From: Kocuria sp.
GTDB taxonomy: Bacteria; Actinomycetota; Actinomycetes; Actinomycetales; Micrococcaceae
Reading direction: 5' to 3'
Length of the DNA stretch: 64,000 nucleotides
Assembly (NCBI GenBank): GCA_030524035.1
Contig: JAUNHG010000001.1
Location: 465,250 to 529,249, forward strand
Below, piece by piece: positions 1 to 64,000 of the stretch. Each line of letters starts with the position of its first letter. The first letter of the stretch is position 1. The notes beneath the pieces were generated by a model, which had not been told where the DNA came from, did not search any database, and saw nothing but the letters and a program-made list of their open reading frames with translations. A program made the position numbers and the translations under genes.

Positions 1-958
1 AGACAGCGCGGAGACCTTATTTTTGTCGGTCCAAGGGCGGGTCGAATTCGCCCCGCATGTGGTGGACGACGGCACACGGTCCTGGTTGATCGTGGAAGCG
101 CATGAACTTCAGCCCTTGCATGAATGGCTCGATCGCATGCGTTTTGCGTTACGTGTTGAGGTTGTTGACCGCAGTAACGACGTCGCCGTTGTGGGAGCTG
201 TCCAAGTTCCTGAGCACGTGGAGGCAGCTTCGGCTCGTCTTGCTGCCGACCACAAGGGGCAACTGTCTGCTTCAACGGACTCGGGAGCACCATTGGTGTG
301 GGTGGATCCTTGGCCTGGCGTGGTGCATGGGGGGTGGGCGTATAGCTCAACCCCTGATCACCCTGCTCAGCACTATTCTTGGCATCAAGTGTTGGTGGCC
401 CGTGATGACCTGACGGAGATTTTCGCCGGCCCTGCTGCTGACGGTTTGGCCCTGTCGGGCATCTGGGCTGCTGAAGCTCTGCGCATCGAAGCTTGGCGGC
501 CGCGTGCAGGAACCGAGGTGGATGATCGCACGGTTCCCCATGAACTGGATTGGTTGCGCACAGCGGTCCATCTGGAAAAAGGCTGCTACAAAGGCCAGGA
601 AACGGTGGCGCGGGTGCACAATCTGGGGCACCCGCCCCGTCGCCTGACTTTCTTGGATGTGGACGGCTCCGAACACACGGTGCCACCGGCTGGTGCCGAA
701 GTGGTGTTGGATGGGCGTGTGGTAGGGCGTGTGACTGCAGCGCAGCTACACCATGAAGCAGGCCCCATAGCGCTGGCTGTCATCAAACGCGCGGTGGATC
801 CCACAGCACAGCTGACGGTGCGCGTCCCTAGATCCGATGTTGAGCCCATTGAAGACCACGCGGCGGAGCAGTGGGCGGCCACGCAGATTGTTGTGGTTCC
901 CCCGGACGCTGGGCAGACGGTCCAGCGTCCGAAAGGTTTTTTGCGAGGCCCTCGGTAA
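1..958 (+). CDS. ygfZ: YgfZ/GcvT-like folate-binding protein (5' partial)
   Basis: The reading frame is open to the left edge, so the start codon lies outside the window; the first in-frame TTG at 23 is not the true start, because upstream residues (DSAETLFL) continue the family's N-terminal strand. The protein resembles the CAF17/YgfZ tetrahydrofolate-binding family that supports assembly or repair of Fe-S enzymes in the cytoplasm. The signature K-G-C-Y-x-G-Q-E is present (KGCYKGQE, near 577-600), with the conserved Cys, followed by the R-x-HNLG-x-PPR stretch. About 318 residues are visible, close to full length. It converges with the phosphofructokinase gene, and the two stop codons sit in one shared hairpin. 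Confidence 0.85.
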   Translation, partial: DSAETLFLSVQGRVEFAPHVVDDGTRSWLIVEAHELQPLHEWLDRMRFALRVEVVDRSNDVAVVGAVQVPEHVEAASARLAADHKGQLSASTDSGAPLVWVDPWPGVVHGGWAYSSTPDHPAQHYSWHQVLVARDDLTEIFAGPAADGLALSGIWAAEALRIEAWRPRAGTEVDDRTVPHELDWLRTAVHLEKGCYKGQETVARVHNLGHPPRRLTFLDVDGSEHTVPPAGAEVVLDGRVVGRVTAAQLHHEAGPIALAVIKRAVDPTAQLTVRVPRSDVEPIEDHAAEQWAATQIVVVPPDAGQTVQRPKGFLRGPR

Positions 959-985
959 CCGCTATATCTCGGTTCAGCGGTTACC
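954..985. terminator. Bidirectional hairpin between convergent ygfZ and pfkA
   Basis: Perfect 10-bp inverted repeat GGTAACCGCT (954-963) and AGCGGTTACC (976-985) with a 12-base loop. The ygfZ stop codon (956-958) and the pfkA stop codon (981-983 on the complement) both lie in the stem arms. There is no strong U tract on either side. It probably terminates both convergent transcripts. Confidence 0.6.
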
Positions 986-2012
986 GGCCAAAAAGAATCC
1001 GGGCTTCGTTGTACCGCGCTTCCGGGACGGTTTTGAGGCCGTCCAGAGCTTCGGAAAAATCCACGTGCTCCACAGATGTTCCGCGCAGGGCCACCATTTT
1101 GCCCCAGGAACTGTTACGCACTAGGTCCACTGCCCCCATACCAAATCGGGTGGCCAGGACGCGGTCAAAACTCGTGGGTGCGCCACCGCGCTGGATGTGG
1201 CCCAAGATGGTGTTGCGGGTTTCAATCCCGGTGAGACGTTCGATTTCTCGGGTGACGTATTCGCCGATTCCGCCTAACCGAGGGCGCCCGTCGGCCTCTA
1301 GCCCTTTATCGTGCATGACCTCATCCAGGCCTTCAGGAATGAAGCCTTCGGCGACAACCACGAGGGGAGAGCGCCCACGTTCGTGGACTTCGGCCACCCA
1401 GGCAGCTACCTGATCCATGTGGACTTTTTGTTCAGGAATCAAAATGGCGTGGGCGCCGGCGGACATCCCGGAGTGCAATGCAATCCACCCGACGTGGCGC
1501 CCCATGACTTCGGCCACCATGCAACGGTGATGTGAGTTGCCAGTGGTGCGTAGCCGGTCCATGGCGTCGGTGGCGATCTGCACGGCGGTATCAAAACCAA
1601 AGGTGTAGTCGGTGGCTTGGAGGTCGTTGTCAATGGTCTTTGGTACGCCGACCACTGGCAATCCTGCGTCGGCAAGGCGCTTGGCCCCGGCTAATGTGCC
1701 TTCACCGCCAATAGCGATGATGGCATCCACCCCAAGTTTCGCAATGGTGTCGGCAATTTTTTCTGGTCCACCCTGTTCGCCGTCAAACGGGTTGGTGCGG
1801 GAGGTGCCCAAAATAGTGCCGCCAACACGGGCCAGGCCACGGACAGAGGCCCGAGGCAGGTCCATGGTGTCGCCTTCTACAACTCCACGCCAACCATCGA
1901 GGAAACCCACGAATTCGTAGTCATAGGACTTAATGCCGTGCAATACGGCGCCTCGGATCACGGCATTCAAGCCAGGGCAGTCACCACCGCTGGTTAGCAA
2001 ACCGATCTTCAT
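981..2012 (-). CDS. pfkA: 6-phosphofructokinase (ATP-dependent type, actinobacterial group)
   Basis: Phosphorylates fructose-6-phosphate to fructose-1,6-bisphosphate in glycolysis. 343 residues, matching short PFK-A enzymes. The N-terminal nucleotide loop is TSGGDCPGLNAVIRG (residues 8-21), and PKTIDND (124-130) holds the catalytic Asp128. Residues 102-106 read GGEGT: Gly105 stands where pyrophosphate-dependent enzymes carry Asp, while Lys125 is kept. This Gly/Lys pair is the pattern of actinobacterial ATP enzymes as I know the family, so ATP is the inferred phosphoryl donor. The ATG at 2012 is preceded by AAGGAG. Transcribed divergently from the PPK2 gene. Confidence 0.93.
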   Translation of the reverse strand: MKIGLLTSGGDCPGLNAVIRGAVLHGIKSYDYEFVGFLDGWRGVVEGDTMDLPRASVRGLARVGGTILGTSRTNPFDGEQGGPEKIADTIAKLGVDAIIAIGGEGTLAGAKRLADAGLPVVGVPKTIDNDLQATDYTFGFDTAVQIATDAMDRLRTTGNSHHRCMVAEVMGRHVGWIALHSGMSAGAHAILIPEQKVHMDQVAAWVAEVHERGRSPLVVVAEGFIPEGLDEVMHDKGLEADGRPRLGGIGEYVTREIERLTGIETRNTILGHIQRGGAPTSFDRVLATRFGMGAVDLVRNSSWGKMVALRGTSVEHVDFSEALDGLKTVPEARYNEARILFGR

Positions 2013-2186
2013 GTGTACTCCTTGAGGAGGTAGAGAGATTCAGAGAACAAAATCCTTAAGCTCGGCAACGAGCGCCGCTGCCTGCACCATACGCAACGAT
2101 CTGGGGTAGCAGCGGGAGCCACACTAGGATGAGGTGTGGTTCAAGGCGCCGGATTGGTGCACCGTCACGCCCAAGGAGTGGTCCAC

Positions 2187-3089
2187 ATGGCAGAAGTTCC
2201 CCAAGAGAACCTCAGAGAGTTTATCGACAAACTTGTGGAGCAGGGGTACACGGTCCAAGAAGGGCATTCGCCGGACCCAGATCTGATCGACCCCGGCGGA
2301 TCGGCCGTGGAAACGTGGCGTGAAGGGTACCCGTATGACGAACGGATGTCCCGCGAAGACTACGAGATGGAAAAGTACAAGCTCCAGATCGAATTACTCA
2401 AATTGCAATACTGGTCTCAGGACAACAATTTACGGCACATTATTGTGTTTGAGGGGCGGGACGCAGCCGGTAAAGGCGGCACCATCAAGCGTTTTATGGA
2501 GCATTTGAACCCGCGCGCTGCGCGGACAGTAGCCTTGAATGCCCCCACTGAACGTGAGCGTGGTCAATGGTACTTCCAACGTTATATTCAGCATTTCCCG
2601 ACGTTTGGGGAAATGGTCATGTTTGACCGCTCTTGGTATAACCGTGGCAACGTGGAGCGCGTCATGGGGTTCTGTACCGATGAAGAGTACGAAGTATTCA
2701 TGGATCAGGCGCCACTGTTTGAAAAGATGATCGTGGATTCCGGGATCCATTTGACCAAGTTCTGGTTTTCCGTCACACAGCACGAACAGCGCACACGATT
2801 TGCGATTCGTCAGATTGACCCTGTGCGCCGGTGGAAACTATCCCCGAATGACCTTGCTTCCCTTGATCGTTGGGATGATTACACGCTGGCCAAGGAAGAA
2901 ACTTTCCGGCGTACGGATACAGACCATGCGCCATGGATCACCATCAAGTCCAATGACAAAAAACGAGCCCGACTCAACGCCATGCGGTATTTCCTGAATC
3001 AGTTTGAGTACGAGGACAAAGACACTTCTGTGGTCCACGAACCCGACCCGTTGATTGTGCGCCGCGGCCGTGACGCCGTGGATGACTGA
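2187..3089 (+). CDS. ppk2: Polyphosphate kinase 2 family protein
   Basis: PPK2 enzymes transfer phosphate between inorganic polyphosphate and nucleotides, usually making ADP/ATP or GTP in the cytoplasm. The 300-residue protein has one PPK2 domain: Walker A GRDAAGKGG near residue 88, the TERE motif after it, and Walker B plus lid start FDRSWYNR near 145. The single domain and the ERVMGFC block fit the class I (NDP-phosphorylating) type. The start is ATG 2187, preceded by AAGGAG at 2173-2178; an upstream in-frame codon at 2136 lacks such a site. A TAGGAT at 2125-2130 could serve as -10 element. The first ~60 residues are an acidic extension. Confidence 0.9.
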   Translation: MAEVPQENLREFIDKLVEQGYTVQEGHSPDPDLIDPGGSAVETWREGYPYDERMSREDYEMEKYKLQIELLKLQYWSQDNNLRHIIVFEGRDAAGKGGTIKRFMEHLNPRAARTVALNAPTERERGQWYFQRYIQHFPTFGEMVMFDRSWYNRGNVERVMGFCTDEEYEVFMDQAPLFEKMIVDSGIHLTKFWFSVTQHEQRTRFAIRQIDPVRRWKLSPNDLASLDRWDDYTLAKEETFRRTDTDHAPWITIKSNDKKRARLNAMRYFLNQFEYEDKDTSVVHEPDPLIVRRGRDAVDD

Positions 3090-3117
3090 GTTTCAGGTTG
3101 TCAGTTGGGTGACGAGA

Positions 3118-3486
3118 TTATGCGCGATCTGCCAGTGACCAAGCTGCTGCGGCGTTAAGCCCCGTTACTGTCAGCACGGACGGCCAGGCACCGATTTTCT
3201 TGGCCAAGGGGTGGGATAGCCCAAATCCCAGCAAGTATGTACTTGCCAGAATTGTGGTGGTGATGGGCCCGCGCTTGTGCCACCAGTTATGGGCTGCTGC
3301 TGCACCAGCTGCAAACAGTACGACTCCGCCCACCGGACGCACACCGGTCCAGCGGGCCAGCCCGTAGCCACCAATGAGGCCGGCGGAGACCATCGCGGAC
3401 GTGGGGATTTGCTCGTTGGCGGCTAATGCGCCGGTATACAGATCGGTCAGATCTTCACGCAGTGTGGGTGCGGATGTGGTGGACAT
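3118..3486 (-). CDS. Small integral membrane protein of unknown function
   Basis: I do not recognise a characterised family. The 122-residue product has a soluble, acidic N-terminus (~30 residues) followed by about four hydrophobic segments (roughly 33-47, 52-68, 75-92 and 100-118) with short loops, one containing HNWWHKRG. ATG at 3486 follows GAAAGAAG at suitable distance on the minus strand. It lies downstream of the aminotransferase gene on the same strand (49-base gap) and may be cotranscribed with it. Function cannot be inferred. Confidence 0.6.
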   Translation of the reverse strand: MSTTSAPTLREDLTDLYTGALAANEQIPTSAMVSAGLIGGYGLARWTGVRPVGGVVLFAAGAAAAHNWWHKRGPITTTILASTYLLGFGLSHPLAKKIGAWPSVLTVTGLNAAAAWSLADRA

Positions 3487-3534
3487 CAAAGCTTCTTTCG
3501 TGTGAAAGGTTCGTGGATGGGGGCAGGGATTGGG

Positions 3535-4752
3535 CTAGGCCCTCGCAGATCCCAAGAACTCCTGGAGGCGTTCGATGCCTTCAGCTAAGTCAGCATCGCC
3601 CAACGCATAGGACAGCCGGAAATAACCGGAGGGGCCGAAGGCTTCACCGGGCACCAGGGCTACTTTTGTTTTGTTGAGTACCACCTGCGCCAGTTCCTCC
3701 GAACTTTGGGGGGTGTGGCCGCCAAAATTTTGGCCGATTAACGCTCTGACATCGGCGTAGGCATAAAAAGCGCCTTCAGGGGTGGGGGTTACCACGCCAT
3801 CGATGGCGTTGAGGCCCGACACTATGGCTTTCCGACGGCGGTCGAATGCTTCTTTCATGCGTTCTACGTCGTCCATGGGGCCAGTCAGGGCTGCCAGTGC
3901 CGCGCGTTGTGCGATGTTGTTAACGTTGGAGCTCAGGTGGGACTGAAGGTTTCCCGCAGCCTTGATCACGTGAGGGGAGGCAATCATCCATCCCACTCGC
4001 CACCCAGTCATGGCGTAGGTTTTGGCAACACCGTTGAGCACGATCACATTATCCGTAAGCTCCGGGCAGGCCCCGGCCACGGAGGTAAAGGGAAGACCGT
4101 CATACACCAGGTGCTGGTAGATCTCGTCCGTGATCACAGTGAGTTCATGCTGGGCAGCCCAGGTCCCCAGTGCTGTGACCTCTTCGGGGGTGAATACTGC
4201 TCCCGTGGGATTTGAAGGGGAGCAGAGCAGCAGTGTTGTGGTGCGGGGGGTCAGGTGCTCCTCGAGCATATCTGGGGTTACTTTGTAGCCCTGTTCGGGG
4301 CCCGCAAAAACCTCTATGGGGTTTCCACCTGCTAGGCGGATCGCCTCCGGGTAGGTGGTCCAGTAGGGGCTCGGGAGGAGCACGTCGTCTCCGTCATCCA
4401 CCACAGTTTGGAAGGCTTGATACACGGCTTGTTTGCCACCGTTGGTGACTAGCACGCAGGAGGGGTCCACGCTCCACCCCGAATCGCGTGCTGTGACGTC
4501 GGCAATGGCCTGGCGTAATTCCGGTAACCCGGCGGCTGGGGAGTACCGAAAATTAGCGGGGTCTTGGAGCGCTGCTGCTGCGGCTTCCACGATATGAGCG
4601 GGTGTGGAAAAGTCTGGTTCCCCGGCACCGAAGCCAATAACTGGTTCCCCAGCTGCTTTCAGTGCTTTAGCTTGAGAATCTACGGCAAGTGTTGCGGAGG
4701 GTGCGATGGCGCTGATTCTGCTGGAGATGCGGTGGGGTGTGCGCTGTGACAT
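3535..4752 (-). CDS. aspC: Pyridoxal phosphate-dependent aspartate-type aminotransferase
   Basis: Fold-type I, class I aminotransferase of 405 residues, likely transferring the amino group of aspartate (or an aromatic amino acid) to 2-oxoglutarate. Visible motifs: [10 protein letters not shown] near the N-terminus, [11 protein letters not shown] in the cofactor phosphate-binding region, [21 protein letters not shown] with the pyridine-binding Asp and Tyr, [13 protein letters not shown] with the Schiff-base Lys, and FRLSYAL with the carboxylate-binding Arg. ATG 4752 follows GGAGGAAC; a longer in-frame version from 4809 has no family counterpart in its first 19 residues. An aminotransferase next to tRNA-Trp-secE-nusG is common in actinobacteria. 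Confidence 0.88.
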
Positions 4753-4933
4753 AACCTGTCTGTTCCTCCTGCTGGCCGCAGTGGTTGGATGAAATATGTT
4801 CTTGGACAATAGCGCGACTTCTGCGTCAGGTCACCCCTGTCCAATTGCTTGGCGGTGTCAGGTGTCCTATCATGTGACGCTGGTGTTCGATTGCGTCCAG
4901 ACGGCAACGTCCGAATGTTTGTGAGCACTACTT

Positions 4934-5006
4934 AGGGCAGTGGCGCAATTGGTAGCGCAGCGGTCTCCAAAACCGCAGGTTGCAGGTTCGAGTCCTGTCT
5001 GCCCTG
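4934..5006 (+). tRNA. trnW: tRNA-Trp (anticodon CCA)
   Basis: 73-base cloverleaf. Acceptor arms AGGGCAG (4934-4940) and CTGCCCT (4999-5005) with discriminator G5006; anticodon stem GCGGT/ACCGC around loop CTCCAAA, anticodon CCA at 4967-4969; T loop TTCGAGT with stem GCAGG/CCTGT. The CCA end is not encoded. It sits directly upstream of secE, the usual place in actinobacteria. Confidence 0.97.
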
Positions 5007-5047
5007 CGTCACCCGAAGGGTTACACGCAGTACCTTGAGGAGAAAGC

Positions 5048-5311
5048 ATGTCCCAGACAGTAGTCAGCGGTCACCCCAGTGGTGAGCCGGTCAAAGAACC
5101 CCGTGGGGTCTTCGGTCGGCTGATTCTGTTCCTGCGCCAAGTGTTTGCTGAACTTCGCAAGGTGCATACCCCCACACGGTCAGAACTTGTGCAGTATGTG
5201 CTGGTCGTTTTGGTGTTTGTGGCCTTCATGATGGCGCTGATTTCCTTACTGGATCTTGGTTTTGGGCAGCTGGCTATGTTGGTTTTCGGTGACGGTGCTA
5301 TCCCCAGTTAG
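5048..5311 (+). CDS. secE: Preprotein translocase subunit SecE
   Basis: Small subunit of the SecYEG channel in the cytoplasmic membrane. 87 residues, of the short single-helix type. It has an amphipathic surface helix with ELRKVHTPTRSEL (the conserved E-L-x-K-V-x-x-P-T-R-x-E motif) followed by one transmembrane helix (residues ~52-72). ATG 5048 follows TTGAGGAGAAAGC. tRNA-Trp lies 41 bases upstream and nusG 169 bases downstream. Confidence 0.95.
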   Translation: MSQTVVSGHPSGEPVKEPRGVFGRLILFLRQVFAELRKVHTPTRSELVQYVLVVLVFVAFMMALISLLDLGFGQLAMLVFGDGAIPS

Positions 5312-5480
5312 CGTGAGCTATACCCGGCAGCACCACGAGCGGGCAGTAACTGAGGCCTTTCGGGCGTCACTGTTTGGCAAACAGAACATAACAAGGGCTT
5401 TAGGCGGGTAACGCCGGGCTAACAAGGTTCCGGTATGGTCGGAGCGCTACGTAGACACAGAGGAAAGCAGGACACCTGAA

Positions 5481-6200
5481 GTGACCGAGCACCAGGCTGA
5501 GAACGAGGTAGAACTCGACGTTGATTCCCAGACCCCGTCTGCTCCAGCCACCGAGCAGCCGTCGGAGGCTGTTGATCCCCGTGCTGAATTCGCCGCAAAG
5601 CTGCGCAGACAAGAGGGTGACTGGTTTGTCATCCACACGTACGCAGGCTACGAAAATCGGGTGAAGACCAACCTGGAGACCCGCATCCAATCCTTGAATA
5701 TGGAAGATGACATTTTCCAGATCGAGGTCCCCATGGAAGAGGTTGTGGAGATCAAAAATGCGCAGCGTAAAACTGTGCGTCGTGTCCGCATTCCTGGTTA
5801 TGTATTGGTCCGTATGAATCTCACTGATGCTTCGTGGGGCGCTGTACGGCACACTCCCGGTGTCACTGGCTTTGTCGGCCAGGATGCTTACAACCCGAAT
5901 CCTTTGCGGATTGATGAGGTTGTTGACATGCTTAATCCTGTTCTGGATGCCCCGCAAGAGGTCACAGATGGCGAGGCCGTTGATGCTGCTACACCCGCTG
6001 CACCTGCTGTGGCAGCTCCCGCAGTGACTGTTGATTTTGAGGTTGGGGAGTCGGTGATTGTTAAAGAAGGCGCGTTTGCCACGTTGCCGGCCACAATTTC
6101 TGAGATCAAGGTTGAATCTCAACAATTGGTGGTTTTGGTGTCGATTTTCGAACGTGAGACTCCGGTGACTATTGCTTTTGATCAGGTGTCAAAGATCTGA
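5481..6200 (+). CDS. nusG: Transcription termination/antitermination factor NusG
   Basis: Binds RNA polymerase and links it to Rho and the ribosome. 239 residues. An acidic low-complexity N-terminal extension (~50 residues), typical of actinobacterial NusG, precedes the NGN domain ([41 protein letters not shown]). A second acidic, Ala-rich linker separates it from the KOW domain ([21 protein letters not shown]). GTG 5481 is taken as start, with AGGAAAGCAGG upstream. L11 and L1 genes follow. Confidence 0.95.
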
Positions 6201-6337
6201 CCCACTATATGAAGACTTCGGATCAATCTCGGGACACGCTTTGCCCGGGGCTGATTCGTTCGGTCGCCGCGCCACGGTGACCCCCCGCCGTCGTACGCTC
6301 CTGTGCGGCGGTACGTTCAGCAGAAAAGGACCATCCT

Positions 6338-6766
6338 ATGGCTCCCAAGAAGAAGGTCTCTGGCCTGATTAAGCTGCAGATTCAGGCTGGTGCCGCTAAC
6401 CCGGCTCCGCCCGTTGGCCCCGCGCTCGGTGCGCAAGGCGTCAACATTATGGAGTTCTGCAAGGCTTACAACGCTGCCACTGAATCCCAGCGTGGCAACA
6501 TCATCCCGGTGGAAATCACGGTCTACGAAGACCGCTCTTTCACCTTCATCACCAAAACTCCGCCTGCTACCCAGCTGATCAAGAAAGCTGCCGGTGTTTC
6601 AAAGGGCTCGGGTGTTCCGCATTCCCAGAAGGTCGGCAAGATCACATGGGATCAGGCGCGTGAGATCGCTACCACGAAGCAGGAAGACCTCAACGCTAAC
6701 GATATAGAGCAGGGTGCCAAGATCATCGCCGGAACAGCCCGTTCCATGGGCATTGAGGTCGAGTGA
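6338..6766 (+). CDS. rplK: 50S ribosomal protein L11
   Basis: L11 binds the GTPase-associated region of 23S rRNA, the target of thiopeptides such as thiostrepton. 142 residues, typical length. The N-terminal domain keeps the proline-rich helix region ([11 protein letters not shown], residues 21-31) where thiostrepton-resistance substitutions arise in other bacteria; it looks wild type. The C-terminal rRNA-binding domain includes [17 protein letters not shown] 6338 follows AAAAGGA. Forms an operon with rplA, and a TsnR-like methyltransferase gene lies 2.2 kb downstream. Confidence 0.98.
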
Positions 6767-6877
6767 TTTTCGGGATTGTCCCGATCATTCATTCTGACCA
6801 ATAGCAGCAGACAATAACCATGTGGCAGGACCGGGCGCGGTCCGTAATGACCACAACTGCACAAGGAGAATAAGCAG

Positions 6878-7582
6878 ATGGCTCAGCGCAGCAAGGCGTA
6901 CAAAGCGGCAGCGGCCAAAATTGAAGAGGGAAAACTCTATAGCCCAGCCGAAGCCGTGGCTCTGGTGAAGGAGATCAACTCATCGAAGGCCGACGCAACC
7001 ATTGAAGTTGCTATGCGTTTGGGTGTTGACCCTCGTAAAGCCGATCAAATGGTCCGTGGCACGGTGAATTTGCCGCACGGGACCGGTAAAACCGCTCGTG
7101 TCGTGGTTTTCGCTCAGGGCGACAAGGCAGCCGCAGCGGAAGCTGCCGGTGCTGATTTCGTGGGTTCGGATGATCTCATTGCCAAGGTTGCCGGTGGCTG
7201 GACTGATTTTGATGCCGCCGTGGCCACACCGGACATGATGGGCAAGGTAGGTCGTCTGGGTAAGGTTTTGGGTCCCCGTAACCTGATGCCAAACCCCAAA
7301 ACTGGCACCGTGACCATGGATGTGACGAAAGCGGTTGAGGATATTAAGGGCGGCAAGATCGACTTCCGTGTTGATAAGCACGCTAACCTCCACTTCATCA
7401 TTGGCAAGTCCTCGTTTGATCAGACAGCTCTGGCCGAGAACTTTGGTGCGGCTCTGGAGGAAGTGCTCCGTCTTAAGCCGACTTCGTCCAAGGGGCGTTA
7501 TGTTGCCAAGATGACGTTGTCTTCCACCTTTGGTCCCGGTGTTCCGGTGGATCCGAATGCCACGGAGGTTTCTGTAGGCTGA
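6878..7582 (+). CDS. rplA: 50S ribosomal protein L1
   Basis: L1-stalk protein that helps deacylated tRNA leave the E site and often represses its own operon. 234 residues, normal length. Contains [22 protein letters not shown] near the N-terminus and [21 protein letters not shown] in domain II (split here only by being quoted in part). ATG 6878 follows AAGGAGAATAAGCAG. A hairpin 36 bases after the stop ends the rplK-rplA unit. Confidence 0.98.
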
Positions 7583-7617
7583 CCTTCCGGGTTGTGGGCA
7601 GATGCCTCGAACATTTC

Positions 7618-7659
7618 CAACAAGCGGTCCCATGATGTAACCATCGGGGCCGCTTGTTG
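7618..7659 (+). terminator. rplA: Hairpin after rplK-rplA
   Basis: Inverted repeat CAACAAGCGGTCCC (7618-7631) and GGGGCCGCTTGTTG (7646-7659): 14 pairs with one G-U and a 14-base loop. Only a weak U-containing tail follows. The position just after rplA fits a transcription terminator, separating the L11-L1 operon from the GNAT gene. Confidence 0.7.
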
Positions 7660-7754
7660 CTGTATAGACAGTGATGTTCGGCGTTCCCTGTTGTCCGGTA
7701 TGTGTGGGCGCTACTGTGGTGAATTCAGGCTGGTTTTCTCCCGAAAGGTCTGCT

Positions 7755-8906
7755 GTGAATGTTCTGCGGCCCGTAGCCATACAACAGGTGCGTATTCCTG
7801 AAGTCTTTGACCGCGAGGCAGCAGGGGTCCTTGAAGAAATCGCTGATCTCGTTCGACGTTCCCGGGCGTCCGTGTGGGGAACAACGGACCTGGCGAATGA
7901 CGCGGAAGGGATCTTTAAAGATCTGCATGACCCCTGGGAGCGGGTGGTGCTCCTGACCGCGCGCACAGATTGCGGATTGGTGGGGCGTGCCGAAGTGCGG
8001 TTGCCACTGATTGTGGAAACACGTAGCGCACATATTTTTCTCACGGTAGATCCTGAACATGAGTCTGAGGGTGTGGGGGCAGATTTACTGGCTGCAGCTG
8101 AGGCGGTTGCTCAGGCAGAAGCTCGTCGTGTGATTGTGATTCACTCGGAACACCCAGGCCCACAAGACATTCAAGGGGACGGGCGGATTGGTTCTGGTAC
8201 TGACATGCTGCCCATTGTTGACCCCGATGCTTGGGTGCGTGCAGCAGACCAGTCGGGGCGTCTACCGGTGTCCAACCGTCAAACACGTTTTGCCGCGCGG
8301 TTTGGGTATGAATTGCAGACGGTGAGCGATGTTAGCCGAATTACGGTTCCCCTTGACGAACAGCAGCGTCGGAGTCTTATGGCAGAAGTAGAAACTTATG
8401 ATGGCGCCGAGAACTACCGGACACACACCTGGGTGGGGTCGTCCCCTGATAACTGGTTAGATTCTTTAGCTCGATTGCATGAACGTATTCCATCGGATTC
8501 GTTTGTTCCGCCGCGACTGTGGGACCCGGAGCCATGGGATCCGGAACGAGCGCGGCGTACGGAGCTGTTGCGGGCGGATAACGGGGATATATCGCTGATG
8601 TCCGTGGTGGAGCATGTACCGTCGGAACAACTCGTGGGTATGACTGAGCTGGTTTTGCCCGGGCCAAAGGCCACCATATGTTTTCAGGACGAAACCGTGG
8701 TGTTACGGGAACACCGGGGGCGTAGGCTGGGGCTGCGGCTCAAGTTAGCTAATTTGGATCTTTTGGCGCTTCAGGCTCCCGGCGTGGAGTCGGTGTATGT
8801 GTGGACCCACAGCGGTAATACCCAGATGAATCGAGTTAATCGGAGTGTGGGGGCAAAAGTCCTGGGCCGTTCTGCCGTGTGGTCCCGGCGTGTTGGACTT
8901 GAGTAA
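7755..8906 (+). CDS. GNAT-fold acetyltransferase-like protein, two lobes
   Basis: 383 residues from GTG 7755, which is preceded by GAAAGG at 7743-7748; the frame runs further upstream but without a ribosome site. Length and two similar halves suggest a tandem GNAT architecture, as in mycothiol-synthase-like proteins. The first half has HIFLTVDPEHESEGVGADL (a V-x-P-E-x-x-x-x-G-x-G acetyl-CoA loop, degenerate) and the second half has VVLREHRGRRLGLRLK (an R-x-x-G-x-G/A-type loop) followed by the late WTHSGNTQMNRVNRSVGA strand-helix. The second lobe looks catalytically competent. The substrate is unknown. The methyltransferase gene follows after 24 bases, so the two are probably cotranscribed. 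Confidence 0.75.
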   Translation: MNVLRPVAIQQVRIPEVFDREAAGVLEEIADLVRRSRASVWGTTDLANDAEGIFKDLHDPWERVVLLTARTDCGLVGRAEVRLPLIVETRSAHIFLTVDPEHESEGVGADLLAAAEAVAQAEARRVIVIHSEHPGPQDIQGDGRIGSGTDMLPIVDPDAWVRAADQSGRLPVSNRQTRFAARFGYELQTVSDVSRITVPLDEQQRRSLMAEVETYDGAENYRTHTWVGSSPDNWLDSLARLHERIPSDSFVPPRLWDPEPWDPERARRTELLRADNGDISLMSVVEHVPSEQLVGMTELVLPGPKATICFQDETVVLREHRGRRLGLRLKLANLDLLALQAPGVESVYVWTHSGNTQMNRVNRSVGAKVLGRSAVWSRRVGLE

Positions 8907-8930
8907 CTATTCCGGTGACAGGAGGACATC

Positions 8931-9749
8931 GTGTCAGGTCCCGCCTTGGTTGGGATGATCGACGACATTCACGACCCCAGAGTGCGTAAAGTCGCTGAAC
9001 TGCTGAAAGGGAAAAACAAACGTTCCCGGGCCATGATCGTGGACGATGAAGAAAACATTGCAGAGGCGATTCGGCAAAGTGTTGCTCTGTTTACCGTTTT
9101 TCTTTCTGAGGGCACCGTTTTGGGGGAGGAGCTCGTGAGTTTGCTTCCCGATGAGGTGGAAATTCACGTGGTTTCTTCGCGGTTGTCCAAGGAGTTATTC
9201 GGGGTTGAGCGCCGTAGTCGGGTTTTTGCTCTCGGAAGGCGTCCGCGCCCATGGACGGTCGCTGAAGTTCTGGATACGCCGGGGGATATCGTGATCCTCG
9301 ACGGCGTGCGTCTGATGGGCAACATTGGAGCGATTACTCGAACAGCTAAGGCTCTGGGGGCATCGGGAATACTGCTTTTGGATAGTGCCGTGGAAAGTCT
9401 GGTGGATCGCCGGCTAGTGCGGGCCAGCCGGGGGCTGGTGTTTTCTATGCCCATGGCCGTGACCGATGCTGCCACGGTGCTTCCCGCGTTGGATGAACGC
9501 AGCATCCGTCTGGTGTCTTTGCACCCACGTGCAACTCAGCAGCTCGCGAGTATTTCTGGGATTCCTGGCAGGATTGCGTTGCTTCTGGGCAGTGAAAAGA
9601 ACGGGCCGTCTGCTGACTTAGCTGAGCATGCTGATACGTCAGTGACTATCGCTATTGATCCCGGGGTGGAATCTTTGAATGTGTCAGTCAGTGCAGCGCT
9701 GGCTTTATATGAGCGATCTCCTAGGGGGCATCGTGTGGCCGGAGTGTGA
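8931..9749 (+). CDS. tsnR: TsnR/NshR-family 23S rRNA 2'-O-methyltransferase (putative thiostrepton resistance)
   Basis: SPOUT (TrmH) methyltransferase of 272 residues. The thiostrepton-resistance enzymes TsnR/Nhr are ~269 residues and methylate A1067 of 23S rRNA, the L11-binding site. Residues 1-105 form the N-terminal RNA-binding lobe. The catalytic lobe shows motif 1 GNIGAITRTAKALGASGI (130-147) with Asn131 and Arg137, then DRRLVRASRGLVFSMP, motif 2 ALLLGSEKNGPS, and motif 3 ESLNVSVSAALALYER. The DRRL-x-RASRG and ESLNVSVS blocks match TsnR as I remember it more closely than RlmB or TrmH. GTG 8931 follows ACAGGAGGACATC. It lies between the L11/L1 and L10/L7-L12 genes. Substrate is inferred, not shown; a housekeeping SpoU-type role is the alternative. 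Confidence 0.75.
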   Translation: MSGPALVGMIDDIHDPRVRKVAELLKGKNKRSRAMIVDDEENIAEAIRQSVALFTVFLSEGTVLGEELVSLLPDEVEIHVVSSRLSKELFGVERRSRVFALGRRPRPWTVAEVLDTPGDIVILDGVRLMGNIGAITRTAKALGASGILLLDSAVESLVDRRLVRASRGLVFSMPMAVTDAATVLPALDERSIRLVSLHPRATQQLASISGIPGRIALLLGSEKNGPSADLAEHADTSVTIAIDPGVESLNVSVSAALALYERSPRGHRVAGV

Positions 9750-9796
9750 ATCCGCCATCAGGTTGTTTCGCTGCACTTGTCCCGATAGAGTAGGCA

Positions 9797-9910
9797 ACAT
9801 CCAAAGACCGTCGGTCGTGGTTTTCTGTGCCCTCAGCACCGTTGTGGGTCCAGAAAACTGCCGTAAGAGCCCGTAAGTGGCGTCCAACGCAGGTGTCCTG
9901 AACGTCATCG
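9797..9910 (+). promoter_or_regulatory. Ribosomal protein L10 leader RNA (rplJ leader)
   Basis: The stretch carries AAAGACCGTCGGTC (9803-9816) and, ~80 bases on, GCGTCCAACGCAGGTGTCCT, both reminiscent of the conserved L10-binding leader of bacterial rplJL operons. It lies 119 bases before the rplJ start. L10-L7/L12 complex bound here would repress translation or transcription of the operon. Assignment rests on motif memory and position; exact ends are approximate. Confidence 0.55.
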
Positions 9911-10028
9911 TTCTTTCTCATGATCCCTTTTGCCATGAGTTTGAATTTTTTGCGCCCTGGCACTTGCCGGGGCGTTTTTTGTGGGCGTTGGAACAGGAAA
10001 CGACCGACCCATGAAGGAAAGGAGTGCC

Positions 10029-10559
10029 ATGGCGAACCCGGAAAAGGCCGCTGCGGTGGCTGAGCTGAAGGAGCAGTTTTCTGCTTCCAAAGCTGCTGTG
10101 CTGACCGAATACCGCGGTCTCTCGGTGGCCCAGCTGAAACAGCTGCGCCGTGCGCTCGGTGAAGAAGCCGAGTACGCCGTGGTGAAGAACACGCTGGCTG
10201 GCATTGCCGCCCAGGAAGCCGGGATTGACGCATTCGAAGGTAAGCTCAGCGGCCCTTCGGCTATTGCGTTTGTTGCCGGTGATCCCGTGGCTGTTGCTAA
10301 GTCCTTGCGTGAATTCGCCAAGGAAAACCCTGAACTGGTTGTCAAAGGCGGCTACATGGATGGTGCTGCCCTTGACGAAGACGGTGTGAAGAAACTTGCG
10401 GATTTGGAATCCCGCGAAGTTCTGTTGGCCAAGGTTGCTGGTGTCGCCCAGGCATCGCTATCGAAGGCTGCTGCACTGTTCCAGGCTCCGCTGTCCAAGA
10501 CCGTTCGTACGACCGAGGCGCTGCGTGCCAAGGTAGAAGAAACCGGCCAGGCAGCCTGA
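10029..10559 (+). CDS. rplJ: 50S ribosomal protein L10
   Basis: Base of the L7/L12 stalk. 176 residues. Starts [17 protein letters not shown] and shows [16 protein letters not shown] and [11 protein letters not shown], typical of the N-terminal rRNA-binding domain. ATG 10029 with AAGGAAAGGAG upstream is chosen over an earlier in-frame GTG at 9981. The C-terminal helices that bind L7/L12 dimers follow. rplL is 94 bases downstream. Confidence 0.97.
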
Positions 10560-10653
10560 CGTTTTACGTCATCACTATTTGCAAGAATCCACATCTGACC
10601 TGCACAGCTACCTTATGGGGTGTGCGAGGTTAAACCCATTGAGGAGTCACAAC

Positions 10654-11046
10654 ATGGCTAAGCTTTCCACTGAAGAACTCATTGACGCTTTCAAGGAACT
10701 GTCTTTGATCGAACTCTCCGAGTTCGTGAAAGCGTTTGAGGAAACCTTTGACGTTACTGCCGCTGCTCCGGCAGCTGTGGCCGTTGCAGGCGCCCCGGCT
10801 GCCGGTGGTGATGGCGGCGGTGCTGCTGAAGAGCAGACCGAGTTCGACGTCATTCTGGAATCTGCCGGCGACAAGAAGATCGGTGTGATTAAGGAAGTGC
10901 GTGCTCTGACCTCCCTCGGCTTGAAGGAAGCCAAGGAACTGGTTGACGGCGCTCCCAAGCCTGTTCTGGAAGGTGCTTCCAAGGAAGATGCCGACAAGGC
11001 CAAGGAACAGCTTGAAGGCGCTGGTGCTACTGTCACTCTTAAGTGA
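10654..11046 (+). CDS. rplL: 50S ribosomal protein L7/L12
   Basis: Multicopy stalk protein that recruits translational GTPases. 130 residues: N-terminal dimerisation domain ([20 protein letters not shown]), an Ala/Gly-rich flexible hinge (residues ~36-57), and the C-terminal factor-binding domain with [23 protein letters not shown] 10654 follows GAGGAGTCACAAC. A long hairpin follows the stop. Confidence 0.98.
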
Positions 11047-11097
11047 TTCATTCACGAGGGGTAACGCATATCTGAGATTGAGTTGAAATAACTCATC

Positions 11098-11150
11098 AAC
11101 ACGACAAGGGGCTCTGAACACACAGTGTGTTCAGAGCCCCTTGTCGTGTT
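11098..11150 (+). terminator. rplL: Strong intrinsic terminator after rplJL
   Basis: A perfect 25-bp stem: arms 11098-11122 and 11126-11150 with the 3-base loop CAG, followed by TGGGTTTTTG. This is the strongest hairpin in the window. The remaining 206 bases to the transporter gene (11151-11356) hold no recognisable gene and presumably its promoter. Confidence 0.9.
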
Positions 11151-11356
11151 TGGGTTTTTGTGTGCTGTCATAGGCATGAACCATGCACGTGAAACTGTCC
11201 ACAGGTGTAATTCAGCTCATGTCATAAAAATGTCACCATGTGAGGCAGTGTTACCGTTTCGGGTGCACAAGTTCGTTATCGTGTTCAGGCGCGAATGTTG
11301 GGGGGAGCAGCGCCATCGAACGATCATGAGGGCTACGATGAGTACTAAGAGGGAAT

Positions 11357-13705
11357 ATGACCGAGTCAACGAATATCGCTACAACAACCTCCGTAACGCA
11401 ACACAGTTTTGGTGAACGTCTTCGCCGGGACCTTCCTGCATCACTCGTCGTTTTTCTCGTAGCGGTTCCTTTGTCGCTGGGTATTGCTGCAGCGTCGGGA
11501 GCTCCGATTGCTGCCGGTTTGATCGCTGCTGCTGTAGGCGGCATTCTTGCCGGAATCTTTGGTGGTGCGCCTTTGCAGGTCAGCGGACCAGCGGCAGGAC
11601 TGACGGTGATTGTTGCTTCTCTGGCTGCTCAGTTCCCTTGGCCAGTTGTGTGTGCCGTAACGTTTGGTGCAGGTTTGCTCCAGCTATTGCTGTCAATTAG
11701 TCGTGTAGCACGCCTGGCATTGGCAATATCTCCCGTGGTTGTCAATGCGATGTTGGCGGGTATTGGCGTCACGATCATCTTGCAACAAATCCAAGTCATG
11801 TTAGGTGGCACTTCCAAATCATCAGCATGGGAGAACGTGTTGTTGCTGCCCAAGCACGTTTCTGGAATGAACCCGCTGGATTTGTTGTGTGGTTTATCGG
11901 TGATTGCACTGATTATGCTTTGGGCCCGTTTACCAGCTTCTGTGCGAAAGGTGCCTGGGCAGCTGGTTGCCATTGTGCTGGTCACAATTGCTTCAGTTCT
12001 TTTCGCCCTGGATGTCACACGTGTTGAGGTCGGGGATTCGATCTTGGATGCGATTGCACTACCGCAGTTACCTGATGGTGAGTGGGGTGCTTTCCTGCTG
12101 GGTGTGTTGACCGTTGGAATCGTGGCGAGCATCGAATCGCTGCTCAGCGCGGTTGCGGTGGATCGGCTCCATGAGGGTAAGAGAACTAATTTTGATCGCG
12201 AACTTTTTGGTCAAGGGGTAGCGAATTCAGCTTCCGGGCTGTTGGGTGGTTTGCCGGTCACCGGTGTGATTGTGCGCAGTTCCACCAACGTGGTGGCTGG
12301 GGCAGTCAGTAATGTGTCGGCGATCATGCACGGTGTGTGGGTCGCTGTGTTTTCTGTGCTCGGTGTTGCCCTGATCGAATCCATTCCCACAGCAGCGCTG
12401 GCTGGTCTTCTGGTGTATACGGGTGCCAAGCTGATTCGCTGGGCGGATATTCATGTTGCAGGTCGCACCGGTGATCTGCTGGTGTACGTGGCCACCATCG
12501 TGGGTGTGGTTGCACTAAACCTGCTTGAAGGTGTCGGTATCGGTGTAGCGCTGTCGATTGTGATTTTGCTGTGGCGTGTGGTGAACGCCAGTGTGCACGC
12601 TGAGGAACTGGGGCCGAATCGCTGGCGTGTGGTTATCGAAGGCACCTGCTCCTTCTTGTCCACACCACGGTTGGTGGGGGTATTGCAGTCAATCCCCGAA
12701 GACGTTGATGTGATCGTTGAATTGGAAGTTGACTACTTAGACCGCCATGCCTTCCAGGCTCTTGAAGATTGGCGGGCGCGTCATCAAGCTCGGGGCCGCC
12801 AAGTGACCATTGAGCAGCACACGCATGATGTGCTGGGTGCACTTGATTCCCAGCCTCCGCGACGTTCCGGGTTGCGTTCTATGGTTTCTGGTGCTTTGGC
12901 GCCTTGGCAGGATCAAGGTCGTGAGCTGCCAACCTTGGACACCGGCTCAATGCATCTGAGCCACCTGTTGCCTGTGTATGCCGGTATTGATCAGTTCCAC
13001 CGGAAGAGGGCAGGCATGGTTAATCAATACCTTGAGCCCCTTGCGTTGACGCAGCGGCCCGAGGCCATGTTCATTACGTGTGCGGATAGCTGTGTGGTGC
13101 CCAGCATGATCACGAATTCAGGTCCGGGCGACTTGTTTACGGTACGCAACGTCGGCAATCTGATTCCCACCTGTCACGCCGGGGAAGGTCACGCTCACCA
13201 TCAGGACGAACAGCACATTCACGGCCAAGGATCGGCGGCAGCCGCGCACGGCGACGCCTCCGTGGAGTCCGCAGTGACTTTTGCCGTGGAGTCGCTGGGG
13301 GTGCAGGCTATCGTGGTGTGTGGGCACTCTGCCTGTGGTGCCATGAGTTCATTGCTGACTGGGATTTCCATACCCGATGACCTGGATGCGTGGCTGGAAT
13401 ATGGCCGAGAGTCTTTGGATACTTTTCGGGCCAATCACCCATTGGTGGCGGAAGCAAAGGCTGCTGGGTACACCGAGGCGGACCAGTTGTCCATCGTTAA
13501 TGTGATGGTGCAGTTGGAGCGGTTACGGCGTCACCCCAGCATTGCTGCTGGGCTGGAAGCGGAGACCCTGAGTATCGCGGGACTGTTCTTCGATGTGAGT
13601 GCTAGCCGGGTTGTAGAGATCACGGCAGATGCTTTGGTCGAGGTGGGCCAAGAACGGATGCCTACTTCCGGTAGGGCACATAAGCGTTCCTTAGCGGGTA
13701 GCTGA
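11357..13705 (+). CDS. SulP-family anion transporter fused to beta-carbonic anhydrase
   Basis: 782 residues in two parts. Residues ~15-415 are a SulP permease with ~12 hydrophobic segments (including GAPLQVSGPAAGLTV and the GLPVTGVIVRSSTNV motif), followed by a STAS-like domain (~420-490). Residues ~540-770 are a beta-carbonic anhydrase: zinc ligands Cys575, His657 and Cys660 (GHSACGAM) are present, but the dyad motif reads CADSC, so the usual Arg is Cys579. A His-rich insert (HAHHQDEQHIHG) lies between the zinc ligands. Such fusions (Mycobacterium Rv3273 type) are thought to couple bicarbonate transport with CO2 hydration. ATG 11357 follows AAGAGGGAAT. Membrane protein with a cytoplasmic enzyme domain. 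Confidence 0.9.
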   Translation: MTESTNIATTTSVTQHSFGERLRRDLPASLVVFLVAVPLSLGIAAASGAPIAAGLIAAAVGGILAGIFGGAPLQVSGPAAGLTVIVASLAAQFPWPVVCAVTFGAGLLQLLLSISRVARLALAISPVVVNAMLAGIGVTIILQQIQVMLGGTSKSSAWENVLLLPKHVSGMNPLDLLCGLSVIALIMLWARLPASVRKVPGQLVAIVLVTIASVLFALDVTRVEVGDSILDAIALPQLPDGEWGAFLLGVLTVGIVASIESLLSAVAVDRLHEGKRTNFDRELFGQGVANSASGLLGGLPVTGVIVRSSTNVVAGAVSNVSAIMHGVWVAVFSVLGVALIESIPTAALAGLLVYTGAKLIRWADIHVAGRTGDLLVYVATIVGVVALNLLEGVGIGVALSIVILLWRVVNASVHAEELGPNRWRVVIEGTCSFLSTPRLVGVLQSIPEDVDVIVELEVDYLDRHAFQALEDWRARHQARGRQVTIEQHTHDVLGALDSQPPRRSGLRSMVSGALAPWQDQGRELPTLDTGSMHLSHLLPVYAGIDQFHRKRAGMVNQYLEPLALTQRPEAMFITCADSCVVPSMITNSGPGDLFTVRNVGNLIPTCHAGEGHAHHQDEQHIHGQGSAAAAHGDASVESAVTFAVESLGVQAIVVCGHSACGAMSSLLTGISIPDDLDAWLEYGRESLDTFRANHPLVAEAKAAGYTEADQLSIVNVMVQLERLRRHPSIAAGLEAETLSIAGLFFDVSASRVVEITADALVEVGQERMPTSGRAHKRSLAGS

Positions 13706-13889
13706 TTCGTATCTTCCAAGCTATCGAATCCGTGCCGGGTAGCGTTTTGAAGAAAGGCAATCGAGGCTGTACTGCTGTCAATCTTCTCGATTGATGCCGT
13801 GATAGCGGGGTGATCTGCCGGCTCGTGTTGTCGAGATTGCTCTGACTCCGCTGCTTTATCGACTCAAATCTCGCGGGTCTCTGACAAGA

Positions 13890-13962
13890 TGAAATAGAAC
13901 CTAGACATGACTGACTAGGGTTGATATTTTTCCTAGTGAGGTGCCTCACGCATTCTATTTCA
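13890..13962 (+). promoter_or_regulatory. Nested inverted repeats upstream of the small-ORF cassette
   Basis: A perfect 10-bp inverted repeat, TGAAATAGAA (13890-13899) and TTCTATTTCA (13953-13962), encloses 53 bases. Inside lie a 6+6 palindrome GTGAGG-TG-CCTCAC (13936-13949) and three CCTAG/CTAGG copies. The ribosome site of the first small ORF begins ten bases later. It may be an operator/promoter region or a structured 5' leader. The rest of the 275-base gap after the transporter gene shows nothing recognisable. Confidence 0.45.
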
Positions 13963-13980
13963 CTGCATTAGGAGGTAGTT

Positions 13981-14022
13981 ATGGAACGTCGTGATCTCTT
14001 CAAGGGGCTGGCGGGGCGGTGA
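13981..14022 (+). CDS. 13-codon leader ORF (or 5' end of a frameshifted small gene)
   Basis: Encodes MERRDLFKGLAGR from ATG 13981 with an excellent ribosome site (TTAGGAGGTAGTT). Its stop TGA (14020-14022) overlaps the GTG start of the next ORF in the arrangement GTGA. Two readings are possible. It may be a leader peptide that couples translation to the next ORF. Or one base is missing from the G4 run at 14013-14016: with G5 the frame would read on as RRDLFKGLAGAVTFARTF, giving a single 67-residue protein with a twin-arginine-like N-terminus. No family recognised. Confidence 0.4.
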   Translation: MERRDLFKGLAGR

Positions 14023-14186
14023 CGTTCGCTCGTACCTTCTACAGCGCATTTCGAGCAGCTCGTCGACAGGGCCTTGCTGTGCGTCGCGCCGTCAATCGGG
14101 CTGCAAGTACCGCGGGGCCAGAGGTTCGTGATGCTCTACTCTCCATTTTTATGAGCGACGCAGTGATTGTCACTTGTACGTCATGA
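14019..14186 (+). CDS. Small basic protein of unknown function, overlaps both neighbours
   Basis: 55 residues from GTG 14019. Strongly cationic first half (VTFARTFYSAFRAARRQ, then VRRAVNRAA), then GPEVRDALLSIFMSDAVIV and a terminal TCTS. It overlaps the 13-codon ORF (GTGA) before it and the 56-residue ORF (ATGA) after it, so translation is probably coupled. No family recognised. It may instead be the downstream part of a 67-residue gene split by a one-base deletion. Confidence 0.4.
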   Translation: MTFARTFYSAFRAARRQGLAVRRAVNRAASTAGPEVRDALLSIFMSDAVIVTCTS

Positions 14187-14353
14187 AGCTGGAGACTGTC
14201 GGATTTCTACTGGCAGCGACGGCGTTCGTCCTTCTTAACGTGGATGTAATACCTGGGAGTCGGACCCTGGGCTTCGTATTCTTTCTCGTAGCCTGCGGCG
14301 TATTCGCGTTCATCCGATTCGGGCGTAGGGGGCGAACCGAAGACCATGAGTGA
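14183..14353 (+). CDS. Small two-helix membrane protein of unknown function
   Basis: 56 residues from ATG 14183, whose first bases overlap the stop of the previous ORF (ATGA). Two hydrophobic segments, about residues 6-24 and 28-46, separated by a short DVIPGSRT turn, then a basic tail (RFGRRGRTEDHE) expected to face the cytoplasm. A terminator hairpin begins 17 bases after the stop. No family recognised. Pairing of a small basic ORF with a small membrane protein suggests a peptide with its partner, but this is inference. Confidence 0.45.
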   Translation: MKLETVGFLLAATAFVLLNVDVIPGSRTLGFVFFLVACGVFAFIRFGRRGRTEDHE

Positions 14354-14369
14354 GGGGTGAGTGATTGTA

Positions 14370-14404
14370 AAGAACCCCCGTGCGCTCTGCGTGCGGGGGT
14401 TCTT
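14370..14404 (+). terminator. Terminator of the small-ORF cassette
   Basis: Inverted repeat AAGAACCCCCG (14370-14380) and CGGGGGTTCTT (14394-14404), an 11-bp perfect stem followed by GCTTGCGT. It directly follows the three overlapping ORFs and isolates them from rpoB. Confidence 0.75.
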
Positions 14405-14736
14405 GCTTGCGTATGGTATTCCGCGCGCACGCTCCTGCAAACAGCTGCAAACAGCCTTCCGGGCTGGGCCGGAGCGGCAGATGGGCGCTGGAGAGTAGTA
14501 GAAAGCTCGACCATCTACTAGACATCACCGATGTCTGTGGCCTATTGTGGACTCTTGCGTTGTCCCTGGTTTCAGTGTGCCTTCATATAGCGGTGGGCAC
14601 CCCTCGAAACGCTACAACTTCTGCACTTCTCCTCGCCAGCGAGCCGATCGCCGGCAGCCTGGGTTAGACTGTAGCCTTCGACACATCGGACGGGAACCGC
14701 GCGATTCACCTGCAGACCTGTGGAAGGAATCTCACC
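14405..14736 (+). promoter_or_regulatory. rpoB upstream region
   Basis: 332 bases without a gene. A tandem perfect repeat CTGCAAACAG occurs twice at 14435-14454. TAGACT at 14665-14670 could be the -10 element of the rpoB promoter, giving a short leader; no good -35 is visible. No coding potential is evident. Confidence 0.35.
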
Positions 14737-17700
14737 TTGGTCGCCTCGAGCACCGATTCGTCCGTCACCGCAAACACGGCAGGGAATAACACTCCCCGCC
14801 GTGTATCTTTTGCAAAGATCCATGAGCCACTTGAGGTCCCGAACCTTTTGGCATTGCAAACCGATAGTTTTGATCGCCTGGTCGGCAACGAAAGCTGGCA
14901 GGAGCGACTGCGCCAAGCGCAAGAAGCTGGCCAGTCCGGTGTGCCTGCCACATCGGGGCTATCTGACATCTTTGAAGAGATCTCTCCGATTGAAGATTTC
15001 CAGGGAACCATGTCCCTGTCCTTCACCGAACCGGAGTTCTACGACCCCAAGTACACGGTTGAAGAATGTAAAGACCGTGATGCCACATACTCGGCTCCGC
15101 TGTACGTCAAAGCCGAGTTCATGAACAACACCACGGGTGAAATTAAGCAGCAGACCGTGTTCATGGGCGACTTCCCGTTGATGACCGACAAGGGAACGTT
15201 CGTGATCAATGGCACTGAACGTGTGGTGGTTTCCCAGTTGGTGCGTTCCCCTGGTGCTTACTTCGAAAAGGGTCAAGACCGCAATTCGGATAAGGACATC
15301 TTCTCTGCCAAGATCATTCCGTCCCGTGGGGCCTGGTTTGAATTGGAGATTGACAAGCGCGATCAGGTGGGCGTGCGCCTTGACCGCAAGCGTAAGCAGT
15401 CCGTGACCGTATTACTAAAAGCCTTGGGGTGGACTGAAGCCAAAATCCTGGAGGAATTTGGCGAATTTGATTCCATCCGCGCGACTTTGGAAAAAGACAC
15501 CACAGAAACGCGCGAAGATGCTCTGCTGGACATTTACCGCAAATTGCGTCCGGGGGAACCGCCCACGGTGGACGCTGCCCAGCAGCTACTGGACAACATG
15601 TATTTCAACCCCAAGCGCTACGACCTTGCCAAGGTGGGGCGTTACAAGATCAATCGCAAATTGGGGATTGATAAGGCCTTTGACGATCCGGATGCCTCAG
15701 TGTTGTCCATTGAAGACATTGTGGCCATGATTCGGTATTTGGTGACTTTGCATGCTGGTGGTACTTCCATTCAGGGTGTGCGTGATGGCCAGGCGCGTGA
15801 TTTCCGTGTCGATGTTGACGATATTGACCACTTTGGTAACCGCCGTATTCGTGCGGTTGGCGAGTTGATCGAAAACCAAATCCGTACCGGGCTGTCCCGT
15901 ATGGAACGTGTGGTGCGTGAACGTATGACCACTCAGGATGTGGAAGCGATTACCCCGCAGACGCTAATCAATATCCGCCCTGTGGTAGCTGCGATCAAAG
16001 AGTTTTTCGGTACCTCACAGTTGTCGCAGTTCATGGACCAGAACAACCCTTTGGCGGGCCTGACGCACAAGCGGCGTTTGTCTGCTCTGGGGCCTGGTGG
16101 TCTTTCCCGTGACCGCGCGGGCATGGAGGTTCGTGACGTTCACCCATCGCACTACGGTCGTATGTGCCCGATTGAAACCCCTGAGGGGTCCAACATCGGT
16201 TTGATCGGTTCGTTGGCGACGTACGCGCGGATTAATCCGTTTGGTTTTATCGAAACCCCGTACCGTCGTGTGGTTGATGGTGTGGTGACTGACGACGTCG
16301 TATACCTGACGGCTGATGATGAACGTGGCGCTGTGATTGCACAGGCGAACGCCCCGTTGACTCAGGATCTGCATTTTGCGGAGGACGCTGTGCTGGCCCG
16401 TGCCGCTGACGGTTCCGGTGAAGCTGTGTTGGTGGACCCTGCAGACGTTGAGTTCATGGATGTTTCCCCGCGTCAGATGGTTTCCGTGGCCACCGCGCTG
16501 ATCCCGTACTTGGAGCATGACGACGCTAACCGGGCACTGATGGGCGCTAACATGCAGCGTCAGGCTGTGCCGTTGTTAGTCACGGAAGCTCCTTTGGTGG
16601 GCACCGGTATGGAACGTTTCGCGGCTATGGGTGCCGGCGATTCTGTCCTGGCGATTAAGCCAGGCGTCGTGACTGAAGTTGCCGCAGACCACGTGACCGT
16701 GAGCAATGACGACGGCACCACCAGAGAGTACGCCGTTGGTAAGTTCGTTCGCTCTAACCCGGGCAACACTTACAACCAGCGCGTAATTGTTTCTGAAGGT
16801 GACCGAGTCGAGGCTCGTACGGTGCTGGCCGATGGTCCGTCAACAGACCATGGTGAACTGGCGCTGGGTAAGAACTTGCTTGTTGCCTACATGTCGTGGG
16901 AAGGCCTCAACTACGAGGACGCGATCATCCTGTCCCAGCGCATGGTCTCTGATGATGTGTTGACCTCAATTCATATTGAGGAGCACGAAATTGATGCCCG
17001 TGATACCAAGCTGGGTGCGGAAGAAATCACCCGTGACATCCCGAACGTTTCAGAAGATGTTCTGTCGGCATTAGATGAGCGCGGCATTATTCACATCGGT
17101 GCTGAGGTTCAGGCTGGTGACATTCTGGTCGGCAAGGTGACGCCCAAGGGCGAGACTGAACTGACTCCGGAAGAACGCTTGCTGCGGGCGATTTTCGGCG
17201 AAAAGTCGCGTGAAGTCCGTGATACTTCACTGAAGGTGCCCCATGGCGAGTCCGGGACGGTCATCGGTGTGCGGGTCTTTGATCGCGATGACGACAGCGA
17301 TGATTTGCCCGCTGGTGTCAATCAGGTGGTCCGCGTGTATGTGGCACAGAAGCGCAAGATCACTGATGGCGATAAGTTGGCTGGTCGTCACGGCAACAAG
17401 GGTGTGATCTCCAAAATTCTGCCGGTTGAAGATATGCCGTTCTTGGCCGATGGAACTCCCGTGGATGTGATCTTGAATCCCTTGGGTGTGCCGGGCCGTA
17501 TGAACTTGGGTCAGGTACTTGAAGTCCACACAGGTTGGCTAGCTAAACATGGCTGGGACATTGAAGGTAACCCGGAATGGCTGAATCGTCTGACGGATTT
17601 CCCCAAGTCCACTGGTCAAATCAATGTGGCTACTCCGGTGTTTGACGGTGCTCGCGAAGACGAAATCTTCGACCTGTTGGATCATTCGAACCCGACTCGT

Positions 17701-18243
17701 GACGGGGAGCGGCTGATCAATCACACGGGTAAAGCTCAGCTGTTCGACGGTCGTTCGGGGGAGCCTTTCCCCGACCCCATCTCAGTGGGTTACCAATACA
17801 TCTTGAAACTGCACCACTTGGTGGATGACAAGATCCACGCTCGCTCTACCGGCCCGTACTCCATGATCACCCAGCAGCCTTTGGGTGGTAAGGCCCAGTT
17901 CGGGGGTCAGCGCTTTGGCGAGATGGAAGTTTGGGCACTGGAAGCGTACGGCGCGGCGTACACGCTGCAGGAAATCCTGACGGTTAAATCTGACGATGTT
18001 CACGGTCGTGTGAAGGTCTACGAAGCGATTGTGAAGGGTGAAAACATCCCTGAACCTGGTGTTCCTGAGTCGTTCAAGGTCTTGATCAAGGAAATGAAAT
18101 CCCTGTGCCTGAATGTCGAAGTCCTTTCGGCTGACGGTCAGACCGTTGAAATGCGTGATGCGGACGATGAAGTCTTCCGTGCCGCAGAAGAGCTTGGCAT
18201 CGACCTTTCCCATTCGGAGCCCAGCTCCGTTGAAGAGGTCTGA
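14737..18243 (+). CDS. rpoB: DNA-directed RNA polymerase subunit beta
   Basis: Catalytic-core subunit of RNA polymerase, 1168 residues. The start is TTG 14737 (leader GTGGAAGGAATCTCACC), giving MVASSTDSS, a common actinobacterial N-terminus. The rifampicin pocket reads [18 protein letters not shown] then [14 protein letters not shown], with the positions usually mutated to resistance (D, H, S) unchanged, so it looks rifampicin-sensitive. Other landmarks: [27 protein letters not shown] and the C-terminal [20 protein letters not shown]. rpoC follows after 73 bases. Confidence 0.98.
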
Positions 18244-18316
18244 GTCGGCGGCATCCCACCGACATCATCCACATACGTTTTCAAGAAGAATTCACAGAAA
18301 GAGATCAAGGATCCTT

Positions 18317-21300
18317 ATGTCCAACGATTCTTCGCTCAACCTCATGCGAATCGGCTTGGCTACGGCTGATCAGATCCGCAGCTGGTCTTTCGGCGAGGTT
18401 AAGAAGCCCGAAACCATTAACTACCGCACGCTCAAGCCTGAGAAAGACGGCTTGTTCTGTGAAAAGATTTTCGGTCCAACCCGGGACTGGGAATGCTACT
18501 GCGGAAAGTACAAACGTGTCCGGTACAAAGGCATTATTTGTGAGCGCTGCGGTGTGGAAGTGACCCGCGCCAAGGTACGCCGTGAGCGTATGGGGCACAT
18601 TGAGCTGGCTGCTCCCGTCACGCACATTTGGTACTTCAAAGGTGTTCCGTCTCGTTTGGGTTACCTGCTCGACTTGGCTCCGAAGGACCTTGAGAAGGTC
18701 ATCTACTTCGCTGCTTACATGATCACCAAAGTGGACGAGGAAGCTCGTCACGATGATCTACCGAACCTGCAGGCTGCGATTGACCGTGAAAAGAAAGCTC
18801 TGGAAGACCAGCGCGATGCCGATATCGCCGCTATCGCTTCTGACCTGGAGCAAGACTTGGGCACGGTGGAATCTGAAGGCGGCAAGGCCGCTGAAAAACG
18901 TAAACTTCGTGATGCCGCGGACCGTCAAATGGCTAATGTTCGCAAGCGCGCCGACCGCGAGGTCGAAGCGCTTGAACGGGTTTGGGATCGGTTTAAAAAC
19001 CTGAAGGTTAATGACCTTGAAGGTGACGAAGCTCTGTACCGCCAGATGGTGGACCGTTATGGCATGTACTTTGAAGGTTCGATGGGTGCTGAGGCGATTA
19101 AAAAGCGTCTGGAAACCTTTGACCTGTTAGGGGAAGCTGAAACCCTCAAAGAAGTCATTGCTACCGGTAAAGGGCAGCGGAAGTCGCGGGCACTCAAACG
19201 CCTGAAAGTGGTGAATGCTTTCCTCACCACGGATAATTCCCCGCTGGGTATGGTTCTGGACGCTGTGCCAGTCATCCCGCCGGAATTGCGTCCCATGGTG
19301 CAGCTCGACGGCGGTCGTTTTGCGACTTCTGATCTGAATGATCTTTATCGCCGTGTGATTAACCGTAATAACCGCCTCAAGCGCTTGTTGGACTTGGGTG
19401 CGCCAGAAATCATCGTGAACAACGAAAAGCGGATGCTGCAGGAAGCCGTCGATTCGCTGTTCGATAATGGTCGGCGTGGTCGCCCGGTGACCGGGCCGGG
19501 GAACCGCGCGCTTAAGTCGTTGTCCGACATGTTGAAGGGCAAGCAGGGGCGGTTCCGTCAGAACTTGCTGGGTAAGCGTGTGGATTACTCCGGTCGTTCG
19601 GTGATCGTGGTGGGTCCGCAGCTGAAGTTGCATCAGGCCGGTCTGCCTAAGCAGATGGCTTTGGAACTGTTTAAACCCTTTGTGATGAAGCGCCTGGTGG
19701 ATCTTAATCACGCACAGAACATCAAGTCCGCGAAGCGAATGGTTGAACGTTACCGTCCGCAGGTCTGGGACGTACTGGAAGAAGTCATCACCGAGCATCC
19801 TGTGTTGCTCAACCGTGCGCCAACCTTGCACCGTTTGGGGATCCAGGCATTCGAACCGCAGCTGGTGGAAGGTAAAGCTATCCAGCTGCACCCGTTAGTG
19901 TGTTCGGCGTTTAACGCGGACTTTGACGGTGACCAGATGGCTGTTCACTTGCCCCTGTCTCCGGAAGCCCAGGCTGAGGCGCGTATCTTGATGTTGTCGT
20001 CGAACAACATCTTGAAGCCTTCGGACGGTAAACCGATCGCCTTGCCTTCGCAGGACATGATCATTGGCTTGTACCACCTCACGACGGAGCGTCCCGATGA
20101 GGTTGGTGCGGGCACCAGCTACTCTTCCGTGGCTGAAGCCATTATGGCGTTTGATGCACATAAGCTGCACCTGAATGCCAAAGCCAAGATTGTGGTGGAT
20201 GACTTTGTCCCGTACCCGGGATGGGTGGCACCTGCTGGCTATCAGCAGGGCGATGCCGTCACCTTGGAAACTACTCTGGGGCGTGTGATCTTCAACCAGC
20301 AGCTGCCCGCTGATTATCAGTGGGCCGATGGCGTTGCGGACAAGAAATTCTTGTCCAAACTGGTCAATGATCTGGCGGAAACCTACCCCATGGGTGTGGT
20401 TGCTCAGACTTTGGATAACCTCAAGGACGCAGGCTTTTATTGGGCTGCATGGTCCGGTATCACCGTGGCTATCTCTGATATCGCAACTCCTCCGGCTAAA
20501 CCGGGCATCATGGAGGGGTATGAAGCGCAGGCTGCCAGAATCCAGGGTCAGTACGACACCGGTCTGATTGACGATGATGAGCGCCGTTCTGAATTGATCG
20601 ACATCTGGACTAAGGCTACGGATGAAGTTGCCGAGGCCATGCGGGAAAACCTGGGTGAGCTCAACACCATCAACCGCATGGTGTCCTCGGGTGCTCGTGG
20701 TAACTGGATGCAGGTTCGTCAGATTGCGGGTATCCGCGGTTTGGTGGCCAACCCGAAGGGCGAAATTATGCCCCGCCCGATCAAATCTTCATACCGTGAA
20801 GGCTTGTCGGTTCTGGAATACTTCATCGCTACTCACGGTGCTCGTAAGGGCTTGGCGGATACCGCTTTGCGTACCGCCAACTCAGGGTATTTGACTCGGC
20901 GTCTGGTGGATGTTTCTCAGGATGTCATTGTGCGTGAAGCCGACTGTGGAACAGATCGTGGGTTGACACTGCCGTTGGTTTCCACGGATTCCGATGCTCG
21001 CGCCCTACATGAAGAAGTAGAAAACACGGTTCATGGTCGTGTGCTTGCGGTCGATGTGGCGGATGCTGACGGCCAGGTCTTGGCTAAAGCGGGTGTGGAT
21101 ATTTCTGACGCGTTGATCAGGACTCTGTTCGATGCCGGTGTGGATGACGTCCGTGTGCGTTCCGTGTTGACCTGTGAGTCTGCGGTTGGCGTTTGTGCCG
21201 CTTGCTACGGGCGGTCGCTGGCCACCAATAAGTTGGTTGATATCGGTGAAGCTGTTGGCATTATCGCTGCGCAGTCCATTGGTGAGCCTGGCACCCAGTT

Positions 21301-22201
21301 GACCATGCGTACCTTCCACACCGGTGGTGTGGCGTCCTCCGATGGTGACATCACCCAGGGTCTGCCGCGTATCCAGGAACTTTTTGAGGCCCGTACCCCC
21401 AAGGGTGTTGCACCGATCTCCGAAGTGGCTGGTCGTGTGAGCATTGAAGACACCGATAAGGGTGTGCGCATTGTGGTGACGCCGGATAATGGTGATGAGG
21501 AATTTGCCTACCCCGTGCTGCGCCGCGCCAAAATGCTAGTTGCCGATGGCGATCACGTGGAGGTTGGTCAGCAGTTGGTGGCCGGTGCCGTGGATCCCAA
21601 GGAAGTTCTGCGTATCCGTGGTCGTCGTGCCGCCCAGAAACACCTGGTGGATGAAGTTCAAGGTGTTTACCGCTCTCAGGGTGTAGGCATCCATGACAAG
21701 CACGTCGAGGTCATCGTTCGGCAAATGTTGCGGCGTAATACCGTGATTGAGTCTGGGGATACCGACTTGTTGCCCGGTGAGTTGGTAGATGATGTCCGTT
21801 ATCGTGAAGCCAACGTGAAGGCTGTTTCTGAGCAGCAGCGCCCGGCCTCGGGACGCCCTGAACTGATGGGTATCACGAAGGCTTCTCTGGCCACGGATTC
21901 GTGGTTGTCGGCTGCTTCCTTCCAGGAAACCACTCGGGTTCTGACGCAGGCAGCTATGGAGGCCAAGTCGGATCCATTGGTGGGTCTGAAGGAGAATGTG
22001 ATCATCGGTAAGTTGATCCCGGCTGGCACAGGGCTGGCTCGGTACAACAACGTGAGTGTGGAACCGACAGAGGAAGCCAAGGCCACACTGTTCACGGATT
22101 CTGGTGGTTATGCAGACTTCGCCTACGCGGATGAAAGCTCTGGTTTGAACAGCGAGTTCCAGGCGATTCCGTTGGAGGATTACGACTTCGGAGCCAACTG
22201 A
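18317..22201 (+). CDS. rpoC: DNA-directed RNA polymerase subunit beta'
   Basis: Largest polymerase subunit, 1294 residues. Visible: N-terminal zinc-binding [20 protein letters not shown], the clamp-helix insert region, the active-site [12 protein letters not shown] with three Asp chelating Mg2+, and the second zinc site ([20 protein letters not shown]). The trigger loop region includes [22 protein letters not shown] 18317 follows AAGGATCCTT; the frame extends upstream into rpoB but without family similarity. A GC-rich hairpin follows the stop. Confidence 0.98.
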
Positions 22202-22231
22202 GGGACCGCGTTCGATCACGCATCGAATGCT

Positions 22232-22281
22232 GTGAGGTCAGGCCCCTTTCCCGCGATGATGGGGGAGGGGCCTGACCTCAC
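22232..22281 (+). terminator. rpoC: Hairpin after rpoBC
   Basis: Arms beginning GTGAGGTCAGGCCCC at 22232 and ending GGGGCCTGACCTCAC at 22281: 15 perfect pairs plus a few more inside, separated by a short CG/T-rich loop. No U tract follows. Located 30 bases after the rpoC stop. Confidence 0.75.
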
Positions 22282-22391
22282 TGAGGGGTATCCATCATGT
22301 ACTGGGCGAGCGTGGAGTTGACCGTGACAACTAGCCCGTGGTCCTGATACCCTTTACGGGATTGGCTCGATCGCCTATGTGATCGCATTCC
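22282..22391 (+). promoter_or_regulatory. Possible promoter for the rpsL-rpsG-fusA unit
   Basis: TTGACC (22318-22323) overlaps GTGACA (22324-22329); the latter is followed after 18 bases by TACCCT (22348-22353). This is a plausible but weak sigma-A-type promoter, placed correctly to transcribe the following hairpin leader. Confidence 0.35.
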
Positions 22392-22449
22392 AGTGGCAAC
22401 ATGGACACCGTCCAGAGGTTCGCAGGGTGGACCTCACTGCCACTTTTTT
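22392..22449 (+). terminator. Attenuator-like hairpin in the rpsL leader
   Basis: Stem AGTGGCA (22392-22398) with TGCCACT (22438-22444), running into six T residues (22444-22449). Inside, GTCCA/TGGAC and GAGGT/ACCTC pairings are mutually exclusive. It has the form of an intrinsic terminator located 164 bases before rpsL, so it may attenuate the operon or end read-through from rpoC. Further on, ACAATC-AACG-GATTGT is a perfect small hairpin (about 22487-22502). No gene is visible in this 411-base gap. Confidence 0.5.
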
Positions 22450-22612
22450 GTGTGTCTATAGACCATTCATCCGTGCGTGATGTTCACAATCAACGGATTG
22501 TATGCGCTGGTGCCCGCCGTAAAACTTTTCGGTGTGATAGGTATCAGCGGCCGTGAAAAGCCGAAGACCAGACAATGCGGTGCCGTCGTAACCGCCATGA
22601 TCAGGAGACAAA

Positions 22613-22987
22613 GTGCCAACAATTCAGCAGTTGGTCCGTAAGGGTCGTAGCCCCAAGGTCGTGAAGACCAAGGCACCGGCCCTGAAGGGCAACCCCATGA
22701 AGCGTGGTGTATGTACCCGTGTGTACACCACAACCCCCAAGAAGCCGAACTCCGCTCTTCGGAAGGTTGCCCGTGTGCGGCTCAACGGTGGCGTTGAAGT
22801 CACCGCGTACATCCCCGGTGAAGGGCACAACCTTCAGGAGCACTCCATTGTGCTCGTGCGTGGAGGCCGTGTGAAGGACCTGCCGGGTGTTCGCTACAAG
22901 ATCGTCCGTGGCGCCCTCGACACCCAAGGTGTTAAGGGTCGTGGCCAGGCTCGTTCCCGTTATGGCGCGAAGAAGGAGAAGAAGTAA
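22613..22987 (+). CDS. rpsL: 30S ribosomal protein S12
   Basis: Decoding-centre protein, 124 residues. GTG 22613 with CAGGAGACAAA upstream. The streptomycin-sensitive signature is intact: [12 protein letters not shown] includes the Lys43 position and [11 protein letters not shown] the Lys88 position. The stop and the rpsG start overlap (TAATG), which couples translation. Confidence 0.98.
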
Positions 22988-23457
22988 TGCCTCGTAAGGG
23001 TCCCGCTCCCAAGCGCCCCCTCGTTGTTGACCCTGTGTACGGTTCACCGATCGTCACACAGCTGATTAACAAGGTTCTTCAGGATGGTAAAAAGTCCACC
23101 GCTGAACGCATCGTGTACGGTGCGTTGGCTGGTGTGGAACAGAAAACCGGTTCCGAACCTGTTGCCACGCTGAAGAAAGCGCTTGATAACGTCAAGCCAG
23201 CGTTGGAGGTTCGTTCCCGCCGTGTCGGTGGCGCCACCTACCAGGTTCCCGTGGAAGTTCGCGCGGGCCGTTCAACCGCTTTGGCTCTGCGTTGGTTGGT
23301 TGGTTACGCCAAGGTGCGTCGCGAACACACCATGACCGAGCGTCTCATGAACGAAATCCTCGATGCCTCTAATGGCCTCGGTGCGGCAGTCAAGCGTCGT
23401 GAAGACACACACAAGATGGCTGACTCGAATAAGGCATTCGCCCACTACCGCTGGTAA
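22987..23457 (+). CDS. rpsG: 30S ribosomal protein S7
   Basis: Primary 16S rRNA-binding protein that nucleates the 30S head; 156 residues. [10 protein letters not shown] start, then [18 protein letters not shown] and [20 protein letters not shown] at 22987 shares a base with the rpsL stop. fusA begins 93 bases after the stop. Confidence 0.98.
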
Positions 23458-23550
23458 TACCAGCCGGTTAGTACCCCATGGCCCGGTCTGTCTGGCGCAC
23501 AAATGTGCGTTGTTGGCAGGCCGTTGGCCACACCTCAGAAGGGATTCACC

Positions 23551-25665
23551 GTGGCACTCGACGTGCTTACCGACCTCAAGAAGGTCCGCAATATCGGCAT
23601 CATGGCCCACATCGATGCTGGCAAGACGACCACCACCGAACGCATCCTGTTCTACACCGGCATTAACCACAAACTTGGCGAGACCCACGACGGTGCCTCG
23701 ACGATGGACTGGATGGAGCAGGAACAAGAACGCGGTATTACGATCACCTCTGCCGCGACCTCCTGCTACTGGCACGACAACCAGATCAACATCATTGACA
23801 CCCCGGGCCACGTGGATTTCACCGTAGAGGTGGAGCGTTCGCTGCGCGTGCTTGACGGTGCTGTCGCTGTGTTCGACGGCAAAGAAGGTGTTGAGCCACA
23901 GTCCGAAACTGTGTGGCGTCAGGCCGATAAGTACAACGTGCCCCGTATTTGCTTCGTCAACAAGATGGACAAATTAGGCGCAGATTTCTACTTCACTGTA
24001 GACACCATCATTTCCCGCCTCGGTGCGAAACCTTTGGTGTTGCAACTGCCCATCGGATCGGAATCCGATTTTGTGGGCGTTGTGGATTTGTTGAGCATGA
24101 AGGCGCTTGTCTGGGAAGGTGATTCCAAGGGCGATGTTTCCTTGGGTGCCTCTTACCAGACTGTGGATATTCCAGCTGACCTGCAGGATCGGGCTGAGGA
24201 ATACCGCAACAAGCTGGTGGAGGACGTCGCTGAAGCTGATGACGAGCTCATGGAAAAGTATCTGGGTGGTGAAGAGTTAACTGTTGATGAGCTCAAGGCC
24301 GGTATCCGGAAGCTCACTATCAATTCAGAGGCCTACCCGGTGCTGTGTGGTTCCGCCTTCAAGAACCGTGGCGTGCAGCCCATGCTCGATGCTGTGATTG
24401 ATTACTTGCCGTCGCCGCTGGATGTTCCGGATGTTCACGGTCACGCCGTGGATAACGAAGAAGAAGTGATGACTCGTCCTGCGGATGCGTCTGCTCCCTT
24501 CTCGGCATTGGCGTTTAAGGTGGCTACTCATCCGTTCTACGGCACTTTGACCTACATCCGTGTTTATTCGGGTAAGGCCAAGGCTGGCGAGCAGGTGCTC
24601 AACTCCACAAAGGGTAAAAAAGAGCGCATCGGCAAGTTGTTCCAGATGCACTCCAATAAAGAGAATCCCGTGGAAGAAATTCAGGCTGGCCATATTTACG
24701 CCGCTATCGGGTTGAAAGACACGACGACAGGCGATACTTTGTGCGCCCCCTCCAATCCTGTGGTTCTGGAGTCGATGTCCTTCCCCGCTCCCGTGATCTT
24801 CGTGGCGATTGAGCCCAAAACCAAGGGTGACCAGGAAAAGCTATCCACCGCTATTCAGAAACTCTCCGCCGAGGATCCGACCTTCACGGTGTCCTTAAAT
24901 GAGGAAACTGGTCAAACCGAAATCGGCGGTATGGGCGAGTTGCACCTGGATATTCTGGTGGACCGCATGAAGCGTGAATTCAAGGTGGAAGCGAACGTGG
25001 GTAAACCCCAGGTGGCTTACCGCGAAACCATTAAGAAGGCTGTCGAAAAGGTCGATTACACTCACAAGAAGCAGACCGGTGGTTCCGGCCAGTTCGCCAA
25101 GGTGCAGGTTTCCTTCGAGCCGATTGAACTTGACGCCGAAGAACTATACGAGTTTGACAACGCCATTACGGGTGGTCGTGTGCCGCGCGAATACATTCCG
25201 TCGGTAGATGCCGGTATCCAGGATGCTATGCAGCTGGGTGTGCTTGCGGGCTACCCGGTGGTTGGTGTCAAAGCCACGTTAGTGGATGGCGCTTACCACG
25301 ATGTCGATTCATCTGAAATGGCGTTCAAGATTGCCGGGTCCATGGTGTTTAAGGAAGGCGCCAAGCGGGCAAATCCTGTTCTGCTGGAACCCCTGATGGC
25401 CGTTGAAGTCCGCACCCCCGAGGAATACATGGGTGAGGTTGTCGGTGACTTGAACTCCCGTCGTGGCCAAATCCAGTCCATGGAGGACGTCACGGGCGTC
25501 AAACTGGTCAAGGCCAACGTGCCGTTGTCCGAGATGTTCGGGTACATCGGGGATCTGCGCTCCAAAACCCAGGGCCGTGCTGTCTATTCGATGCAGTTCG
25601 ACTCTTACTCGGAGGTCCCGAAGAACGTGGCCGACGAGATCGTTCAGAAGAACCGCGGCGAATGA
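23551..25665 (+). CDS. fusA: Elongation factor G
   Basis: Translocase GTPase, 704 residues. G1 [13 protein letters not shown]3 DTPGH, G4 NKMD. Domain IV begins near the GGSGQFAKV stretch and contains the [14 protein letters not shown] and [14 protein letters not shown] blocks. GTG 23551 with CAGAAGGGATTCACC upstream gives [20 protein letters not shown]; the frame is open further upstream but without a ribosome site. tuf follows after 226 bases that show no gene. Confidence 0.97.
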
Positions 25666-25891
25666 ACTGTCGGTCAGGTATTCGAGCTTTCTTGAATGCA
25701 TGACCTCGTCCGGGGATTTGCCCGGATCTTGAGAGCGATGTCCCGTTCCGCGCGGGGACGGGACACGCCCTCCAATTTCGTACGAACCAACCACATGACT
25801 ACACTTGCAGGGGTTTCTGTTTGCTTCAGCGCCTCTTAGCCTGCGCGAGCGGGCAAGCAAGGTTTCCACTCACGTTCTAGGAGGAACAACC

Positions 25892-27082
25892 ATGGCGAAA
25901 GCCAAGTTCGAGCGCACCAAGCCGCACGTGAACATCGGCACCATCGGCCACGTGGATCACGGCAAGACCACGCTCACGGCTGCCATCTCTAAGGTCCTGG
26001 CTGACAAGTACCCGGACCTCAACGAACAGCGCGACTTCGGCATGATCGATTCTGCTCCCGAAGAGCGCCAGCGCGGTATTACGATCAACATCGCTCACAT
26101 CGAATACCAGACCGACAAGCGTCACTACGCACACGTGGACGCCCCGGGTCACGCTGACTACGTCAAGAATATGATTACCGGTGCCGCTCAGATGGACGGC
26201 GCTATCCTGGTGGTTGCTGCAACTGACGGACCCATGGCCCAGACTCGCGAACACGTTCTGTTGGCCCGCCAGGTGGGTGTTCCCTCCCTGATGGTTGCTT
26301 TGAACAAGTCCGACATGGTGGACGACGAGGAATTGCTGGACCTGGTGGAAATGGAAGTTCGTGAGCTTCTGTCCGATCAGGGCTTCGATGGCGATGAAGC
26401 TCCGGTGATTCGGGTTTCCGCTCTGAAGGCTCTGGAAGGCGACGCTGACTGGGTGAAGTCCGTTGAGGAGCTCATGGAAGCGGTGGACGAATTCATTCCG
26501 GATCCTGTCCGCGAAACTGACAAGCCCTTCTTGATGCCCATTGAGGACGTCTTCACTATCACCGGTCGTGGCACCGTGGTGACCGGTCGCGCCGAACGCG
26601 GTACCCTGCCGATTAACTCTGAGGTAGAGATCGTCGGTATCCGCGAGATTCAGAAGACCACCGTGACCGGTATTGAAATGTTCCATAAGCAGATGGACGA
26701 AGCGCTTGCCGGTGAGAACTGTGGTTTGTTGTTGCGTGGTCTCAAGCGTGACGACGTCGAGCGTGGCCAGGTTGTCTGCAAGCCGGGCTCCATCACTCCG
26801 CACACCGACTTTGAGGCAAACGTCTACATCCTCTCCAAGGACGAGGGCGGCCGTCACAACCCGTTCTACTCGAACTACCGTCCGCAGTTCTACTTCCGGA
26901 CCACCGACGTGACCGGTGTGATTACTCTGCCCGATGGCACCGAGATGGTGATGCCCGGTGACAACACTGAGATGACCGTTGAGCTGATTCAGCCCATCGC
27001 CATGGAAGAGGGTCTTGGCTTTGCTATCCGTGAGGGCGGCCGCACCGTCGGCTCCGGCAAGGTCACCAAGATCATCAAGTGA
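25892..27082 (+). CDS. tuf: Elongation factor Tu
   Basis: Delivers aminoacyl-tRNA to the ribosome. 396 residues. P-loop [17 protein letters not shown] and SALKALEGD in the GTPase domain; [14 protein letters not shown] opens domain 2; domain 3 has [20 protein letters not shown] and [13 protein letters not shown], with the Ala implicated in kirromycin resistance unchanged. ATG 25892 follows CTAGGAGGAACAACC. A GC hairpin follows. Confidence 0.99.
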
Positions 27083-27136
27083 TCATTCACTGACTGATCT
27101 GGGCATCGGGTCTGCAGGGACCTGATCCGGGACAGA

Positions 27137-27177
27137 CTGAAGGCCCCGTACCGATTGATTCGGCGCGGGGCCTTCAG
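27137..27177 (+). terminator. tuf: Terminator after tuf
   Basis: Perfect 12-bp stem CTGAAGGCCCCG (27137-27148) and CGGGGCCTTCAG (27166-27177), followed by ATTTGCCC. It ends the rpsL-rpsG-fusA-tuf unit and may also serve the minus-strand pair that converges on it. Confidence 0.8.
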
Positions 27178-27209
27178 ATTTGCCCGCTGCGGCGAAACCC
27201 CGGGAGGGG

Positions 27210-27476
27210 TCAGGGGTCAGGGGTTGAGTTTCTCTTGCGCAGCCAGTGTCTCCGGTCGAGTAGGTTCGGTGCAGTGACACCAAACATGATGCCAAGCATG
27301 GCGGTGCCGAATTGGGGGTAGTTGCTGTCTGTCATGCCAGGGCCAAGCACGCCGAAGAAGGCTAGGAACCACACGGCCACAGGGATCAAGCAGATCAAGC
27401 CACCCTTGAGCCATGTGAACCTTTGGGCGATGACGCTGGCGCACAGCCCGCCTAGAAATCCGAGTAGTATCCACAT
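27210..27476 (-). CDS. Small three-helix membrane protein (possible immunity/accessory protein)
   Basis: 88 residues from ATG 27476. Three hydrophobic segments: residues ~1-18 (WILLGFLGGLCASVIA), ~24-45 (GGLICLIPVAVWFLAFFGVLG) and ~55-72 (FGTAMLGIMFGVTAPNLL), ending in a basic tail DRRHWLRKRNSTPDP. No family recognised and the ribosome site is weak. It starts 15 bases after the stop of the secreted-protein gene on the same strand, so the two look like one operon. By position and size it could protect against, or help export, the upstream product; this is inference. Confidence 0.55.
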   Translation of the reverse strand: MWILLGFLGGLCASVIAQRFTWLKGGLICLIPVAVWFLAFFGVLGPGMTDSNYPQFGTAMLGIMFGVTAPNLLDRRHWLRKRNSTPDP

Positions 27477-27491
27477 CTTGAATGTGTCAGC

Positions 27492-28303
27492 TCAGCACTT
27501 GGGGTACGAGGGCCACCACGTCCAGGCCGCCGGCGGGAGACCTGCCACGTTCACACGAAGGCATCGACCACCAGCCAGGCGAGCGGTCCCGTATGCACTC
27601 AACCCTCCGCAGACCAGGCTAAGCGCTCTAAGCGCCGGATGTGTTGCCTTGGAGAGGAACGCATAGCAGCCGCCGACACCGCCGAGGACTATCGAACTTT
27701 CGTTTCGATTAAAGTTCACCTGGTAGTAGCCTGGATAGAGCCTCACAGTAGGGTCTGCTACGACGGGATAGGACGTGGAGTCGTCCGTGGCCAGATTTTG
27801 TACGAGCGTTGTTCCCTCAACCGTGTAGCTCGTGTCAACCGGGCTGCCGGTAGCATCTACGGCCCAGGGCTCGTCAATGCCGCCCAGGAAGTTGCCGTCT
27901 TGGTCAGTGATGGAAACTCGTCCATCGCCTGTCGGGATCAAGACGATGTCCGAACCGAAGTCCCACGACGCCTCTGAGCGGGAGTCGTTGTGCAGCACTG
28001 CCGCGAGACGGGTGGACTGAGCATCCAATTGATCGGCGGTGTACGTTGTCTCACCAATAGCCTCTTCATTGGCACCAACGGTGATGTCGAGAGCTGTAGA
28101 GGATGTGTCAACCTGAACACTCTCCCCGGCATCGAGAATCGTCATCTGGTCCTGGTGGCTGTCATCCGCGATTCCCAGATTTTCTTCCGCTTGTGTCACC
28201 AGAGCTTCCGGGGGGGCTCGGTCCCGTACGCTGGTGACAGTGACGCTGCCGTGAGGGCGAAAACAGTTGTTGCGGCGATCGGTTGCCATGTCTTGAGTTG
28301 CAC
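27492..28303 (-). CDS. Secreted protein with Cys-rich hydrophobic C-terminal domain; frameshifted at a G7 tract
   Basis: A GTG at 28303 with AGGAGAGATC upstream encodes MQLKTWQPIAATTVFALTAA and then SLSPAYGTEPP, a good Sec signal peptide, but this frame stops at 28196. The rest lies in another frame (to 27492). Adding one base to the G7 tract (28210-28216, plus strand) joins them into a 270-residue protein. The precursor part is acidic (TILDAGESVQVDTSSTALDI) and ends in TTLVQNLATDDSTSYPVVADP, a motif I associate with uncharacterised actinobacterial exported proteins. The last ~75 residues have Gly-rich hydrophobic segments, four Cys, and a WPSYPKC end. An unshifted alternative would start at ATG 28289 without a signal peptide. 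Function is unknown. Confidence 0.5.
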
Positions 28304-28797
28304 GATCTCTCCTGTGATGCCCGTCACTAAGACGGATACTGAGAAGAATACTACTTGACAAGACAATGATACTGTTCAAGGCTGGTCACGTTTAGATAAC
28401 GCCTCGGAGTGCCCTGGCAGGGAAGCTCCGGGAGACCTACGCCACACGGGGTGTCCCGGGGTTGCGGGAAGTTCTGACGGCGTGGCAGGATAGACGCTGT
28501 TGTTCGCAGGCCGTGGCATGTCCGCGTGTGGTGATTTTCGGTCAAATCGAGAACTTGACACCTATGTGTGCGCTGCGGGGGAACCCGCGAACAAGGACCC
28601 TACGTATCACATTGAATGTGCTGTGTGTACAGCGTTTATGCGACACGCCCGAGTGCGGGGGTCGGTGCTTCGGTGGGGCGAGGAACCCGGCATTGCCGGA
28701 TTTGGTCCACGCGGAGGGGCACTAAAAGATGTGCCAAACATAAGGAGCTTCGAGCTCCGTCACAGGGAAGTACTTGAAGAAAGAGAGTCACGACGCC
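28304..28797 (+). promoter_or_regulatory. Intergenic region: S10-operon promoter and leader, divergent accessory promoter
   Basis: 494 bases without a convincing gene. TTGAAT (28612-28617), 17 bases, TTTATG (28635-28640) is a possible promoter for rpsJ and the S10 operon. A perfect hairpin GGAGCT-TCG-AGCTCC (28743-28757) lies in the leader, ~40 bases before rpsJ. CCGGGA and TCCCGG arms near 28431-28462 form another stem. An open frame from 28500 (Cys-containing) runs into rpsJ and is judged spurious. Confidence 0.35.
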
Positions 28798-29106
28798 ATG
28801 GCGGGACAGAAAATCCGCATCCGGCTGAAGTCCTATGACCACGAGGTCATTGACGTTTCAGCCCGCAAGATCGTCGAGACGGTGACCCGTGCCGGCGCGA
28901 CCGTAGTTGGCCCCGTGCCGCTGCCAACCGAGAAAAATGTGTACTGCGTCATCCGTTCACCGCACAAGTACAAAGACAGCCGTGAACACTTTGAAATGCG
29001 TACTCACAAGCGGCTGATTGACATCGTCGATCCCACCCCCAAGGCCGTCGACTCGCTCATGCGTCTGGATCTCCCGGCCGACGTCAACATCGAAATCAAG
29101 CTCTGA
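28798..29106 (+). CDS. rpsJ: 30S ribosomal protein S10
   Basis: 102 residues, first gene of the S10 operon; also the NusE transcription factor subunit. [19 protein letters not shown] and [20 protein letters not shown] are typical. ATG 28798 is preferred over an in-frame TTG at 28774. rplC follows after 17 bases. Confidence 0.98.
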
Positions 29107-29123
29107 TAAGGACCGCAGACGTA

Positions 29124-29780
29124 ATGACTACGACTTACGAACGCCAGATGAAGGGCATCCTGGGCAAAAAGCTCGGGATGACCCAGGTCTGGGACGAGGA
29201 CGGAAAGCTCGTCCCAGTCACCGTCGTGCAGGCCGACACCAACGTCGTGACTCAGCTGCGCACCGCGGAGAAAGATGGTTACTCCGCCATCCAGATCGGT
29301 TATGGCCAGATTGATCCCCGCAAGGTCACCAAACCATTGGCGGGCCATTTTGAAAAAGCCGGGGTGGCTCCCCGTCGTCACGTGGTAGAGGTTCGAACCT
29401 CCGACGCCGGCGACTACGAACTTGGCCAGGAATTGTCCGTCGAACTGTTTGAATCTGGGCAACTGGTTGACGTCGTGGGCACCACAAAAGGCAAAGGGAC
29501 CGCTGGTGTTATGAAGCGCCACGGATTCGCCGGTGTGGGTGCTTCTCATGGCCAGCACAAGAACCACCGCAAGCCAGGGTCCATCGGCAACGCATCTTTC
29601 GCCGCCCGTGTTTTTAAAGGTATGCGCATGGCCGGTCGTATGGGCCATAACCGCCACACGACCATGAACCTGAAGGTTCAGGCGGTTGACACCGAAAACT
29701 CCCTGCTTCTGATCAAGGGTGCCGTTCCTGGACCCAAGGGTTCGGTCGTCCTCGTCCGCACCGCAGTGAAGGGAGCCTGA
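29124..29780 (+). CDS. rplC: 50S ribosomal protein L3
   Basis: 218 residues. Core [19 protein letters not shown] is preceded by eight residues from ATG 29124 (GATAAGGACC upstream). The long loop reaching the peptidyl transferase centre includes [13 protein letters not shown] and [11 protein letters not shown]. Followed by rplD after 7 bases. Confidence 0.97.
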
Positions 29781-29787
29781 TCACGCT

Positions 29788-30414
29788 ATGGCAACTCAAA
29801 TCATCAAAGTGGACCTGCCTGCCGATATCTTTGACGCCCGCACTTCAGTACCGCTGATGCACCAGGTTGTTGTGGCCCAGCTGGCAGCTGCCCGTCAAGG
29901 TACCCATAAGACCAAGCGTCGCGGTGAAGTTTCCGGGGCAGGTCGCAAACCTTTCAAACAGAAAGGCACCGGTCGCGCGCGCCAAGGTTCTATTCGCGCT
30001 CCGCACATGACTGGCGGCGGCGTTGTGCACGGCCCCGTGCCGCGTGACTATTCCCAGCGCACTCCTAAAAAGATGAAAGCTGCTGCGCTGCGCGGAGCGT
30101 TGTCTGATCGTGCCCGCCATAACCGCATTCACGTTGTGGATTCTCTGGTTGAAGGTAATACTCCATCGACCAAAGCGGCTAAAACAGCATTGGCAGGTTT
30201 AACCGAACGAAAGAACGTGCTGGTGGTGCTCGACCGTCAGGATGACGTCGCCGCATTGTCGGTGCGCAACCTCGGCAATGTGCACAGCTTGTATGCCGAC
30301 CAGCTCAATACCTACGACGTTCTGGTCAATGATGACGTGGTCTTCACGAAGGCTGCTTACGACGCTTTTGTTGAGGCTGCCCAGAACGGCAAGAAGCAGG
30401 AGGACGCCAAGTGA
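29788..30414 (+). CDS. rplD: 50S ribosomal protein L4
   Basis: 208 residues. The exit-tunnel loop reads [19 protein letters not shown], unmodified at macrolide-associated positions as far as can be judged. L4 represses the S10 operon in enterobacteria; whether it does so here is not known. Its stop overlaps the rplW GTG start (GTGA). Confidence 0.97.
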
Positions 30415-30710
30415 GTGTGACCTACAAGGACCCGCGCGACGTCATCATCGCCCCCGTGGTATCAGAGAAAGCTTATGGCTTGATCGATCAGGGGCAGTAC
30501 ACCTTCTTCGTCGCCACGGACGCCAACAAAATCGAAATTCGGCAAGCTGTTGAGGCCATCTTCGATGTCAAGGTGGCGTCCGTGAATACCGTGAACCGTG
30601 ACGGCAAGCGCAAGCGCACCCGCTTCGGTTGGGGGCAGCGCAACCGCACTAAGCGCGCCATCGTGACCCTTTCCGAGGGCACCATCGACATCTTCGGAGG
30701 CCAGGGCTAG
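30411..30710 (+). CDS. rplW: 50S ribosomal protein L23
   Basis: 99 residues; sits at the tunnel exit and docks trigger factor and SRP. GTG 30411 follows AGGAGGA within rplD and overlaps its stop. [20 protein letters not shown] and [20 protein letters not shown] are characteristic. Confidence 0.97.
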
Positions 30711-30745
30711 TCGCCCACGGCCACACCTATCGAGGAACTTCAAAC

Positions 30746-31585
30746 ATGGCTATTCGTAAGCACAAGCCCACGACACCGGGTCGCCGTGGCTCGTCCGTTG
30801 CGGACTTCGCAGAGATCACCCGGTCAACTCCGGAAAAATCCTTGCTGCGCCCGCTGCCCAAGAAGGGTGGGCGTAACAACCTGGGGCGGATCACCACACG
30901 TCACAAGGGTGGTGGCCACAAGCGTCAGTACCGTGTGATTGACTTCCGTCGTCACGACAAGGACGGCGTGAACGCCAAGGTCGCCCACATTGAATACGAC
31001 CCCAACCGAACTGCGCGTATTGCGCTGCTGCACTATGTGGATGGCACCAAGCGCTACATTGTGGCGCCGAACCGGCTGAAGCAGGGTGACGTTGTGGAGA
31101 CCGGTCCGGCTGCTGATATCAAGCCCGGCAATAACCTCCCGCTACGCAACATTCCGGTTGGTACCGTGATCCACGCAGTGGAGCTGCGCCCGGGCGGCGG
31201 AGCCAAACTGGCTCGTTCAGCTGGGGCATCGGTGCAGCTTGTGGCCAAAGAAGGTAAATACGGTCAGCTCCGTCTGCCCTCCGGTGAAATCCGCAACGTT
31301 GATGTTCGTTGCCGCGCCACCGTGGGCGAAGTTGGCAACGCAGAACAAGCCAACATCAACTGGGGTAAGGCTGGACGGAACCGTTGGCGCGGAATCCGGC
31401 CAACCGTCCGTGGTGTGGTTATGAACCCGGTGGATCACCCGCACGGTGGTGGTGAAGGTAAGACTTCTGGTGGTCGTCATCCCGTGAACCCGAACGGTAA
31501 GCCTGAAGGCCGTACACGTCGCCCCAATAAAGAAAGCGACAAGCTCATCGTCCGTCGTCGTCGTACTGGCAAGAACAAGCGCTAA
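30746..31585 (+). CDS. rplB: 50S ribosomal protein L2
   Basis: 279 residues, near the peptidyl transferase centre. Contains [20 protein letters not shown] and the [20 protein letters not shown] stretch with the conserved His. ATG 30746 after GAGGAACTTCAAAC. rpsS follows by 14 bases. Confidence 0.98.
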
Positions 31586-31599
31586 GGGAGCCTTTAACC

Positions 31600-31881
31600 A
31601 TGCCACGCAGCCTAAAGAAGGGCCCTTTCGTTGACCAGCACCTTTTCGTCAAGGTGGCCAAGGAGAACGAGAAGGGCACCAAGAACGTCATCAAGACGTG
31701 GTCGCGCCGCTCGATGATCATCCCCGACATGTTGGGGCACACGATCGCCGTGCACGACGGCCGCAAGCACATCCCGGTGTTCATCACCGAGTCCATGGTT
31801 GGTCACAAACTCGGTGAGTTTGCTCCCACACGCACTTTCCGTGGCCATGTGAAGGACGACAAGAAGGGCAAACGCCGCTGA
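31600..31881 (+). CDS. rpsS: 30S ribosomal protein S19
   Basis: 93 residues. [16 protein letters not shown] and the C-terminal [20 protein letters not shown] match the family. Located between rplB and rplV as usual; ATG 31600 with AAGGGAGCC upstream. Confidence 0.98.
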
Positions 31882-31936
31882 TCCTTCCGGTCCAGCAGTG
31901 TTGAGCACTTCGTCAAGAGACGAGAAGAGGAAAGCA

Positions 31937-32302
31937 ATGGAAGCCAAGGCATCCGCGCGCTATGTTCGCGTGACGCCGATGAAGGCCCGGCGCGTCGTCG
32001 ACCTGATCCGTGGCCACCAGGCACACGAAGCATTGGCTATTTTGAAGTTTGCCCCTCAGGGCGCTTCAGAGCCGGTGTATAAGGTTTTGTCGTCCGCTGT
32101 GGCTAATGCCCGTCAGACCGCCGACCGACAGGGTTTGCCCTTTCGCGAAGAAGATTTGGTGGTGTCCCAGGCCTTTGTGGATGAAGGGCCTACGATGAAG
32201 CGGTTCCGCCCGCGAGCCCAGGGGCGTGCCTACCGGATTAACAAGCGCACGAGCCACATCACTTTGGTCGTGGCCACCCCGGAGAACGAGGAGGTCCGCT
32301 AA
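31937..32302 (+). CDS. rplV: 50S ribosomal protein L22
   Basis: 121 residues from ATG 31937 (AGAGGAAAGCA upstream). [20 protein letters not shown], and a beta-hairpin tip [13 protein letters not shown] lining the exit tunnel. Immediately abuts the rpsC GTG start. Confidence 0.97.
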
Positions 32303-33139
32303 GTGGGACAGAAGATCAACCCGAACGGTTTCCGTCTGGGAATTACCACGAATCACGTATCACACTGGTTCGCGGATTCCAAGAAAGACGGTCAGCAGTA
32401 CAAAGACTACGTCCGCGAGGATGTTCAGATCCGCAAATTGATGGACACCGGCATGGAACGCGCCGGGATCTCAAAGGTGGAAATCGAACGTACTCGTGAC
32501 CGGGTCCGTGTTGATATCCACACCGCCCGTCCTGGCATTGTGATTGGCCGCCGTGGGGCAGAAGCGGATCGCATCCGTGGTGAATTGGAAAAGCTCACCG
32601 GTAAGCAGATTCAGTTGAACATCCTTGAAGTTAAGAACCCTGAGGCAGATGCTCAGCTGGTTGCCCAAGGTGTAGCTGAACAACTGGCTTCGCGTGTGGC
32701 CTTCCGCCGCGCTATGAAGAAAGCTATCCAGTCTGCGCAGCGTGCCGGCGCCAAGGGCATTCGTATCCAGTGTGCTGGCCGACTGGGTGGGGCAGAAATG
32801 TCTCGTTCGGAGTTTTACCGCGAGGGCCGTGTGCCCTTGCATACCCTGCGGGCCAACATCGACTATGGCTTTTTTGAAGCGAAGACCACTTTTGGCCGTA
32901 TCGGTGTGAAGGTGTGGATTTACAAAGGCGATGTGACGGATAAGGAACTCGCAGCTCAGGAAGCTGCTTCTCCTGCCCGTGGCCGGGGCGGCAATGACCG
33001 CCGTGGTAGCGGTGAGCGCCGTCGCCGCAATGACCGTAATGACCGTGGGGGGCGTCGCGGGGAGCGTACTGAACGCGCCGCTGAAGCCTCCACCGCTGAA
33101 GCCCAAGCTCCGGCGTCGAACGCAGAGGGTGATAACTGA
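32303..33139 (+). CDS. rpsC: 30S ribosomal protein S3 with long basic tail
   Basis: 278 residues. KH-domain motif [16 protein letters not shown] and helicase-associated region RGAKGI-type stretch ([16 protein letters not shown]). Beyond residue ~215 the protein continues with an Arg/Gly/Asn-rich low-complexity tail ([19 protein letters not shown]) and then an Ala/Glu-rich end; such tails are common in actinobacteria but absent from E. coli. GTG 32303; stop overlaps rplP ATG (TGATG). Confidence 0.97.
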
Positions 33140-33555
33140 TGCTCATCCCCCGTCGTGTGAAATACCGTAAACAACATCACCCCAAGCGCAGCGGTATGGC
33201 CAAGGGCGGTACCGAAGTGGTTTTTGGTGAGTGGGGAATCCAAGCACTGACACCGGCATATGTGACGAACCGGCAGATTGAGGCGGCCCGTATCGCCATG
33301 ACCCGTTACATCAAGCGCGGTGGCAAGGTATGGATCAATATTTACCCGGACCGTCCTTTGACGAAGCGCCCCGCTGAAACCCGTATGGGTTCCGGTAAAG
33401 GTTCTCCGGAATGGTGGGTCGCCAACGTTAAGCCTGGTCGTGTGATGTTTGAACTCGGTGGCGTCTCTGAAGAGGTCGCCCGCGAGGCTTTGCGCCTGGC
33501 CATCCACAAGCTCCCGATGAAAGCACGCATTGTGCGTCGTGAAGGCGGTGAATGA
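33139..33555 (+). CDS. rplP: 50S ribosomal protein L16
   Basis: 138 residues; organises the A-site tRNA region. [19 protein letters not shown] and [20 protein letters not shown] are diagnostic. Coupled to rpsC by TGATG; rpmC starts 3 bases after the stop. Confidence 0.98.
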
Positions 33556-33558
33556 TCA

Positions 33559-33810
33559 ATGGCTGTTGGATCTAAGGATCTGAGCATTGACAAGCTCGAC
33601 GAGCTCGATAACGACGCTTTGTACACCGAGCTTAAGAAGGCCAAGGAAGAGCTGTTCAATTTGCGCTTCCAGGCAGCGACTGGGCAGCTCGAATCGAATG
33701 GTCGGTTAAAGGCCGTTAAGCGCGACATCGCCCGCATCTACACGATTCTGCGCGAGCGTGAGCTCGGAATCCGTGCCACAAATACCACTGATGAGGATGA
33801 TGCCAAGTGA
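33559..33810 (+). CDS. rpmC: 50S ribosomal protein L29
   Basis: 83 residues, two-helix protein at the tunnel exit with the [16 protein letters not shown] motif. Slightly long, with extra residues at both ends. GTGA overlap with rpsQ. Confidence 0.96.
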
Positions 33811-34085
33811 CCGAGCAGGCACAGAAGACTGAGGAGCGCGGTTACCGCAAGACCCGTCGCGGGTACGTGACCTCCGACAAAATGAATAAGACCGTAGTTG
33901 TGCAGTTGCAGGACAACGTGAAACACGCCCTCTACGGCAAGGTCATGCGTCGCTCTAAGAAAGTCAAAGCTCACGACGAAGAAAATTCGTGCGGCATTGG
34001 CGACTTGGTGCTGCTTGCCGAAACCCGGCCCTTGTCCGCAGACAAGCACTGGCGCGTTGTGGAGATCCTTGAAAAAGCCAAGTGA
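33807..34085 (+). CDS. rpsQ: 30S ribosomal protein S17
   Basis: 92 residues from GTG 33807, which overlaps the rpmC stop. [35 protein letters not shown] and [18 protein letters not shown] are typical. Last gene of the S10 operon here; two strong hairpins follow. Confidence 0.97.
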
Positions 34086-34093
34086 TTCTCCCA

Positions 34094-34129
34094 TGACTAC
34101 ATAGGTCTGATTTCAGCCCTATGTAGTCA
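34094..34129 (+). terminator. rpsQ: First hairpin after rpsQ
   Basis: Perfect 12-bp stem TGACTACATAGG (34094-34105) with CCTATGTAGTCA (34118-34129), loop of 12 bases that can pair further (CTG/CAG). Nine bases after the rpsQ stop. Confidence 0.7.
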
Positions 34130-34130
34130 C

Positions 34131-34176
34131 CATGGCCCGCCCTTTCCCTTGTTGTTAATAAGGGGGGCGGGCCATG
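34131..34176 (+). terminator. rpsQ: Second, GC-rich hairpin after rpsQ
   Basis: CATGGCCCGCCC (34131-34142) pairs with GGGCGGGCCATG (34165-34176), and CCCTT/AAGGG extends the stem inside. It begins one base after the first hairpin. Together they should end S10-operon transcription, so the spc operon needs its own promoter. Confidence 0.75.
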
Positions 34177-34267
34177 ATGCGTCTCACAGCAGTGTGCCGA
34201 CTCTGTCGTCAACATGGTATTGTTAGCGACTTGTGTGGGTATATCTGTGCCCATGCCCCTCTGCTCT

Positions 34268-34356
34268 TTCGTGCCAGCGCATAATGCGCGCAGCATTTTA
34301 ATGCCCTCTAGTGGGCACGCGATAACGCTTGCGCGTCCACATGCTTCTGGCACGAA
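34268..34356 (+). ncRNA. Candidate structured leader RNA upstream of rplN (four-way junction)
   Basis: Closing helix P1: TTCGTGCCAG (34268-34277) with CTGGCACGAA (34347-34356), 10 perfect pairs. Inside are three hairpins: GCGCA-TAA-TGCGC (34277-34289), GCAT-TTTA-ATGC (34293-34304), and GTGG/CCAC plus ACGCG/CGCGT (34311-34340) with a two-base bulge. GTGCC of P1 could pair instead with GGCAC at 34314-34318, which would open P1. The element ends ~150 bases before rplN, in a 419-base gene-free spacer. No known Rfam class is recognised. Transcription and fold are untested. Confidence 0.4.
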
Positions 34357-34504
34357 TAGGCCGAGCCCCTGCCACATCGAGTGCGCTCAGCACCCACAAC
34401 GCGTGGTGGAGGGGAATCTATCCGACGAGCTGTTCCGCTAGGCCCGCCCCTGAAAAGTATTGATCGAAGGGTGCTGGAACCGGCGTGACGACAGGAGACA
34501 ACAA

Positions 34505-34873
34505 GTGATTCAGCAGGAGTCGCGGCTAACCGTGGCCGACAACTCGGGTGCGAAGGAAATCCTGACCATCCGTGTTCTCGGTGGATCAGGTCGCCGCTAC
34601 GCAGGCATCGGTGACACCATCGTCGCCACCGTGAAGGATGCCACCCCCGGCGGGAACGTCAAGAAAGGCGACGTCGTAAAGGCCGTCGTCGTTCGTACCA
34701 AGAAGCAGCGCCGCCGCCCAGATGGTTCCTACATTCGTTTTGACGAAAACGCCGCAGTGATCCTCAAGTCTGACGGTGACCCCCGTGGCACCCGTATCTT
34801 CGGTCCGGTAGGGCGCGAACTACGCGACAAGAAATTCATGAAGATCATCTCGCTGGCTCCGGAGGTGCTCTGA
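34505..34873 (+). CDS. rplN: 50S ribosomal protein L14
   Basis: 122 residues, exact family length, from GTG 34505 (GACAGGAGACAACAA upstream). [20 protein letters not shown] and [17 protein letters not shown]. First gene of the spc operon; its stop overlaps the rplX start (TGATG). The longer in-frame version from 34460 has no family support. Confidence 0.98.
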
Positions 34874-35217
34874 TGCCTAAGTTCAAGATCAAGACCGGAG
34901 ATCTGGTACAGGTTATTTCCGGCAAAAAAGACAACAAAGGCAAGCAGGGCAAGGTTCTGCGTGTCATCCCAGAAACCCAGCGTGTGGTTGTTGAGGGCGT
35001 CAATGTGGTAACCCGCCACAAGCGCGCCACGATGCAAGGTGAGGCCGGCGGTATCGAGAAAGTCGAAGCCCCGATCCACATCTCGAACGTGGCCCTCGTG
35101 GACCCCGAAACGAAAAAGCCAACCAAAGTTGGCTACCGCATCGAGACCGTCGAGCGCAATGGCCGCACCAAGACCGTTCGTGTTCGCGTGTCCAAGAGCA
35201 CTGGTAAGGATCTGTGA
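34873..35217 (+). CDS. rplX: 50S ribosomal protein L24
   Basis: 114 residues; assembly initiator. KOW motif in [20 protein letters not shown] near the N-terminus and NVVTRHKRA. Start and stop overlap neighbours (TGATG on both sides). Confidence 0.97.
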
Positions 35218-35774
35218 TGACCGAAACCATCGTTCCGAGCTTTAAGACAAAGTTCAAAGAAGTTGTTGTTCCTGCGCTGCAGGAAGAATTCAACTACCCC
35301 AACGTCATGCAGACCCCACGCATCGTCAAGGTGGTCGTCAACATGGGCGTGGGGGATGCCGCCAAGGATTCCAAATTAATTGACGGTGCAGTACGTGATT
35401 TGACCGCTATCACCGGTCAAAAACCCGTGATTAATCGCGCCAAAAAATCTATAGCGCAGTTCAAACTGCGTGAAGGGATGCCCATCGGCTGCCACGTGAC
35501 GCTGCGGGGTGACCGTATGTGGGAGTTCTTGGACCGTTTGGTGAGTTTGGCTCTGCCCCGTATCCGTGACTTCCGTGGCCTATCAGACCGCCAGTTTGAC
35601 GGCAACGGGAACTACACCTTTGGTTTGACCGAACAGTCGATGTTCCATGAAATCGATCAAGACCAGATCGACCGTGTGCGTGGTATGGACATCACCGTGG
35701 TCACTACCGCCAAGACCGATGATGAAGGCCGTGCGTTGCTACGAGCGCTCGGTTTTCCCTTCAAAACCAACTGA
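35217..35774 (+). CDS. rplE: 50S ribosomal protein L5
   Basis: 185 residues; binds 5S r[43 protein letters not shown] and FPEI-like region replaced by [15 protein letters not shown] 35217 (TGATG with rplX) is preferred to GTG 35214. In many bacteria rpsN follows; only 88 non-coding bases are present here, so rpsN is absent from this site. Confidence 0.97.
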
Positions 35775-35862
35775 CGACTACGTCTCAGGTCCTCGCCCTG
35801 CGGTAGCGCTCGATGCGCAAAGCCCGGTGAGGAAACCAAGACGAGGAAGGGCATGAGCCCAC

Positions 35863-36261
35863 ATGACGATGACAGATCCTGTTGCAGACATGCTGACCCG
35901 TCTGCGCAACGCAAACTCCGCGTATCACGACACCGTGAGCATGCCGTACTCCAAGCTCAAGGCACGTGTTGCTGAGATTTTGAAGACCGAAGGCTACATC
36001 GCTGACTGGTCTGAAGAACCCGCCAAGGTCGGCAAGACCCTGGTGTTAACCCTGAAATTCGGCCCACAACGTGAACGTTCGATCGCTGGGGTACGCCGTA
36101 TTTCCAAGCCGGGCTTGCGTGTTTATGCCAAGTCCACCAACCTGCCGCGCGTTCTGGGTGGGCTGGGAATCGCCATTCTCTCAACTTCTTCTGGCCTGCT
36201 GACGGATAAGCAAGCTGCCAAGAAGGGTGTGGGCGGCGAGGTCCTGGCCTACGTCTGGTGA
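35863..36261 (+). CDS. rpsH: 30S ribosomal protein S8
   Basis: 132 residues. [20 protein letters not shown] and [20 protein letters not shown]; the C-terminal [21 protein letters not shown] is characteristic. The AGGAAGG upstream is about 15 bases from the ATG, rather far. S8 is the translational repressor of spc in E. coli. Confidence 0.97.
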
Positions 36262-36291
36262 TCCGGTAGCAGAGAAAGGAAGGAAGAGAAC

Positions 36292-36828
36292 ATGTCACGT
36301 ATTGGACGTCTCCCCATCTCTGTGCCCGCCGGCGTTGAGGTGAAGATTGATGGCTCCCATGTGTCTGTGAAAGGACCCAAAGGGGAGTTGAGCCACACCG
36401 TGGCCGCACCGATCGAGCTTTCTCAGGAAGACGGCACGATCACGGTTACTCGTCCTGATGACGAACGTGATTCTCGTTCGTTGCACGGACTGACCCGTAC
36501 CCTGATTAACAACATGATCGTGGGTGTGACCGACGGTTACAGCAAAGGCCTAGAGATTGTCGGCACCGGTTACCGCGTGCAGGCTAAAGGTCGTGACCTG
36601 GAGTTTGCTCTGGGTTACTCCCACCCGGTCACTTTTGAAGCCCCAGAGGGCATTGATTTTGTGGTGGATGGGGCAAACAAGCTGACGGTCAACGGGATTG
36701 ACAAGCAGCAGGTCGGCCATGTGGCTGCGAAAATTCGCGGTTTGCGTGCCCCTGAGCCCTACAAGGGCAAAGGCATTCGCTACGCAGGCGAACAGATTCG
36801 TCGCAAGGCCGGAAAGGCAGGTAAGTGA
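36292..36828 (+). CDS. rplF: 50S ribosomal protein L6
   Basis: 178 residues with two similar domains; second ends [40 protein letters not shown] at the start; AGGAAGGAAGAGAAC upstream of ATG 36292. Confidence 0.98.
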
Positions 36829-36830
36829 TC

Positions 36831-37202
36831 ATGACTGTGAAGATCAAGGGCAAATCCAAGGCGGCACAGCGTGCACGTCGGCACGCCCGGGTTCGCAAGT
36901 ACATCACCGGTACTGCCGAACGCCCGCGTTTGGTCGTTACCCGATCAAGCCGTCATATGTTTGTGCAGGTTATCGACGATGCGCGCGGTGTCACTTTGGT
37001 TTCTGCATCCACCATGGAAGCTGAGCTACGTGGCACTGAGGCTGATAAATCCACCAAGGCAAAGCGCGTTGGCGAGCTGATCGCCGAACGCGCTAAGGCC
37101 GCAGGCATTGAGGCCGTCGTGTTCGACCGCGGTGGCAACAAATACCACGGTCGAGTGGCTGCCGTCGCGGACGGAGCCCGTGAGGGAGGTCTGGCACTGT
37201 GA
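36831..37202 (+). CDS. rplR: 50S ribosomal protein L18
   Basis: 123 residues; 5S rRNA-binding. [40 protein letters not shown] and [23 protein letters not shown] 36831, two bases after the rplF stop, is preferred over GTG 36825. GTGA overlap with rpsE. Confidence 0.97.
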
Positions 37203-37891
37203 GCGAACAGAGCACTGAAAACACTGAAAATCTGACAACTGAGGCAAATAACGACTCCACCACTGAACAACGTGGAGGGCGTGGTGAGCGTGGTGGTCGA
37301 AACAACGACCGTGGAGGCCGTTCCGGTCGCGGTGAACGCGGTGGTCGTGGACGTGAGCGCGATGAAGAAAAGGACAAGTTCCTCGAGCGTGTTGTGACCA
37401 TCAACCGTGTGGCCAAAGTGGTCAAGGGTGGACGCCGGTTCAGCTTTACTGCCTTGGTAGTCGTCGGTGACGGCGACGGCATGGTCGGTGTGGGTTACGG
37501 GAAAGCCAAGGAAGTGCCTGCTGCAATTTCCAAAGGCGTTGAAGAAGCGAAGAAAAACTTCTTCCGCGTCCCGCGTGTGGAAAAGCGCACCATCCCGCAC
37601 CGTGTGCAGGGTGAAGCCGCCGCTGGTGTGGTGATGCTGCGTCCGGCGACACCGGGTACCGGTGTGATCGCTGGTGGTCCGGTGCGTGCAGTGCTGGAAT
37701 GCGCAGGCATCCATGACGTTCTTTCGAAGTCCCTTGGGTCTTCCAACCAGATCAACATCGTGCACGCGACCATTGAGGCTCTCCGTCAGCTCGAAGAGCC
37801 TGCGGCCGTTGCGGCTCGCCGTGGCTTGCCTATGGACGAAGTTGTTCCCGCTCCGCTGTTGCGCGAACTCCAGCAAAAGGCAGGTGCGTGA
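37199..37891 (+). CDS. rpsE: 30S ribosomal protein S5 with Gly/Arg-rich N-terminal extension
   Basis: 230 residues. A 60-residue acidic then Arg/Gly-rich extension ([20 protein letters not shown]) precedes the S5 core: [33 protein letters not shown] and the C-terminal domain with [20 protein letters not shown]. The loop tied to spectinomycin resistance (VKGGRRF) looks unaltered. GTG 37199 overlaps the rplR stop. Confidence 0.97.
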
Positions 37892-37892
37892 G

Positions 37893-38099
37893 ATGACGCA
37901 GAAGCGAATCCAGGCCGATGGTCGGGAGTTGAAGATCACCCAGGTCCGCTCCCAGATCGGGCAGAAGCAGAATATGCGTGACACGTTACGTTCGTTGGGT
38001 CTCAAACGGCCCGGCAATGTTGTGGTCCGCAAAGCCGATGAGGTAACCGCAGGCATGATTAATACTGTGGCTCACCTTGTGACGGTTGAGGAGGTCTGA
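37893..38099 (+). CDS. rpmD: 50S ribosomal protein L30
   Basis: 68 residues from ATG 37893, one base after the rpsE stop. [20 protein letters not shown] and [20 protein letters not shown] fit L30. rplO starts 2 bases after the stop. Confidence 0.95.
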
Positions 38100-38101
38100 G
38101 C

Positions 38102-38587
38102 ATGGCTGAGAACACTGAGAAAGTCACTGTTGGCGCACGGACTCAAGATGCGCTGAAGATCCATCACCTCAAACCAGCGCCGGGTGCGAAGAAAGCGCGC
38201 ACCCGGGTGGGTCGTGGTGAGGCCTCCAAGGGTAAAACAGCAGGCCGTGGCACTAAGGGGACCAAGGCGCGCTATCAGGTGAAGCCTGGTTTCGCGGGTG
38301 GTCAGCTGCCGCTGCACATGAGGTTGCCGAAGTTGCGCGGGTTTACTAACCCCTTCCGTGTTGAATACCAGGTGGTCAACCTTGATCGTCTGGGCGAACT
38401 ATTCCCCCAAGGCGGAACGGTCAGCATCGACGATCTCGTGGCCAAGGGTGCGGTCCGGAAAAATCAGCCCGTGAAGGTCCTCGGGGACGGTGAAATTTCT
38501 GTGGCCGTTAATGTAACCGCCAACAAATTCTCGGCATCTGCCGCCGAGAAGATTGCTGCCGCTGGAGGGTCCACCACCACGGTGTGA
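38102..38587 (+). CDS. rplO: 50S ribosomal protein L15
   Basis: 161 residues. [20 protein letters not shown] with [19 protein letters not shown], a typical glycine/lysine-rich N-terminus, then [15 protein letters not shown] hairpin lies 34 bases after the stop, before secY. Confidence 0.97.
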
Positions 38588-38620
38588 TGCGTTCGGGTAA
38601 CTGCCCGGATGTGTACCTGC

Positions 38621-38656
38621 GAAGGCCCCCATTCCTAGTTCCGGATGGGGGCCTTC
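38621..38656 (+). terminator. rplO: Hairpin between rplO and secY
   Basis: Perfect 12-bp stem GAAGGCCCCCAT (38621-38632) with ATGGGGGCCTTC (38645-38656), loop of 12 bases, no U tract. It suggests that secY-adk-map has a promoter of its own in 38657-38861. Confidence 0.7.
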
Positions 38657-38861
38657 ACCTACTGTGAGACGTCCCTCGCCATCACGATGCTGTGTTTTGT
38701 CACCATTTCGTTAGACTTGCTGAAGCCCATGAGGGGCCACCAGCATCAGCGACGCCGATATTTACTCAGGTGGATTCGTCAGGATCTGATCTGATGTCGG
38801 AGTGGTGGCTTTGATGCGACCGGCCGGTCCACGGTCGAAACCAAGACCCAAGGAGAGATCT

Positions 38862-40172
38862 GTGCTCAGCGCTTTCGGTCGGGCATTTACCACCCCCGAG
38901 CTGCGGAACAAGATTCTGTTTACCATCGGGATCATCGTGATCTACCGGCTGGGTACTTTTGTGCCCGCGCCAGGTGTGGACTACGGCAACGTCCAGCAGT
39001 GTCTAGCGCTTGGTAACACATCCGGTGGTGTCTATGACTTGGTGAACCTCTTTAGTGGCGGCGCATTGCTGCAGGTATCAATCTTTGCGCTGGGTGTGAT
39101 GCCTTACATCACTGCCAGCATCATTGTGCAGCTTTTGCGCGTTGTGATTCCGCGCTTTCAGGAACTACATGAAGAAGGCCCGCAGGGGCAAGCAAAACTG
39201 ACGCAGTACACCCGATACCTGACTATCGGATTGGCTCTACTGAACGCCACCACTGTGGTGTCTCTGGCTCGCAGTGGTCAGTTACTGGCAGGGTGCCCAC
39301 TGCCGGTTATACCCAATGACACGATTTTGACCATCTTGGTCATCATCATCACCTTGACCGCCGGTACCACGGTGATCATGTGGCTCGGCGAGCGGATCAC
39401 AGACAAGGGTGTGGGCAACGGGATGTCGTTATTGATTTTCACCTCCATCGCTGCGACTTTCCCCACGGCCCTGGGCCAGATTCTAAACACGCAGGGTTGG
39501 GGGCCCTTTGCCCTAGTGCTGTTGGTGGGCCTGGTGGTTATTGTGTGCGTGGTGTTTGTGGAGCAATCCCAACGGCGCGTTCCGGTGCAGTACGCCAAGC
39601 GTATGGTTGGACGTCGCACGATCGGTGGAACCACCACCTACATTCCCTTGAAAGTCAACATGGCCGGGGTGATCCCCATCATCTTCGCCTCGTCCATGCT
39701 GATGCTGCCAGGCTTGGTATCCCAGTTCGCAATGCCTACGGATGGTTCTCCGGTGCCGGGTTGGATCAACTGGATCAACACATATTTGGTTTCCGGCGAC
39801 CATCCGGTGTACATGGTCACGTACTTCCTATTGATCGTGTTCTTCACATATTTCTATGTTTCGATCACTTTCAACCCGGAGGAAGTGGCGGGCAACATGA
39901 AACGGTATGGGGGTTTCATCCCCGGTATTCGCGCGGGAGAACCGACCGAGTCCTACCTGCGCTACGTGATTAACCGAATTACTCTTCCCGGTGCTTTATA
40001 TCTGGGGATTGTGTCGATGATTCCTTTGGTGGCCCTGGTGTTGTTCAACGCGAATCAGAATTTCCCCTTTGGTGGGCCGTCGTTGCTCATTATGGTGGGT
40101 GTGGGCCTGGATACGGTCAAACAGATTGACGCCCAGCTCCAGCAACGTCATTACGAAGGCTTGCTGCGTTGA
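38862..40172 (+). CDS. secY: Preprotein translocase subunit SecY
   Basis: Channel-forming subunit with ten transmembrane helices, 436 residues. Starts MLSAFGRAFTTPELRNKILF from GTG 38862, with AAGGAGAGATCT directly upstream; the frame extends back to 38802 without support. RLGTFVPAPGVD marks the plug region, and YAKRMVGRRTIGGTTTYIPL the cytoplasmic loop that contacts SecA. With SecE (5.0 kb) it forms the Sec translocon. Confidence 0.97.
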   Translation: MLSAFGRAFTTPELRNKILFTIGIIVIYRLGTFVPAPGVDYGNVQQCLALGNTSGGVYDLVNLFSGGALLQVSIFALGVMPYITASIIVQLLRVVIPRFQELHEEGPQGQAKLTQYTRYLTIGLALLNATTVVSLARSGQLLAGCPLPVIPNDTILTILVIIITLTAGTTVIMWLGERITDKGVGNGMSLLIFTSIAATFPTALGQILNTQGWGPFALVLLVGLVVIVCVVFVEQSQRRVPVQYAKRMVGRRTIGGTTTYIPLKVNMAGVIPIIFASSMLMLPGLVSQFAMPTDGSPVPGWINWINTYLVSGDHPVYMVTYFLLIVFFTYFYVSITFNPEEVAGNMKRYGGFIPGIRAGEPTESYLRYVINRITLPGALYLGIVSMIPLVALVLFNANQNFPFGGPSLLIMVGVGLDTVKQIDAQLQQRHYEGLLR

Positions 40173-40289
40173 CCACCCTGAGGTGAGAACGTGCTGCTGA
40201 TGTGCTCCGTGCGGTCTGAATATCGTCAAACTGTCCGTCTGAACGCTGTGTCAAACGTCGTCTTCCAGAACACACGAGGAGAATAAAAC

Positions 40290-40853
40290 ATGACTCGCTT
40301 ATTGATTGTCGGCCCACCGGGCGCTGGAAAAGGTACCCAAGCGGGACGTATCGCTGAGCGCCTGGGAATCCCCGCAATTTCCACCGGCGATATCTTCCGT
40401 CACAACATTAAAAATGGTACTGAGCTTGGGCGCGAGGCCCAGTCGTACACCGATGCTGGAAACCTGGTCCCGGATTCGGTGACTAACCGTATGGTGCGCG
40501 AGCGTTTGGCTGAGGGTGATGCTCAGAAAGGTTTTCTCCTCGATGGTTATCCGCGTAATGCAGCCCAGGTTGAAGAACTGGACTCCATCCTCTCCGAACA
40601 GGCTGCGAACCTTGACGCCGTGATCCAACTGACGGCAGATACCGAAGAGCTGGTATCTCGTTTGTTGGGCCGCGCTGCCGACCAAGGACGGGCGGATGAC
40701 ACAGAAGATGTGATCCGGCACCGGTTAGAGGTTTATGAGCAGGAGACCGCTGCTGTGGTCGATCTTTACGGTGCACGCGGTATCGTGCACCGGGTGGATG
40801 GCTTGGGGACGATTGACGACGTCACTGGGCGCATCATGACAGCGCTGTCCTGA
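40290..40853 (+). CDS. adk: Adenylate kinase
   Basis: ATP + AMP to 2 ADP. 187 residues: the short form without a zinc/LID insertion, as in actinobacteria. P-loop [13 protein letters not shown] (residues 8-20), AMP-binding [17 protein letters not shown], and the short lid [23 protein letters not shown] 40290 follows CGAGGAGAATAAAAC. Confidence 0.97.
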
Positions 40854-40886
40854 CGATTCGTCCACTGGTGTTCAAGGAGGACAGCT

Positions 40887-41711
40887 ATGTTCGGCAGACG
40901 CCGCATCGAGTACAAAACTGATGAGCAGCTGCGCACCATGGTCCGCGCCGGTATCGCAACATCGAGAGCATTAGATGCTGCGGTGCAGGCGGCGGTTCCA
41001 GGGGCTACGACAGCAGCCATTGATGCGGCATTTCGTGCGGTTTTAGAAGCATACGGTGCTACATCAAACTTCTTGGGGTATCACGGGTACCCCGCAACAG
41101 TGTGCGTTTCGGTGAACGATGAGGTGGTGCACGCTATCCCGGGTGAACGGATACTGGCCGCAGGAGACATTGTGTCGATTGATGGCGGTGCAATGGTGGA
41201 TGGCTTCAACGGAGATTCCGCTCGCACCGTGATCCTGGGCACGCCTTCACGGGAAGATCAACTGTTATCCGATGTAACGCGTGATGCCATGTGGCACGGG
41301 ATTGCAGCCATGGCCACAGGAACCCACGTGGGTGACATCGGCGTTGCGATCGAAACTCGTGTGCGCGAGTTAGTGGGGCAAAAGTTCGGAATTGTGCAGG
41401 ATTACGTAGGACACGGTATTGGTTCACGTATGCATATGGCCCCTGATGTCCCTAACTACCGCACTGGTCACAGGGGTGAGGCGCTGAAGCCGGGGATCTG
41501 TTTGGCAATAGAGCCCATGCTGGTTACAGGCAGTACTGAAACTACGGTCCTGGCAGATGAATGGACGGTCGTGACCAATGACGGCGGTCATGCGTGCCAA
41601 TGGGAACATTCCGTGGCTTTACACAAGGGCGGTCTCTGGGTGTTAACCGCTGAAGACGGCGGGGCTGCTGACCTGGAACCCTTAGGGGTTAGCCCCGTTC
41701 CCGTGGCTTGA
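40887..41711 (+). CDS. map: Methionine aminopeptidase, type I
   Basis: Removes initiator Met from nascent proteins. 274 residues. Metal ligands: DGGAMVDGFNGDSART (two Asp), HGIGSRMHMAPDVPNY (His), EPMLV (Glu) and QWEHSVAL (Glu). ATG 40887 follows CAAGGAGGACAGCT, 33 bases after adk. Confidence 0.95.
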   Translation: MFGRRRIEYKTDEQLRTMVRAGIATSRALDAAVQAAVPGATTAAIDAAFRAVLEAYGATSNFLGYHGYPATVCVSVNDEVVHAIPGERILAAGDIVSIDGGAMVDGFNGDSARTVILGTPSREDQLLSDVTRDAMWHGIAAMATGTHVGDIGVAIETRVRELVGQKFGIVQDYVGHGIGSRMHMAPDVPNYRTGHRGEALKPGICLAIEPMLVTGSTETTVLADEWTVVTNDGGHACQWEHSVALHKGGLWVLTAEDGGAADLEPLGVSPVPVA

Positions 41712-41753
41712 GCCGACTATCTGTTTCATTGAGCAGGCAGGAGAAAACAACTT

Positions 41754-42956
41754 GTGAGCCAGACCCGCGCATCACTACCTAACCCCACGTTGCGTCCTGA
41801 AAACACTGATCCCGATGCAGGGACCCCGGATACACCACGTCCGGTCCCCGGACAGCTTGTCTTCACGGCGGCTAGGAAGGGTAAGCCACCCCGGCATCTT
41901 GCCGACATGGATATGGCAGCCCGCCGACAGATGGTGGCGGATCTGGGGCATCAACCTTTTCGTGCCCAGCAATTATCCAGGCACTACTTTGAACGTTTTG
42001 CCTCCGACCCCCAAGACATGACTGACCTGCCCAAGGATGGGCGGGAAGAATTAGTGCAGGCCGCCCTGCCGGAACTGCTGCGTACCGTGCGGACTTTGCG
42101 CGCGGACAACGGTGACACCGTGAAAAGAGTGCACCGGTTATTTGACGGTGCCTTGGTGGAGTCTGTGTTGATGCGTTACCCCAACAGGGTAACCATGTGC
42201 ATCTCGTCCCAGGCTGGTTGTGGGATGAACTGTCCTTTCTGTGCCACGGGGCAAGCCGGGCTGACTCGGAACTTATCAGCTGCGGAAATCGTAGGGCAGG
42301 TGGTGGAAGGCATCCGGATGTTGCGTGATGGTGAGGTAGGACGGCGAGAGCAGGATCCCCTGCGAGTATCCAACATCGTGTTTATGGGCATGGGGGAGGC
42401 GTTGGCGAACTATAAAGCTACGATGCAGGCAGTACGGCGCCTCATTGAACCAGCACCCGAAGGACTTGGGATTTCGGCGCGGGGGTTGACCATGTCCACG
42501 GTTGGTCTAGTGCCTGGTATGCGTAAATTTACGCGAGAAGGCCTACCAATCACCCTGGCGCTATCCCTTCACGCCCCTGATGATGAGTTGCGGGATGAGC
42601 TTATTCCGATCAACACCCGGTGGAAGGTGGACGAGGCGCTTGATGCGGCCCGTGAGTATTTCGATGTCACAGGTCGGCGAATCTCAATTGAATATGCCTT
42701 GATTCGTGACATCAATGACCAAGGGTGGCGGGCGGATTTACTGGCTGAGAAGCTCAATATCCGTGGCCGAGGGTGGGTGCACGTTAATCCGATTCCTTTG
42801 AATCCCACACCAGGGTCAAAGTGGACGGCTTCACGACGTGGCGTTGAGCAGAATTTTGTGGAGCGACTGCGTGCCCATGGGATCCCCACAACAGTGCGTG
42901 ATACCAGGGGGTCTGATATCGATGGTGCCTGTGGTCAGTTGGCAGCCGTAAGTTAA
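41754..42956 (+). CDS. rlmN: Dual-specificity 23S rRNA/tRNA adenine-C2 methyltransferase RlmN
   Basis: Radical-SAM enzyme making m2A2503 in 23S rRNA and m2A37 in some tRNAs. 400 residues. The 4Fe-4S triad is [10 protein letters not shown], and the C-terminal [15 protein letters not shown] supplies the second catalytic Cys. An extra ~40 residues at the N-terminus are low in conservation. GTG 41754 follows GGCAGGAGAAAACAACTT. A2503 lies near the exit-tunnel drug site; Cfr (A2503 C8) is the relevant paralogue but the sequence fits RlmN. Its place between map and infA is unusual in my experience. Confidence 0.92.
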
Positions 42957-43167
42957 TCAGCGGTGCTGCGCGCTCACCCTCTGAAGGCTCATCTTGTCCA
43001 ACCAGGCTTCGGAGCGTATCCTTGACTGCTGGTTGTCTGCACTCATTCATGCGCGAATTCGGGAATCCGTTTGATGTTGCCTTTCCGTGCCTCACGGAGG
43101 TGGTCATTCTGTACGGGATTTCGGGGAAGCATCATGCGAGTGCCACAAGAGCCGAACCTCGCCCGGA

Positions 43168-43173
43168 TATAAC
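43168..43173 (+). promoter_or_regulatory. infA: Possible -10 element for infA
   Basis: TATAAC at 43168-43173, 24 bases before the infA ATG, is a near-consensus -10 hexamer. A second candidate is TTGACT (43022-43027) with ATTCAT (43045-43050) at 17-base spacing. The 241-base gap after rlmN contains no gene. Confidence 0.4.
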
Positions 43174-43197
43174 TGGGCACTGAAGTGAGCGGAGTAC

Positions 43198-43419
43198 ATG
43201 GCTAAAAAAGACGGAGTCATCGAGATCGAAGGCGCTGTGGTCGAAGCTCTTCCGAATGCAATGTTTCGGGTGGAGCTGGATAACGGACACATCGTTCTTG
43301 CGCACATCTCCGGAAAGATGCGACAGCACTACATTCGAATCCTCCCCGAGGATCGTGTGGTGGTGGAGCTGAGCCCGTATGACCTCTCACGGGGTCGGAT
43401 CGTATACCGCTACAAGTGA
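43198..43419 (+). CDS. infA: Translation initiation factor IF-1
   Basis: 73 residues; single S1/OB-fold domain that blocks the A site during initiation. [40 protein letters not shown] and the C-terminal [19 protein letters not shown] 43198. Confidence 0.98.
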
Positions 43420-43489
43420 GCTGTTGTGCAGTGGAGCGTTGACACCGCCGTTGCACTATTGGTTCGAAGAGCTAACGCGAAGGAATGCG

Positions 43490-43603
43490 ATGAAGGTCCA
43501 ACCGAGCGTGAAGCAGATCTGTGATAAATGCAAAGTGATTCGCCGTAATGGTCGGGTCATGGTGATCTGCGAAAACCCACGCCACAAGCAGCGTCAGGGC
43601 TGA
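43490..43603 (+). CDS. rpmJ: 50S ribosomal protein L36 (zinc-binding form)
   Basis: 37 residues, exact family length, from ATG 43490 (CGAAGGAATGCG upstream). Zinc ligands CDKC, then CENPRH (C-x2-C, C, H): the zinc-containing C+ type. The stop codon lies in the loop of the first hairpin of the leader that follows. Confidence 0.96.
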
Positions 43604-43734
43604 TGTATCCCTGACATAGCATCTCGTCCCGACGGACGAGTGACACGACGCACCGCTCCCGACCGGAGAGATCCAGGCGGGCACCCCCGGGTAACAGAGG
43701 CCGGGGACCATGGATCTGGTGAAAACCAGATTAT
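43593..43734 (+). promoter_or_regulatory. Multi-hairpin leader between rpmJ and rpsM
   Basis: Five hairpins in series: GTCAGGG/CCCTGAC (43593-43615, loop contains the rpmJ stop), CTCGTCC-CGAC-GGACGAG (43623-43640), CTCC/GGAG (43656-43668), CCCCGG/CCGGGG (43685-43706), and ATCTGGT-GAAA-ACCAGAT (43714-43731) with a GNRA tetraloop and a possible TGG/CCA extension to 43736. The rpsM ribosome site follows ~35 bases later. In E. coli S4 represses the alpha operon through its leader, but rpsD is not in this operon. It may be an autoregulatory RNA; not tested. Confidence 0.5.
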
Positions 43735-43785
43735 CCACGGAAAGCGATGCCCCAGACCTCTGGATACACCAAGGAGAACTGCCAC

Positions 43786-44154
43786 ATGGCTCGTCTCGCA
43801 GGCGTTGATCTTCCCCGCGATAAGCGGATTGAGATCGCCCTTACGTACATCTATGGAGTTGGCCGTACCCGCTCGTTGGCAACACTTGAAGCCACGGGAA
43901 TTTCGGGTGACATTCGCGTCAAAGACCTCACCGATGCTCAGCTGGTTCAGCTGCGTGACTACATCGAAGGCAACTACAAGGTTGAGGGTGACCTCCGTCG
44001 TGAGGTAGCTGCTGACATCCGTCGCAAGGTGGAAATCGGTAGTTATCAAGGCCTGCGCCACCGCCGGGGCCTGCCCGTGCACGGTCAGCGCACTAAAACG
44101 AACGCCCGTACCCGCAAGGGTCCTAAGCGCACCGTCGCCGGCAAGAAGAAGTAA
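43786..44154 (+). CDS. rpsM: 30S ribosomal protein S13
   Basis: 122 residues from ATG 43786 (CAAGGAGAACTGCCAC upstream). [20 protein letters not shown] and [20 protein letters not shown]. First gene of the alpha operon; an in-frame ATG at 43747 lies in the leader and is not used by the family. Confidence 0.98.
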
Positions 44155-44241
44155 GCGCCAGATTTTTTCGGCGACATTCCACCAGGCACACGACCATTAC
44201 GGTTCTGGTCAGGTGACCAGACAGGCAGCAGGAGAAGCTAA

Positions 44242-44646
44242 ATGCCCCCAAAAACTCGCGCGACAGCCGCTCGTAAGCCGCGTCGCAAAGACAAAAAAAA
44301 CATCACAGCAGGCCAAGCCCATATTAAATCCACCTTCAACAACACCATCGTGTCCATTACCGACCCCAGTGGTGCTGTACTGTCCTGGTCATCGGCTGGC
44401 GAAATGGGCTTCAAAGGATCCCGTAAGTCCACTCCTTACGCGGCACAGATGGCGGCCGAAGCTGCTGCCAAGCGCGCGCAGGAACACGGCGTGCGCAAGG
44501 TGGATGTTTTTGTGAAAGGCCCTGGCTCAGGGCGTGAGACCGCAATTCGCTCATTGCAGGCCACTGGCCTGGAGGTTGGCTCCATCCAGGACGTTACCCC
44601 CAGCGCTCATAACGGTTGCCGTCCTCCGAAGCGTCGCCGCGTTTGA
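44242..44646 (+). CDS. rpsK: 30S ribosomal protein S11
   Basis: 134 residues. [20 protein letters not shown], the [13 protein letters not shown] helix and the C-terminal [21 protein letters not shown] 44242 with CAGGAGAAGCTAA upstream. rpoA follows after 169 bases with no rpsD between them. Confidence 0.98.
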
Positions 44647-44815
44647 TCGTTTCGCACGTGCTCACCGAACGCTGTTCTTGCGATTCGTGGGAACAGACTA
44701 GTCAGTGGGTGCGTGCTTCCCGCGGTTCAGGCTGCTGCCTGTGACCGCATCATTTGAAGAGTGCTCCATCACCTGCGTGTGTCATATAGCGGAGACACGC
44801 TGAAAGGAACCATCA

Positions 44816-45820
44816 GTGCTCATCGCACAGCGCCCCACCCTTTCCGAAGAGGTCGTGGCCGATAATCGGTCCCGGTTCGCCATCGAACCACTGGAACCTG
44901 GCTTCGGCTACACCCTTGGCAACTCTCTTCGCCGCACCCTGCTGTCCTCGATCCCCGGTGCTGCGGTTACCAGCATCCGTATCGACGGTGTGCTTCACGA
45001 GTTTTCCACCGTGGAGGGTGTTAAAGAAGACGTCACCGAAATCATCCTCAATATCAAGAAACTGGCTGTGTCTTCAGAGGAAGACGAGCCGGTTGTTGCT
45101 TACCTCAATAAGCAAGGTCCCGCTGAGGTTACTGCCGCCGACATTCAGGTGCCGGCAGGTGTTGAGATTCACAATCCTGACCTGCACATTGCCACCTTGA
45201 ACGCAAAAGGCAGCTTGGAACTTGAGCTGACCATTGAGCGTGGCCGTGGTTATGTGACCGCTGCTCAGAATAAGTCTGGAGATGCCGAAGTTGGGCGTAT
45301 CCCGGTGGACTCGATCTATTCGCCCGTACTGAAAGTGACTTTCCGTGTGGAAGCCACCCGTGTTGAGCAGCGGACCGACTTTGATCGTCTGATTTTGGAC
45401 GTGGAAACCAAAGAAGCGATTTCCCCCCGGGATGCGGTGGCATCTGCTGGCACCACCCTGGTGGAATTGTTTGGTTTGGCCCGTGAGCTCAACGCTGAAG
45501 CCGAGGGCGTTGAGATTGGTCCTTCTCCCACGGATGCAGCAATGGCTGCCGATATGGCCTTGCCCATTGAGGATTTGGAGTTGACTGTACGCTCCTACAA
45601 CTGCCTCAAGCGTGAAGGCATCCACACTGTGGGTGAATTGATCACTCGTTCTGAAGCTGACCTGATGGACATCCGCAACTTTGGTGCGAAGTCGATTGAT
45701 GAAGTCAAGGTCAAGCTCGTGGAACTTGGGCTGGCATTAAAGGATTCACCTCCAGGTTTTGAGGTCACCTCCCGTCCGGCGTCGATTGACGACGAAAACC
45801 CGTTCGATATCCAGCAGTAA
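44816..45820 (+). CDS. rpoA: DNA-directed RNA polymerase subunit alpha
   Basis: 334 residues. N-terminal assembly domain with [20 protein letters not shown]; linker; C-terminal helix-hairpin domain ([34 protein letters not shown]) that binds UP elements and activators. GTG 44816 after GAAAGGAACCATCA. Confidence 0.98.
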
Positions 45821-45900
45821 TTCTTTTCGACCTTCTCGTGTCCTGTTCTGACTGACTTTTGACGTCAGGTATACGAGAACCATCCAGGAGACCAACGACT

Positions 45901-46671
45901 ATGCCTACTCCAACAAAGGGTCCCCGTCTCGGCGGTAGCCCGGCACACGAGCGTTTGATGCTGCGTAATCTTTCGCAGCAGCTTTTTGAGCACAAGCGGA
46001 TTACCACGACAGTTACCAGGGCCAAGCGTCTGCGTCCGCACGCCGAGCGTTTGATCACTTTCGCTAAGCGTGGTGACCTTGCAGCTCGTCGTCGGGTTTT
46101 ACGGCAGCTCACCGACAAGTCTGTGGTGCATGAGCTGTTCACCACCATTGCAACAGCAATGGAAGACCGCCCGGGTGGCTACACCCGCATTACCAAAATC
46201 GGCAACCGTAAGGGCGATAACGCCCCCATGGCCGTGATCGAGTTGGTTATGGAGCCGGTGGCAACCAAGTCCACGGTGGCTGAAGCTGAGGCGGCGACCC
46301 GCGCCAAAGCTCCGACCGTTGCTCAAGAAGAAGATGTGGTGAGTGATCCCGCCGCCTCTTTGGCTGACGAAGGTGGCGCCTCTGAAGCACAGGGTGCTGA
46401 AGAAACCACTGCCGCCGATGCAACGCCGGCGACTGGCAACGCCGTACAGGCCGATGAATACACCGGTTCTGCTCAACCGACGGACTCTGACGATGCTCCT
46501 GAAGGTTTTGAGATCAAAGGCAACAAACAGTCCATGAAGTACCACGTGCCCGGCTCCCGTTGGTACGCGAGCACAAAGGCTGAAGTCTGGTTCGATACCA
46601 AAGCGAATGCTGAAGCTGCTGGTTTTTCACCGGCAGGAGGCGCTGCCGCGCAAAAAATGGACGGCGAGTGA
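45901..46671 (+). CDS. rplQ: 50S ribosomal protein L17 with acidic linker and C-terminal sunset-like domain
   Basis: 256 residues, about twice the usual L17 length. Residues 1-~118 are the L17 core ([51 protein letters not shown]). Residues ~120-200 are an Ala/Glu/Asp-rich linker. Residues ~205-245 ([32 protein letters not shown], then NAEAAGF) match the sunset domain, a short motif found at the C-termini of diverse actinobacterial proteins as I recall. ATG 45901 after AGGAGACCAACGACT; an in-frame upstream ATG at 45859 is not family-like. Confidence 0.93.
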
Positions 46672-46715
46672 CTCGCCGATGACGGCATGATCTCATCTGC
46701 ACGATGATTCATCGA

Positions 46716-46746
46716 CGGCCCCTGGTTCATAGGTAACTGGGGGCCG
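46716..46746 (+). terminator. rplQ: Hairpin after rplQ
   Basis: CGGCCCC (46716-46722) with GGGGCCG (46740-46746), loop of 17 bases, weak T content after. Lies 45 bases past the rplQ stop. Confidence 0.5.
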
Positions 46747-46800
46747 CCGGTTTATCCTGGGGGCGCTCCTTGTGCTTCCCCATCTCAGAAAGCTTCCTAC

Positions 46801-47763
46801 GTGTCCGCGAGTTCTTCTTTGTCCCAGCATCTTCTGTCTTCCCGCGGCCAAGCTCCCGCTGCAGATTACGACGCAGACCGGGTGCGTATCCGTATAGATA
46901 TGGGTTATGACGGTGCCCCCTTCGATGGGTGGGCGCGTCAGCCAGGGCGGGAAACCATACAGGGCAGCTTGGAGAAAGCACTCGCGCTGTTGATCCGACG
47001 TGACGTGCGCACCGTCGTGGCGGGGCGCACGGATGCTGGCGTGCACGCACGCGGACAGGTGCTGCACTGCGACCTCACCGCAGAAGAATGGTCCCGTTTA
47101 GGCGGGGGACGACCGGAAGGACCTGCGAAAGTTCTTGAGCGTCGCTTAGGAGGCGTTCTTGCCCGTATTTTGGGAACTGAGCGTCGCAACCGTGGATTGC
47201 CGGAGGCGCCCGGGGCGATTGTGATCCGAGGTGTGTGTGAAGCACCAGCTGGTTTTGATGCTCGCTTTTCGGCAATAGCCCGACGGTACACCTATCGGAT
47301 TGACGATGGGGTTGCTGGGTACGATCCCTTGGCTCGCCACAGTACATGGTGGGTTAAAGAGCCCCTGAATGTTACTGCCATGGCGGTTGCCGTTGAGCCA
47401 GTCGTGGGCTTGCATGACTTCTTGAGCTTCTGTAAGCCGCGCAGTGGAGCCACTACGGTGCGTGAGGTGCGCGACATTAGTGTGGTTCGGGGTGGCGATG
47501 GAGTCATTGACATCCGAATTGAGGCTGATGCTTTCTGTCACAACATGGTGCGTTCTGTTGTGGGGGCCGCTGTGCGAGTGGGTAAGGGGGAGCGGCCCGT
47601 CCAGTGGGTTGCTGATCGCTTGTTACAGCAAGAGCGTTCTTCGGACATGCTCTTGGCTCCGCCGCAAGGGCTTGTGCTGGAAAGCGTGCTGTACCCGGAT
47701 GACATCGAATTAGCGGTGAGAGCGCAGCAAACTCGGGCGCGTAGACACTCACCCGCTGTGTGA
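46801..47763 (+). CDS. truA: tRNA pseudouridine(38-40) synthase TruA
   Basis: 320 residues. Catalytic Asp in VVAGRTDAGVHARGQV; substrate-binding YTYRIDDG and SFCKPRSGATTVREV; CHNMVRSVVGAAVRVGKG near the end. GTG 46801 is taken as start, with about 20 poorly conserved residues before MGYDGAPFDGWARQPG. The 3' end of the alpha operon in actinobacteria. Confidence 0.93.
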   Translation: MSASSSLSQHLLSSRGQAPAADYDADRVRIRIDMGYDGAPFDGWARQPGRETIQGSLEKALALLIRRDVRTVVAGRTDAGVHARGQVLHCDLTAEEWSRLGGGRPEGPAKVLERRLGGVLARILGTERRNRGLPEAPGAIVIRGVCEAPAGFDARFSAIARRYTYRIDDGVAGYDPLARHSTWWVKEPLNVTAMAVAVEPVVGLHDFLSFCKPRSGATTVREVRDISVVRGGDGVIDIRIEADAFCHNMVRSVVGAAVRVGKGERPVQWVADRLLQQERSSDMLLAPPQGLVLESVLYPDDIELAVRAQQTRARRHSPAV

Positions 47764-47774
47764 GATTCATCAGG

Positions 47775-47987
47775 TCCAGCCGGTGGGCTGGAATCGGTGG
47801 CGCAACTGCGGTATCTTTGGCTGCTGTTGTGCATGTCCCACCTCGGTTCACGTGTACCCTGATCCGTCGCCCAGTTGCAGGGCTTATAACGATCTGGTGC
47901 TCCGGGGCCTGTGGACCCGGATGCAGCGTGGCTCTCACCCGCGCCCCGGTCGAAGCACACAGGACCCGGTTTGAGACATCTCAAACC
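47775..47987 (+). promoter_or_regulatory. rplM promoter and hairpin leader
   Basis: Hairpin TCCAGCC-GGTG-GGCTGGA (47775-47792) follows truA. TATAAC at 47885-47890 is a likely -10. The leader then holds TCCGGG/CCCGGA arms and a perfect hairpin GGTTTGAG-ACAT-CTCAAACC (47968-47987) ending 32 bases before the rplM start. No gene in this 256-base gap. Confidence 0.45.
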
Positions 47988-48019
47988 CATGAATTGAACC
48001 GAAACGAAGGCAGATCAAC

Positions 48020-48463
48020 GTGCGTACGTATACTCCGAAGCCCGGTGACGTCCAGCGTGACTGGTACGTCATCGACGCCAGCGACGTCGTCTTAGGCCGC
48101 TTAGCGAGCCATGCCGCAACTTTATTGCGCGGTAAGCACAAGGCTACGTTCACCCCTCATGTCGATACCGGTGACTTCGTGATCATCGTGAATGCTGACA
48201 AGGTTGCCCTGACCGGCGATAAATTGCAGAAAAAGATGGCTTACCGTCACTCCAACTACCCCGGTGGTCTGACAGCGATTTCGTACGCGGAGTTACTGGA
48301 AAAGAACCCGGTACGCGCCGTGGAAAAAGCCATCCGTGGGATGCTTCCCAAAAACAAACTGGCTGCCCAGCAGTTGTCCAAATTGAAGGTTTATGTGGGT
48401 CCTGAGCACCCACACGCTGCTAACCAGCCTAAGACCTTCGAGATCACCCAGGTAGCCCAGTAA
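48020..48463 (+). CDS. rplM: 50S ribosomal protein L13
   Basis: 147 residues. [40 protein letters not shown] and [17 protein letters not shown] 48020 after CGAAGGCAGATCAAC. Forms an operon with rpsI, 37 bases downstream. Confidence 0.98.
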
Positions 48464-48500
48464 TTCCGGGCCTTTCGAGATCGACTAACTAGGAGACATC

Positions 48501-49004
48501 GTGGCTCAGAACACTGACGAAAACTACATCGCCGATGGTGAGGAATTAACTTCCTACACCTCAGAGTCTGCCCCCGCCGCTGATACCGCTGTGGCCAGCG
48601 AACGTCCTGCTTTGACCGTTGCTGGTCAGGCTGTGGGGCGGCGTAAAGAAGCCATTGCACGTGTGCGCGTGGTGCCGGGCTCCGGCAAGTGGACCATTAA
48701 CGGCCGCAGCTTGGAAAACTACTTTCCGAATAAGCTGCACCAGCAAGAGGTCAACGATCCCTTCAAGTTGCTGGAACTTCAGGGAGCGTATGACGTCATC
48801 GCACGTGTTGACGGTGGTGGCCCTTCCGGCCAGGCGGGTGCATTACGGTTGGGGATTGCCCGTGCCCTGAACGACATCGACACTGAACACAATCGCCCGG
48901 CACTCAAGAAGGCTGGCTTTTTGACTCGGGATGCTCGTGTGATTGAACGTAAGAAGGCTGGACTGAAGAAGGCTCGTAAGGCTCCGCAGTACTCCAAGCG
49001 CTGA
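48501..49004 (+). CDS. rpsI: 30S ribosomal protein S9
   Basis: 167 residues: a ~40-residue acidic N-terminal extension (as in other actinobacteria) followed by the core [20 protein letters not shown] and the C-terminal [18 protein letters not shown] that reaches the P-site tRNA. GTG 48501 after CTAGGAGACATC. Confidence 0.98.
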
Positions 49005-49029
49005 TTTTGGCTTTGGTTTATGGGAGGTG

Positions 49030-49062
49030 CCCCGTGCTCACAATTTTCTCCTGAGCGCGGGG
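49030..49062 (+). terminator. rpsI: Terminator after rplM-rpsI
   Basis: CCCCGTGCTCA (49030-49040) pairs with TGAGCGCGGGG (49052-49062) with one G-U; followed by TGTCTTCATG. It ends the L13-S9 operon before glmM. Confidence 0.65.
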
Positions 49063-49235
49063 TGTCTTCATGTCCAGGTAATTTCATCTGATCAGGACAT
49101 TTAACGTCTTTCATGGACCTGACGGTGGTGTATCGGAGAGGGTGGTTGATGATTTGGGGAACCACCAACGGCACGTGCGCCCTCTGTAGCTCTCAGGACT
49201 TGCTGATGGGACTGCTTCATTAGGATGGATGATCA

Positions 49236-50588
49236 ATGACACGCATTTTCGGAACTGACGGTGTTCGCGGGTTGGCGAATGAACTATTGACCGCTGATAT
49301 GGCGCTTAACCTTGCCCAGGCTGCGGCCGTCGTGTTGGGGCACGAGAATGTCAGCGACGGCAAACGCCCACGGGCTGTCTTAGCGCGAGACGGTCGCGCC
49401 TCTGGGGAATTCTTGGGGGCTGCCGTGGCCGCAGGCTTGGCAGGCTCCGGGGTGGACGTGCACGACGCCGGTGTGATGCCCACGCCCGCGTTGGCTTACC
49501 TAGTAGGGGATATGAATGCTGATTTTGGGGTGATGATCTCCGCGTCCCATAACCCTGCCCCAGATAACGGCATTAAATTTTTGGCTCATGGCGGCAAAAA
49601 GTTGCCCGATGCTGTGGAAGATCAGATCCAAGCGATTTATGAGAGCCGTGACTTTACCCATCCCACGGGTGCAGGGGTAGGGCGTATTTCGACGCTCTCT
49701 GATGCTGAAGATCGTTACATTCTTCACCTTGTGGGTGCTATACCGCACAGGCTTCAGGACATCAGAGTTGTTGTGGATTGCGCCCATGGCGCCGCGGCCG
49801 GTGTATCCCCGGAGGCTTTCCGTGGTGCGGGAGCTGAGTTAGTTGCAGTGATTGGTTCCGAACCTGATGGCCTAAATATTAACGATGGTGTGGGGTCGAC
49901 GCATCTGGGCCCCTTGAAACAGGCTGTGGTCGAGCACGGTGCTGATCTCGGCATTGCGCATGATGGCGACGCGGATCGTTGCTTAGCGGTTGACGCGGAA
50001 GGCAACGAAATTGATGGCGATCAAATCATGGCGATCTTGGCGTTATCGATGCACGAAAAAGGTTTGTTGACTGACGAGACCCTGGTGGTCACCGTGATGT
50101 CCAACCTGGGGTTGAAACTGGCGTTGAAGGACCGAGGAATCACCATCCGGGAAACGGCTGTGGGGGACCGGTACGTGTTAGAGGCCATGAACCAGGAAGG
50201 GTTCAATCTGGGCGGTGAACAATCAGGGCACGTGATTATGTCTGACTGGGCTACCACCGGGGACGGCTTATTGACAGGGCTGATGTTGGCTTCCCGTGTG
50301 GCGGAAACCGGTTTGCCGTTATCAGAGCTTGGGAAAGTCATGACACGGCTTCCGCAAGTGTTGATTAACGTCAAAGGTGTCGACCGTTCTGCTGCCAGCA
50401 CCGATAACGGCCTGTTAGAGGCTGTTGCTGCGGCGGAATCACGGTTGGGTCAGACGGGGCGTGTGTTGTTGCGACCATCTGGTACGGAGCCGGTGGTGCG
50501 CGTCATGGTGGAAGCAGCTACGACTGAGCAAGCTCAGCAAGAAGCAGAGTATTTGGCGAGCGTGGTGACCGAACGGCTGGCGCTGTAG
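49236..50588 (+). CDS. glmM: Phosphoglucosamine mutase
   Basis: Converts glucosamine-6-P to glucosamine-1-P for peptidoglycan and mycothiol precursors. 450 residues. Active-site Ser104 in [15 protein letters not shown], metal loop AHDGDADRC with three Asp, sugar-binding GGEQSGHV, and phosphate-binding [15 protein letters not shown] 49236; TAGGAT at 49221-49226 could be either a -10 element close to the start or part of a ribosome site. It works with GlmS at 56.4 kb. Confidence 0.96.
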
Positions 50589-50622
50589 TCAGCCACAGGA
50601 GAACAAACGCATACATCAAAGC

Positions 50623-50661
50623 AGAAGGCCCCACGTTCTAAGAACGAACGTGGGGCCTTCT
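50623..50661. terminator. Bidirectional terminator between glmM and mscL
   Basis: Perfect 16-bp stem AGAAGGCCCCACGTTC (50623-50638) with GAACGTGGGGCCTTCT (50646-50661), loop TAAGAAC. Located between convergent genes, so it should serve both strands. Confidence 0.85.
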
Positions 50662-50709
50662 AAGCGATATGAGGAATGACTCGCTGAAAACGTCCTTGGG
50701 GACGAATGA

Positions 50710-51132
50710 TCAGACGTTGGGGTTCCGGGGGGAACCGTTCTGGCCTGCCAACAAGTCACGGATTTCGGTGAGCACGGCGACATCCGGCTCAACCTCTTCG
50801 GCTGCTGGGTCAATCCCCAGACGGCGGTTACGCGCTTCAACCATCTTGTTCATCGGCACAACGACGACGAAGTACAGTGCGGCGGCAACGATCAAGAAGT
50901 TGATGATGACAGTCAACCAGGAACCGAGTTGGACGTAGTTTTCGCCGCTGCCAACCTGGAAACGGAGAAATTCGTCAAAGCTTGGGAAGCCGACCAGGCC
51001 GGAAATCAATGGCATGATCACAGAATCCACAAGGGTGCTGATGACGGGGGCGAACGCGCCACCGAGGATGACCGCAACGGCCAGATCGATGACATTGCCC
51101 TTCATAATGAAATCTTTGAAACCCTGAAGCAT
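50710..51132 (-). CDS. mscL: Large-conductance mechanosensitive channel MscL
   Basis: Pentameric membrane channel that opens on hypo-osmotic shock. 140 residues. MLQGFKDFIMKGNVIDLAVA is the N-terminal amphipathic helix running into TM1; TM2 is WLTVIINFLIVAAALYFVVV; a charged C-terminal helix bundle (TEIRDLLAGQ) follows. ATG 51132 has no ribosome site, but TAACGT (complement of 51140-51145) lies 7 bases upstream, consistent with a leaderless mRNA. Confidence 0.95.
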   Translation of the reverse strand: MLQGFKDFIMKGNVIDLAVAVILGGAFAPVISTLVDSVIMPLISGLVGFPSFDEFLRFQVGSGENYVQLGSWLTVIINFLIVAAALYFVVVVPMNKMVEARNRRLGIDPAAEEVEPDVAVLTEIRDLLAGQNGSPRNPNV

Positions 51133-51273
51133 GAGCCACACGTTAGCGTGCGCTTGTGTGTTTTACCAGGAACTTCCTGGCAGTTATTCAGTGATTCGCA
51201 ACACTATGCGCTGTGCCACGTAAAGAAGCGGACGTCTGTCGTGGCCGGTTTACCCAGTGAAATCAGTGCATAG

Positions 51274-52014
51274 TTATGGGTAATCAGGGGCCGGGCCGGT
51301 TCCGTAGAACTCTTCTAATGTGCTTGCGGAGCTTTTGGTAAAAGCTGCGGCGTGATCTTCCCCGATGTAGCGGAAGTGCCATGGCTCATAGGTGTAACCG
51401 GTCACTGCGCCCTGGTCAGCCGGGAAACGCAGTACAAATCCGTATTTAAAGGCATTTTCACGGGCCCATTGAGCAGCTTGAGTATCAGCAAAACACGCTT
51501 GTAGGTCGCACCCTGAACCGTCTCCCAAATCCACGGCCAAACCTGTTTGATGTTCAGAGAATCCGGGGCGTGCCGAAAGCTGATCAGCAGCAAACTGGCC
51601 ATTTTCTTTGACCCAGTGTTGATATGTCGATTCCTGAGTTTTATAGGAGCGGTAGGCGGAAAGAACCGTCACGGTGATTCCGTCGTTTCTCATGTCTGCG
51701 AGCATTTGCTGTAAGGAATTTGCGGCTTCGACTCTTAGATGCTCACCGTCAACCTTTCGAAGATCTTTCGGGGCGTAATTCTGTGGGTCCAGGGGGCGAC
51801 GCTTGTTCACCATTACCGTCACGGATTCGGGGGAATCTAGGTCCGCGACTTGTGTTTTTTCTGATTCACGTGCTGCTGGTGATGCAGGGGTTGGCGGCGT
51901 AGAGGTGTCCTGTCCGCACCCCGTGAGAACCACAGCAGCTATGCACATCATGCCTAAGTGTGCGGTGATGTTCCGCATGCGATTCGTCGACCAAGCTGGG
52001 GGTTCGGTACTCAT
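51274..52014 (-). CDS. VanY-type D-alanyl-D-alanine carboxypeptidase, lipoprotein
   Basis: Zinc peptidase of family M15B that trims the terminal D-Ala of peptidoglycan stem peptides outside the membrane. 246 residues. Signal peptide with lipobox VLTGC (lipidated Cys33), a Pro/Ser/Ala linker, then [11 protein letters not shown], the [10 protein letters not shown] metal motif (His155, Asp162) and EPWHFRYIG (catalytic Glu210, His213). ATG 52014 overlaps the coaA stop (ATGA), so its translation depends on coaA. Confidence 0.9.
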
Positions 52015-52967
52015 TTTTTGCGAACAAGAACCCGGCGGATCGAGTGATCTGAGTCTTTGGAGAGGATGAGTTGTGCACGTCCTCGCGTGGGGCGAACATT
52101 GTGCAACAAGTTCGGTTCGTTGATCCTGCGCCAGATGTCTGTGGCAATATCCACGGCTTCCTGATCAGAGAGGTTTGCGTAGCGGTGGAAATACGATGCG
52201 GGGTCTGCAAAGGCCCCATGTCGCAGCGCCTGAAAACGTTCCACGTACCAACGTTCAATATCTTGAGTGCGGGCGTCAACGTAAATAGAGACATCAAAAA
52301 AATCGCTGAGGGCAAGGGAGGAGCGATTGCCGGGGCCAACTTTAGCTGGGGCGAGAACGTTTAGCCCCTCAACGATCACAACATCAGGCCTGGTCACAAC
52401 TACTTCTTCGTCGGGCAGAATATCGTACGTGACGTGTGAGTACTTTGGCGCCCGAACTTCTTCTGCCCCTGATTTGATCTCTGCAACAAATCGCAGTAGA
52501 GCGCGGCGATCATAAGATTCGGGGAAACCTTTACGTTCCATCAGGCCGCGTCGTTCGAGTTCGGCATTGGGGTAGAGGAAACCATCTGTTGTGACCAACT
52601 GAACCCGTGGGGTGGATGGCCAGCGAGCCATAAGCTCACGGAGCAGTCGTGCGGTGGTGGATTTCCCGGCCGCAACAGAGCCTGCAATCCCGATCACAAA
52701 TGGTGTACGGGCGTGCTGCTGCCCCAGAAACTTGTTGGTGGAGGTGTTCAGGGAAGTTGCGGCTGCGTCATAAAGCGTTAGCAGACGTGATAGGGGTAGG
52801 TACACCTCTCGTACCTCATCTGCGTCCAGATGATCCCCCAACCCGCGGAGGGATTCAATCTCGTATTCAGTGAGGGGGACGGAGATTTCTGTTGACAGCC
52901 GTGACCAGGTCTCCCGATCCAGCTCATGGAAAGGGGAGACGCGGTTAACCCCGTGAGTTGTGCTCAT
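52011..52967 (-). CDS. coaA: Pantothenate kinase, type I
   Basis: First committed step of coenzyme A synthesis. 318 residues. Walker [16 protein letters not shown] (residues 93-107), [26 protein letters not shown], and the C-terminal [23 protein letters not shown] 52967 lacks a ribosome site; TAAACT (complement of 52976-52981) ends 8 bases upstream, again suggesting a leaderless mRNA. Divergent from mtlA. Confidence 0.96.
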
Positions 52968-53046
52968 TGAGGCACAGTTTATGACTGCTGTGATCGGTGG
53001 ACGAATTCTCGTGAATATATGTGCCTTGATCAGCACAACCAGGCAG

Positions 53047-53076
53047 TTGACAGCCATCGTGGTCATGTCATAGCTA
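53047..53076 (+). promoter_or_regulatory. mtlA: Sigma-A-type promoter for mtlA
   Basis: Consensus -35 TTGACA (53047-53052), 18-base spacer, TAGCTA (53071-53076) as -10. It faces mtlA, ~113 bases before its start, in the coaA-mtlA divergent region. No mannitol regulator gene is present nearby. Confidence 0.6.
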
Positions 53077-53189
53077 AACTCGTGAGACCATTCATGCGCA
53101 CAGGGAGTTATCAGGGGACAGTCGCGTCAATAGGGACGCTAACGGTTTCCTGCCCAAGCACTCACAGCGAACCAATGACGAGGGACGTT

Positions 53190-55202
53190 TTGACTACGAC
53201 AACTTCTTCACAGACCCAAGCGGGCGATGGCGCCGCGTGGAAGGGTCGGCTGCGCGTTGGCGTGCAGCGTTTTGGCACCTTCTTATCCTCCATGATCATG
53301 CCCAATATTGGGGCATTCATTGCATGGGGGCTGATTACTGCCCTGTTCATTGAGGCAGGCCCTTTCCCTAATGAGCAGATTGCTACGTTGGTGGATCCGA
53401 TGGTGCTCTACCTTCTGCCCTTACTCATCGCTTATACCGGCGGCAAGCTGATATACGACGTCCGTGGTGGTGTGGTAGGCGCGATTGCCACTATGGGCGT
53501 GATTCTCGGAACGTCATCGCCGATCTTCATTGGTGAAGAGGGAAGTCCGTCGCCGATGTTCTTGGGTGCCATGATTATGGGGCCATTGGCGGCATGGTGC
53601 ATGAAAAAGCTCGACTCTTTGTGGGAAGGGAAAATTCCCCCGGGCTTTGAGATGCTGATCAACAACTTCTCTGCCGGGATCTTTGGTGCCATCGCGGCAA
53701 TCGGTTCGATGTTCTTGTTAACACCGGTCATGGTGAAGTTCACGCAGATCGCCGGAAGCATCGTGGAATTTCTGGTGAATCATGGCCTGCTTCCGTTGAC
53801 TTCCTTGATCATTGAACCGGCCAAGGTGTTGTTCTTGAACAACGCGATTAATCACGGTTTGATCACCCCCCTGGGAACCGCGCAGGCCAGGGAACAGGGG
53901 CAGTCAATTCTGCTGTTGTTGGAAACTAACCCTGGTCCTGGCCTGGGTATTTTGTTGGCCTACATGATCTTTGGGCGTGGAAGCGCCCGTGCCACGGCAC
54001 CCGGTGCTGCCATCATCCACGCGGTGGGCGGTATCCATGAGATCTACTTCCCATATGTGCTGATGAAGCCCCAACTGATCCTTGCGGCGATTGCCGGTGG
54101 TATGTCTGGCATTTTTGTTTTCTCGGCCTTTGATGTTGGGCTCAGCAGTCCGGCGGCTCCAGGTTCCATCATTGCGATTATGTTGACGGCGGCCCCAGGG
54201 TCCCGCATGGGCGTGATCCTCGGCATTCTGGTGGCTACAGCAGTTTCGTGCCTAGTCGCCTCGTTGATCCTGCGCTTTTCCAAACAGACGGATGGCGACC
54301 TGGCGGAAACCACCGCCAAGATGGAGGATATGAAGGGCAAAAAGTCCTCTGTGGCTTCGGTGCTTTCTGGTGGCGCTGCGGCGGGTCAGAACACTATCTC
54401 GAAGATCGTTTTTGCCTGCGATGCCGGAATGGGCTCTTCCGCCATGGGGGCTTCGGTGCTCCGTAACAAGATCAAGGACGCTGGGTACGGTGACCAGGTT
54501 TCGGTGGTGAACTCCGCGATTAACAATCTGCGCGATGACTTTGATCTGGTGGTGGTTCATGAAGATCTTCTGGATCGAGCCCAAACCCCCACACCGTCTG
54601 CCATGCATGTTGCGGTGGACAACTTCATGGGTTCCCCACGGTACGACGAAATTGTTGAGTTGATCCGTGATCAGCGGAGCGGCGGTGTGTCTGCGACTGC
54701 CCCGGCGTCCGCCCCCGTGGAAGAAACGGTGCCGCGTGAGAGCTCCGCTGCGTCGGCTGTATCGACGGAGAAACAGATTCTTTCCGTGGATTCCGTTCGT
54801 CTGGGTGCGACAGCAGCCTCACGCAGTGTGGCTATCGAACACGCTGGAGACTTACTCGTACAAACCGGTGCCGTGGATCGTGCGTATGTCAATGCCATGC
54901 ACGAGCGTGAGTCATCCGTCTCAACCTTCATGGGCAATGGGTTGGCCATCCCCCATGGCACCAACGAGGCCAAGTACGCCATTCGTGAGTCCGCTATGTC
55001 TTTTACACGCTACGACAAGCCGGTGGACTGGGACGGCCAGGAAGTGAAGTACGTCATCGGTATTGCTGGTGCGGACGGGCAACATCTGGGGTTGCTGGCA
55101 AAAATTGCCAAGATCTTCTCGAAGAAGGAATCTCTTGCTCAACTGGAGGCTGCCCAGACTCCTGAAGAGATCCTGGCGATTTTTGAAAAGGTGAACGAAT
55201 GA
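53190..55202 (+). CDS. mtlA: PTS mannitol-specific transporter EIICBA
   Basis: Takes up mannitol and phosphorylates it to mannitol-1-phosphate. 670 residues counted from TTG 53190 (AGGGA four bases upstream; an ATG at 53175 has no ribosome site). IIC membrane domain ~20-360 with AIIHAVGGIHEIYFPYVLM. IIB domain with phosphocysteine 410 in ACDAGMGSSAMGAS. IIA domain with phosphohistidine 589 in LAIPHGTNEAK. All three domains are fused, which is the full-length arrangement. Stop overlaps mtlD (ATGA). Confidence 0.95.
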   Translation: MTTTTSSQTQAGDGAAWKGRLRVGVQRFGTFLSSMIMPNIGAFIAWGLITALFIEAGPFPNEQIATLVDPMVLYLLPLLIAYTGGKLIYDVRGGVVGAIATMGVILGTSSPIFIGEEGSPSPMFLGAMIMGPLAAWCMKKLDSLWEGKIPPGFEMLINNFSAGIFGAIAAIGSMFLLTPVMVKFTQIAGSIVEFLVNHGLLPLTSLIIEPAKVLFLNNAINHGLITPLGTAQAREQGQSILLLLETNPGPGLGILLAYMIFGRGSARATAPGAAIIHAVGGIHEIYFPYVLMKPQLILAAIAGGMSGIFVFSAFDVGLSSPAAPGSIIAIMLTAAPGSRMGVILGILVATAVSCLVASLILRFSKQTDGDLAETTAKMEDMKGKKSSVASVLSGGAAAGQNTISKIVFACDAGMGSSAMGASVLRNKIKDAGYGDQVSVVNSAINNLRDDFDLVVVHEDLLDRAQTPTPSAMHVAVDNFMGSPRYDEIVELIRDQRSGGVSATAPASAPVEETVPRESSAASAVSTEKQILSVDSVRLGATAASRSVAIEHAGDLLVQTGAVDRAYVNAMHERESSVSTFMGNGLAIPHGTNEAKYAIRESAMSFTRYDKPVDWDGQEVKYVIGIAGADGQHLGLLAKIAKIFSKKESLAQLEAAQTPEEILAIFEKVNE

Positions 55203-56341
55203 AAGCCCTACATTTTGGTGCCGGCAATATTGGCCGAGGATTCGTGGGAGTTCTGTTGCACGAAGCCGGGTATGACCTGGTGTTCGCAGACGTTGCAGCA
55301 GACCTGATTACCGCACTAAATACAGAGGAGGCGTACACGGTTCACGAAGTCGGGGCTCAGCCGCACGCCGTGGAAGTCACCGGATTCTGTGGGGTGAATT
55401 CCGCAGAAGACCCGCAAGGACTGCTGGAGCAGATTAAAACTGCTGACGTCATCACCACCGCGGTGGGTCCCACTGTGCTCAAGATCATTGCCCCAACCCT
55501 GGCTGAAGGTCTGCGCGCTCGTGCAGAGGCAGGCGGAAGCAAGGTCGCCGTGATGGCCTGTGAAAATGCGATTAACGCGACAGATGGTTTGGCTGAATCT
55601 ATTCGTGAAACGTACCCCGATGTTGACCACATTGCGGTGTTTGCCAATACCGCTGTAGATCGGATCGTGCCGAATCAGGGGTCTGGTCAGGGGCTCGACG
55701 TCACGGTGGAAACCTATTACGAATGGGCTGTGGAATCCCCGGCTTTTGGTGATCAGCGTCCGGAAATCCCTGGTGTTACATGGGTGGACGATCTTGCCCC
55801 GTACATCACCCGCAAGCTGTTCACGGTCAACACCGGCCATGCGGCTGCTGCGTATTTCGGGTATCGGGCTGGGATTTCAAAACTCTCCGACGCACTAGAA
55901 GACCCCCAGGTACGTGCCGCAGTCGGCGAGGTATTGGCCGAGACGAAAGCGTTGTTGGTGGAAAAGTTTGGGTTCGCTCCGGATGTTCAGCAGGCTTACG
56001 TGGACAAAATCTTGACGCGGTTTGCCAACCCCCGCTTGCCTGACACCGTGGAGAGGGTGGGCCGCTCCCCGTTGCGCAAGATCTCCCGAAGTGAACGGTT
56101 TGTGGGACCTGCCGCTGAATTGGCTGAGCGGGGCATGAACGCATCTGCTCTGGTATCCGCTGTGGCAGCGGCGTTGCATTTTGACGCTGCGGGCGACAGC
56201 GAAGCTCAGCAGCTACAAGCTGACCTTGATGCTGCCCGTGGTGATCGTGCGGCCACCGATGAATTGGTGACTCGGTTAACCGGTATATCTCCTGATCATC
56301 CTTTATTTTCGGCATTGGCGAAAACTTTCGCTGCTGCCTGA
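55199..56341 (+). CDS. mtlD: Mannitol-1-phosphate 5-dehydrogenase
   Basis: Oxidises mannitol-1-phosphate to fructose-6-phosphate with NAD. 380 residues. Rossmann motif MKALHFGAGNIGRGFVG; ACENAINATDGL and the catalytic Lys in LAPYITRKLFTVNTGHAAAA. ATG 55199 overlaps the mtlA stop. Fructose-6-phosphate made here is the substrate of the downstream GlmS. Confidence 0.95.
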   Translation: MKALHFGAGNIGRGFVGVLLHEAGYDLVFADVAADLITALNTEEAYTVHEVGAQPHAVEVTGFCGVNSAEDPQGLLEQIKTADVITTAVGPTVLKIIAPTLAEGLRARAEAGGSKVAVMACENAINATDGLAESIRETYPDVDHIAVFANTAVDRIVPNQGSGQGLDVTVETYYEWAVESPAFGDQRPEIPGVTWVDDLAPYITRKLFTVNTGHAAAAYFGYRAGISKLSDALEDPQVRAAVGEVLAETKALLVEKFGFAPDVQQAYVDKILTRFANPRLPDTVERVGRSPLRKISRSERFVGPAAELAERGMNASALVSAVAAALHFDAAGDSEAQQLQADLDAARGDRAATDELVTRLTGISPDHPLFSALAKTFAAA

Positions 56342-56346
56342 TAGGC

Positions 56347-56402
56347 GTCCACGGTGACCGAGATGACTGCGTAGCACTATGTCCCGCCCGGTCATCGTGG
56401 AC
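56347..56402 (+). terminator. mtlD: Hairpin between mtlD and glmS
   Basis: GTCCACGGTGACC (56347-56359) with GGTCATCGTGGAC (56390-56402): 13 pairs with one G-U, 30-base loop. No U tract. Five bases after the mtlD stop. Confidence 0.5.
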
Positions 56403-56413
56403 CCCCTGTGAGT

Positions 56414-56419
56414 TAGGCT
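56414..56419 (+). promoter_or_regulatory. glmS: -10 element of a probable leaderless glmS promoter
   Basis: TAGGCT (56414-56419, preceded by T) ends six bases before the glmS ATG, and there is no ribosome site in between. This spacing places the transcription start at or next to the A of ATG. Confidence 0.5.
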
Positions 56420-56425
56420 GTTTGC

Positions 56426-58300
56426 ATGTGTGGAATTGTTGGATATGTGGGTCTGCCTGACGCGCCAGACCGTGAACTTTTTGCCCTGGACTACGTCCTG
56501 GAGGGCTTGCGGCGACTGGAATATCGTGGCTACGACTCTGCGGGGGTTGCTGTTGTTGCCGACGGTGCAGTGGACTATCGCAAGAAGGCCGGGAAGGTAT
56601 CCAGTCTGGACGCTGAATTAGAAGCTAGTCCGCTACCGGACGCCGTTGTGGGGATCGGCCACACCCGGTGGGCTACACACGGGGGTCCCACAGACTTGAA
56701 CGCTCACCCGCACGTGGTGGCCGATGGTCAGCTTGCCGTGGTTCACAACGGCATCATTGAAAACTTCGCGGAAATCAAAAACGAACTGACTGGCAAGGGA
56801 CACACTTTTGTGTCCGAAACGGACACTGAAGTCGCTGCTACGTTGTTGGGAGAGTTCTATAACAACGACGCCAACCGCGACCTCTCCGTGGCGATGCAGT
56901 TGACCGCAGTCCGCTTGGAAGGTGCGTTCACCCTGCTGGCCGTACATTCTGAACACCCGGATCGCATTGTGGCTGCCCGATATAACTCACCGTTGGTGAT
57001 TGGCCTGGGTGACGGGGAAAATTTCCTGGGATCAGATGTTTCCGGCTTTATCCAGCACACCAAGAGTGCAGTGGAGATGGATAACAACCAGATTGTGACC
57101 ATCACAGCCACCGACTACTCCATCACTGATTTTGACGGAAACTCGGTGGAGGGTAAGCCGTTTGAGGTCACGTGGGATGCCGCGGCGGCTGAAAAAGGCG
57201 GCTTCAACTCCTTCATGGAAAAAGAAATCCACGATCAGCCGTCGGCCGTCCACGACACGTTATTAGGACGCCTGGATGAAACGGGCCAGCTCACTCTGGA
57301 TGAATTGCGCATTGATGAATCATTGCTGCGCTCCGTTGACAAGATTGTGGTAATCGCGTGCGGTACTGCCGCATATGCCGGGCACGTTGCTCGTTATGCG
57401 ATTGAACATTGGTGCCGAATCCCCACGGAAGTGGAACTGGCCCATGAGTTCCGTTACCGGGACCCCATCGTGAATGACAGAACACTGGTGGTGGCGTTGT
57501 CTCAATCCGGGGAAACCATGGACACACTCATGGCTATCCGTCACGCACGTGAGCAGGGCGCCAAGGTGGTCGCAATTTGCAACACCAACGGTTCGTCTAT
57601 CCCACGTGAATCGGATGCCAACCTGTATACCCACGCGGGGCCGGAAATCGCAGTGGCTTCCACAAAAGCATTCCTGGCACAGATCACCGCCGCTTATCTG
57701 CTGGGTCTTTACCTGGCACAGCTACGCGGCAATATGTTCTCTGATGAAATCGCTGAGGTCTTGCGTGAGCTACAGGCCATGCCAGAGAAGATCCACACCG
57801 TGATCGACGAGGCGGATGACATCAAAGCGCTGGGCACATCCATGGGCCAAACTGAATCGGTCCTGTTCTTGGGACGTCATGTTGGCTTCCCGGTGGCATT
57901 GGAAGGCGCCCTCAAACTCAAGGAAATCGCGTACATTCACGCCGAAGGCTTTGCCGCAGGTGAGCTTAAGCATGGTCCAATTGCTTTGATCGAACCCGGA
58001 CAGAAAGTGTTTGTGGTGGTGCCGTCGCCACGGGGCCGTAACTCGCTGCACTCCAAGGTGGTATCCAACATCCAAGAAATCCGGGCTCGTGGTGCGGAAA
58101 CGATCGTGATTGCTGAAGAAGGCGATGACGCTGTGGAAGCCTACGCCAACCACATCATTCGTATTCCGCAGGCACCCACTCTGCTTCAGCCATTATTGGC
58201 CACCGTGCCGTTGCAGATTTTCGCGTGTTCTATGGCTGAAGCTAAGGGATACGACGTTGACCAGCCCAGAAACCTGGCGAAATCCGTGACGGTCGAATAA
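56426..58300 (+). CDS. glmS: Glutamine--fructose-6-phosphate aminotransferase (isomerizing)
   Basis: Makes glucosamine-6-phosphate from fructose-6-phosphate and glutamine. 624 residues. N-terminal nucleophile Cys2 in [20 protein letters not shown] and NGIIENF of the glutaminase domain; two SIS domains ([40 protein letters not shown]); C-terminal NLAKSVTVE with the catalytic Lys. No glmS ribozyme is present upstream: the start is only 85 bases from mtlD. Confidence 0.97.
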
Positions 58301-58313
58301 AGACGGTGCCGTC

Positions 58314-58706
58314 ATGATCATTGGCACCGGAATTGATGTGGTGGATATCGACAGGTTCCGACGCCACCTAGAGCGCGTTCCGCGCCTGGCGCAACGTCTG
58401 TTTGTAGACACTGAACGTGATCTTCCGGTGGCTTCTCTTGCGGCGCGATTTGCCGCGAAAGAAGCCACCGCCAAGGCGCTCAAGGCCCCCCCAGGAATGG
58501 TGTGGCAACACTGCTGGGTGGAGAAAACTGAGTGGGGGGCTCCCGTGCTGCGCACGGAAGGCACAGTGTCCGCTGAAGCTGCCAAGCAAGGCATTGAACG
58601 TTGGCATGTATCAATGTCCCACGACGGCGGGTTAGCGATGGCGTACGTGGTGGCAGAGGGGCATATGGTGGACGCTGCGCTTCGATCGCCTGGAAGCAAA
58701 ACATGA
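58314..58706 (+). CDS. acpS: Holo-[acyl-carrier-protein] synthase
   Basis: Transfers 4'-phosphopantetheine from CoA to acyl carrier protein. 130 residues. [17 protein letters not shown] (Mg-binding Asp) and [11 protein letters not shown] (Glu and Lys) are the family motifs; [14 protein letters not shown] ends the fold. Starts 13 bases after glmS; its stop overlaps the nnrD start (ATGA). Confidence 0.95.
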
Positions 58707-60331
58707 TCCCTGCCTGGACGGGGCAGGAAGTCCGTCAGGCGGAACGGCCCCTGTTGGAGGCTGGAAACGGCCCGGTGCTGATGGCGCGGGCGGCCCACGG
58801 TTTGGCTTTGGAATGCGTGCGGCAATTACGTGCCGTGCGGTCAGTACCCGGGGCACGTGTTGTGGTGTTGGCGGGCACAGGCAACAACGGTGGAGACGCC
58901 ATATGGGCTGCGGGAGCGTTGCGTCGTCGTGGTGCCATGGTGCAGGTGATTGCCACCGGTCGGGAACTGCACCACGCTGCCCAGGCAGCCGCTGAGCGCG
59001 CCGGGGTGCGGGTGACGGCCCTGCGCAAGATAGGTGTTGCGACTGCCGTTCAGCTGTGCTGTACCGCAGATATGGTGCTGGATGGCATTGTGGGAACGGG
59101 TGCACGTGGTGGGCTGCGTGCAGACTCCAAGGAACTGGTGGAGCAGTTGCTGGGTAGGTGGTCGCCTGTGATCCCCGAAGCCCACCTGCCCGTGGTGGTG
59201 GCCGTGGATATCCCGTCCGGCGTGGATGCTGATACCGGTGCCTGTGAGGGTCCTGTGTTACCGGCTGCCCACACCGTGACTTTTGGTGGCACCAAGGTAG
59301 GTCACTTGGTGCCACCGGGCCGTGAAGCCAGTGGGAAGATCGCGGTAGTGGACATTGGAATAGAGCATGCATTGCCTGCCCCAGAAGTAATACGGCTTGA
59401 CGTGGCGGACGTTATGCAACTGTGGCCACGCCCGAGCACAAATGATCATAAGTACACCCGGGGTGTGCTGGGTGTGGTAGCTGGAAGCACGCAGTATCCC
59501 GGAGCGGCTGTATTGTGCACGCGCTCCGCAGTCTCGGCAGGTGTGGGCATGGTGCATTACTTGGGAGATCACCACGCCCGCACTATGGTCGTGCTAACCA
59601 GTCCAGAAGTGGTCGCTAGCGAGGCGGCTCCAGCGGCGGTATGTGCGCAAGCGTGGGTGGCGGGGCCTGGAGCCACCGACCAGATCCAGCAAGACCGTAT
59701 TCGTGAGGTTTTAGACCTAGAGCACCCTATGGTGATTGATGCTGGTGCTTTCGATGTTGTCGGTCGTGTGTTGGGTGACCGAGCCCTGATGCCTCAACAG
59801 ATCCTGACTCCGCACGCCGGAGAATTGGTGAAGCTACTCACGTGGTGTCACGCGTGGGGTCATACAGAAACAGTGCCAACACGTCATGATGTGGAGCGGG
59901 ACCCCTTGACATGGGCGCGAGAAACGGCGTCCGCAACGGGAGCTACGGTGGTGCTGAAAGGTGCGGTGACTGTAGTAGCAGCTGCGGCAGGTGGGCCGAT
60001 TTTTGTGGTGGGGCACGGTAGTCCGTGGTTAGCCACCGCAGGCTCAGGGGATTGCTTGGCCGGAATACTGGGGGCATTGATGGCCAACATTCAGGGCAGC
60101 CCAGATATTTTTCATAGCGCCGCACGGGCGTGGGCTGTTGCGGCGCCGTTACCGCCAAAAGCTCGTGACCAGTTGCTGCGCCACCTGACCGCTGGCGAGT
60201 ATTGGGCGTTAGTAGCCGGTGTCGGAGTGGGGTTACATGCCGCTGCCTCAACTGTGGGAGGCGAAGGTCCCCAACCGTGCACCCCGGAACGGATTCGTGC
60301 CGCGCTCACGCATAGTTCATGCGCTGTGTAA
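58703..60331 (+). CDS. nnrD: Bifunctional NAD(P)HX epimerase/dehydratase
   Basis: Repairs hydrated NAD(P)H. 542 residues. N-terminal YjeF epimerase domain ([36 protein letters not shown]) and C-terminal ADP-dependent dehydratase domain ([57 protein letters not shown]). Both domains appear complete. ATG 58703 overlaps acpS. Confidence 0.93.
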
Positions 60332-60441
60332 CATGCCTGGCACCTCATGATGGATGCCAGCTGTAGCGGGACGAGTAAGCTCGATGCAGTGCGGTCGGTT
60401 CCCGACCCCGCAATTGACCATCCTGACAGGAGAACCCATTC

Positions 60442-62637
60442 GTGACCGAAGTGTGGCCAGGTAACCCTTACCCTCTGGGTGCAACCTACGACGGCACCGG
60501 AACCAACTTTGCCTTGTTCAGCGAGGTGGCAGATCGGGTGGAGTTGTGTTTGTTTGACGAGCATGACCACGAAACCCGCATCGAGCTCACGGCCGTGGAC
60601 GGCTATGTGTGGCACTGTTTCCTGCCAGAAGTCCAGCCCGGTCAGCGTTATGGGTACCGTGTGCACGGTCCTTGGGATCCTGCTCATGGGCACCGGTGCA
60701 ATCCAGCCAAGCTCTTACTGGATCCTTATGCCAAAGCCGTGGATGGTTTTGTGCGTGAGTGGGGGCAGCCGCTGTTTTCTTATACCTTTGGTGATGAAGA
60801 CTCTTTCAATGATCAGGACTCTGCTGCACTGATGATGAAGGGCGTGGTCATTAACCCATTCTTTGATTGGGAAGGGGATCGTTCTCCGGGGCGTCCGTAT
60901 CATAAATCAGTGATCTACGAAGCCCACGTTAAAGGGTTAACGGAGCTGCACCCAGAGGTTCCCGAAAACTTGCAGGGTACCTACGCTGGGGTGGCCCACC
61001 CATCCGTGATATCGCACTTAAAAAAATTAGGCATTACCGCCATTGAGTTGATGCCCGTGCACGAATTTGTTCAGGATTCCACTCTCCAAGAAAAAGGGTT
61101 GCGGAATTATTGGGGCTATAACACGATATCTTTCTTTGCCCCTCACCACGACTACAGTTCATCAACCACATTGGGTGGCCAGGTGCAAGAATTTAAGGCC
61201 ATGGTCAGGGCCTTGCACCGAGTAGACATTGAAGTCATTTTGGACGTGGTGTACAACCACACTGCCGAAGGTAACCATATGGGTCCCACGTTGTCGATGC
61301 GTGGCATTGACAACAAAGCCTACTATCGGCTGGTGGATGGGGACGCCAAATTCTATATGGATTACACGGGCACCGGTAATTCCTTGAATGTGCGCCACCC
61401 GCATTCGCTGCAACTGATCATGGATTCTTTGCGATACTGGGTAACCGAAATGCATGTAGATGGTTTTCGGTTCGATTTGGCGTCCACGCTTGCGCGTGAA
61501 TTTTATGACGTGGATAAACTTTCCACATTTTTTGAGTTGGTCCAACAAGACCCCATCGTTTCTCAGGTGAAACTTATTGCCGAGCCTTGGGATGTTGGGC
61601 CTGGTGGATATCAGGTCGGTAACTTCCCGCCCCAATGGACAGAATGGAATGGGAAATACCGCGACGTGGTCCGTGATTTCTGGCGGGGTGAACCTTCGAC
61701 TCTGGGTGAATTCGCCTCCCGTATCACCGGATCCGCTGACCTTTACGAAAACAGCGGACGTCGCCCGTACGCCTCTATTAACTTTGTGACTGCACACGAC
61801 GGCTTCACGTTGCGGGACTTGGTGTCCTATAACGAAAAACATAACCAGGCCAACGGTGAGGACAATCACGACGGTGAATCCCATAACCGTTCCTGGAACT
61901 GCGGGGTAGAAGGTCCCACCGATGACCCCGAAGTTTTAGCGTGGCGCGCTCGGCAACAACGTAACTTCATCGCCACATTGATGTTGTCCCAGGGAACCCC
62001 CATGTTGTTGCACGGCGATGAGTTGGGCCGTACTCAGGGCGGTAACAACAACACCTACGCGCAAGATAACGAGATCTCCTGGATTAACTGGGAACACGCG
62101 GACACCCCGCTGATGGAGTTCACCTCCGCCCTGATTCATTTGCGGCGGGATCACCCCACGTTCCGCAGAGGACAGTTCTTTGATGGACGCCCGGTGGAAA
62201 TGGGCGAGCTCAGTGCGGATGACCCCATGCCGGACATCGTGTGGTTGGACAAGGATGGCACCCCCATGACCCCCGGGGATTGGGACGAGCCCCTTGCCCG
62301 AACCGTTGGCATGTGGCTTAACGGTCATGGGATCGCGGGTGTGGACCCCCGAGGGCGTCAGATCAAGGACGTGGATTTCATCGTGTGGTTCAACTCTTCC
62401 CCGGAGGATGTGGAAGTCACCGTGCCAGATGCCACCTACGGTGCTCAGTGGGAAGAACTATTGGACACAGCCGGTGAACATGGAGATGGATCGGTCCTGA
62501 GCCACTCCACAGTTTTCACACTCAAAGCCAAATCGGTGGTGGTATTGCGCCAGTGGGAAGAGCCGGAGGATGAACCGGATCTTTCCGTGGCGGCTTCGGT
62601 GGCGGCATATTCGGCGCAATCACAACCTGATCAGTAA
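60442..62637 (+). CDS. glgX: Glycogen debranching enzyme GlgX
   Basis: GH13 isoamylase-type enzyme that removes alpha-1,6 branches of phosphorylase-limited glycogen. 731 residues. N-terminal CBM48-like domain (GNPYPLGATYDGTGTNFALF), then the barrel: VVYNHTAEG, DGFRFDLAS (nucleophile Asp), LIAEPWDVG (acid Glu) and TAHDGFTLRDLVSYNEKHN. GTG 60442 after GACAGGAGAACCCATTC. Upstream of treY. Confidence 0.95.
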   Translation: MTEVWPGNPYPLGATYDGTGTNFALFSEVADRVELCLFDEHDHETRIELTAVDGYVWHCFLPEVQPGQRYGYRVHGPWDPAHGHRCNPAKLLLDPYAKAVDGFVREWGQPLFSYTFGDEDSFNDQDSAALMMKGVVINPFFDWEGDRSPGRPYHKSVIYEAHVKGLTELHPEVPENLQGTYAGVAHPSVISHLKKLGITAIELMPVHEFVQDSTLQEKGLRNYWGYNTISFFAPHHDYSSSTTLGGQVQEFKAMVRALHRVDIEVILDVVYNHTAEGNHMGPTLSMRGIDNKAYYRLVDGDAKFYMDYTGTGNSLNVRHPHSLQLIMDSLRYWVTEMHVDGFRFDLASTLAREFYDVDKLSTFFELVQQDPIVSQVKLIAEPWDVGPGGYQVGNFPPQWTEWNGKYRDVVRDFWRGEPSTLGEFASRITGSADLYENSGRRPYASINFVTAHDGFTLRDLVSYNEKHNQANGEDNHDGESHNRSWNCGVEGPTDDPEVLAWRARQQRNFIATLMLSQGTPMLLHGDELGRTQGGNNNTYAQDNEISWINWEHADTPLMEFTSALIHLRRDHPTFRRGQFFDGRPVEMGELSADDPMPDIVWLDKDGTPMTPGDWDEPLARTVGMWLNGHGIAGVDPRGRQIKDVDFIVWFNSSPEDVEVTVPDATYGAQWEELLDTAGEHGDGSVLSHSTVFTLKAKSVVVLRQWEEPEDEPDLSVAASVAAYSAQSQPDQ

Positions 62638-62729
62638 TACGCGAACCGTGCCGCGTTGTCCTGCGAAAATGGCTCCTGCGGACATTGTCGCTACCGCAGC
62701 AGCCATTTAAGTAACAGGAGTTATCCACC

Positions 62730-64000
62730 GTGCGTACCCCGGCTTCCACGTATCGTCTGCAGATTACCGAAGATTTCACCCTGGACCGGGCAGCAGAGCA
62801 GATTGATTACCTGCGCACGTTGGGTGTGGATTGGCTGTACTTATCGCCGGTGTTACAGGCCGTTGAGGGATCACAACATGGATACGACGTTGTGGACCCC
62901 ACCCGGATTGATGCTTCGCGTGGCGGCGCGCAGGCCTTCGATCGCCTGTGCCGCCGCGCCCACGAGGCCGGTATGGGCGTGTTGGTGGATGTGGTGCCAA
63001 ATCATCAAGGGGTGGCGGTGCCACGGCAAAACCCCTGGTGGTGGTCTGTGCTTGAACAAGGGCAGCAGTCCCCTCACGCCGTCGCGTTCGATATTGACTG
63101 GGATGCGTACGACGGCAAGATCATGATTCCCGTGTTGGGTGACGATACTGATGCTGACGGCGCACCGATTGTGGGTCAGCATGCCCAAGCGCTGGGGGAA
63201 CTCACCGTCCGGGTGGAGGACGGCGTACCGGTGTTGGCCTACTGGGACAACGTTTACCCCCTGGCGGAAGGGACTTACACCCTGGGAGCAGAGGGTGAAA
63301 TCCAGGAAGATCCCGCAACAATTCATGACCGTCAGCACTACCGCTTGGTGAATTGGCGCACCGGGGACGCTGCCTTGAACTATCGCAGGTTTTTTACGGT
63401 GACCACGTTGGCTGGTGTGCGGGTGGAGGACAACGACGTTTTCGTGGACTCCCACACAGAAATTGCACGCTGGTTTGCCGAGGGCTTGGTGGACGGTTTG
63501 CGGATTGACCACCCGGACGGTTTGCGGGATCCGGGCCGGTATCTCAAAGATCTCCACGAATTAACTGGTGGTGTGTACGTGGTGATCGAAAAGATCCTGG
63601 AACCGGGGGAGGCCTTACCCCGGTGGTGGCTGAGCGATGGCTTGATCGCCGGGACCACCGGGTATGACGCCCTGGGGGTAGTGGATCGGTTGTTTGTGGA
63701 CCCTTCAGGTGCTTACCCGTTGACCACCCTTGATGCGTCGTTGCGGCAGTTGTCCACTGCTGATGGTACGCAGGAAGGTCACTGGGAGCGCATGATTCGC
63801 GGTACTAAACGTGCAGTCACTGATGGTGCCTTGCATGCTGAAGTGCAGCGTCTGGCGCAGGAAGCAGGTAGCCAACCGGAGTTATCGGCGTTTAGCCGAG
63901 ATCAGATCGTGGATGGACTCAGCGAAATCCTCACGCACTTTGCCGTCTACCGAACCTATTTACCGGATGGTGCGCAGCATATGGACGATGCTGTATGCGG
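62730..64000 (+). CDS. treY: Maltooligosyltrehalose synthase TreY (3' partial)
   Basis: Rearranges the reducing-end linkage of maltodextrins to an alpha,alpha-1,1 bond, first step of the TreY-TreZ trehalose route. The frame starts at GTG 62730 (AACAGGAGTTATCCACC upstream) and is open to the right edge; 423 residues are visible. RTPASTYRLQITEDF, SPVLQAVEGSQHGYDVVDPT, VPNHQG and GLVDGLRIDHPDGLRDPGRY (nucleophile Asp) identify the family. Substrates would come from GlgX and phosphorylase action on glycogen. Confidence 0.95.
   Translation, partial: MRTPASTYRLQITEDFTLDRAAEQIDYLRTLGVDWLYLSPVLQAVEGSQHGYDVVDPTRIDASRGGAQAFDRLCRRAHEAGMGVLVDVVPNHQGVAVPRQNPWWWSVLEQGQQSPHAVAFDIDWDAYDGKIMIPVLGDDTDADGAPIVGQHAQALGELTVRVEDGVPVLAYWDNVYPLAEGTYTLGAEGEIQEDPATIHDRQHYRLVNWRTGDAALNYRRFFTVTTLAGVRVEDNDVFVDSHTEIARWFAEGLVDGLRIDHPDGLRDPGRYLKDLHELTGGVYVVIEKILEPGEALPRWWLSDGLIAGTTGYDALGVVDRLFVDPSGAYPLTTLDASLRQLSTADGTQEGHWERMIRGTKRAVTDGALHAEVQRLAQEAGSQPELSAFSRDQIVDGLSEILTHFAVYRTYLPDGAQHMDDAVC

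Follow-up and report, generated by a model that had tools for sequence, protein, structure and literature searches.

What is a gene resembling the thiostrepton-resistance methyltransferases of Streptomyces doing among the ribosomal protein genes of a Kocuria strain, and how did it get there? The gene lies in the 64,000-nucleotide stretch of DNA that we analyzed (the window), where the first-pass annotation had placed an open reading frame at 8931-9749 between the L11/L1 and L10/L7-L12 genes and had pointed out two TsnR-type motifs in its product. The frame proved to be real. It is complete on the forward strand, starts with GTG and encodes 272 residues; its neighbors by Pfam are NusG, L11, L1, a GNAT acetyltransferase, L10, and L7/L12; and both motifs are present in the translation (DRRL-V-RASRG, announced as DRRL-x-RASRG, and ESLNVSVS). 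The L11 gene ends at 6766, 2.2 kb upstream as had been stated, and its product, described as wild-type-looking, is indeed ordinary, scoring above the NCBIfam cut-off and sharing 94–97% identity with L11 of the four nearest sister species. Two details were absent from that annotation: the GNAT gene between L1 and the TsnR-like gene, which ends 24 bp ahead of the latter, and the 279-bp stretch, including the rplJL leader, that separates the TsnR-like gene from L10 (Table 1).

Table 1. Features at and around the TsnR-like gene, in window coordinates.
Feature	Position	Strand	Remark	Basis
Ribosomal protein L11 (rplK)	6338..6766	+		Pfam, NCBIfam, sister comparison
Ribosomal protein L1 (rplA)	6878..7582	+		Pfam
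GNAT acetyltransferase gene	7671..8906	+	start codon uncertain	Pfam, synteny
Shine-Dalgarno-like AGGAGG	8920..8925	+	5 nt ahead of GTG start	sequence
TsnR-like gene, predicted SpoU-class rRNA 2'-O-methyltransferase	8931..9749	+	272 aa	ORF list, Pfam, tree, residues
Conserved block near rplJL leader start	9798..9820	+	CATCCAAAGACCGTCGGTCGTGG	junction alignment
Terminator/attenuator-like hairpin with T run in rplJL leader	9952..9975	+		alignment, promoter/terminator scan
Ribosomal protein L10 (rplJ)	10029..10559	+		Pfam
Ribosomal protein L7/L12 (rplL)	10654..11046	+		Pfam

In Pfam the protein matches TSNR_N at residues 9–112 (E 1.3e-17, 64.3 bits against a cut-off of 28.3) and SpoU_methylase at residues 120–260 (E 6.8e-29, 101.2 bits against a cut-off of 29.7). 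Because both domains exceed their cut-offs at these E-values, a chance match is excluded. The closest solved structures are NshR (3nk6; 6e-51, residues 9–269) and Tsr (3gyq; 1.6e-48), matched over nearly the full length, and the next SpoU structure follows at 1.2e-20. NshR is also far closer than the AviRb entry 1x7o, which matches at 1e-06 over residues 122–262 only; we took this entry as AviRb via 1X7P in an excerpt of PMC9508554 and a shared PDB row. The best library model is NCBIfam NF000477 (NshR/TsnR), at 222 bits and below its cut-off of 425, and the RlmB model TIGR00186 scores 86.4 bits, likewise below its cut-off of 160.15.

The first-pass annotation had proposed, among other checks, a phylogeny against TsnR, NshR, RlmB, and other SpoU families. 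Our tree has 60 rows, namely 57 locus proteins minus the fragment L004, together with the window protein and three PDB stretches, and does not contain AviRb. It places the window protein with TsnR and NshR, inside a TsnR clade of 36 rows (support 100/98) and apart from the other 24 rows. The latter belong to other SpoU types and include four paralogues from the window's own genome (L001, L002, L003, and L006) and five sub-cut-off TSNR_N matches from the order-wide search. Within the clade, the window protein pairs with that of genome G254 (99/94; 69% identity), and the two then join the proteins of four g14 genomes (99/96; 59–61% identity to the window protein). A second group holds seven rows (99/94), a third holds 22, including NshR, Tsr, and seven Streptomyces proteins (96/93), and L007 forms a long branch of its own; the 60-row tree does not resolve the branching order among these groups. 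Tree and scores support a TsnR-type protein, not RlmB or another housekeeping SpoU enzyme. Judged in the same way, the protein belongs to a separate TsnR subclade under the NCBI NshR/TsnR cut-off, at about 37% identity to classical TsnR/Tsr.

Two TsnR-type genes turned up in odd settings. One (L007:2693-3472) comes from a metagenome-assembled genome that bears the title Borreliella garinii isolate SulCav, an unusual host that is possibly mislabelled. The other (L116:2968-3777) is an NshR/TsnR gene on a 5.2-kb plasmid of Pseudomonas sp. SK2, with a tree distance of zero to Tsr (3gyq), and is possibly vector-derived.

Equivalents of NHR Asn129, Arg135, Glu220, Ser246, and Asn248 are common to all 60 rows, including the window protein. 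Six further residues are diagnostic of the clade: Asp36, Phe88, Phe97, Asp117, Asp157, and Arg165 occur in 33–36 of the 36 TsnR-clade rows versus 0–1 of the 24 others, and the window protein has all six. At one position, where 34 of the 36 clade rows keep a glycine, it has Ser50. We presume that residues other than Arg135 also matter for function. Arg137 of the window protein is the equivalent of NHR Arg135, in a numbering that places the conserved arginine of 3nk6 at 135. NHR activity is reported to be lost when Arg135 is mutated (excerpt of PMC4409310).

The window protein thus shares its TSNR_N and SpoU domains, these residues, and its length with Tsr/TsnR of S. azureus and S. laurentii and with NshR of S. 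actuosus, the 2'-O-methyltransferases of 23S A1067. It differs from them in its low identity, its own subclade, and its score under the NCBI cut-off. With RlmB and other housekeeping SpoU enzymes it shares the SpoU catalytic domain, whereas the clade-diagnostic residues are absent in the rows compared and the tree keeps the two sets apart. The paralogue L002, we presume, may be the counterpart of M. tuberculosis tsnR. That gene shares its name with the TsnR family, its annotation is that of a putative 23S rRNA methyltransferase, and its loss of function is reported to accompany linezolid resistance (excerpt of PMC10303974).

TSNR_N was matched in 6 of 197 family genomes and 26 of 396 order genomes, the window's own genome counted in both, with 21 of the 26 over the cut-off. 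No match was found in the 12 other same-genus genomes listed. We located L10 in 26 of the 27 genus genomes, and in the 25 other than the window's own no TsnR-like match lies within 1.5 kb on either side of it. Eight of 12 longer same-genus stretches read NusG-L11-L1-GNAT-L10-L7/L12 without a TsnR-like gene; the remaining four contain the L10-L7/L12 pair but gave no match to L11 or L1, and their GNAT gene is roughly 6–7 kb away. When the joined flanks of the window gene were aligned with six sister species, the GNAT-L10 site was empty in all six (for G567, G569, and G561 the check covered this locus alone). Because both the end of GNAT and the rplJL leader are conserved in this alignment, the TsnR-like gene can be placed between them.

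An ancestral resident of the rplA-rplJ interval is ruled out, since sister species lack the gene. Intrinsic thiopeptide resistance or a constitutive rRNA modification, as had been suggested, is likewise not a trait of the genus, given that the same-genus genomes examined are without the gene; ‘lineage-specific, acquired’ is the better description. While the position of the gene comes from comparison, we infer that one lineage of the genus acquired it horizontally. The composition evidence on this point is mixed. The GC content of the gene (55.9%, window 56.6%) does not stand out, and its GC and GC3 are near those of its neighbors. Its codon-usage score of 0.641, computed with the gene itself left out of the reference set, is the lowest among 23 genes scored, by a small margin over GNAT at 0.653, and is a weak hint of foreign origin.

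As candidate mobile-element borders we considered four short direct-repeat families, the widest-spaced being 11 nt at 91%, and found them not convincing. Plasmid searches returned 61 records and phage searches 37, none of which reached 60% identity; among the matches listed, none exceeded about 37%. A scan of genome contigs gave one relative only. Among the papers listed by the literature searches, none deals with the gene or its subclade, judged by titles and abstract openings. The enzyme family is known; the new details are its carrier and its genomic place. Farther along the cluster, between L7/L12 and RpoB, we observed a gene with sulfate-permease and carbonic-anhydrase domains (11357-13705). 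No match to it was found in the same-genus stretches compared, so that it appears to be another lineage-specific insertion into this ribosomal cluster.

The end of the insert lies upstream of the conserved block near the leader start, which all six sister species have, with two C-for-T changes in two of them. The leader itself (9798-9975) carries strongly conserved blocks in the six sisters and a terminator-like hairpin at its end; against Rfam, it gave three matches, all below gathering scores. No promoter-like (sigma-70-like) site was found between 7500 and 11300, a result that says little because 1.3 sites are expected by chance. Since the gene follows GNAT so closely and ends upstream of the leader, co-transcription with GNAT and intact control of L10 is the simplest reading. 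The TsnR-like gene is probably read together with the GNAT gene, with the L10 attenuator undisturbed.

A Streptomyces tsnR within a ribosomal protein cluster had been named as a precedent. This stands insofar as excerpts of two reviews (PMC6449301; PMC6804068), which cite a 1995 Gene paper, report that S. laurentii tsnR lies in the midst of ribosomal-protein operons. The slot, however, differs: S. laurentii tsr adjoins the EF-Tu gene, which rules out a shared slot (PMC4891635). We compared 342 window ORFs with 55 locus records around 33 other TsnR-type genes of the tree. Ribosomal genes lay near two of the 33, in Streptomyces G1274 and G989, where TsnR is 5.0 and 7.5 kb from S10 and the neighborhood also has Lant_dehydr_N, Lant_dehydr_C, and YcaO genes. 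This count is a lower bound, as the flanks of some loci extend about 1.5 kb or less per side. L11, L1, L10, and L7/L12 had no match in the available flanks of the 33 genes, and queries with EF-Tu, EF-G, and S7 had none in the fetched loci.

The window gene therefore sits in an L1-L10 slot, S. laurentii tsr beside EF-Tu, and two Streptomyces TsnR genes near the S10 operon. The genes of G254 and the four g14 genomes belong to the same supported subclade as the window gene but have no ribosomal protein gene of the window's set found nearby. In two Streptomyces genomes (L128 and L130), TsnR, dehydratase-domain, and YcaO genes occupy one 19-kb stretch together with the S10 operon.

As far as is known, thiopeptide pathways require YcaO. 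The window's own genome, given as 99.75% complete, has no YcaO match and so is without a recognizable thiopeptide pathway, in which it differs from the carriers of Tsr, TsnR, and NshR; as far as YcaO shows, the strain is the non-producer that it had been taken to be. We tested 23 genomes, comprising 22 of the 31 tree carriers and the sister G036, which lacks the gene. YcaO was matched in 12 (G254, G147, G337, G259, G225, and seven Streptomyces carriers, which are all seven Streptomyces TsnR carriers found) and was absent from 10 of the 22 carriers, namely the four g14 genomes and six others, and from G036.

Four YcaO matches were obtained in G254, the nearest relative, and two of these are separated by about 10.6 kb. 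Unlike the window's own genome, G254 contains a thiopeptide-type cluster (L143:3563-18086). This cluster encodes two YcaO proteins, above the Pfam cut-off and below the NCBI SagD cut-off, proteins with Lant_dehydr_N and Lant_dehydr_C, a thiopeptide-type protein (TIGR03891) and a SagB-type dehydrogenase that each exceed the respective cut-off, an ABC transporter pair, and a precursor-like peptide rich in Ser and Cys. On a 2.96-Mb contig, about 1.5 Mb separates the cluster from the G254 TsnR-like gene, and the link between the two is therefore circumstantial. In G147 (L144), which has two YcaO matches, we observed ORFs similar in size and order to the G254 cluster, one of them scanned.

We consider it likely, from the sequence, that the window gene encodes an acquired A1067 2'-O-methyltransferase of the TsnR clade that protects a non-producer from thiopeptides. 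Clade, architecture, and residues suggest a SPOUT-class enzyme, presumably a dimer, that would use SAM to methylate the 2'-OH of A1067, a nucleotide at the tip of 23S helix 43 in the binding site of L11. This methylation would block binding of thiopeptides of the thiostrepton and nosiheptide class. TsnR reshapes the helix 43 region with its L30e-like N-terminal domain and methylates the A1067 2'-OH as a SPOUT dimer (excerpt of PMC9508554); by analogy, the window protein may work in the same way.

The gene would have reached one lineage of the genus by horizontal transfer, compact and with its own ribosome-binding site, and come to lie behind the GNAT stop codon and ahead of the rplJL leader, and it would be transcribed with the GNAT gene while leaving the L10 attenuator undisturbed. 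Because its carrier has no YcaO match, the enzyme would shield against thiopeptides made by other bacteria and would not provide producer self-resistance. A search of the window's own assembly for 23S rRNA found none. Six of seven relatives gave 23S matches, 11 in all (G567 gave none). Eight of these copies, representing all six relatives (four from the genus, one from the family, and G254), were read, and every one of the eight keeps the U1066-A1067-G1068 loop (GGCTTAGAAGCAGCC).

Several observations count against the A1067 reading: the score of 222 against 425 bits, the g14 relatives and the 10 of 22 carriers without YcaO, Ser50, a GC content that is not distinct, the distance of the G254 cluster, the promoter-like site not found in 7500-11300, and the 23S rRNA not found in the strain's own assembly. 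The distinct subclade, with its modest identity to Tsr and sub-cut-off score, and the carriers lacking YcaO would fit an enzyme of the TsnR clade whose target is different or broader, either another 23S 2'-OH or another RNA, and which has little or no role in thiopeptide resistance. We regard this as unlikely, since the catalytic and clade-diagnostic residues match NHR/Tsr and the patchy distribution is more in keeping with a resistance gene than with a housekeeping modifier.

It is less probable still that the gene is an unexpressed leftover of acquisition with no present function. The empty promoter scan speaks for this, at the small weight that its chance expectation allows, but the frame is intact and stands with a good ribosome-binding site directly behind GNAT, GC and GC3 are near the neighbors' values, and the active-site residues are kept. 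Very improbable, and refuted at sequence level, is a housekeeping SpoU enzyme, be it RlmB, TrmH, or one of the genome's own paralogues, that merely resembles TsnR. A shared fold, shared motif residues, and a TIGR00186 match of 86 bits are what such an enzyme would offer; the tree nevertheless sets the window protein apart from 24 such rows, the four paralogues among them, the RlmB score stays below 160, and the 12 same-genus genomes listed have no TSNR_N match. Tree and model scores rule this candidate out.

Starting from a protective A1067 methyltransferase, a wider picture can be drawn, which we offer tentatively and think doubtful as a whole. A non-producer would have taken up a thiopeptide-immunity enzyme into its ribosomal-protein locus, where the gene would be expressed along with ribosome synthesis and most 23S rRNA would as a result carry Am1067, and the subclade of this enzyme would circulate among actinobacteria sharing a habitat, protecting them against a thiopeptide of the kind encoded in the genome of the nearest relative. 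With this locus, likely thiopeptide resistance outside producers becomes open to testing, and a TsnR subclade comes to light whose member here falls below the NCBI family cut-off. The locus also shows that the window gene and the Streptomyces tsr-type genes came to lie among ribosomal-protein genes at different sites.
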